NCBI GenBank assembly: GCA_002718585.1
Contig: PBFG01000005.1
Location: forward strand, 20,634-57,837
Direction: 5' to 3'
DNA from: Fidelibacterota bacterium
GTDB lineage: Bacteria; Fidelibacterota; Marinisomatia; SCGC-AAA003-L08; D37C17
DNA: 37,204 bases
The notes beneath the pieces were generated by a model. The model was not told the DNA's origin. It worked only from the letters and a program-made list of their open reading frames with translations, and did no database searches. The translations under genes were made by a program, and so were the position numbers. Positions 1 to 37,204 of this stretch are shown in pieces; the first letter of the stretch is position 1; the number at the start of each line of letters is the position of its first letter.

Positions 1-224
1 TTAATATTATTTGCAGTTTTGCTTATTTCAAATGAGTACTTATAATTAAATGCAGATATTTTTTCAAAGATTTCTTTTTCTATACCCTCCATAACAGATA
101 TTGTTAAAAAAATTATTAATGCTCCAAAGTAAACACCAAAAAGCTGAGGGAAAAACGATTTTCTAAATTTTCCATTATCAGTTCTAAAAAAAAACTTTAA
201 TATTAAAAATGATTTAAAAATCAT
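1..224 (-). CDS. FtsX/LolC-E-like ABC permease, N-terminal part (cut by window edge)
   Basis: This open frame starts at ATG 224 and runs off the left edge; 74 codons are visible. The N-terminus (MIFKSFLILKFFFRTDNGKF) is followed by one hydrophobic segment ending in ISVMEG. That is the cytoplasmic start plus first membrane helix typical of LolC/LolE or MacB-type lipoprotein-export permeases, where a SVM(N/E)G sequence follows the helix. The start overlaps the end of the preceding permease gene by 11 bp, so the two are probably co-translated. A pair of such permeases with an ATPase would form a transporter that extracts lipoproteins from the inner membrane, but no ATPase gene is visible before the edge. 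Family assignment rests on the N-terminus only. Confidence 0.6.
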   Translation of the reverse strand, partial: MIFKSFLILKFFFRTDNGKFRKSFFPQLFGVYFGALIIFLTISVMEGIEKEIFEKISAFNYKYSFEISKTANNI

Positions 225-1314
225 AATTTATTTTTTTATAAAGTATAAAATAAAGAGATTGTGCAAGAATAATTAATGGAGCAATAATAAAATTAGTATA
301 ATTAAAATTTATAGGAATGATTGATGTAAAATATATATCAACTGGAAGTTGAATAAAATTCATTTTACTTTCAATAATTAAAATAGAAATAGAAAATAAA
401 AGACCCAATACCACACCTATTAAATTTAATATTAATAGTTTTAGCGAGTAAATCAATGAAATTTTACTATTACTTAATCCAAGAATATTCATTATTAAAT
501 AATTTTTTTTTTTATTCAACATTTCTATTTTAAAACAAAATGAATTGTTAACAAGAGATACTAAAATTAATGACATTAATAATATGAAAATTGGTAAGTC
601 AAATGAATCAAGCCACTTCAAAAAATCAAAGTATCTTTCTTTATATGTTACTATTTTATTTTTAAAAGTCTGATTTATAGTCCTATAATCATTTTCACTA
701 ATAATAAATTCCAAATCATTAGCATCAATAAAACTTATATCATTAATATTTGATAAAACAAAATGTCTATCAAAAAAACTAACTCCAGTATTAAATACTC
801 CATTTATACTTACTATATTGTATGGATTATTTTCTTTGTTAATCAATAAAGCTGATGAAGATGATTTTAAACCATTCGGGAATAGTTTATCATTTAATTC
901 TCTACCAATAAATACACCATTGTTACTAACTGAATCATTATATATAGTTAAATTTTCGATTTTATCTAATAATTTATCAGTTGCATAAAAATTTATTAGC
1001 TCTGAATCATTTTTACTTTTAATAATAAATTGAGATGAATAAAAAGATTCAAATTCCTTAAAATGAGAGATTTGTATTTCCTCAAACTCATTGCTTGAGA
1101 GACTATTCAAGCTTAATCTTGCAAAGCCATCAAATTTTATGATCTTTGAGGTAATATTGTTCTTAAAGCCACTAGTGATTGACAAGGTGATAGATGTAAT
1201 AAAAACACAAAGAAAAGTTGAAGTTAATATTGAAATATTAAATAAAGATTCAAGAGAAAATAAATCTTTTTTAATAAGCCGATTTATAATGAAATAATAT
1301 GTCTTCAAAATCAA
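214..1314 (-). CDS. FtsX/LolC-E-like ABC transporter permease
   Basis: The 366-residue membrane protein has one N-terminal helix (about residues 26-48), a long soluble region of about 190 residues, and three C-terminal hydrophobic segments (about 237-258, 285-312 and 325-358). This 1+3 topology is that of FtsX/MacB/LolC-E permeases. The sequence is divergent, and I cannot tell a lipoprotein-releasing permease from another FtsX-family member. The start is TTG at 1314, directly after the lysS stop; no ATG occurs near the N-terminus, so TTG (or the TTG two codons later) must be used. The gene overlaps the next permease by 11 bp. A permease following lysS is a common arrangement for lolC-type genes, which supports the guess. 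Confidence 0.65.
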   Translation of the reverse strand: MILKTYYFIINRLIKKDLFSLESLFNISILTSTFLCVFITSITLSITSGFKNNITSKIIKFDGFARLSLNSLSSNEFEEIQISHFKEFESFYSSQFIIKSKNDSELINFYATDKLLDKIENLTIYNDSVSNNGVFIGRELNDKLFPNGLKSSSSALLINKENNPYNIVSINGVFNTGVSFFDRHFVLSNINDISFIDANDLEFIISENDYRTINQTFKNKIVTYKERYFDFLKWLDSFDLPIFILLMSLILVSLVNNSFCFKIEMLNKKKNYLIMNILGLSNSKISLIYSLKLLILNLIGVVLGLLFSISILIIESKMNFIQLPVDIYFTSIIPINFNYTNFIIAPLIILAQSLYFILYKKINYDF

Positions 1315-2811
1315 CTAAGACCTCATTGCTGGAAATAAAATAACATCTTTAATACTTGTATTACCAGTTAAAAGCATAACTAATCTATCAATACCTACCC
1401 CCACACCACCTGTTGGAGGCATACCAATTTCCATAGCCTCAACGAAAGAATAATCAATTATTTGAGCTTCCTTATCGCCTTTAGCTCTTAAATCTAATTG
1501 AGCTTCAAGTCTCTTTAACTGGTCAACTGGATCATTTAATTCAGTAAATGAATTAGCAATTTCCATTCCTCCAATAAACAATTCGAATCTTTCAACTAAA
1601 CTATTATTTTCTCTATGAGTTTTTGCTAAGGGTGAAATTTCTTTGGGAAAATTAATTATAAAAGTAGGATTAACTAAATTTGGTTCTACGTAATGACTAA
1701 AAACTTTATCAATTAGATTACTATAATTTGCATTATTATCAATTTTAACATTTGAATCATTAAGAAATTTATATAAATCAGAATGATTCATTTTAGATAC
1801 ATCTGTTTTTGAAAACTTATATATAGATTCAAAAAAATCTAAAACATCAAATTTATTTTCTAACGAAATTTCAATTTGATTAAAGTTTATTGTATATGAT
1901 TTTTTTATTGAGTAAAAAACATCCTTTATCATCTTCTCAGTTAAGGAAAGCATATCATAAACATCTGCATATGCGCAATAAAATTCTAACATTGTAAATT
2001 CAGGATTATGATTTTTATCCATACCTTCATTTCTAAAGTTTTTTGATATTTCAAAAACTTTATTTATACCTCCAATAATTAATTTCTTTAAATATAATTC
2101 TAGAGATATTCTCAAATATAATTTTTCATCTAGAGTATTATGAAAAGTTGTGAAAGGTCTAGCATTAGCACCTCCATAAATAGGCTGAAGTACTGGTGTT
2201 TCTACTTCTAAATATTCTTTTTCATCTAGAAACTTTCTTATTTTGTTTATCAAAATTGATCTGGATTTAAAATCGTTTACAATATTTGAATTAACAATAA
2301 AATCTAAATGGCGATTTCTGTATCTTAAATCTTTATCCTCGAAACTAAAATATGATTCACCTTCTTTTTCTTTAATATTTGGGAGGGGTCTTATACTTTT
2401 TGAAAGCATTGTAATCTTTGCACACTGTAAAGTTAATTCTCCTGTTTTAGTATAAAATAATGAGCCCTTTAATCCTACTATATCACCAATATCCATATTC
2501 CTAACAATAATGTCATACATACCATCTTCTAACATTTTAGTATTTAAATAAATTTGTATTTTATATCCCTCGTCTTGTATATGACAAAATGATGCCTTAC
2601 CCATTTTTCTCATTGCAACAACCCTACCTGCAGTTTGATATACATCATTGAATGGTTCTTTGACTTCAAGTAATTCAGAAATTTTATCAGATTTTTTAAA
2701 ATTGTGTGGATAAGGTTCAATACCTGATTCTCTAATTTTTTTTATTTTTTCTAATCTATGATTTATTATCTGCTTTAAATTTTGTCCAATTGTATTTTCC
2801 TTATTTGACAT
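1315..2811 (-). CDS. lysS: Lysine--tRNA ligase (class II LysRS)
   Basis: LysRS charges tRNA-Lys with lysine in the cytoplasm. The 498-residue length is normal for the bacterial class II enzyme. An N-terminal OB-fold anticodon-binding domain (about residues 55-150, with AGRVVAMRKMGKASF) precedes the catalytic domain. Motif 2 is around FRNEGMDKNHNPEFTMLE, GGMEIANSFTELNDP follows near the C-terminal third, and motif 3 is GGVGVGIDRLVML near the C-terminus. The start is ATG 2811, inside the last codons of prfB (11-bp overlap), which suggests coupling between these two translation genes. The prfB-lysS order also occurs in other bacteria. Nothing is missing or truncated. Confidence 0.97.
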   Translation of the reverse strand: MSNKENTIGQNLKQIINHRLEKIKKIRESGIEPYPHNFKKSDKISELLEVKEPFNDVYQTAGRVVAMRKMGKASFCHIQDEGYKIQIYLNTKMLEDGMYDIIVRNMDIGDIVGLKGSLFYTKTGELTLQCAKITMLSKSIRPLPNIKEKEGESYFSFEDKDLRYRNRHLDFIVNSNIVNDFKSRSILINKIRKFLDEKEYLEVETPVLQPIYGGANARPFTTFHNTLDEKLYLRISLELYLKKLIIGGINKVFEISKNFRNEGMDKNHNPEFTMLEFYCAYADVYDMLSLTEKMIKDVFYSIKKSYTINFNQIEISLENKFDVLDFFESIYKFSKTDVSKMNHSDLYKFLNDSNVKIDNNANYSNLIDKVFSHYVEPNLVNPTFIINFPKEISPLAKTHRENNSLVERFELFIGGMEIANSFTELNDPVDQLKRLEAQLDLRAKGDKEAQIIDYSFVEAMEIGMPPTGGVGVGIDRLVMLLTGNTSIKDVILFPAMRS

Positions 2812-3911
2812 CTTTTTTCTCCATATTAAATAATAAATATTCTTTTATAAATTCATCAATATTTCCATCTAATACTTTTTGAATGTTAGTAATTTCATGG
2901 TTAGTCCTATGATCTTTTATTAGATTATATGGATGAAAAACATAAGATCTAATTTGACTTCCCCAAGCTATATCTTTTTTATCTGAATTTAATTCATTTT
3001 TTTTATTCATCATTTCATCTAATTTAAGTTGATAAAGGCGAGATTTCAGAATCTTTATTGCAGTATTTTTATTTTTTAACTGACTTCTTTGATTTTGACA
3101 TTGAACCGTTATTCCTGTATTTAAATGAGTAATTCTAACTGCAGAGTCAGTTTTATTAACATGTTGACCCCCAGCACCACTAGCCCTGTAAGTATCAATT
3201 TTTATCTCACCGTCACTTAAATTGATTTCAATATCATCATCTATCAAAGGATCAATATAAACTGCGGCAAAAGATGTATGCCTCTTGCCGTTGCTATCGA
3301 AAGGTGAAATTCTTACTAGTCTATGGATACCTCTTTCTGACTGAAGCTTTCCAAAAATATAATCACCTTTAATTTCTATGCTCACATCTTTAACTCCTGT
3401 TTCATCTCCTTCTGTATAACTAAGAAGATTATACTTTAACTTATGAAGCTCAGCCCATTTTATATACATTCTGTATAACATGAAAGCCCAATCCTGTGAG
3501 TCTTTTCCTCCTGCACCAGGATGAATTGTTAATATAGCACTTTTATCATCATCTTTTTTATTTAATAAAGTTTGAATTTCTAAATTATCAACTAATTCAA
3601 TAAATTTTTTTAACTCAACTATGGAATCTAAAGAAACATTATTAGATTCGATATTATCACTTAAAAACAAATCAAGTAAATCATATTGATTTGATATGGC
3701 ATTATAAAAATGAAGTTTATCTTTATTTTTTTTTATTTCTTTTAGAACTATATTTGCTTTTTTATTATCAGTCCAAAAATCATCAGCAAATGTTTTACTT
3801 TCTAATTCTTCAACTATTTTATTTAATGATTCAATGTCAAAGATAACCTCGAATTTTCTGATATTTAGAGTTTATCTGGTTACAGGTATCTTTATATAAT
3901 TGTAAATCCAT
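2801..3911 (-). CDS. prfB: Peptide chain release factor 2, expressed through a +1 programmed frameshift
   Basis: RF2 recognises UGA and UAA stop codons and triggers peptide release. The in-frame ORF covers only 289 residues from a TTG at 3670, but the gene really begins at ATG 3911. That frame reads MDLQLYKDTCNQI and ends at codon 24 (CTT) followed by TGA at 3839-3837. Shifting +1 at CTT-TGA-C enters the long frame (DIESLNKIVEELES, residues 25 on) without interruption to 2801, giving about 369 residues against 365 in E. coli. In full-length numbering the stop-codon-reading SPF tripeptide is near 202-204 and the catalytic GGQ near 247-249, matching E. coli RF2 spacing (205 and 250). It lies 9 bp after folP and overlaps lysS. 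This is not a pseudogene. Confidence 0.95.
3837..3851 (-). promoter_or_regulatory. prfB programmed +1 frameshift site with internal Shine-Dalgarno-like stimulator
   Basis: The minus strand reads CGA GGT TAT CTT TGA C. The slippery CTT is at 3842-3840 and the in-frame TGA at 3839-3837. A GAGGT purine-rich element sits 3 nt before CTT, the same spacing as the AGGGGG-TAT-CTT-TGA-C element of E. coli prfB. The encoded context (R-G-Y-L-stop-D) is also the same as in E. coli. In the known mechanism low RF2 lets the ribosome stall at UGA and slip +1, so RF2 autoregulates its own synthesis. Confidence 0.95.
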
Positions 3912-3920
3912 ATTTAAAAT

Positions 3921-4709
3921 TTAAGAAATATTATTCAAAGAGTTATAAGTTTCTTCAACATCATGAGTTCTGATAATATTAGCACCGTTTCTAATAGATA
4001 ATAATTGGGCCTCCAAACTAGCCTGTTTTACATCTCTGGGCCCATCCGAACCTTTCTGTAAAAATGATTTTCTGGATAATCCTATTAATATGGGATATCC
4101 AAAAAACTTAAACTTTTGAATATTATCAATAATTGTGAAATTATCATCTATAGATTTCCCAAAACCTATTCCAGGATCTAAAATAATATTTTTATCATCT
4201 AAATTAAATTCATTTTTCATTATATCAATTTTTTTTTCGAAAAAATATTTGATATCATCTATGATGTTAACATATTTAGGCTCAATCTGCATTGTTTGTG
4301 GTGTTCCTTGCATATGCATAACAATAATTGGAACGTTATAAATTGAAGCTATTTCAAAGTTGGAATTATTGTGACCTCCACCAGAGATATCATTTATAAT
4401 ATCAAAACCATTGTTAAGAGCAAATTTTATAACTTCTGGCTTGTAGGAATCTATTGAAAGTAGCTTTTTAGTTTTTAAGTTTAATTCTGTAAAAAGAGAC
4501 AGTCTAGATATTTCTTCATCTACTGTTATAGGTTTTGAAAAGGGACGACTAGATTCAGCACCAATGTCTATAATATCTGAATTTTTATATGAAAGAAACT
4601 TTTCTTTAATATAATTAGAATCAATATTAGGATTGCCATCGTAAAAAGAGTCAGGGGTAATATTTAATATTCCCATAACTAATGCTTTTTCATTTTTAGT
4701 AAAATACAA
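3921..4709 (-). CDS. folP: Dihydropteroate synthase
   Basis: The enzyme condenses p-aminobenzoate with 6-hydroxymethyl-dihydropterin pyrophosphate in folate synthesis and is the target of sulfonamides. At 262 residues it is a normal single-domain TIM barrel. Conserved loops are visible: MGILNITPDSFYDG (from residue 12), DIGAESSRPFS, INDISGG, DPGIGFGKS and LIGLSRKSFL. The only start giving the usual 10-15 residue leader is TTG 4709, which immediately follows the ftsH TAA stop in the same reading frame. The alternative ATG at 4676 would begin right at the first catalytic loop and looks too short. Expression is therefore probably coupled to ftsH termination. Confidence 0.95.
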   Translation of the reverse strand: MYFTKNEKALVMGILNITPDSFYDGNPNIDSNYIKEKFLSYKNSDIIDIGAESSRPFSKPITVDEEISRLSLFTELNLKTKKLLSIDSYKPEVIKFALNNGFDIINDISGGGHNNSNFEIASIYNVPIIVMHMQGTPQTMQIEPKYVNIIDDIKYFFEKKIDIMKNEFNLDDKNIILDPGIGFGKSIDDNFTIIDNIQKFKFFGYPILIGLSRKSFLQKGSDGPRDVKQASLEAQLLSIRNGANIIRTHDVEETYNSLNNIS

Positions 4710-6653
4710 TTATTTTTTAGTATTTCTTTTTCTTCTAGATGACTTTTTTAATTCAGGTTCTTGAATATTATTTTTAATAGTTTTTTTTTCTTTTTCTCCA
4801 TTGATAATATTTCTCATTTCATCACCTGAAATTGTTTCTTTTTCTAAAAGCTCTTTTGTTATATCATCAAGCTGATGCTTATATTTAGCTAAAATTTTGT
4901 CAGCATTTTTTTCAGCATTTTTAACGAAGGTACTAATCTCTTTATCAATAATTATAGATTTTTCTTCACTATAATTTTTCTGTTGGGAGTAATCTCTTCC
5001 TAAAAAGACTTCTTCATCTTTTTTACCGAACTTTAATGGACCTATTTTATCGCTCATCCCCCAATCACAAACCATTTTTCTAGCGATATTAGTTGCAACT
5101 TCTATATCATTACCTGCACCTGTTGACGTATCGTTATAAATTAGTTTTTCAGCACATCTACCTGCCATTAAAATATCTAATTTACCTAGCATATATGATT
5201 TAGGATAATTGAACCTTTCGACCTCTGGAATTTGGGCTGTTATACCAAGAGCCTGTCCCCTTGGAATAATTGTTATTTTATGAACAGGGTCTGCTCCTTT
5301 TGTATGATGTGCAACTAAAGCATGTCCTGCTTCATGATAAGCAATAATTTCTTTATCTTTAGGAGTTAAAACCATACTTTTTCTTTCATTACCCATCATA
5401 ACTTTGTCTTTAGCATTTTCAAAATCTATCATTGAAATTGTTTTCTTATTGTTTCTAGCAGCTAATAGGGCGGCTTCATTAACAAGATTTTCTAAATCAG
5501 CTCCAGCTAATCCTGGTGTAGATTTTGCTATAATTTTTAATTTAACATCTTTTGATAAACGTACATTTCTAGTATGTATTTTCAGTATCGCTTCACGGCC
5601 ATTTAAATCAGGTACATCTACAACAATTTGCCTATCAAATCTTCCTGGTCTTAATAAAGCTTTATCAAGTACATCAGCTCTATTTGTTGCTGCAAGTAAT
5701 ATAACATTAGATTTTGTATCAAAACCATCCATCTCAACTAAAATTTGATTTAATGTTTGCTCTCTTTCATCATGACCGCCTCCCAATCCGGCCCCCCTAT
5801 GCCTTCCAACAGCATCGATTTCATCAATAAAAATTATACTTGGTGCATTTTTTTTTGCTTGATCAAATAAATCTCGAACTCTGCTGGCACCAACACCAAC
5901 AAACATTTCAACAAATTCAGCTCCACTGATAGTAAAAAATGGAACTTTAGCTTCTCCTGAAACTGCTTTAGCAAGTAAAGTTTTACCTGTTCCAGGAGGG
6001 CCCAAAAGTAGAGCACCTCTAGGTATTTTTGCTCCAATATTTAAATATTTTGTGGGATTTTTCAAAAATCCTACAATTTCTTGTAACTCAACTTTTGCTT
6101 CTTCACAACCTGCCACATCTGAAAAAAGAACTTTAGGCTTATCTGCTGATATAATCTTAGCTTTACTTTTAGCAAAAGAAAATATTCCTCCTTGCCCACC
6201 ACCTTGCATTCTTCTCATAATTAAGAACCAAAAAATTATAATTAAAAGCCAGGGTGAAAATTGAAAAAAGTAATCCATAACACCTGGAGTCATTTTTTGA
6301 ATTTTAATTACTACATCATCGCTTAATATTTCATTCCATTCATCAATTTTATCAATTGTCACATTTGGAAGTATAACCTTAAAACTGTTGACATTATTTT
6401 CCTCATCAATGAAACAGCCTAATTCACAAGTAGCAACTAATTCATTTCCAGTTATAGTTGCACTACTGATATTTTTATTCAACGATTGATCATCAATTAG
6501 TGATAGAAAAGTGGAATATGGTATTTCTTTAGTTTTTTTACTTACATCAACGTAATTAAGGACGGTTAACGAAACTATAATTATTAAAGTCCAAAGTATG
6601 AAATTACTTATTATATTTTTTGTTATTTTATTTTTATTATCTTTTTTTGACAT
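4710..6653 (-). CDS. ftsH: ATP-dependent zinc metalloprotease FtsH
   Basis: This membrane-anchored AAA+ protease degrades misfolded membrane proteins and regulatory substrates. Two N-terminal membrane helices (about 16-36 and 130-146) flank a periplasmic domain. The AAA domain has Walker A GPPGTGKT (218-225), Walker B IIFIDE (274-279), the FVGVGASR pore loop (about 251-258) and the second-region-of-homology arginines in [10 protein letters not shown]. The zinc site is HEAGH (440-444), with the third ligand expected in the downstream [12 protein letters not shown] region. The 647-residue length is normal, and the C-terminus is lysine/arginine-rich. The start ATG 6653 overlaps the end of hpt by 17 bp. 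The tilS-hpt-ftsH-folP order is a widespread bacterial arrangement. Confidence 0.98.
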
Positions 6654-7185
6654 TATTTACCTTTATATATATATCTTTTAAATATCTGAACGATCCATCT
6701 AAATCTAAACCAAAACCAATTACAAATTTATCACTAATTTTAAATCCATGCCAATCGCATAATTCCACATTATTACTCTTAACTAATAAACTAGCGACTT
6801 TAAAACTTTTAGGAGAAAATGAGCTAATATATTTTTTTAAATAGTTAATAGTTTTTCCACTATCAATAATATCCTCGATTAATAGCACATTTTTATTAAT
6901 TAAGTCTTCTTTATTTAATCCAAGTTGAAGATGAATTTTTCCAGGAGTGGTCCCTGAATATGAAGAAACCTGTAAAAACCTGTATGAATACTTGTTAGAA
7001 GAGTTTAATAAAATATGATTCATAAACGGTAATACTCCATTTAAAACTCCAATATATAGAATTTCTTCATTTCCATAAAAATCATCGATTTCTGAAGTTA
7101 TCTGTTTTATTCTTTTTATAATATCCTGATTTTTTATATATTTTTCAAAATAATAGTCTTTATATTTAATGTAGGAATCAATCAT
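6637..7185 (-). CDS. hpt: Hypoxanthine phosphoribosyltransferase
   Basis: The enzyme salvages hypoxanthine (and often guanine) to the nucleotide using PRPP. The PRPP-binding loop VLLIEDIIDSGKT, the flexible-loop segment SSYSGTT and the C-terminal VIGFGLDLDGSFRYL are typical of bacterial HPRT. I chose ATG 7185 (182 residues). It overlaps the tilS stop as ATGA, while the longer reading would begin at a TTG at 7197 with four extra residues and no added conservation. The gene continues 17 bp into ftsH. Its place between tilS and ftsH is the classic context for hpt in many phyla. Confidence 0.95.
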   Translation of the reverse strand: MIDSYIKYKDYYFEKYIKNQDIIKRIKQITSEIDDFYGNEEILYIGVLNGVLPFMNHILLNSSNKYSYRFLQVSSYSGTTPGKIHLQLGLNKEDLINKNVLLIEDIIDSGKTINYLKKYISSFSPKSFKVASLLVKSNNVELCDWHGFKISDKFVIGFGLDLDGSFRYLKDIYIKVNNVKKR

Positions 7186-8513
7186 TTTTTCAACCAATAT
7201 ATTTTAGATATATTTTTATCTTTAGAAAAATAATTATAAAGGTTCGGTACACATAAAACTTGATTCTTAGAATCAGTAATTATAGGATATCTACTTTTTT
7301 CAAATGATGATATTTTATTATTAATAAAAATATCTTTAATTTTTTTTGATGATTTATAACATTTATCTCCATTTTGCCAATTCCTTACATAAAGACCTTT
7401 AATTATTTTTTTTGTGGGAATCTCAAATTCTCCAATAACATTAGAATTTGATAATAGATTTTTTTTATCGAGCACTATTTTAGTATCGTACCAATCATTG
7501 TATTTAAAATTAGGACAAATTTTTATATGTTTTTTAACATTTTTTAATTCAGTTTTAAATATGTAATGATTATCTCTATCTTTAAGAACACAAATTTTTT
7601 CGTCTAAATAAAATTGTGAGCCAGTTTTCGAAAATCTTAAAAAATCACAAAATGAAATCCAAAATCTATTTGTATTGACTTTATTTAAATTAAAATTTGT
7701 GCTAATTAAATTTTTATAAAACAACTTAAAATAACCAAAATCCTCTAGTTCTAAAATTTTATTTGAAACAAGTAAATAATCTCCAGATACTTTGTTAATA
7801 TATATTTTTTTATAGGAATCAAAATTTAAAAGGAATTTTTTTAAATTAGACTTAGCTCTATTATGTGATGTAATTAAAGATTTAATTAATCCTCGATTAG
7901 TTTTTTTTATTCTAGGTAAATCTACATTTCTAATTTTATTTCTTCTAAATGAGTTATCATAGTTTGTAGGATCTTCAATCCAAGAAAGATTATTATCTGA
8001 TGAATATGAAATAATTTCATTTTTATAAATTGAAAGTAATGGTCTAATAATTTTTCTATATTTATTTCTAATACCCAAGAAAGAAATCCAATCACTTTTA
8101 TCATAATGTTTCATTAACAAAGTCTCAATTTGATCATCTTTGTGATGAGCTGTAAGAACGTAATCAATACCTTTATTATTTAATACATCAGTAAATATTT
8201 GATACCTTTGTTTTCGAGCAATAGACTCAAAATTTTTTTTATTTAAATTACTTTTTTTAATAATTAGAGGATATTTATATTTTTTTGATATTTTTTTACA
8301 AAGATTTAACCTATCATATGAATTAGGATTAAAAACGTAATTTATATAAATCAAAGTTACCTTATTAAAAAGATTATAATATTCATTTAATTTAGAAATT
8401 ACATCTACTAAAAAAACGCTATCTACTCCACCTGAAACTCCAATTAGAATACTATCTTTTTTGTTTTCAGATGCAAAAGATTTTATATTTTTAAGAACTT
8501 TTTTTTCTATCAT
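7182..8513 (-). CDS. tilS: tRNA(Ile)-lysidine synthetase
   Basis: TilS converts C34 of the CAU-anticodon tRNA-Ile to lysidine so that it reads AUA, which is important in an AT-rich genome. The N-terminal PP-loop ATPase has the signature SGGVDS (residues 27-32). The HHKDDQIET segment and the RNK-IRN region (SFRRNKIRN) are conserved in TilS. The C-terminal part (GLYVRNWQNGDKC) resembles the TilS C-terminal domain. Its 443 residues match the two-domain form. The composition is extremely Lys/Asn/Ile-rich, as expected from the base bias. The end overlaps hpt by 4 bp, and the start at 8513 lies 15 bp after the GAPDH-like gene. Confidence 0.95.
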   Translation of the reverse strand: MIEKKVLKNIKSFASENKKDSILIGVSGGVDSVFLVDVISKLNEYYNLFNKVTLIYINYVFNPNSYDRLNLCKKISKKYKYPLIIKKSNLNKKNFESIARKQRYQIFTDVLNNKGIDYVLTAHHKDDQIETLLMKHYDKSDWISFLGIRNKYRKIIRPLLSIYKNEIISYSSDNNLSWIEDPTNYDNSFRRNKIRNVDLPRIKKTNRGLIKSLITSHNRAKSNLKKFLLNFDSYKKIYINKVSGDYLLVSNKILELEDFGYFKLFYKNLISTNFNLNKVNTNRFWISFCDFLRFSKTGSQFYLDEKICVLKDRDNHYIFKTELKNVKKHIKICPNFKYNDWYDTKIVLDKKNLLSNSNVIGEFEIPTKKIIKGLYVRNWQNGDKCYKSSKKIKDIFINNKISSFEKSRYPIITDSKNQVLCVPNLYNYFSKDKNISKIYWLKK

Positions 8514-8528
8514 TGTATTAATTAATTT

Positions 8529-9596
8529 TTAGACCTCATCAAAAAACAAGGGTTTTAAACATTGAATTTTATCTTCATATGAATGAGGATAAAGGAACCA
8601 CTCAGTTATAGCAATTGAGCTAAGCAGAGAATTTCCATCCTGCGGTGTAAAACAAAAACCAGTTAACTCATTTCCATTCCTTAAATTTAAAGATGGAACC
8701 GAAACAACTGACTGATTCAATATTCTTCCGAAATGTCCATGATCTCTACCAAAAGAAAAAACTTCATTAGAATTAATTTTATCTGTCAAAGCTATTCTAT
8801 CATTGGCCTCAAATTTCGCTAAAACAGATTGAATATTCGTTTTTCTTTTTAATTTTAAATAAAAATGCTGAATATGCATATATTGAGTATTTAATTTCAT
8901 CGCAGAAGAGAATAAATCAAGCTTTATATCCATTGTATCAAATAAAAGGTGCGCATCCCTCGCATGATGGGTACCAAAAACATCATCATCATGTCTACCA
9001 ATTTGAGGAGAAGGAATAAATTTAGAAGTTTGACTTAAATCATTTGCCCTTCTTATAAGATTAAATCTTCCTTCAATCAAATTGTCATTTCCTTCAGATA
9101 AAGCAATCGTTTTTACAATTGTTGAAAGGTTATGCGTATTGCATGATACTACCTGGATAAACTGATCAATTCCAGATTCAAGTGTCGAATCATTTATGCC
9201 TCTTGCATACATTTTTCCAAAACCAAATTCACTACCTTGCGCTATGAAACCTAAAGTGTTTTCTAAATGTTTTTCATAATAATCTTTTTTATTTTTATGA
9301 CCAAAACCAGTTGGCGTACAGTCAATAACAACTGATGCTCTATCAATAGCTTCTTCTGATACAAATTCTACTTTAATACCAATATCATTAAATCCATCAA
9401 TTTTGTCAGCATTAGTTGACAATCTTGCACCTCTTTTCAATAGGTTAGAAACTTTGGACCTATCAGTTGTTAGAGGTGTATATTTATTAAATGTTATCTC
9501 ATCTATACCTAATTCATCTTTAAAATTGCATAATAAACCAATTAAAGGCTCACCTATGGTACCAGTGCCTATAACATGGACAATTCTTCTCGACAT
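8529..9596 (-). CDS. Archaeal-type (type II) glyceraldehyde-3-phosphate dehydrogenase homologue
   Basis: This 355-residue protein begins with a Rossmann dinucleotide loop (HVIGTGTIGEPL). It resembles archaeal phosphorylating GAPDH rather than the usual bacterial GapA. Supporting segments are DCTPTGFGHKNKKDYY (archaeal PGGIGAKNK-like), QGSEFGFG, the catalytic-Cys segment VVSCNTHNL (Cys152, archaeal VVSCNTTGL), IRRANDLSQ and, near the C-terminus, FTPQDGNSLLSS. The region that is usually HHGPDV in archaea is changed to GRHDDDV, and the protein is slightly longer than usual. GAPDH activity is therefore likely but not certain; a divergent dehydrogenase with another aldehyde substrate is possible. 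It is 11 bp after the YbdK-like gene. No other glycolytic gene is nearby. Confidence 0.75.
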   Translation of the reverse strand: MSRRIVHVIGTGTIGEPLIGLLCNFKDELGIDEITFNKYTPLTTDRSKVSNLLKRGARLSTNADKIDGFNDIGIKVEFVSEEAIDRASVVIDCTPTGFGHKNKKDYYEKHLENTLGFIAQGSEFGFGKMYARGINDSTLESGIDQFIQVVSCNTHNLSTIVKTIALSEGNDNLIEGRFNLIRRANDLSQTSKFIPSPQIGRHDDDVFGTHHARDAHLLFDTMDIKLDLFSSAMKLNTQYMHIQHFYLKLKRKTNIQSVLAKFEANDRIALTDKINSNEVFSFGRDHGHFGRILNQSVVSVPSLNLRNGNELTGFCFTPQDGNSLLSSIAITEWFLYPHSYEDKIQCLKPLFFDEV

Positions 9597-9607
9597 TATT
9601 AATCTCC

Positions 9608-10708
9608 CTAGTTAGTTATTTTATATTCAACATCATTAACTAAAAAACTTTTCAAACCATCAAAACCATATTTTTTAAATACTTCAACCTGTTTTTGTGA
9701 TTCTGTTTTATTTGATAAAATTTCATTTACCGTCTCTATTACATCTTGATTATTAAAAAAAACTAATGATGGTTCAACATAATCTAATAGTTTTTTTATC
9801 ATATCTTTCATAGTAATAACATTTTCTGTAAAAGGATCAATAATTTTTGAACTAATTCCTCTTGTTGCAGCTTTCCAAATTGAATCATTCAAAAATTCCA
9901 TATTAAAACTTTTATCACTAACTTGATTTTCAATGATACTATGAACTAAAGCTTGAGTCAGAGCAATAAACATTTTTGTTCTTCTCAAAGATCTCTGAAT
10001 ATCACAAACTCTAAACTCTATTGTATTATATTCAAAATGAGGTCTTACTTTCCACCAAATATGTCTCGGTTTTTCAATAGAATTCGAATCAATTAATTTA
10101 TTCTTAATATTACAATATTCTTCATATGATTCAATTTTGTGAAGTATGTTAGTTCTAGGAAAAATTCCAAATTGAAATGTTCTAGACGATTCCATTCCTG
10201 TTAAAACACCACCGAAGAAAGGAGAGTTTGCTGAAAGTGCAATAAAAGGAGCTATCCATGCACTTGATAAATTTAAAGCCTTAATTATATTATTCCTTGA
10301 TTCTAAACCTATGTGTATATGTGTTGAAAAGGTAATATTCTGCCTAGCATATTCTTTTAATTGATTTGTTACCCAATTATAAGATTGATTATTAACAAAT
10401 TTTTGTTCTTTTGGAAGGGCTGTTGGATGAGTGCCACTAATTCCTATTTTAAAGCCCAAATCTTCTCCTATATTTTTTAATCTTAGTCTATTTTTCAAAA
10501 CTTCAGATATTGCTTCATTTACATCATTACAAATTGGAGTATTTGCTTCAATTTCACTTAGTAATAATTCATATGAAAATCTTTCTTTTTCACTATCATC
10601 AATAAAGGACATAATCTGATCAGCTTTTTCAATTAAATTAAAATTATTTGGATCGCAAATCATGTATTCTTCTTCAACACCAATAGTATAATTTTTGTTT
10701 AAACTCAT
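9608..10708 (-). CDS. YbdK-family glutamate-cysteine ligase homologue (GCS2 carboxylate-amine ligase)
   Basis: The family condenses a glutamate gamma-carboxyl with an amine; the E. coli member YbdK has weak glutamate-cysteine ligase activity. Markers seen are the N-terminal IGVEEEYM, SEIEANTP, the THIHIGLE segment, FGIFPRTN, IWWKVRPH and IEFRVCDIQ. I set the start at ATG 10708 (366 residues), which overlaps the mutase stop as ATGA and places IGVEEE at residue 9. An upstream in-frame start at 10729 would add seven residues of no clear value. No gshB-like second enzyme is in the window, so a role in glutathione synthesis is unproven; the substrate amine is unknown. Confidence 0.85.
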   Translation of the reverse strand: MSLNKNYTIGVEEEYMICDPNNFNLIEKADQIMSFIDDSEKERFSYELLLSEIEANTPICNDVNEAISEVLKNRLRLKNIGEDLGFKIGISGTHPTALPKEQKFVNNQSYNWVTNQLKEYARQNITFSTHIHIGLESRNNIIKALNLSSAWIAPFIALSANSPFFGGVLTGMESSRTFQFGIFPRTNILHKIESYEEYCNIKNKLIDSNSIEKPRHIWWKVRPHFEYNTIEFRVCDIQRSLRRTKMFIALTQALVHSIIENQVSDKSFNMEFLNDSIWKAATRGISSKIIDPFTENVITMKDMIKKLLDYVEPSLVFFNNQDVIETVNEILSNKTESQKQVEVFKKYGFDGLKSFLVNDVEYKITN

Positions 10709-12336
10709 ATTATTGCTTTTTCTTGCCATTCACCAAAAACAGACTTCATTGAATCTACAATTTCTCCTAAAGTTGCATATTCTAGCGCTGCATCAATGAT
10801 TAATGGCATTAGATTTTCTTTAGTTTTAGCAGATTCAGTTATTTTTTGTAACTTCTTTTCAACTAACTTAGTATTTCTTTTTTTCTTTAAAGAATCAAGA
10901 TTTTTTATTTGTTTATGTTGAACTTTATCAGATATTTCTAAAATAGGTATATCAATTTTTTCGTTTTCTTTAATGAATTTATTTACACCTACGATGAATC
11001 TATCTTTTGATTCAATTTTATTATTGTAAATAGATGCTGAATCAGCAATTTCTCGTTGAAAAAAACCTGATTCTATTCCAGGTATTACCCCACCAATATT
11101 TTTAATCTTGTTAAAATATATATTAGATTTTTTTTCAATTTGATTAGTCAATTCTTCTACATAATAAGATCCACCTAAAGGGTCAGCTACGTTTGCAACT
11201 CCAGTCTCATATGCTAAAATCTGTTGTGTCCTAAGAGCTATTTCTGCAGCTTTTTCAGAAGGTAAAGCTAGTGTTTCATCCATTGAGTTTGTATGTAAAG
11301 ATTGAGTACCTCCTAAAACAGCTGCTAATGCTTGAAAGCCTGTTCTAGCTATATTTATTTCAGGTTGTTGTGCCGTAAGTGAAAATCCTGCAGTTTGAGT
11401 ATGAAATCTTAACTTTAAAGATTTTTCATTTTTAGCTTTGTAATAATTTTTTAATCTTTTTGCCCAAATTCTTCTTGCAGCTCTATACTTACATATTTCC
11501 TCAAAAAAATCTGAGTGAGAATTAAAGAAAAAAGATAACCTTGGTGCAACATCATCAACACTTAATCCTCTTTCTATACATGCATCCAAATATGCAAAAC
11601 CATTTGATAAGGTAAAGGCAAGTTCTTGAACTGCAGTAGACCCTGCTTCCCTAATGTGATAACCACTTACAGAAATAGTATTATATTTTGGCATATTGTT
11701 AGTACAATATTCAATCATATCTACTATTAATTTTACAGATTCTTTTGGTGGATAAATCCATTCTTTTTGTGCAATATATTCTTTTAAAATATCATTTTGC
11801 AATGTTCCATTAATTTTTGAAATATCTATATTCCTTTTTATTGCAAGCGCAACATAAAATGCAAAAATAATTACTGCTGGACCGTTGATTGTCATAGAAA
11901 CACTAACTTTACTTAAATCTATGCCTTCAAATAACTTATCCATATCTTCTAAATTACTTATTGAAACACCACAATGACCAACCTCTCCATCAGATAATTC
12001 ATGATCGGGGTCGTAGCCCATTAAAGTTGGCATATCAAAAGCAACAGATAAGCCAGTTTGTCCATTTTCAAGGAGAAACTTATACCGTTTATTAGTATCT
12101 TCTGGAGATCCGAAACCAGAAAATTGTCTCATAGTCCATAATTTTCCTCTATACATATTAGAATGTATGCCTCTGGTGTAAGGGAATTCACCAGGATAAT
12201 TGATTTCATCATTAAAGTCATTTGAATTTTCATTAGGATAATATAAAGATTCATTTTTTTCGCCTGATATAGTATCAAAATCATAATCTCTGGATTTTGA
12301 ATTAATCATATTTTTTTTCCAGTTATTTTTACTCAT
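10705..12336 (-). CDS. Cobalamin-dependent acyl-CoA mutase large subunit, isobutyryl-CoA mutase-like
   Basis: The 543 residues form the catalytic TIM-barrel chain of the methylmalonyl/isobutyryl-CoA mutase family without the C-terminal B12-binding domain, as in two-subunit enzymes. Conserved parts are MYRGKLWTMRQF, GLSVAFDMPT, SVSMTINGPA, the active-site His in ISVSGYHIREAG (His227) and FGGTQ-like LGGTQSLHTNSMDE. At the two positions that set specificity, this protein has Phe72 (in MRQF) and Gln190 (in EYIAQKEW), where methylmalonyl-CoA mutase has Tyr and Arg. The 118-residue spacing equals that of the known pairs (Tyr89/Arg207 in P. shermanii MCM, Phe80/Gln198 in IcmA). Isobutyryl/n-butyryl-CoA interconversion is therefore favoured. 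The small B12 subunit must be elsewhere. It overlaps dxs by 8 bp. Confidence 0.85.
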   Translation of the reverse strand: MSKNNWKKNMINSKSRDYDFDTISGEKNESLYYPNENSNDFNDEINYPGEFPYTRGIHSNMYRGKLWTMRQFSGFGSPEDTNKRYKFLLENGQTGLSVAFDMPTLMGYDPDHELSDGEVGHCGVSISNLEDMDKLFEGIDLSKVSVSMTINGPAVIIFAFYVALAIKRNIDISKINGTLQNDILKEYIAQKEWIYPPKESVKLIVDMIEYCTNNMPKYNTISVSGYHIREAGSTAVQELAFTLSNGFAYLDACIERGLSVDDVAPRLSFFFNSHSDFFEEICKYRAARRIWAKRLKNYYKAKNEKSLKLRFHTQTAGFSLTAQQPEINIARTGFQALAAVLGGTQSLHTNSMDETLALPSEKAAEIALRTQQILAYETGVANVADPLGGSYYVEELTNQIEKKSNIYFNKIKNIGGVIPGIESGFFQREIADSASIYNNKIESKDRFIVGVNKFIKENEKIDIPILEISDKVQHKQIKNLDSLKKKRNTKLVEKKLQKITESAKTKENLMPLIIDAALEYATLGEIVDSMKSVFGEWQEKAII

Positions 12337-14191
12337 AATTATTTAACACTTTTTCATAAATTTTTCTTATAGATAAGTTGGTGATGTCCAACAATTCAGT
12401 TCTACTTCCATGATCAACAAAATTATCATCTATGCCAATTAACTTTATTACACTATTATGATTGCATCCACTGTAATACTCTAAAACAGATGAACCGAAT
12501 CCCCCACTTATACATCCTTCTTCCACCGTAAAAATATACTTATATTTTTTAATAATAATATTTAACATTTCTGAATCTAATGGCTTAATAAATCTACAAT
12601 TAACAACTCCAGCTTTAATATTTTTTTTATCAAGTAATTTGGAAGCAACTTCAGAACAAGTCTCAACCATTGATCCAACACTTAAAAAAACTACCTCACT
12701 ACCATCTTTAATAACTTCCCAAGAACCAACTTCTATCTCTTTTGGCTTATAATTTAAACTATAATCGGTCTGTATTTTTCCATATCTTATTGAAAAAATT
12801 TTTTTAATTTTTAGTGCAGTGTAAAGTAAATCATGAAGCTCATAACCATCCTTTGGAGAAGTAACAATGAAATTTGGGATCATCCTCAAAAAAGCCATAT
12901 CAAAAATACCATGATGAGTCGGTCCATCAGCTCCAACTAAACCAGCTCTATCCATACAAATTATTACTGGTAAATTTTGAATAGCAATATCATGAACAAT
13001 CTGATCAAATGCTCTTTGTATAAAAGTAGAATAAATTGCAACAACAGGAATACTATTTGAGGCTGAAATGCCTGAAGAATATGTCAATGCATGCTGCTCA
13101 GCTATACCAACATCAATATACCTATTTTCATGTAGCTTAGAAAATTCAGATAATCCAGTACCAACATCCATAGCTGCGGTAATACAAGTAAAATCATATT
13201 TATTTGAAAGATCCAGTATACTTTTTCCAAATACTTTAGAGAAAGTAAAAGAATTAGCAATAGTATTAGAATTTGAGGGAGACAAACTATAGTACTTTAC
13301 TGCATCATCAGTGTCAAAATGTTCTATTCTACGAGATTTATTTGTATGAATATGAAGCAGAACTGGACCATCGATTTTTTTTATAGTTTTAAATACTCTA
13401 ATCAATTCATTTAAATTATGACCATCAATAGGTCCAATATATCTTATTCCTAACTCTTCAAAAAAACCTCCATCGGTTAGACTAACTTTTACACCACTTT
13501 CTGCCTTCTTTAAAAGCTTTTTTATGCGATTGGACATCATAGGTAATTTTTCAGTAATATCTTTTACATTGTCTCTGAGTCTATTGTAAGTTGGGTTAGT
13601 AGTTAACTTTGTTAAATATTTTGATAATGCTCCTACACTCTGTGAAATTGACAAAGAATTATCATTAAGAACAACTGTTAACTGTGTTCTATGATAACCT
13701 AAATTATTTAGTGCTTCGTATGCCAGACCACCAGTCATTGCTCCATCACCTATAATTGCTAAAACTTTTTCATCTGTTTTGTACTTATCTCTCATATGAG
13801 CAAAACCCAAAGCTGCTGAAATTGAAGTACTTGTATGCCCTGCCCCGAAACAATCATATATGCTTTCATCACGTTTTAAAAAACCACTAATTCCACCAAA
13901 CTTTCTAATTTTTTTAAATTCTTCTCTTCTTCCAGTTAATATTTTATGTGGATAAGCCTGATGTCCCACATCCCACACAAGTTTATCAGATGGAGTATTG
14001 TAAACATAATGCAAAGCAATGGTTAATTCAATTACTCCTAAGGGAGAAGAATAATGGCCACCAAGCTCTGAAATAACTTCATGAATATAGGATGCCAATT
14101 CATCTGAAAGCTGATTAAGCTGATTTAGATTTAACTTTTTTAAATCATTAGGACTATCAATAGTTTTTAATATTTCGTATGAATCACTCAT
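12329..14191 (-). CDS. dxs: 1-deoxy-D-xylulose-5-phosphate synthase
   Basis: DXS joins pyruvate and glyceraldehyde 3-phosphate with thiamine diphosphate to make DXP, the entry to the MEP isoprenoid pathway and a thiamine precursor. The 620-residue length is standard. Visible motifs are DVGHQAYPHKILTGR, the ThDP/Mg2+ site GDGAMTGG (148-155) with LNDNSLSIS, VGIAEQHA with the catalytic Glu, and DRAGLVGADGPTHHG in the pyrimidine domain. It overlaps pdxT by 8 bp. ispH lies three genes upstream, so the first and last MEP enzymes are in one operon. The adjacent PdxST makes PLP without DXP, so this DXS should serve isoprenoids and thiamine. Confidence 0.97.
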   Translation of the reverse strand: MSDSYEILKTIDSPNDLKKLNLNQLNQLSDELASYIHEVISELGGHYSSPLGVIELTIALHYVYNTPSDKLVWDVGHQAYPHKILTGRREEFKKIRKFGGISGFLKRDESIYDCFGAGHTSTSISAALGFAHMRDKYKTDEKVLAIIGDGAMTGGLAYEALNNLGYHRTQLTVVLNDNSLSISQSVGALSKYLTKLTTNPTYNRLRDNVKDITEKLPMMSNRIKKLLKKAESGVKVSLTDGGFFEELGIRYIGPIDGHNLNELIRVFKTIKKIDGPVLLHIHTNKSRRIEHFDTDDAVKYYSLSPSNSNTIANSFTFSKVFGKSILDLSNKYDFTCITAAMDVGTGLSEFSKLHENRYIDVGIAEQHALTYSSGISASNSIPVVAIYSTFIQRAFDQIVHDIAIQNLPVIICMDRAGLVGADGPTHHGIFDMAFLRMIPNFIVTSPKDGYELHDLLYTALKIKKIFSIRYGKIQTDYSLNYKPKEIEVGSWEVIKDGSEVVFLSVGSMVETCSEVASKLLDKKNIKAGVVNCRFIKPLDSEMLNIIIKKYKYIFTVEEGCISGGFGSSVLEYYSGCNHNSVIKLIGIDDNFVDHGSRTELLDITNLSIRKIYEKVLNNYE

Positions 14192-14756
14192 TAATCATAT
14201 TGATAAAATATTTATGAATAGATAAATCTTTCCCTATTTCTGGGTGAAATGATGAGATTAAGTGTTTATCATTTCTAATGAGAACTGGCTCATTTTTATA
14301 ACGCCCAATTACCTTACAGTCTTTTGAAACTTTTAAAAATCTTGGACCCCTTATGAAGGTAGCATAAAATTTATCTGATAGAATTTCATTTTTACTAAGG
14401 TTAATGATATCTGAAAAAGAATCAATTTGAGCTCCCCATGAATTTCTTTTTGTGAAAACATTTATTAATCCAAGATTTTTAACTTTTTGATCTCCACTGC
14501 CAGCAGACATCAAAATTGCCCCAGCACAAGTTCCAAATAAGTTAAAATTATCAGAGAATTTTCTTATAGAATTAAATAAATCAAACTTATTCATTAACAA
14601 GGACATTGTTGTAGATTCACCTCCAGGTAGGATTAGTGCTTTAATATCATCTAAATCTTTGGAACTTCTAACAAATGAACTATTAATAGAAAGACTAGTG
14701 AGAGCTTTCCTGTGAAGTTCAAAATCACCTTGGATTGCTAAAATCCCTATCTTCAA
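14184..14756 (-). CDS. pdxT: Pyridoxal 5'-phosphate synthase glutaminase subunit
   Basis: PdxT releases ammonia from glutamine and feeds it to PdxS. The 190 residues show the class I glutamine amidotransferase fold: GILAIQGDFELH at the N-terminus, LPGGESTTM (oxyanion region), the nucleophile in FGTCAGA (Cys77) and the C-terminal His/Glu pair in SSFHPEIG. The start is TTG 14756, directly after the pdxS TAA; the TTG-encoded Met is the only one that retains the invariant first strand (KIGILAIQG). The pdxS-pdxT adjacency with zero gap fits co-translation of the two subunits of one complex. Confidence 0.96.
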   Translation of the reverse strand: MKIGILAIQGDFELHRKALTSLSINSSFVRSSKDLDDIKALILPGGESTTMSLLMNKFDLFNSIRKFSDNFNLFGTCAGAILMSAGSGDQKVKNLGLINVFTKRNSWGAQIDSFSDIINLSKNEILSDKFYATFIRGPRFLKVSKDCKVIGRYKNEPVLIRNDKHLISSFHPEIGKDLSIHKYFINMINE

Positions 14757-15638
14757 TTACCATCCCCTATTCTGCAACATTTCATTCTCAGGAATATCAG
14801 CTATATCAATGCCTTCCATTGCCTCTTTTAAACCAGAAGATATTTCTGCTAATCTTTTTGGATTATCATAATAAGTAGTAGCTTCTACAATTGCTTCTGC
14901 TCTTGATTTTGGATCTTCTGATTTAAATATTCCGGAACCTACAAAAACAGATTCTGCACCTAACTGCATCATAAGCGATGCATCAGCAGGTGTTGCAATT
15001 CCTCCAGCACTGAAATTTGGAACTGGTAATTTACCTAACTCTTTTACTTTTGTTAAAATATTTAATGGAGCATTGTTTTTAATTGAAAATTCTTCTAATT
15101 CTTTGTTATTCATTTTAGTAACCAACTTAATCTCATCCATTATAGTTCTCATGTGCGTTACAGCCTCAACTATATTTCCTGAACCAGCTTCACCTTTTGT
15201 TCTAATCATAGCTGCACCTTCATTAATACGTCTGGAAGCTTCACTTAGATTTCTTGCACCGCAGACAAATGGTACCTTGAATGGATTCTTATCTACATGA
15301 AAAGAATTATCTGCTGGAGTAAGAACTTCACTTTCATCTATAAAATCAATTTCTAAAGATTCTAATATTTGAGCTTCGGCAAAGTGACCAATTCTACATT
15401 TTGCCATAACTGGAATAGATACATTTTCTTTTATATCTGTAATCATTTTAGGATTTGACATTCTACAAACACCTCCATCTCTTCTGATATCTGCAGGTAT
15501 TTTTTCTAATGCCATAACGGCAACTGCACCAGCTTTCTCAGCAATACATGCCTGTTCCACATTTGTAACATCCATGATTACACCGCCCTTAAGCATTTCT
15601 GCTAAACTTACTTTTATCTCAAACGAACCTTTTTTCAT
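14757..15638 (-). CDS. pdxS: Pyridoxal 5'-phosphate synthase, synthase subunit
   Basis: PdxS builds PLP from ribose 5-phosphate, glyceraldehyde 3-phosphate and ammonia delivered by PdxT. The 293-residue TIM barrel is nearly canonical: Asp23 in GVIMDVTN, the imine-forming Lys80 in MAKCRIGH, the second catalytic Lys148 in [11 protein letters not shown], and [16 protein letters not shown] with the phosphate-binding loop FVGSGIFKS. It is preceded by the clearest ribosome binding site in the window, which suggests strong expression. The gene is 9 bp downstream of ispH and directly upstream of pdxT. Confidence 0.98.
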
Positions 15639-15643
15639 TATTT

Positions 15644-15649
15644 CTCCTT
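15644..15649 (-). promoter_or_regulatory. Strong Shine-Dalgarno of pdxS overlapping the ispH stop codon
   Basis: The minus strand reads TAAGGAGAAATAATG. The TAA is the ispH stop, and AAGGAG lies 5 nt before the pdxS ATG. Most other junctions in this window lack a comparable sequence and rely on overlapping stop/start codons. Confidence 0.8.
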
Positions 15650-16478
15650 ATAAAGATGATATTCTATTACTTACTTCTTCAATTAAATAATCAGGTGTCG
15701 AAGCACCTGCACTAATTCCTACTGACTCTGATTTTGAGAACCAATCGTCTTGTAGTTCATCTGCGCAAGTTACCTGATATGTATTTTTGTTTATTAGCTT
15801 AGATAAAGATGTTAATCTTTTAGAATTTGCACTCGTGAAAGAACCTATAATTATCATTGTATCTACTATTTTAGCTAAATCTTTTATTTGATTTTGATTT
15901 CTTTTTGTTGGAAAACAAATTGTATTAACAAATCTTAAATCAAAAACTTTCGTCATTAAAATTTTAATTATATCTTGAACATTTTCTATAGATTGAGTCG
16001 ATTGACTAACAATTCCTGCTTTTCTAATTCTTTTTTGTGCTATTGCTTCTTCTACTGATGAAATTACTATAGTTTTTGGAACTTGGTCAGCAATAGCAAC
16101 AACTTCATCATGACCATGATCACCAATTACTATAATTTTTCTTCCTTCTGCATATAGGTTCTTAACATCTTCGTGTATTTTATGCACAAGAGGGCATGTA
16201 GCGTCAATTATATTCATTTTTTTTTCTCTTGCTTCATCCCAAATATCATTTTTAGTTCCATGAGCTCTGAACAATACTGTTGCATCTTTCGGAACTTCAT
16301 CAAGGCTATCAACAACTTTTGCTCCAGAATTATCTAAATCTTCAACAACTCTTTCATTATGAACAATATCTCCAAGCATATAAACCTCACCTTCCTTTTT
16401 AGCAACATCATGAGCCATATTAACTGCATCTCTGACACCAAAACAATAACCTGCATTTTTAGCTATAATTATTTTCAT
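15648..16478 (-). CDS. ispH: 4-hydroxy-3-methylbut-2-enyl diphosphate reductase
   Basis: IspH performs the last step of the MEP pathway, reducing HMBPP to IPP and DMAPP at a [4Fe-4S] cluster. The three cluster cysteines are Cys12 (GYCFGV), Cys95 (DATCPLV) and Cys188 ([11 protein letters not shown]). The substrate-binding histidines are in IVHNER, RAHGT and GDHGHDE. The C-terminal [11 protein letters not shown] is also typical. At 276 residues it is a standard short form with no fused domain. It overlaps dcd by 4 bp (ATGA). Confidence 0.97.
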
Positions 16479-17032
16479 TTATTTTTTGGTAAAGTTATTC
16501 CTGTTTGATTTTGATATTTCCCATTTTTATCTAAATAAGACTTTTCACATTGTTCGTCTGATTCAAAGAATAATACTTGACACAATCCTTCATTCGAATA
16601 TATTTTTGCTGGTAATGGAGTTGTATTAGAAATTTCAAGTGTTACATGACCCTCCCATTCAGGCTCAAAAGGTGTAACATTAACTATTATACCACAACGA
16701 GCATAAGTGGATTTACCTAGGCAAACAGTCAAAACATTTCTAGGAATTTTGAAATATTCAATACTTCTTGCTAATGCGAAACTATTTGGTGGTACTATGC
16801 AAATATTACCTTTAAAATCTACAAATGATTTCTCATCAAATTTTTTAGGATCAACAACACTGTTGTTAACATTAGTAAAAATTTTATATTCATCTGAAAC
16901 TCTAATATCATATCCATAAGAAGAAAGTCCATAAGAAATTGTTCCTTTTCTAATCTGGTTATCTGTAAAAGGTGAAATCATTTTTTTACTTAAAGACATT
17001 TTTCTTATCCATTTATCTGATTTTATTGACAT
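16475..17032 (-). CDS. dcd: dCTP deaminase
   Basis: The enzyme deaminates dCTP to dUTP for dTMP synthesis. The 185 residues carry the family landmarks [11 protein letters not shown] at the N-terminus, [33 protein letters not shown] and the catalytic-Glu segment [14 protein letters not shown]. Whether it is mono-functional or also has dUTPase activity cannot be decided by eye. It overlaps nrnA by 10 bp and ispH by 4 bp. Confidence 0.95.
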
Positions 17033-18018
17033 AAAAAATCCTTTTTTTCTTTCAACATTTTAATAATATTAAACTCTATTTCATTAAAAGAACTGCCATT
17101 AACTGTTGCACCAGCTGCAAATTCATGACCCCCGCCCCCATAATATTGAGCAATATCATTGATGACATATTTACCTCTAGATCTAAAATTTATTCTAAAT
17201 TTATCATTTGGGAGCTCTGAAATCATAAATGAAACTTCTACACCTTTTATAGAACGAACAAAGTCTGTAAAACCATCAACATCTTCGAGTTTTGCTTTAC
17301 AATCACTCATCATTTTAGATGAAATCTTAATCGAGGCAAATTCTTCAAAAATTTCAAGTGAATCAATCACTGAACTCATTAACTTAACTTGTGATATTGT
17401 TCGCTGCTCATAAACTTTGGAAAATACGTTATATGGCTTTAAACCAGTTTCTAAAATTTCTTTTGCCATTAAATGAGAATCTGGGTTTGTAGAATTGTAT
17501 CTAAATGAACCCGTATCTGTGATTAAGGCTGCATACAGCGGTTCAGCTGTTTTCAAATCTAAATCTAAATCTATATATTTAAAATACTTCCAAACTAGAT
17601 ATCCTGTTGCAGGAGCTGTTGTATCTAAAAAATTTATATCAAAAAAATTACTATTAGATGGATGATGATCAATTGAAATTTTTTTAACATTTATTGATTT
17701 ACTTAAAATCTTTGAAATCTCTCCCAATCTTAAATGATTTCCTATATCAAAAATCAATGCACAATCACAATTTTTAATCCAATTTAAATGATCGCTTGGT
17801 TTGTAAATTTCAATATTTGAATCTCGGTCCATAAAATTATATTTTTCAGAATGATTAGAAATATTTATAATTCTACATTTTTTTCCAATAGACTTCAAAT
17901 AATAGAACATAGCTAGCTCCGATCCAAGCCCATCACCATCAGGATTTATGTGTGTAGAAAGAACAATGCTTTTACTTCTATTTATTTGGTCAGATAATAT
18001 GTTCCAATTCATAATCAT
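17023..18018 (-). CDS. NrnA-like DHH/DHHA1 phosphoesterase (nanoRNase/pAp phosphatase type)
   Basis: Proteins of this family degrade 2-5-nt RNA and dephosphorylate 3'-phosphoadenosine 5'-phosphate. The 331 residues contain the DHH motifs [13 protein letters not shown] (22-34), FDIGN (90-94) and DHHPS (117-121), a later [11 protein letters not shown], and the DHHA1 glycine motif [11 protein letters not shown] near the C-terminus. The first ATG is 18018; a second at 18012 would cost two residues. It is the first gene of the housekeeping string after an 83-bp gap, so a promoter should lie just upstream. NrnA versus a related c-di-AMP phosphodiesterase domain cannot be strictly separated, but the absence of membrane or PAS domains favours NrnA. 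Confidence 0.88.
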
Positions 18019-18101
18019 AAATTAACATGCACGTTTTGCACGCTATAATTTAAGCATTTTTTTAGCTTTTTAAAAAGAGATTACTTAAAAACTATAAACA
18101 A
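18019..18101 (-). promoter_or_regulatory. Intergenic region between the NhaD-like transporter and nrnA; probable promoter of the housekeeping string
   Basis: This is one of only two real gaps on the minus strand. It is very AT-rich and includes a perfect 12-bp palindrome (CTTTTTAAAAAG, about 18067-18078) and two direct copies of TGCACG on the plus strand (18028-18033 and 18037-18042, 9-bp period). An AT-rich TTATAG-like box lies around 18045-18050 on the minus strand, but I see no matching -35 hexamer. The promoter call rests on position more than on sequence. Confidence 0.3.
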
Positions 18102-19490
18102 TTACTTAATAAAGTTAAAAATATCTAAATAGAACCATAAAAAACTATAAATAACTAATATTGGTACTAAAATTGCTACAGACCAGGCCATATATCCAAA
18201 AAAACTAGGCATAGGTATTTTGTTCTCTTCAGAAATAGAGCGAACCATAAAATTTGGAGCATTACCTATATATGTTAATGCACCCATAAAAACAGCTCCT
18301 GATGATATTGCCAAAAGAGTAACTACATCGCTCATTAATACAGGTGCTGTTAAATTTGTACTAGTAAAAAATACTAGATAAGTTGGAGCATTATCTAAAA
18401 AAGCTGATAAAACTCCAGTTAACCAAAAATACAAAGAAGAACTTAATCCTGAAAAACTACTTGAATAATCTAATTTTAAAATTGAAATTGCAGGAATAAC
18501 TGTAATAAAAATTCCAGCAAAAAGCTTAGCTACCTCAGTAATAGGGAACCAAGAAAAGCCATTTTCCTTACGTAATGAAAGAGATGTTGTTTTGTAACTG
18601 GCTACGGTTAATAATATTAAAAATATATCTCTTAGTATAAATGAAAACATTAATTCATTTCCTAAAAAATATATACTTCCAAGGTTATTTTTAAAGGTAC
18701 CACTCAAAATTACTGAAATAATCACTCCAACTAAAAGTAAAAGATTAAATTTTCCATCAACTGAAAAATTTATTTTTTCCAAAGATGGACTAGAATCAAT
18801 TTCCTTTTTGTAGTAATATAAATCTATAAAATAAAAGATTACAAGCAACAGAATTGAAACAAAAATCATCGGCATAAGCATATATTTTGTAGTCCAGAAA
18901 AAATCAATACCTTTGAGAAAACCAATAAATAAAGGAGGATCACCCAAGGGCGTCAAAGAACCTCCAATATTAGCAACTAAGAAGATAAAAAATATTATTA
19001 CGTGAGTTTTATTTTCTCTCCATTTATTAGCACGTATAACAGGCCTAATAAGCAACATTGCAGCACCAGTAGTACCCATCCATGAAGCTAGTGCAGTACC
19101 TATTAAAAGAAATATCAGATTAAGCTTTGGGTTTCCAACAAAATTTCCTCTAATCATTATTCCTCCTGAAATTGTAAAGAGAGCCAACAAGAGAACAATA
19201 AAAGGTATATATTCAATAAAAATTGCATGGACAAACCAATGAGAAGAGATTGAAATTCCTTCTTTAAATAAGAATGGCAAACTAAAAAGCAATGCCCAAA
19301 AAGCAGAAATTTTACCAAAATTATTATGCCAAAAATGATTATTTACTAGAGGGAAAATAGCGATAGATAATAAAATACCCACAAATGGCAGAACCCAAAT
19401 CAAGTTAAATGAAACATCATAATCAGTACTACTCCCTGCAAATAAATGCACAGGCAAAATAAAACATACAAGAAAAAAATTACGATTCAT
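18102..19490 (-). CDS. NhaD/CitMHS-like ion transporter, probably a Na+/H+ antiporter
   Basis: The 462-residue polytopic membrane protein has about 11-12 hydrophobic segments and a cleavable-looking hydrophobic N-terminus ending in LFAGS. Motifs include GTTGAAMLLIRPVIRANKWR, the helix-breaking GGSLTPLGDPPLFIGFL in the first half and its inverted-repeat counterpart in the second half (SAFLDNAPTYLVF, ALTYIGNAPNF). This is the ion-transporter superfamily pattern of the CitMHS/NhaD type, often annotated as sodium:proton antiporter in marine bacteria. Substrate is not provable from sequence. Its location next to the Na+-pumping NQR operon fits a role in Na+ cycling. An AAAGGA lies 10 nt before the ATG. 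It is monocistronic, with gaps on both sides. Confidence 0.78.
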   Translation of the reverse strand: MNRNFFLVCFILPVHLFAGSSTDYDVSFNLIWVLPFVGILLSIAIFPLVNNHFWHNNFGKISAFWALLFSLPFLFKEGISISSHWFVHAIFIEYIPFIVLLLALFTISGGIMIRGNFVGNPKLNLIFLLIGTALASWMGTTGAAMLLIRPVIRANKWRENKTHVIIFFIFLVANIGGSLTPLGDPPLFIGFLKGIDFFWTTKYMLMPMIFVSILLLVIFYFIDLYYYKKEIDSSPSLEKINFSVDGKFNLLLLVGVIISVILSGTFKNNLGSIYFLGNELMFSFILRDIFLILLTVASYKTTSLSLRKENGFSWFPITEVAKLFAGIFITVIPAISILKLDYSSSFSGLSSSLYFWLTGVLSAFLDNAPTYLVFFTSTNLTAPVLMSDVVTLLAISSGAVFMGALTYIGNAPNFMVRSISEENKIPMPSFFGYMAWSVAILVPILVIYSFLWFYLDIFNFIK

Positions 19491-19612
19491 ACTTAAGTTT
19501 TCCTTTATTAATGAAAAAAATCTTATATCAAGATAATTTTAACTATAGATAAATAATTTAAAAAATCATTAAACATGTTATTTTTCACATGTAATATATC
19601 TTAAATTAAGGA
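19491..19612. promoter_or_regulatory. Divergent intergenic region between the NhaD-like transporter (minus) and nqrM (plus)
   Basis: This 122-bp AT-rich spacer must carry the start signals for both flanking genes. It holds two copies of the palindrome ACATGT (19573-19578 and 19587-19592), spaced 14 bp centre to centre. Together they can form a small hairpin or a paired operator. A TATAAG box lies on the minus strand near 19522-19527, and a TAATAT box on the plus strand near 19592-19597. I found no convincing -35 element for either. Confidence 0.35.
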
Positions 19613-19786
19613 ATGTTTCAGACATTTATTATTACAATTTTTATTATTTCAGGGTGTGTTCTAATTATGAGCCTTGGCTACTTGATAAGCGGAAAAAAAA
19701 TGAGCGGTAGCTGTGGAAATTCTGATGGAAAACCTTGCGACTGTACAATAAAAGAAAAAATTAAATGCTCAGTTACTAATAACTAA
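19613..19786 (+). CDS. nqrM: NqrM-like Na+-NQR maturation protein (small Cys-rich membrane protein)
   Basis: This 57-residue ORF is the only plus-strand gene. One N-terminal membrane helix (about residues 4-26) ends in GYLISGKKMSGSCG, followed by PCDCT and a last Cys, so the cysteines outside the helix are 34, 42, 44 and 52. The pattern helix-(R/K)K-x-x-GSCG...C-x-C...C is that of NqrM (former DUF539), the small protein needed to deliver iron to the NqrD/NqrE Fe-S centre. In Vibrio and relatives nqrM lies directly after apbE in the nqr operon. Here it is also next to apbE but inverted, its stop overlapping the apbE stop by 4 bp. A purine-rich AAGGA abuts the ATG. The spacer between the Cys pairs is shorter than in proteobacterial NqrM. 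Confidence 0.82.
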   Translation: MFQTFIITIFIISGCVLIMSLGYLISGKKMSGSCGNSDGKPCDCTIKEKIKCSVTNN

Positions 19787-20799
19787 TCCCCAACAATAAA
19801 AGAACTAAACCCTTTAGATAAAAATTCAATTAAATTACCTTTTTCATCTAATTTTATAATCATTGCTTCAATATTGTCTAAGTTATTTATAAAATCAATA
19901 CCTTCACTTGGCATCATAGTCATTAATACAGTTGCCAATGCATCTGAATCTATACATTCTTTGGAAATTACAGTTGCACTTACTGTCTGATGATCTATTG
20001 GAAAACCTGTCATTGGATTAATTAAATGACTGTATTGAACTCCATCTATTTCAAAAAAATTATTATAAGTCCCAGATGTTGCCATTGACATATTTGATAA
20101 ATTTATTTTTTTTATTACAGACAAATTTTGAGGGTTTTGTATTCCAATTATCCACTTCTTTTTAGAATCACCAAATCTACTAGATTTAAGTTCTCCTCCA
20201 ATTTCAACTAAATGATTTTTAAACCCATTATTGTATAGAAATTCCGATATTCTATCAACTGCAAAACCTTTTGCAATTGAATTTAAATCGATTTGTATTT
20301 TTTTATTTTGTTTTACTAAAAAATTGTTACTTAAATGAATTTTTTTATATCCAACATTGGCTAATTGTTCTAAAATTAAATTATTTTGTGGAACTTTGAC
20401 TTCTTTAAATGATTCAAAGCCCCATAGCTTAACAAGTGGGCTTATTGTTATATCGTACTTACCATTTGAAATATCACAGTAATATAATGCTTTCTTAAGA
20501 ACATAACTGAAATTTTTACTTAACTTAATAAGTCCAGTATCATAATTATTTATTTTAGAAATTTCACTATTATTGTTATAAGTAGAAAAACTAATATTAA
20601 CGCTATCGAGAATTTCTTCTAAACTTATTTTTAATTTAGTTTCATTTTCAACAATACCAAGAATTGTAATGTTATATGTTGTACCCATAGTTGAGCCACT
20701 AATAAGATGCTTACTTTGGGATTTGTTTGAACAACCAAATATTAATAGGAAAAAAAGAAAACAAAAAAACTTAAGAAGTTTTTTATCCACCAAAATCAT
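19783..20799 (-). CDS. apbE: ApbE family FMN:protein transferase, lipoprotein
   Basis: ApbE attaches FMN from FAD to threonine residues of NqrB and NqrC. Its lipoprotein signal ([14 protein letters not shown]) ends at a lipobox Cys23, so it faces the periplasm. Family segments are [27 protein letters not shown], the flavin-binding [29 protein letters not shown] and the C-terminal [10 protein letters not shown] and [10 protein letters not shown], which hold the Mg2+-binding residues. I chose ATG 20799, which lies inside the last codons of nqrF (17-bp overlap); a TTG one codon earlier is the alternative. It is the last gene of the nqr operon. Confidence 0.95.
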
Positions 20800-22018
20800 C
20801 AAAATCTATCATTTCGTCTTCAACACCTAAATCATATAACATAGTTGATACAGCTGAATTCATCATAGGAGGACCACACATATAGTATTCAATCTCCGTT
20901 GGATCTTCATGTTTGCTAAGATAATTTTCTAAAACTACTTGATGAATAAAACCAGTATATCCTTTCCAATTATCTTCTTTCATTGGATCAGATAATGCGA
21001 CATTATAGGAAAAATTTGGAAATTTTTTCTCTATTGCTTTAAAATGATCATCATAAAACATTTCTCTTTTAGACCTAGCACCATACCAATAAGAAACTTT
21101 TCTACCGGTTTTAAGGGTATGAAATAAATGGAACAGATGAGATCTTAATGGAGCCATACCTGCTCCCCCTCCAATATAAACCATTTCTCTATCTGAATCT
21201 TTTATAAAAAAGTCACCATATGGGCCTGATACATTAACTTTATCTCCTGGCTTCAAATTAAATATAAAAGATGAAGCGATACCTGGAGGAGCATCCCATT
21301 TTTGTGGTGGTGGGTGAGCAATTCTCACATTCAACATAATCATATTTCCTTCAGCAGGATGGTTAGCCATTGAATATGCTCTAAATTCATTTGGATTATC
21401 ATTTTTGGCAACTAAATCCCACATCTTAAACTTATCCCAGTCTTCTCTATACTCTTCTTCAACATCGAATTCTGAGTATTTCAACTCATATTTAGGAATA
21501 TCTATTTGAATGTAACCGCCTGATTCAAAATCCAGGTTTTCTCCTTTTGGTAATTCTAAAACTAATTCCTTAATAAAAGTAGCAACATTTTCATTACTTT
21601 TCACTGTACATTCCCATTTTTGAATACTAAAAATTTCATCAGGAATTTTAACTTCTAAATCACCCTTAACCTTGACCTGACAGGCTAATCTATAATTATC
21701 TTTTATTTCATTTCTAGAAAAGTGAGACACCTCTGTTGGAAGTATATCTCCTCCTCCGCTTATAACCTGACATTTACATTGGGAACAAGTACCACCCCCT
21801 CCACAAGCTGATGGGATGAAAACATTTTGTGATGCTAAGGAAGACAATAATGACCCTCCTGGCTTGACTGTAGGAGATTTTTCTTCATCTCCATTAATTA
21901 GTATAAAAGCATCTCCTTGAGGTAATAATTTTTTTTCGGCAAAACCTAACATAGTAACTAAAACTAAAATTATTACTGAAAAAACTAAAATAGATGAAAA
22001 TACTGTTAACTCAATCAT
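20783..22018 (-). CDS. nqrF: Na+-translocating NADH:quinone reductase subunit F
   Basis: NqrF is the NADH-oxidising entry subunit of NQR and carries FAD and a [2Fe-2S] cluster. One N-terminal membrane helix (about 5-27) is followed by a ferredoxin domain with cluster cysteines 72, 78, 81 and 113 ([11 protein letters not shown] ... ACQ). Next comes an FNR-like reductase with the FAD site [10 protein letters not shown] and the NADH site [14 protein letters not shown], and the C-terminal YYMCGPPMM and FDDFGG. The 411-residue length and cysteine spacing match the Vibrio protein. It is 28 bp after nqrE. Confidence 0.97.
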
Positions 22019-22046
22019 TATATATTTATTCCTTTAATTTAAAATT

Positions 22047-22670
22047 TTATAATTGTATACCTGAAAAAGAAAGGTATGCCATTGATAACAAACCTGTTAA
22101 AATCATAGTGATACCCAATCCCTTTAAACCATCAGGGATATCAGAATACCTTAGCTTAAAACGTATTGCAGCCATACTTACAATTGCCAAATAAAAACCA
22201 ACACCTGAGCTTACACCAAATACTAATGACTCTCCAAGTGTATAAGCTCTCTCATGCATAAAAACAGATGAACCTAGTATCGAACAATTAACAGTTATCA
22301 GCGGCAGAAAAATGCCCAGAGAATTGTATAATGTAGGACTAAATTTATCTATAAACATTTCAACAAATTGAACTAAAGCAGCAATTGTAGCAATAAAACA
22401 TAGCAATCGTAAAAAAGATAAATCTACAGTTTCAAAAGAGCTGCTTATCCAACTAAGAGCTCCTGGATCTAATAAATAATTTTTTATCAACCAATTTACT
22501 GGAACTGTAATTGTATTTACAAAAATCACTGCTTTCCCCATACCCTGTGAAGCTTCGACATTTTTTGATATAGCTAAAAATGAACACATTCCAAGAAAAT
22601 ATGCCAACAGTATATTTTCAATAAATATTGACTTAGTTGCTATACTTAAATAATGTGTAAGTAAATCCAA
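22047..22670 (-). CDS. nqrE: Na+-translocating NADH:quinone reductase subunit E
   Basis: NqrE is a six-helix integral membrane subunit that pairs with NqrD as an inverted-topology homologue. The cysteines expected to bind the intramembrane Fe-S centre are Cys29 (FLGMCSF) and Cys129 (TVNCSILG). The first helix has [17 protein letters not shown], strongly conserved in the family. The start is TTG 22670, which gives the normal short leader; no ATG is available before the conserved helix. It lies 2 bp after nqrD. Length 207 is standard. Confidence 0.96.
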
Positions 22671-22672
22671 TT

Positions 22673-23266
22673 TTAATCCTCAACAAATTGTGTTATTGAA
22701 CGTTGAGCCCATATGATTAAACCGAGAATAATGAAAGCACCTGGGGCAAGTATCATTAGGCCATTATTCATAAATTCCGGTAAAATACGATAGTCTAACA
22801 AAGTTCCAAATCCCAGTAATTCTCTAAATGCAGCTACAATAATCAAAATTCCACCATAACCTAAACCATTTCCCAATCCATCCATAAAGGATTCTTTTAA
22901 ACCATTTTGCATAGCAAATGCGTCAGCTCTACCCATTACTATACAATTAGTTATAATAAGACTAACAAAAACTGATAATGATTTACTAACATCATATAAG
23001 TATGCACCAAGGAAAATATCAATTAGGGAAACTAAAGTTGAAATAACTGTAAGTTGAACTATTATTCTTATACTAGAAGGTATATTTTTTCTTAGTAATG
23101 AAATTATAGTATTAGACATTGTAACAACAAATGTTAGAGCAAGAGTCATAACAAGTGCTTGCTCTACTTTTACAGTCACAGCAAGAGCAGAACAAATTCC
23201 CAATACTTGTCTCGTTATAGGATTATTATCTACTAAAGGATCAATAAATGTTTCTTTTAACTTCAT
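22673..23266 (-). CDS. nqrD: Na+-translocating NADH:quinone reductase subunit D
   Basis: The 197-residue integral membrane subunit is homologous to NqrE. Likely Fe-S ligands are Cys25 (LGICSALAV) and Cys108 ([10 protein letters not shown]). Family segments [19 protein letters not shown] and GLGNGLGYG are visible. The start forms a TAATG junction with nqrC. The NqrD/NqrE Fe-S centre is the expected target of the nearby NqrM-like protein. Confidence 0.96.
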
Positions 23267-23970
23267 TATCTTCTATTTTTATAAAAATAAGGTTCATATC
23301 TTCTTAAATCTCTACTCAATAGCGTTGTTACACCATTGCTTGTGATAGTAGCTCCACTGATTCCATCAACTTCATATTTACTATTTTCATCGGCTTTTCC
23401 TTTTGCAACTGATATAGACTTTAAATTATTTTTTTCATATATTTCTTTATTTACAAAATTATCTTGAAACCATTTTTTGGATATTTCAGCACCTAATCCA
23501 GGTGTTTCAGCATGAGCATAAAAAGTTATACCTTTTACTGTAGAGTAATTATCTGCATCTAATGCAAAATATCCAAATAACGATGACCAAAGACCCTTTC
23601 CAGAAATTGGCATTATAATGACATTTTCTTTTGTCTCAACATAAAGAGGTAAGAATTCGTTATTTTCGTAAAAATATCTTACTTCACCTGTAGATTTATT
23701 TTCAACTTCGTTTAAATCCTCAATAGAAATGTTATTAACAACTAAACCATCAATATTAATTATTAAAGAGTCAATATTAGATTGAAAATATTCATCAATA
23801 TCATCAACTGTAAAGTTGTCAATAGCTACACCTATTGCACTTAAGATATTTTTCTTTTTATCAATTTCAATATTCTTTCTTTTCAATTCTTTAAATCCCT
23901 CAGATGCAAGCGATAGAAAAAAACTAGAAATGATAGTAATAGTTAATATAAAAATATATTTATTTCGCAT
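23266..23970 (-). CDS. nqrC: Na+-translocating NADH:quinone reductase subunit C
   Basis: NqrC is a single-helix subunit with a periplasmic domain carrying covalently bound FMN. The N-terminal helix spans about residues 4-22. The flavinylation motif is SGATIT (205-210) with the acceptor Thr208 preceded by VDGI; the family also shows [11 protein letters not shown] (about 153-163). At 234 residues it is slightly shorter than Vibrio NqrC. It overlaps nqrB by 11 bp. FMN attachment would be done by ApbE, encoded four genes downstream. Confidence 0.95.
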
Positions 23971-25087
23971 TAATTAATTCTCTTTTTTTTATATGTGATT
24001 GTACAACAGAATAATCAATTAATGGAGCAAAGGCATTTGCAAAAAGAATTGCCAACATCATACCTTCCGGATATGCTGGATTGATACATCTTATTATAAC
24101 AACCATGAAACCTATAAGCATGCCATACATCCATCTACCTTTATTGGTTTGAGCACTCGAAACTGGGTCTGTTGCCATAAATACCATTCCAAATGCAAAA
24201 CTGCCCATTACAAAGTGGTCAATTGCTTTAATACTCAACATTGGATTATCTGAAATAAATGATAATTGATTTAATAAAAGCGAAGTAATAACCATACCAA
24301 CACATGTTGATAGCATTGTTCTCCAGCTACCTACCCCAGTTAACAATAATAATCCAGCTCCTAATAAGACAGCTAAAGTTGATGTTTCACCTATCGAACC
24401 AGGAATAAAACCAAAAAACATATCTGACCAGGAATATGTAAAGTCAACTTCAGATGACTTAGAAAGTAAAGGGGTAGCTTTAGACATCCCATCCATAGGC
24501 GCAATCCATGGCTTATTACCTGACATATAAATAGGATAAGCAAAAAATAAAAAAACTCTAGCTGTTAAAGCAGGATTAAATATATTATAGCCAGTGCCTC
24601 CAAAAATTTCTTTTCCAATAACAACACCAAAAATTGTTGCTACAGCAAGCATCCAAAGAGGTACAGTTGGAGGCATAGTTAAAGGGATGAGAAATCCAGT
24701 AACTAGAAATCCTTCATTTATCTCATGGCCTCGGACTACTGCAAATAAGGCCTCAAATAATCCTCCAGCTGCAAAAACTACTAAATACATTGGTAATACA
24801 ATCTTAATTCCATAAATAAAACAATTTAAGAAACTTTTATCTAATACCTCAGGTGATTGAAGACCAACATTATAAGTTCCAAAAAAGAAAGTTGGTAGCA
24901 AAGCCAAAACTACCAAGATCATAGTTCTTTTTAAATCCACTGAATCTCTTACGTATGGAGCGTGCTCAGTTCTTGTATTTGTTGTATATAAAAAAGTATC
25001 AAGCGCATCATGGAGTGGATGAAATCTCTTGAGTTTTTCATTACTCAAAATTATTTTTTCAGCCTTATCTAGTAACTGTCTCAACAT
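23960..25087 (-). CDS. nqrB: Na+-translocating NADH:quinone reductase subunit B
   Basis: NqrB is the largest membrane subunit, carrying covalent FMN and riboflavin and lining the Na+ path. The 375 residues begin with the soluble leader RFHPLHDALDTFLYT, followed by about ten hydrophobic segments. The ApbE target lies in PGSIGETSTLAV (229-240). GHEINEGFLVTGFLIPL, GGTGYNIFNPAL and MATDPVSSAQTNKGRW are characteristic of NqrB/RnfD proteins. Length and the NQR context select NqrB over RnfD. It is joined to nqrA by a TAATG junction. Confidence 0.97.
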   Translation of the reverse strand: MLRQLLDKAEKIILSNEKLKRFHPLHDALDTFLYTTNTRTEHAPYVRDSVDLKRTMILVVLALLPTFFFGTYNVGLQSPEVLDKSFLNCFIYGIKIVLPMYLVVFAAGGLFEALFAVVRGHEINEGFLVTGFLIPLTMPPTVPLWMLAVATIFGVVIGKEIFGGTGYNIFNPALTARVFLFFAYPIYMSGNKPWIAPMDGMSKATPLLSKSSEVDFTYSWSDMFFGFIPGSIGETSTLAVLLGAGLLLLTGVGSWRTMLSTCVGMVITSLLLNQLSFISDNPMLSIKAIDHFVMGSFAFGMVFMATDPVSSAQTNKGRWMYGMLIGFMVVIIRCINPAYPEGMMLAILFANAFAPLIDYSVVQSHIKKRELINAK

Positions 25088-26397
25088 TACAAATCATCCT
25101 CCATAATATCTAATCCATCTTCAATAATTTTTGAGACTTCAACTTTTGACTGACATATAAAAGCACACAATGCAAAATCTTCTGGAGAACATTCATAAAT
25201 TCCTAATTTTTCCATCATTTCGATATCCTTAGATATAATGCTTTTAACGAGGTACTCAGATAAAATATTCATTGGCATAACTTTGTCCCAATTACCAACT
25301 GGAACTATTGTTCTAACGCTGCCATTCTTATTTGTAGACAAATTGGACTTACGATTAGAAATCAACTTTGAGAAAAATAAGTTTGTCAAACTGTATTTTT
25401 TAAAACCAGGCATCAACCATCCTAAAAATTCTCTTTTATTATCTGTTTTTAATACAGAGAGAATTTCATCATGATAATTTAAGGAATAATCAGACTTGGT
25501 TAATTTTCCACTTAAAACATCTCCAGAAATAATACTAGCCTTCAAATCAAAATCATTAACCAAATCTTTAACCTTGGTACCAATTAATGTTTTTTTTAAT
25601 GATGGACTTTTTAGAGCATTGCCTCCTAAATTAATAAATTTATAGTTCGGATAATTACCTTTAGTAAAGAATTCACCTAATCTATTCAAATCCTGTAAAG
25701 ATAAATACCATCTACAATCATCAGCTTTTTTTATTGGATTGATATTATGAATTTGAACACCTATGTTACCTGCAGGGTGTAAGTTATTAAAAGCATAATG
25801 ATTTACTTTTTTTAATTCTTTAAAAACTGAAGAATTATCAAAAGAAGAAAAATATATATCACATTTAAAAATCGACTTCAATACATTTATTCCATCTTGT
25901 AAATAATTTTCACTATAACCAAATAAATCTTCATAATCAATAGCAAATGGTTCAGTTGGCATAGCAGAAATAAATATTGAATTGGGCGAAGATGAATAAT
26001 GTGGTATTTTGGAAAATGGCTTCTGTCTAATGTAGGTCCATAATCCTGACTTTAAGAGATTTTCTCTCGAAACATTATCTGAGTGATCTTCTTGATCATA
26101 TTTTAGATCGTTATTTATATCGATTGAATCAACAGATCTTCTATAGCCGAAAGAAATATTGTCAATTGTACCTGAACATGAACTAACAAATAAGACTTTT
26201 TCATTTTGCTTGTTAAAAAAAATAGGAGTTCCTACTTTAACATAATCACCTTTTTTTACAAGAAGTTTAGTTTTGAAATTCTTAATAGAAGATGGATGAA
26301 AAGATATTTTTTCAGGATCTTTAATATCTACAACTACTGGTGAGGGTACACCTTCAATACTTAAATTGTGGCCTTTAGAAATTTTAATTTTATTCAT
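25087..26397 (-). CDS. nqrA: Na+-translocating NADH:quinone reductase subunit A
   Basis: NqrA is the cytoplasmic subunit at the membrane face and is linked to ubiquinone binding. The protein starts KISKGHNLSIEGVPSP, a short version of the typical NqrA N-terminus, and continues with VKVGTPIFFNK and SSCSGTIDNISFGYRRSV (barrel-sandwich part). Its C-terminus is YECSPEDFALCAFICQSKVEVSKII, with several cysteines. The 436 residues are close to the usual 445-450. Similarity by eye is lower than for NqrB, D, E and F, as usual for this subunit. It begins inside the stop of the thioesterase gene (ATGA). Confidence 0.93.
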   Translation of the reverse strand: MNKIKISKGHNLSIEGVPSPVVVDIKDPEKISFHPSSIKNFKTKLLVKKGDYVKVGTPIFFNKQNEKVLFVSSCSGTIDNISFGYRRSVDSIDINNDLKYDQEDHSDNVSRENLLKSGLWTYIRQKPFSKIPHYSSSPNSIFISAMPTEPFAIDYEDLFGYSENYLQDGINVLKSIFKCDIYFSSFDNSSVFKELKKVNHYAFNNLHPAGNIGVQIHNINPIKKADDCRWYLSLQDLNRLGEFFTKGNYPNYKFINLGGNALKSPSLKKTLIGTKVKDLVNDFDLKASIISGDVLSGKLTKSDYSLNYHDEILSVLKTDNKREFLGWLMPGFKKYSLTNLFFSKLISNRKSNLSTNKNGSVRTIVPVGNWDKVMPMNILSEYLVKSIISKDIEMMEKLGIYECSPEDFALCAFICQSKVEVSKIIEDGLDIMEDDL

Positions 26398-26879
26398 TTA
26401 CTTCTTATACTTTTTAAACGTTTTACTCTAGAAACAGATCTTTTTTTACCTTCTTCAAACCTATATAACTCTTTATCAGATTCTGGTAGTAATTTTGGAA
26501 TTTCAACAGGCCTTTTATTGTCATCCAAAGCAACAAATGTTAAATATGCTGTTGCAGTGTGTCTAACTTCACCAGTTAAAGGAGTTTCTGCTTCTATTCT
26601 AACCCCAACTTCCATCGAAGTTCTACTTACATAATTTACGGAAGATTTTAAAATAACTATATCACCTTTTTTAGCTGGAGCTAAAAAATCTAAATGGTCA
26701 ACAGATGCTGTTACTACAGGTCTTCTAGCATGTTTGTAAGCTGACATAGCTGCACAAATATCCATCAAGTGCATTACTCTACCACCCAAAATATTACCTA
26801 ATAGATTGGTATCGTTAGGTAAAACAAGTTCATGCATTATAACCTGTGAATGTCTAACTGTTTTAATATTATTTTTCAA
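26394..26879 (-). CDS. Acyl-CoA thioesterase, hotdog fold (YciA/BACH-like)
   Basis: The 161-residue protein hydrolyses acyl-CoA to free acid and CoA. Family features are LVLPNDTNLLGNILGGRVMHLMD, with the catalytic Asp/Asn region of a single hotdog domain, then ASVDHLDFLAPAKKGD, SVNYVSRTSMEVGVRIEAE and TAYLTFVALDDNKRPV, followed by a charged basic tail. The start is TTG 26879; the TTG start is supported because family members have about 15 residues before the LVLPNDTN segment. It lies 6 bp after nuoN and overlaps nqrA by 4 bp, so it is embedded between two respiratory operons. Its acyl chain preference is unknown. Confidence 0.93.
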   Translation of the reverse strand: MKNNIKTVRHSQVIMHELVLPNDTNLLGNILGGRVMHLMDICAAMSAYKHARRPVVTASVDHLDFLAPAKKGDIVILKSSVNYVSRTSMEVGVRIEAETPLTGEVRHTATAYLTFVALDDNKRPVEIPKLLPESDKELYRFEEGKKRSVSRVKRLKSIRSK

Positions 26880-26885
26880 TATTCT

Positions 26886-28337
26886 CTAACTAAAAAGTTT
26901 AGTTATATAATTATATAAAGGCTGCCAATAAAAATAAAAAATAATATTCTGAGCTGAAAAAAGAAGAATAAAAAAGTATAACAGCATAGGTTTATTTTCT
27001 TCTTTTTCAATAACAGACTCATCAAAATACATGCTTTTAACAATTTTAAAATAATAATACAATGAAATAACACTATTGAGTATACCTACTATCCCTAGCC
27101 AATAAAACTTTTCAGTAGCAAATAGGGTTCTGAACAAGTAAACTTTCCCTACAAAACCAGATGTTGGGGGTAAACCTGCTAAGGATACTAATGAGAGAAC
27201 CATAAATGCAGCTAAAATAGGTGTTTTATATCCTATTCCACCCCACTGATTAACCTCTTTTACTTTAAAATTATTCTCTACATGTATAACCATAAAAAAA
27301 GCTGACAGGTTCATAAACATATATAAAGTCAAATAAAAAGTAATACCTACAATAGCATCAATGGATGCAGTCGAAAAAGCCATTAACATAAAACCAACAT
27401 GAGAAATAGTGGAATATGCTAACATTCTCTTTACATTATCCTGTTTCAGAGCTAGAAGATTTCCTATCGTCATAGTAGCTGCAGACAAGACTGCCACTAT
27501 TAAGAACCAATCAATACCTTCCAAAGGTAGCGCATCTACTGTTAATGAATTGGTGCTAGTAAATAATATAAAAAAAGTTCTTATTAAAATAGCAAAACCT
27601 GCAGCTTTAGGTGCTGCGGAGAAAAAAGCTGTAACGATTGTAGGAGAACCCTCATATACATCCGGAGTCCAATAATGCAATGGAGCCATTGAAATTTTGT
27701 ACCCAAATCCAATTAAAATTAACATTAAAGACATATATATCATGTATGGATTATCAATTAATTGAATAGTTTTATATATCTCATAAATATTTGTTGAACC
27801 TGAAATACCATAAAGCCAACTTAATCCAAATAGCATTAATCCTGATGCAAAAGAACCAAAGATAACGTATTTCAATGATGCTTCATTAGATTTTTTATCG
27901 TTCTTCAACATTCCTGCTAATACATATGAAGGTATACTAACAAGCTCTATGGATAAGTATATCATTAACAAATCTATTGAATTAGTCATTAAAAACATTC
28001 CAAGCAGTACAAATAGAAGTAATGCATCGAATTCTGCCTTGTACTCTTTATCAAGCTCATTTGAATATTTAGAAACTAAAATTACTGCGCCTGTAGATAT
28101 AAATATTATCCATTTAAAATATAAAGAGAACTTATCATTTATTAACATACCATTAAAAATCTCACCACCATTTGAAGGAAGCTGATAAAGAAGCCACGCA
28201 ATACAAAATAGAGCTACTGAAACTAATAAATTATTAGATTTTTTTTGTGAAATAAGATCAAAAACTATAACAAATAAGGCTGTTATAGTAATTAATAACT
28301 CAGGTAAAAAATATTGTAAACTTTGTATGTTATTCAA
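26886..28337 (-). CDS. nuoN: NADH-quinone oxidoreductase subunit N
   Basis: NuoN is one of the three antiporter-like proton-channel subunits of complex I, with about 14 membrane helices. The 483 residues carry ELVSIPSYVLAGMLKND (conserved Glu and Lys), SMAPLHYWTPDVYEGSPT, DNVKRMLAYSTISHVGFMLM and LAGLPPTSGFVGK. The start is TTG 28337, placing the typical FLPELLITITAL near residue 10; there is no ATG close by. It is 2 bp after nuoM and the last nuo gene. Confidence 0.96.
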   Translation of the reverse strand: MNNIQSLQYFLPELLITITALFVIVFDLISQKKSNNLLVSVALFCIAWLLYQLPSNGGEIFNGMLINDKFSLYFKWIIFISTGAVILVSKYSNELDKEYKAEFDALLLFVLLGMFLMTNSIDLLMIYLSIELVSIPSYVLAGMLKNDKKSNEASLKYVIFGSFASGLMLFGLSWLYGISGSTNIYEIYKTIQLIDNPYMIYMSLMLILIGFGYKISMAPLHYWTPDVYEGSPTIVTAFFSAAPKAAGFAILIRTFFILFTSTNSLTVDALPLEGIDWFLIVAVLSAATMTIGNLLALKQDNVKRMLAYSTISHVGFMLMAFSTASIDAIVGITFYLTLYMFMNLSAFFMVIHVENNFKVKEVNQWGGIGYKTPILAAFMVLSLVSLAGLPPTSGFVGKVYLFRTLFATEKFYWLGIVGILNSVISLYYYFKIVKSMYFDESVIEKEENKPMLLYFFILLFSAQNIIFYFYWQPLYNYITKLFS

Positions 28338-28339
28338 AT

Positions 28340-29938
28340 CTACATTGCTCCCTGTATTACTGAAACAAGAGAACTTATTGAGCTACTAACCATATCAACT
28401 AGCGGCTTAGGAAAAACACCAAATAATAATACTAAAAATGCTATGGGCACTACAGTTGCAAGTTCTCTTGAATTTATATCAATTAATTTATTATATGAAT
28501 CGTTGAGTGGACCTAGGAAAACTCGCTGATAAGCTCTAAGCAAATAAACTGCACCTAATAAAATTCCAAGTGTACCAATAGCTGTCACAAGTCTGAAAGC
28601 ACTAAATCCGCCTATGAAACATAAAGCCTCACTAATAAATCCTGATAATGCTGGCAATCCTAAACCTGCAAAAAATGCCAATGCTACAAAAGCTGAAAAT
28701 ACTGGCATTTGAGTAGCAATACCACCAAAAGCTAATTTACCGGCTAATTCTTGATCTTTATAATTATCAGGATAAACAATCCATCTATGATGAGCCTGAT
28801 CATATAAAACACCAACTAATAAAAATAGCATTGCAGTTATGGTACCATGGTTAAACATTTGCATTACAGCTCCGTTTAAGCCAGCTTCAGCTCCAGCTAG
28901 ACTAGGACTAACTACTGCTGACATTCCAAGCAAAACGTATCCCATATGACTAACGGAAGAATATGCCACCATCTTTTTCAAATCTATTTGAGCAATCGCA
29001 CACATTGCTCCCCAAAGTATATTAATCACACCAAGTATCGCTAGCGTATAAGAAAATGCAACTACTTCTCCTGGCAAAAGGGGATAACTTATTCTAAGCA
29101 ATCCATATGTACCCATTTTTAATAAAACACCTGCAAGAATAACTGAAATAGCTGTTGGTGCCTCTACGTGAGCAAGAGGAAGCCATGTATGGAATGGAAA
29201 AACAGGAACTTTGATTGCAAAACCAATGAACAAAGCTATCCAAAGTAACCACTGGATATCAAAGCCCCATAGCTGTGAATCTATCATTGGTGAAAGTTGA
29301 ATAAGCTTTATAAGGTTAAAAGTACCTTCATTATTATTAAATGGAGCTGTGAAGTACCACAGACCTATCATTGCCAAAAGCATAAACAATGAACCAAAAA
29401 GTGTGTAAAGGAAAAATTTAATTGCTGCATAATGTCTTTGTGGTCCTCCCCAAATACCAATTAAAAAATACATTGGTAAAAGCATTACTTCCCAAAAAAT
29501 ATAAAATAAGAAAAAATCGAGAGATAAGAATACACCCATCATCCCAGCATCCAAAAGAAGAAACAAAGAGAAATAACCAAGTGGTTTTTTATCTATATTC
29601 CAACTCGCTAGTATGCATATAAATGATAAAAGTGCTGTCAGCAAAACCATAGGTATACTTAAACCATCAACTCCAACAAAGTATTCAATATTAAAATGTT
29701 TAATCCAATTCACCTGAACTGTAAACGGAGACTCCATGACTGATAGTGTTGAATCAAAATTAATATAAAGCCAAGCACTTAATATCAATTGAATACCTGT
29801 GGTAAATAAAGCTATATATTTAATAATATTTGGTATCTTTAAGTATTTTGAAGCTGGCAACATTAATATTGCTCCTAATACAGGCAAAAATATTAATAAT
29901 GATAAAATTGAATTTTGCATAAATATTGTATTTTCCAT
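28340..29938 (-). CDS. nuoM: NADH-quinone oxidoreductase subunit M
   Basis: The second antiporter-like subunit has 532 residues. Seen are FLFYIFWEVMLLPMYFLIGIWGG (conserved Glu of TM5), KVPVFPFHTWLPLAHVEAPT, QIDLKKMVAYSSVSHMGYVLLG and FNHGTITAMLFLLVGVLYDQAHHR. All belong to NuoM and separate it from NuoL and NuoN. ATG 29938 or the internal ATG six codons later could start translation. It lies 11 bp after nuoL. Confidence 0.97.
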   Translation of the reverse strand: MENTIFMQNSILSLLIFLPVLGAILMLPASKYLKIPNIIKYIALFTTGIQLILSAWLYINFDSTLSVMESPFTVQVNWIKHFNIEYFVGVDGLSIPMVLLTALLSFICILASWNIDKKPLGYFSLFLLLDAGMMGVFLSLDFFLFYIFWEVMLLPMYFLIGIWGGPQRHYAAIKFFLYTLFGSLFMLLAMIGLWYFTAPFNNNEGTFNLIKLIQLSPMIDSQLWGFDIQWLLWIALFIGFAIKVPVFPFHTWLPLAHVEAPTAISVILAGVLLKMGTYGLLRISYPLLPGEVVAFSYTLAILGVINILWGAMCAIAQIDLKKMVAYSSVSHMGYVLLGMSAVVSPSLAGAEAGLNGAVMQMFNHGTITAMLFLLVGVLYDQAHHRWIVYPDNYKDQELAGKLAFGGIATQMPVFSAFVALAFFAGLGLPALSGFISEALCFIGGFSAFRLVTAIGTLGILLGAVYLLRAYQRVFLGPLNDSYNKLIDINSRELATVVPIAFLVLLFGVFPKPLVDMVSSSISSLVSVIQGAM

Positions 29939-29949
29939 AAAGTCCTATC

Positions 29950-32007
29950 TCATATTTGATTAATTAAGATTATAATAACGACAAGTACAGCAAGCACACC
30001 TAATAAATAATTTTGTATTATTCCAGACTGAGTTTTTCTTAATTGACCTGAAACATATTGTGTTAAATGAGATGTTCCATCAATTATTTTTTGATCTAAA
30101 ATGCTATAGTCTGAGATACCAGAATATTTAGAAACCTTCAAAGTAATCCAACCCCATGCATCAATTAATTTCTGATCGTAAAAATCCCAATCAATGTATG
30201 AGGCAATTTGAGTCTGCTTTAAAAAAGGTCTGTATAGTACAAAATTGTATATTTTATCAACATAAAATTTGTTTTTTGATAAACTAAAAAGACCAATAAT
30301 ATTTAAAACTTTAGATATGTTATCAGGATTAATTTTTCTCAACAAGTAAATTAAAACAGAAAAACCTATTCCAATCGATGCAACAAATAAAGAAAGATAC
30401 ATAGCATCATAATGAGCAGCATCTATACCTGCATTAATATATTTCATATCCATAAAATTATGAGATTTACTGTATTTATATATTAAAGATTTAAACCATC
30501 CTTTACTGACGAGAGGGTTAAGGTTAGCAGTAAATGCAAAAGCTAAGCTTAAAACTGATAAAATAATTAATGGAATTGTCATCGGCAAAGGAGATTCATG
30601 AATGTGTTTGAATATTTTTTTATTCTTAGACTCACCATAAAAGGTTTTAAAAATTAATCTAAACATATAGAAAGCTGTAATCATTGCAGCTCCAAATCCA
30701 GCAATAGGTAACAGTATTGTCCAATCACCGTGCTTATAATAATAAGATAAAACAGCCGCTAAGATTCCATCTTTAGATAAAAATCCTGAAAAAAATGGCA
30801 CACCTGCTATCGCAAAGGTTGAAATTAACATTGCTGCATGAGTAATTGGCATCTTACTTTTTAGACCTCCCATATTATTCATATCTTGTGGATCAGTCTC
30901 ATGGTCGTGTAGATGATGTAATGAATGATGCATAGCATGAATTACAGATCCAGAACAAAGAAATAAACATGCCTTAAACATTGCATGGGTTACCAAATGA
31001 AAGAAGGCATATACTGGAGCACCTACACCCACTGCCATAACCATATATCCAAGCTGACTAATGGTTGAGTAAGCTAAAACAGCCTTGATATCATTTCTGG
31101 TAATCGCAGTTATTGCTGCCATAACTGCAGTTATTGCACCTATTACAGCTACTATCGCCAAAGCATCAGGTGTTAAAAACGGAAATATTCTAAATGTTAA
31201 GTATACACCAGCAGCAACCATTGTAGCAGCATGAATTAGGGCACTTACTGGAGTAGGTCCCTCCATCGCATTCGGAAGCCATATATGTAATGGAAATTGC
31301 GCAGATTTTCCTACAGCACCCATAAACACTAAGACACCAGCTAAGGTGAGTAGGGTTTTATTCATATCTGAAACACCATTTATTATTTCATTTATGTTAA
31401 AAGAACCTACATGAAAAAATATAATCATTATCCCAATGAACATTCCTATGTCACCAACCCTATTAGTTAAGAATGCTTTGTTGGCTGCTAATGGTGGTTT
31501 TTCTTTTTCAAACCAGAAACCAATTAATAGAAAAGAACTTAATCCAACCAATTCCCAAAATACATATATCATTATCAATGAATCGGCAAGCACAATTCCG
31601 TTCATTGAAAATATAAAAATTCCTAAAAAAGCAAAGTAACGAGAATATTTAGGGTCATCTTTCATGTATTCTGTTGAATATAAATGGACTAAGAAACCAA
31701 TAAGCGAAACAACTACAAGCATAATAGCAGTAATATTATCTACAAAATACCCCAAACTAATTGAAAAATTTCCTGTTGAAAACCATTCGAATGATTTATA
31801 TAATGTCCATTTATTATACGTTTTTAATACAAAATCATATGGCTCAGCTTTTAAAATTAAAAATATTGAATTTGTAAGCATCAAGCCAATTAAAAACATA
31901 CCTAAAGTAGAAGAATGACTTTTAAGCTTTTTGCCGAAAAATATTAAGATTACAAATGATAAAAGAGGTAAAAATAAAAAAGATAATATTTGAAAAGTCT
32001 CTAGCAT
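29950..32007 (-). CDS. nuoL: NADH-quinone oxidoreductase subunit L
   Basis: The largest antiporter-like subunit is placed at the distal end of the membrane arm. The 685 residues include IMIYVFWELVGLSSFLLIGFWFEK, AFLTNRVGDIGMFIG, SAQFPLHIWLPNAMEGPTPVSALIHAATMVAAGVYL and NDIKAVLAYSTISQLGYMVM. A His-rich loop follows (HAMHHSLHHLHDHETDPQDMNNMGGL; here at about residues 355-380). The C-terminal lateral helix region (about 570-665) precedes a final membrane helix, as in canonical NuoL. The start forms a TAATG overlap with nuoK. Confidence 0.97.
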   Translation of the reverse strand: MLETFQILSFLFLPLLSFVILIFFGKKLKSHSSTLGMFLIGLMLTNSIFLILKAEPYDFVLKTYNKWTLYKSFEWFSTGNFSISLGYFVDNITAIMLVVVSLIGFLVHLYSTEYMKDDPKYSRYFAFLGIFIFSMNGIVLADSLIMIYVFWELVGLSSFLLIGFWFEKEKPPLAANKAFLTNRVGDIGMFIGIMIIFFHVGSFNINEIINGVSDMNKTLLTLAGVLVFMGAVGKSAQFPLHIWLPNAMEGPTPVSALIHAATMVAAGVYLTFRIFPFLTPDALAIVAVIGAITAVMAAITAITRNDIKAVLAYSTISQLGYMVMAVGVGAPVYAFFHLVTHAMFKACLFLCSGSVIHAMHHSLHHLHDHETDPQDMNNMGGLKSKMPITHAAMLISTFAIAGVPFFSGFLSKDGILAAVLSYYYKHGDWTILLPIAGFGAAMITAFYMFRLIFKTFYGESKNKKIFKHIHESPLPMTIPLIILSVLSLAFAFTANLNPLVSKGWFKSLIYKYSKSHNFMDMKYINAGIDAAHYDAMYLSLFVASIGIGFSVLIYLLRKINPDNISKVLNIIGLFSLSKNKFYVDKIYNFVLYRPFLKQTQIASYIDWDFYDQKLIDAWGWITLKVSKYSGISDYSILDQKIIDGTSHLTQYVSGQLRKTQSGIIQNYLLGVLAVLVVIIILINQI

Positions 32008-32315
32008 TAACCTTTCATTTCTTTAGCCTGGTCAACATCAACTGTACCAATATTTTTAAATAAATTAATAATAATTGCTAGAGCAACTGCCGCCTCAGCA
32101 GCAGCTAAAACAATCACAAAAATTGTAAATACATGACCATCTAAAGTCCGGTAAGCTCCAAATCTATTAAAAGTAATAAAATTAATGTTTGCGGAATTTA
32201 ATATTAGCTCAATTCCCATAAGAATTGCGACTGCATTTTTTCTTGTTATAACTGCATATAATCCTAAACAAAATAAAATAGATGCAAGCATTAAAAAGGG
32301 CTGAATGTAATTCAT
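32007..32315 (-). CDS. nuoK: NADH-quinone oxidoreductase subunit K
   Basis: The three-helix membrane subunit has 102 residues. The two membrane glutamates used for proton translocation are visible: Glu35 in MGIELILNSANINF and Glu74 in AAAEAAVALAI, equivalent to E36 and E72 of E. coli. It overlaps nuoJ by 4 bp (ATGA) and nuoL by 1 bp. Confidence 0.97.
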   Translation of the reverse strand: MNYIQPFLMLASILFCLGLYAVITRKNAVAILMGIELILNSANINFITFNRFGAYRTLDGHVFTIFVIVLAAAEAAVALAIIINLFKNIGTVDVDQAKEMKG

Positions 32316-32827
32316 CTTTCAGTCTTCCTTCTTGATAGCATGGCTGCGCCAATTAAAGATGCTAATAATAGAATTGATATTACTTCAAATGGTAACAAAT
32401 ATTTTCCTAAAAGTAAATTGCCAATTTCCTTAACAGTTGTATCTCTAGGCTCACTCTCAGCTATTTTCCAGTTTGTATTTAAGATTATATAAAATTGCAT
32501 AGCTAACATTGATAAAGTAAATACTATTCCTGGAATTTGATTATTTGTTTTTGAATCTATTCTAGCATTCTCAATTTTATTGGTTAACATTACACCAAAA
32601 ATAATTAAAACCAAAATTCCGCCAACGTAAATAATGACTTGAGTTGCAGCTATAAAGTCAGCATAAAGAAAAATATAAACCGCTGCCACACCAAAGAAAG
32701 TAAATAATAATGAAACTGCTGAATGGACTAAATTTGGTGATGTTACAACAAGTAAAGCAGATGCGATAATCAAACCACAAATACCAAAAAATAAGACAAC
32801 ACTTAATTCAGGAATCGGAATAGACAT
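32312..32827 (-). CDS. nuoJ: NADH-quinone oxidoreductase subunit J
   Basis: The 171-residue membrane subunit has five predicted helices. Characteristic are NLVHSAVSLLFTFFGVAAVYIFLYADFIAATQ and VGGILVLIIFGVMLTNK, the broken-helix segment that changes shape during turnover in complex I. The C-terminal LLASLIGAAMLSRRK fits the family. It forms a TAATG junction with nuoI. Confidence 0.95.
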   Translation of the reverse strand: MSIPIPELSVVLFFGICGLIIASALLVVTSPNLVHSAVSLLFTFFGVAAVYIFLYADFIAATQVIIYVGGILVLIIFGVMLTNKIENARIDSKTNNQIPGIVFTLSMLAMQFYIILNTNWKIAESEPRDTTVKEIGNLLLGKYLLPFEVISILLLASLIGAAMLSRRKTER

Positions 32828-33741
32828 TAAGCTTTGCCTTCCTTAAATCCTTCTAGAGTAGATTTAGTATCTACGTCTAATTTAGAAGCCTTGTCCAGTT
32901 CTGCAATTATAAAGTCTATCATTGCAACGCCCTCAAGCTTTGCTCTTTTTGCACCCATAAATGCTTTCTTAGCAATTCCTCTAACCTCTTTGTCTTTAAT
33001 AAAGTCAATTGATTTAATATTAAAATCAATAGATACTGCTGCTACTGGAGCTGCTGCTACTGGAGCCGCTGCCACTGGAGCCGCTGCTACTGGAGCCGCT
33101 GCTACTGGGACAGCACCTTCGCTGATTAGCATACCCTCTAATTTTTCAGCTCTAGTTAATTTTTGCTCTCTTTGCTTTCTTTTTTCTAAATAACTTTCTG
33201 CTCCAATATCAATTATATCTTGATCCGTTGCGGTTGCAAATTCAAAAACTAAACCATGCCTTTCAAACTGGCTAAATTCGTAATCAATTTCATGCTTACT
33301 ATCGTTTGGACCTCCAACCATATAAATACACTCTTCTGGACATGGATGCACGCATAAATCACAATACATGCACTCTGACATATCAATAGTAAACCTGGGA
33401 ACAATCATTTTTTTCCTGGTATCATTAGATGTAATTCCACAATCGAATTCGTTGCCCTTAGAAGGCTTTATTGTATCAATTTTAATGCAATCAACAGGAC
33501 AAGCTCTTTCACATTGTAAACATCCAATACAATCATCTATATCAACATGTAATCTTGATCTAATTGTATTATATTCAGATGGATCAAAACCGATGTTTCG
33601 TTCAGGAATTGGCCATTTTTCATGAGGATATTGAAGAGTTGCAACAAGATTTTTCTTATTTCTAAAGTGCTTTAAAGTTAAACTCATACCAGTGATAAGT
33701 GACTTAACTCCGTAGATAATATTATTTATATACTCACCCAT
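32827..33741 (-). CDS. nuoI: NADH-quinone oxidoreductase subunit I with Ala/Pro-linked C-terminal extension
   Basis: NuoI carries the two [4Fe-4S] clusters N6a/N6b that pass electrons to NuoB. The N-terminal half is typical: an amphipathic helix (about 7-27) that binds the membrane, then cluster motifs Cys71/74/77/81 (CIGCLQCERACP) and Cys124/127/130/134 (CMYCDLCVHPCP). Ordinary NuoI ends near residue 160-200. This one continues to 304, with a charged helix (about 183-203), an Ala/Pro/Val repeat linker (210-235) and a 69-residue C-terminal segment containing EVRGIAKKAFMGAKRAK and a helix-rich tail. I do not recognise that last segment. It follows nuoH by a TAATG junction and leads into nuoJ likewise, so it is not a misassembled fusion of two operon genes. 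Confidence 0.95.
   Translation of the reverse strand: MGEYINNIIYGVKSLITGMSLTLKHFRNKKNLVATLQYPHEKWPIPERNIGFDPSEYNTIRSRLHVDIDDCIGCLQCERACPVDCIKIDTIKPSKGNEFDCGITSNDTRKKMIVPRFTIDMSECMYCDLCVHPCPEECIYMVGGPNDSKHEIDYEFSQFERHGLVFEFATATDQDIIDIGAESYLEKRKQREQKLTRAEKLEGMLISEGAVPVAAAPVAAAPVAAAPVAAAPVAAVSIDFNIKSIDFIKDKEVRGIAKKAFMGAKRAKLEGVAMIDFIIAELDKASKLDVDTKSTLEGFKEGKA
33044..33103 (-). repeat. 15-bp tandem repeat inside nuoI encoding the Ala/Pro linker
   Basis: Four consecutive 15-bp units of ACTGGAGC(C/T)GCTGC(T/C) (plus-strand sense) run from 33044 to 33103, with partial or degenerate units on both sides. On the coding strand each unit encodes five residues of an A-A-A-P-V period. The repeat is far more GC-rich than its surroundings and could expand or contract in steps of five residues without breaking the frame. 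Confidence 0.95.
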
Positions 33742-34859
33742 TATTTAAAAAATAAACCTCCAATTAATTCCCAAATTGACACAAAAAATAAATTTGCTAA
33801 GCAAAAGGGTATAAAAACCTTCCAACATAAATACATTAATTGGTCTACCCTTAACCTAGGAAATGTCCATCTAAACCACATCATGACAAAAATTAAAAAT
33901 AATGCTTTTGACATAAGCCATATTATGCCAATTAAAGGACCATCAAAAATCATCCATGAATTAGGTATTCCTACATTAATAATTGCAAATGGAGATAACC
34001 ATCCACCTAAAAAAACCACAGATGCAACGATACTTACAATCATCATATTTGCATATTCACTCAGAAAAAAAATTGCCCACTTAAAGCCAGAATATTCAGT
34101 CATCCAACCAGCGACTAGCTCAGATTCTGCTTCAGGAATATCAAATGGAGTTCGGTTTGTTTCTGCAACAACCGAAATAAAAAAGATAAAAAAAGCTATA
34201 AATGTAAATGGACTATGAAAAATAAACCATCTATTTTCGGCTTGCCATTGAACTATATCTCCTAAGTTAAGACTACCGACCACTAAAACTGCTAATAGTA
34301 GTGATAATCCAATTGGTATTTCATAACTAACTATTTGAGCAGCTGCTCTCATTGAACCGTATAATGACCATTTATTATTAGAAGACCAGCCAGCTATAAT
34401 TATTCCAATTACACCTACTGAACTCATAGCCATGATATAAAAAACTCCAATATTAAAATCAGAAACAACTAAATTTTGGGAAAAAGGAACAGCAATAAAT
34501 GTAAGAAATGCTCCAATAAAAATTATAAAAGGCGCAAGTAGCATAAGTTTTTTATCAGCACTATCAGGAACAATATCTTCTTTGGTCAATAACTTTATAG
34601 CATCAGCTATTGTCTGACCTATACCGCCCCAAAATTTTTTTCCACCTTTAAAACCAAAAAGACCAACTTCCATTGGACCAAGCCTATCCTGCATAAACGC
34701 GGCAACTTTTCTTTCAACGTAAACGGCAACAGTTGCATTTACAACCATAACTAAAAATATAGACAATGCAGGAATATGCAATACTAAAATTAATAATATA
34801 GAATTGTCTAAACCTGTAAATGAAAATAAATTTAATAATGAATCGACAACTGAGGTCAT
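33741..34859 (-). CDS. nuoH: NADH-quinone oxidoreductase subunit H
   Basis: NuoH is the membrane subunit that contacts the quinone cavity and the peripheral arm. The 372 residues have about eight helices. Conserved segments are VYVERKVAAFMQDRLGPMEVG, DAIKLLTKEDIVP and the cytoplasmic loop ETNRTPFDIPEAESELVAGW, containing the acidic residues near the quinone site, plus FRWTFPRLRVDQLMYLCWK. It overlaps nuoD by 4 bp (ATGA), so no room is left between them for nuoE, F and G. Confidence 0.97.
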   Translation of the reverse strand: MTSVVDSLLNLFSFTGLDNSILLILVLHIPALSIFLVMVVNATVAVYVERKVAAFMQDRLGPMEVGLFGFKGGKKFWGGIGQTIADAIKLLTKEDIVPDSADKKLMLLAPFIIFIGAFLTFIAVPFSQNLVVSDFNIGVFYIMAMSSVGVIGIIIAGWSSNNKWSLYGSMRAAAQIVSYEIPIGLSLLLAVLVVGSLNLGDIVQWQAENRWFIFHSPFTFIAFFIFFISVVAETNRTPFDIPEAESELVAGWMTEYSGFKWAIFFLSEYANMMIVSIVASVVFLGGWLSPFAIINVGIPNSWMIFDGPLIGIIWLMSKALFLIFVMMWFRWTFPRLRVDQLMYLCWKVFIPFCLANLFFVSIWELIGGLFFK

Positions 34860-35995
34860 CTATCAATCTCTCCCAAAACTATATCAAGGCTACCAAGAAC
34901 GGAAATCACATCTGAAATCATCCATCCAGCAGAGATTTCGTTCAGAACTGAAAGATTACAGTAGGCAGGAGATCTCATTTTTAACCTAGATGGCATATTT
35001 TTCCCTCCACTTCTAATATACAGACCTAAATCTCCTCTGGCTGTTTCATATCGAGAGTATATCTCTCCTTTTTTAGGACGAATTTTTTTAGGTATAGCAG
35101 CCTTTACATCACCTTCAGGTATAGAATTTAGTGCTTGCTTAAGAATTTTAATACTTTCCTTCATTTCTAAAACTTTAACATAATACCTATCCCAACAATC
35201 ACCTACTGTACCCATCAAACCTTCTCCCACAGGTACATCAAAATCAAATTTCTGATAAATTGAATAAGGTTCATCTTTGCGGAGATCAAATGGGACACCA
35301 CTTCCTCTCAAGGTTGGCCCTGAAACTCCATAATTTATAGCAACATCAACAGGCATAACACCAATATCTGCAGAACGCTCTATAAAAATTTTATTTGTAG
35401 TTAATAAATTGTTATACTCTTCAATCTGAGGTTCAAAGTAATTAAGAAAATCGTTAGCTTTTTGAATAAAATTCGGAGGCAAATCATGTGCTAAACCGCC
35501 TGGCCATATATAATTATATAATAATCTGGAACCAGTTACAGATTCAAAAAGATCAATAATTCTTTCTCTATCTCTAAGTGTCCAAGTAAATGGAGTAATA
35601 GCACCAACATCTAAGCCAAAAACTCCAACAGCAATGAGATGACTGGCTATCCTCTGAAATTCAGCTAAAATAACCCTAATATATTCAACTCTTTCCGGTA
35701 GTTCTTCAATACCTAATAATTTTTCGACTGCAATAGAATATCCATGTGCCATATGCATAGCTGCAAGATAATCACACCTATCAGTAAAAGGAACAATCTG
35801 CTCATAGCTAAGGTTTTCGCAATGCTTTTCAAAACATCTATGTAAGTATCCAATTATTGGTTCAATATGACTAACTATCTCACCATCAGTTACTATTTTG
35901 AGTCTTAAAACTCCATGAGTACTTGGATGCTGAGGACCCATATTCATGACCATCTCATCCGCTCCAATAATACTTTTATCTAAGACTTTATACAT
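34856..35995 (-). CDS. nuoD: NADH-quinone oxidoreductase subunit D
   Basis: This 49-kDa-type subunit helps form the quinone-binding site with NuoB and NuoH. The 379 residues contain NMGPQHPSTHGVLRL at the N-terminus (quinone-site His), GYLHRCFEKHCENLSYEQ, TDRCDYLAAM, GVSGPTLRGSGVPFDLR and the C-terminal SLDIVLGEIDR. It is a stand-alone subunit and is not fused to NuoC. It starts immediately after the nuoC stop. Confidence 0.98.
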   Translation of the reverse strand: MYKVLDKSIIGADEMVMNMGPQHPSTHGVLRLKIVTDGEIVSHIEPIIGYLHRCFEKHCENLSYEQIVPFTDRCDYLAAMHMAHGYSIAVEKLLGIEELPERVEYIRVILAEFQRIASHLIAVGVFGLDVGAITPFTWTLRDRERIIDLFESVTGSRLLYNYIWPGGLAHDLPPNFIQKANDFLNYFEPQIEEYNNLLTTNKIFIERSADIGVMPVDVAINYGVSGPTLRGSGVPFDLRKDEPYSIYQKFDFDVPVGEGLMGTVGDCWDRYYVKVLEMKESIKILKQALNSIPEGDVKAAIPKKIRPKKGEIYSRYETARGDLGLYIRSGGKNMPSRLKMRSPAYCNLSVLNEISAGWMISDVISVLGSLDIVLGEIDR

Positions 35996-36457
35996 TTATT
36001 CCCAATATGTTTTATCTTTAGGAACTGGCATTCCATTGTAATATTCAGGTTCTTTCCAATCTTTTCTAAGTGGGTGACCATCCCAATCATCTGGCAATAA
36101 GATTCTTTTCATATCTGGATGACCTTCAAAAATAACACCCATCAAATCATAAGCTTCTCTTTCATGCCAATCAGCAGCTCTCCAAATTTCAGCGATACTA
36201 AAGACTTTAGTGGTTGCTTCAAATTCTATCCTAATCTCTAGGTATTCTTTACTTTTTGTAGAGTAAAAATTGTAAGCTAATCCAATTTTATTATCTTGCT
36301 CTAAATCATAAGAAGTTATACACATCAAATAATCGAATCTAGATTTAAAAATGAATGTACTAATTTCTTTCCAATCACTAGCATCAACTAAAATAGAGTT
36401 ATTTTCAAGCAATTCAACCTTTTCTTTATATTTTTTTACTAAGAAATTTTCACTCAT
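35996..36457 (-). CDS. nuoC: NADH-quinone oxidoreductase subunit C
   Basis: The 30-kDa-type peripheral subunit has 153 residues, near the lower end for the family. Its C-terminal signature is well kept: [40 protein letters not shown]. It overlaps nuoB by 8 bp. Nothing unusual is seen. Confidence 0.96.
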
Positions 36458-36962
36458 CAGATTTTTTTCTTAAGGGTGTCGCTGTTTTAATTTTTTTCTG
36501 TAGCTCAAGTATACCTTGAATCAATGCTTCAGGCCTTGGAGGACATCCTGGAACATAAACATCTACGGGGACAACTAAGTCAACACCTTTTAAAACATGA
36601 TATCCATGCTGCCAATAAGGACCTCCACTATTTGCACAACTACCCATTGAAATTACGTAGCGCGGCTCAGCCATTTGTTCAAATAATCGCTTAACTCTCT
36701 CAGCCATTTTTAATGTGACGGTTCCAGCGACAATCATCACATCAGCTTGCCTGGGTGTAGCACGTGGCATTGAACCAAATCTTTCTAAGTCATGCCTAGG
36801 TCCTGCAGCTGCCATCATTTCGATAGCACAACATGCTAAGCCGAATTGAAAGAACCAAGGAGAACTTGCCCTGCTCCAATTGATAAGATCATCGATTTTT
36901 GCAACCACAACGTTATCTTCTTTAAATTTTTCTAATAATGTAAAGTCGTCAGCGTATTTCAT
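36450..36962 (-). CDS. nuoB: NADH-quinone oxidoreductase subunit B
   Basis: NuoB carries cluster N2, the electron donor to quinone. The cluster ligands are the adjacent Cys44-Cys45 ([11 protein letters not shown]), Cys109 (MGSCANSGG) and Cys140 ([10 protein letters not shown]). The quinone-site [21 protein letters not shown] is intact. Its 170 residues are standard. It starts 2 bp after nuoA. Confidence 0.98.
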
Positions 36963-36964
36963 AT

Positions 36965-37204
36965 TTATTTATCTATTCCAAGGTCGGAATATCTACCGTG
37001 AGCATATTTCAACTTCATTTTTACCCAATCTAAATCACCTTTAACCCATACATAAGCAAACCCTATCGTAAGTATAATTACAAATAATAGCATCTCTGCT
37101 AGTACAAGAAAACCTTGACCCGATGCAATAAAATCTTGGTAAACAACTGCCCATGGAAACAAAAATAAAACCTCAACATCAAATATAATAAAAACAAGAG
37201 CAAT
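36965..37204 (-). CDS. nuoA: NADH-quinone oxidoreductase subunit A, C-terminal part (cut by window edge)
   Basis: The frame is open to the right edge; 79 residues are visible. It begins inside the conserved [21 protein letters not shown] segment of NuoA (matrix loop and second helix) and ends with [13 protein letters not shown] at 37162 could be read as a start, but it falls inside this conserved segment and is not the real one. The missing part, about 40 residues with the first helix, lies beyond 37204, together with the operon promoter or further upstream genes. Confidence 0.95.

Follow-up and report, generated by a model that had tools for sequence, protein, structure and literature searches.

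The window (the whole stretch of DNA that was analysed, 37,204 nucleotides) belongs to a Fidelibacterota (SAR406/Marinimicrobia) genome of 1.46 Mb that is 93% complete. The open reading frame under study is intact, starts with ATG, and represents a real and conserved gene. It is located inside a long run of genes on the same strand, 11 bp from the gene of a GCS2/YbdK ligase and 15 bp from tilS (Table 1).

Table 1. Features of the GAPDH homologue and of the genes around it (positions refer to the window)
Feature	Position	Strand	Remarks
Type II-like GAPDH homologue, 355 aa	8529..9596	-	ORF, profile, PDB and structure matches
GTGTIG at residues 10-15, putative loop for dinucleotide binding, judged from the Rossmann fold	9552..9569	-	Invariant in 33 rows
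Lys38, where strand beta2 ends without an acidic residue; candidate contact of the NADP 2'-phosphate	9483..9485	-	
Cys152 in SCNTHN, predicted catalytic nucleophile	9141..9143	-	Aligned with Cys140 of 1cf2
Arg182-Arg183, predicted phosphate-site pair	9048..9053	-	Aligned with Arg167/168 of 1cf2; no variation among the rows of the family or of canonical type II
His210-His211 of HHARDA (residues 210-215), counterpart of archaeal HHGPDV	8964..8969	-	
His241 in NTQYMH, predicted catalytic base	8874..8876	-	Aligned with His219 of 1cf2; no variation among the rows of the family or of canonical type II
YbdK/GCS2-type carboxylate-amine ligase, upstream neighbour	9608..10729	-	
Methylmalonyl-CoA mutase large-subunit type, upstream	10705..12336	-	
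Dxs, upstream	12329..14191	-	
PdxT, upstream	14184..14756	-	
PdxS, upstream	14757..15638	-	
TilS, downstream neighbour	7182..8513	-	
Hpt-type phosphoribosyltransferase, downstream	6637..7197	-	132.6 bits, under the cut-off of 150

The protein was compared with profile and structure collections. Its best NCBIfam matches were the type II GAPDH models NF003251 (100 bits, E 1.4e-28) and TIGR01546 (74 bits, E 1.2e-20), but both curated cut-offs were missed (185 and 232.9 bits, respectively). The sole Pfam match was Gp_dh_C, below its cut-off (19.5 versus 24.4 bits). Among the type I models, PF00044 did not match the protein and TIGR01534 reached 14.4 bits against a cut-off of 367.2 bits. All four PDB matches at E <0.001 were archaeal GAPDHs (1cf2, 1b7g, 2czc, and 2yyy), with E values of 8e-14 to 2e-9 for the single protein and of 1e-21 to 1e-13 for the family profile. 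Archaeal GAPDHs also ranked first when the AlphaFold model (pLDDT 90.3, pTM 0.89) was searched with Foldseek (TM 0.80-0.82). With VIA-align, the model matched the four archaeal GAPDHs at Z 36.9-37.9 (rmsd 2.1-2.2 over 323-329 residues), and the next entry stood at Z 26.9; type I GAPDHs were found at Z about 25-27, level with aspartate-semialdehyde dehydrogenases at about 26. This gap in Z indicates that the predicted model has the fold of type II rather than that of type I. A sequence-only reading of the locus had pointed to an archaeal-type GAPDH in a bacterium. The presence of a type II-like protein in a bacterium is borne out by these profile and PDB matches and by the retained SCNTHN segment, and the structure prediction agrees with it; assignment to the archaeal type itself does not follow, since the protein lies outside the curated type II models, though inside the superfamily, and forms a clade of its own (see below).

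The residues expected of a phosphorylating enzyme were then read from the alignments. In 1cf2 we take Cys140 and His219 to be catalytic and the Arg pair to bind phosphate. Their counterparts C152, R182, R183 and H241, together with D186, H210 and D214, are identical in all 33 family rows, 8 archaeal family rows and 21 canonical type II rows. Cys152 is also invariant across the type I rows, and the whole SCNTHN segment is invariant in 33 aligned relatives; His211 is replaced by Gln in one of the 33 family rows. The earlier reading held that the archaeal HHGPDV motif had been altered to GRHDDDV. This was a misalignment: HHGPDV aligns with HHARDA, and GRHDDDV (residues 200-206) lies just upstream. 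When the putative phosphate-binding residues were checked, both the Arg pair and HH..D proved to be conserved. Position 38 holds Lys in all rows of the family (33/33), of its archaeal members (8/8) and of canonical type II (21/21). Because this residue is invariant and beta2 ends without an acidic residue, just as it does in canonical type II, the alignment suggests NADP as the cofactor.

A scan of genome contigs yielded 235 relatives, and 80 loci were kept. Judged by record titles, members of the family occur in roughly a dozen phyla of bacteria and in some Thermoplasmatota; the titles name Neomarinimicrobiota, Acidobacteria, Planctomycetota, Deltaproteobacteria, Desulfomonile, Nitrospinota, Eisenbacteria, Krumholzibacteriota, Bipolaricaulota, Oligoflexia, Myxococcota, Gemmatimonadota, and Thermoplasmata. 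One locus (L094) comes from a MAG titled Bacillota, and its label or binning is doubtful because the gene order around the family gene is nearly that of the Planctomycetota loci. Conservation within the family is strong: identity reaches 98% or more at 84 positions among 101 distinct homologues, and 33 representatives (32 bacterial, one Thermoplasmata) share 51-72% pairwise identity. All 33 match the type II NCBIfam models. Mean identity is 21% to canonical Thermoplasmatota type II and 16% to type I. Compared with canonical type II, 29 positions are common and 20 are fixed differences, among which the changes from SCNTTG to SCNTHN, PTTLMH to NTQYMH and QGGE to QGSE adjoin catalytic residues.

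In IQ-TREE analyses, canonical type II formed one clade (99/98; 100/100 without type I rows) and the family, outside it, formed the other (93/97; 100/100 without type I rows). The possibility that this bacterial lineage simply took up an archaeal type II GAPDH, of the ordinary kind though somewhat divergent, agrees with the best profile and structure matches and with the catalytic set common to both groups. We nevertheless regard it as very improbable, given the separate clade, the low mean identity and fixed differences, the spread over so many bacterial phyla, the scores under both curated cut-offs, and the fact that nothing matched above the TIGR01546 cut-off in 48 genomes. As neither the curated cut-off nor the clade test places the family with canonical type II, we have not filed it there. 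The bacterial rows formed one clade (99/100; 100/99) nested among the Thermoplasmatota rows, which fits the earlier suggestion of a "transferred or ancient" enzyme. Passage from archaea to bacteria may be the direction, and we treat this as a lead rather than a proof, given the great length of the connecting branch and the fact that the archaeal rows, those of canonical type II included, come from a single phylum, Thermoplasmatota. The deepest family branch is a divergent Thermoplasmatota member (L186, in genome G190) with GAGTIGAPL in place of GTGTIGEPL; its host carries two PGK matches and a type I GAPDH. Recoding of TGA was considered for the copy in G042 (L195, G042:C14:143960-145021) and rejected, as the frame is disrupted in two places; three in-frame TGA codons fall in the two disrupted stretches, consistent with a frameshift in this copy, an assembly error or decay. 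G042 also has a type I GAPDH. Searches of a PMC library, outside which most subscription papers fall, brought up no description of the family in the titles and abstract openings listed.

The gene surroundings were compared across the loci. Dxs consumes GAP, and the PdxS/PdxT pathway uses GAP and can dispense with erythrose-4-phosphate dehydrogenase. A gene for Dxs, PdxS or PdxT lies at most six ORFs from the family gene in 18 of 76 loci, and a Bipolaricaulota contig has the order PdxS-PdxT-family gene. A conserved operon partner in bacteria was sought and rejected, the neighbours being lineage-specific, and none of the 80 kept loci contained a gene for PGK, TIM/TpiA or type I GAPDH. In 19 loci (for example L046:4093-4737), a metallo-beta-lactamase-fold hydrolase (GloB-like, below cut-off) lies directly 3' of the family gene; in two Thermoplasmata loci (L099 and L100), a GloB-like hydrolase is found beside it on the opposite strand.

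Whether the host has another GAPDH was examined by profile searches. PF00044 gave no match in the host genome, while 14 of 14 controls were found, and the locus at 8529-9596 was the only one hit by TIGR01546 or by the protein query. The genome has a PGK gene, in a pgk-tpiA pair, and two PFK-family genes of about 400 aa. Judged from these searches, the family protein is probably the sole GAPDH of its host, as the sequence-only reading had surmised. We next turned to 98 Fidelibacterota genomes, each at least 90% complete. PF00044 was absent from 16 of them, and 14 of these 16 carry the family gene; the other two, G110 and G148, lack both. The pattern is uniform in genus g22 (0.8-1.0 Mb, 92-98% complete): all eight genomes have the family gene and lack PF00044 and PFK matches, TIGR01546 hits nothing in them beyond the family gene, and pgk is present in the five tested. 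In G045 and G041, tpiA was read beside pgk. PGK was detected in all 11 tested Fidelibacterota genomes without type I and in 3/5 such genomes reached through other loci; two draft genomes (G072 and G074) have the family gene and yielded neither PGK nor PF00044 matches.

The family gene is not confined to genomes without type I. It is also present in 65 of the 82 Fidelibacterota genomes that bear type I (a weak match in G142 excluded), and complementarity between the two inside the phylum, when tested, was not significant (14/16 versus 65/82, p 0.73). Both genes occur together in 26/37 relatives and in 38/43 further genomes, the latter lying behind loci mostly of other phyla. Because the family gene is kept in those 65 genomes, its enzyme may have a role that goes beyond the GAPDH step or differs from it. 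A clean contrast between lineages of the phylum is provided by family f16 (G103-G111), in which 8/9 genomes have one strong type I match and 0/9 have the family gene. In genomes with type I, this gene is often a tandem pair. Beside classical gapA, the catalytic Cys of the paralogue is replaced (SSTTN, SSTAN or SSTTG for SCTTN) at L147:4854-5876, L149:5030-6064 and L150:5283-6332, and it is retained (SCAIQ) at L160:4331-5368; the Cys is thus replaced in three of the four paralogues read, and the tandem paralogue may be a non-catalytic subunit.

Thermoplasmatota genomes were compared in the same manner. Of 40 genomes, 21 have a canonical type II GAPDH above cut-off and 10 have the family gene, with none having both; canonical type II is thus found in 0/10 family carriers and 21/30 others (Fisher p 1.1e-4, without correction for kinship). 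The archaeal members score 98-124 bits with the type II model. With G093 included there are 11 archaeal carriers, of which four (G093, G094, G176, and G190) have type I; in the remaining seven, the family protein is the only GAPDH found. A PGK match was obtained in 41/41 Thermoplasmatota genomes tested, that of G093 being just a fragment. In G166, G185, G191 and G197, which all lack type I, pgk and the family gene lie in this order on the same strand, 15-16 bp apart; these four operons count as one event, because their genomes form one clade (100/100). By contrast, pgk adjoins type I, not the family gene, in the four carriers with type I, and it adjoins canonical type II in G178 and G187. Taken together, the exclusion of canonical type II, the presence of PGK in all genomes and the pgk operon lead to the conclusion that the family fills the GAPDH slot in Thermoplasmatota.

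These observations bear on the proposal, raised in the sequence-only reading as drift to another aldehyde, that this dehydrogenase has some other phosphorylated aldehyde or acyl phosphate as its substrate. Type I GapA would then serve glycolysis where present, and streamlined SAR406 would live without a phosphorylating GAPDH. The frequent co-occurrence with type I would suit such an enzyme, as would the family-specific residues next to catalytic ones and the high identity among representatives, expected of a distinct essential role. It is hard to reconcile with the archaeal pgk operon, the exclusion of canonical type II and the seven archaeal carriers that have pgk and no other GAPDH; g22 and the host genome, too, have pgk and no other GAPDH. 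The operon and the exclusion, along with the intact HH motif, point to GAP/1,3-BPG as the likely substrates, and we judge another aldehyde to be unlikely. Its erythrose-4-phosphate variant, a dehydrogenase role for PLP, seems less likely here as far as the window goes, because PdxS and PdxT of the other PLP route are encoded in it.

Given this evidence, it seems probable that the gene encodes a phosphorylating GAPDH, that its family stands apart from archaeal type II as a sister group, and that the enzyme serves as the sole GAPDH of the genome, mainly in gluconeogenesis and with a preference for NADP(H). We infer the reaction, the roles of single residues, the cofactor and the direction. With its catalytic set intact, the enzyme most probably works like type II, as far as activity can be predicted. 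Cys152 would form the (thio)hemiacetal and thioacyl intermediate, His241 would act as the base, Arg182/Arg183 and the HH..D motif would hold the phosphates, and the nicotinamide cofactor, preferably NADP(H), would be bound in the Rossmann domain. In the host, the enzyme would be the partner of Pgk and TpiA, most likely converting mainly 1,3-BPG to GAP, a direction that would supply sugar phosphates as well as the pathways that draw on GAP, those of Dxs and PdxST among them. Gluconeogenesis fits g22, which has lost PFK yet keeps pgk and tpiA. Gluconeogenesis has been reported for SAR406 bins in PMC5596340, the main text of which does not contain glyceraldehyde or GAPDH as terms. In a variant of this reading, not exclusive of it as regards the enzyme, the GAPDH would be catabolic (glycolytic) or else fully reversible. 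The two PFK-family genes of the host allow the glycolytic direction and make reversibility possible there. However, all eight g22 genomes carry the family gene without PFK, and the NAD-discriminating position lacks an acidic residue; we hold this variant to be the less likely one, with some hesitation.

GAPDH catalyses a near-universal step, and our searches show that some SAR406 have pgk and tpiA and no GAPDH recognisable above curated cut-offs. Annotation would leave this step open in such genomes or fill it through a weak match. A separate GAPDH family, which replaces canonical type II in archaea and stands behind pgk, would explain the SAR406 gap. More broadly, we lean, by a narrow preference, towards a third phosphorylating class ("type III"), present in a dozen or so bacterial phyla as well as in some Thermoplasmatota, which passed once from archaea to bacteria and serves as the sole gluconeogenic GAPDH in streamlined SAR406 and beside a glycolytic type I in larger genomes, like haloarchaeal GapII. 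A separate family of the kind that would explain the SAR406 gap would also offer a case, open to testing, in which catabolic and anabolic GAPDHs are split between two ancient families, with a probable transfer from archaea to bacteria.

Three known systems can be set beside the family. It has in common with archaeal type II GAPDH (TIGR01546/NF003251) the fold (Z about 37), the catalytic Cys and His, the Arg pair, the HH..D motif and the Lys at the end of beta2, and both have PGK as a neighbour in some archaea. It differs in being about 21% identical, below the curated cut-offs and in its own clade, and in the signatures SCNTHN, NTQYMH, QGSEFGFGK and TPQDGNSLLSS. With type I GAPDH (GapA; PF00044/PF02800, TIGR01534), it shares the superfamily fold (Z about 25-27) and the catalytic Cys, but it is about 16% identical, has no PF00044 match, and has His241 in a column occupied by Ser in type I. 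The third comparison is with haloarchaea, for which a passage in PMC10817205 (citing Tastensen and Schonheit 2018) describes gapI as glycolytic and gapII as gluconeogenic, the GapII of Haloferax volcanii being type II. The division of labour proposed here, with type I for glycolysis and a type II-like enzyme for gluconeogenesis, resembles the one described in that passage; unlike H. volcanii GapII, the present case concerns bacteria and another family, and its division of labour is a prediction from genes.
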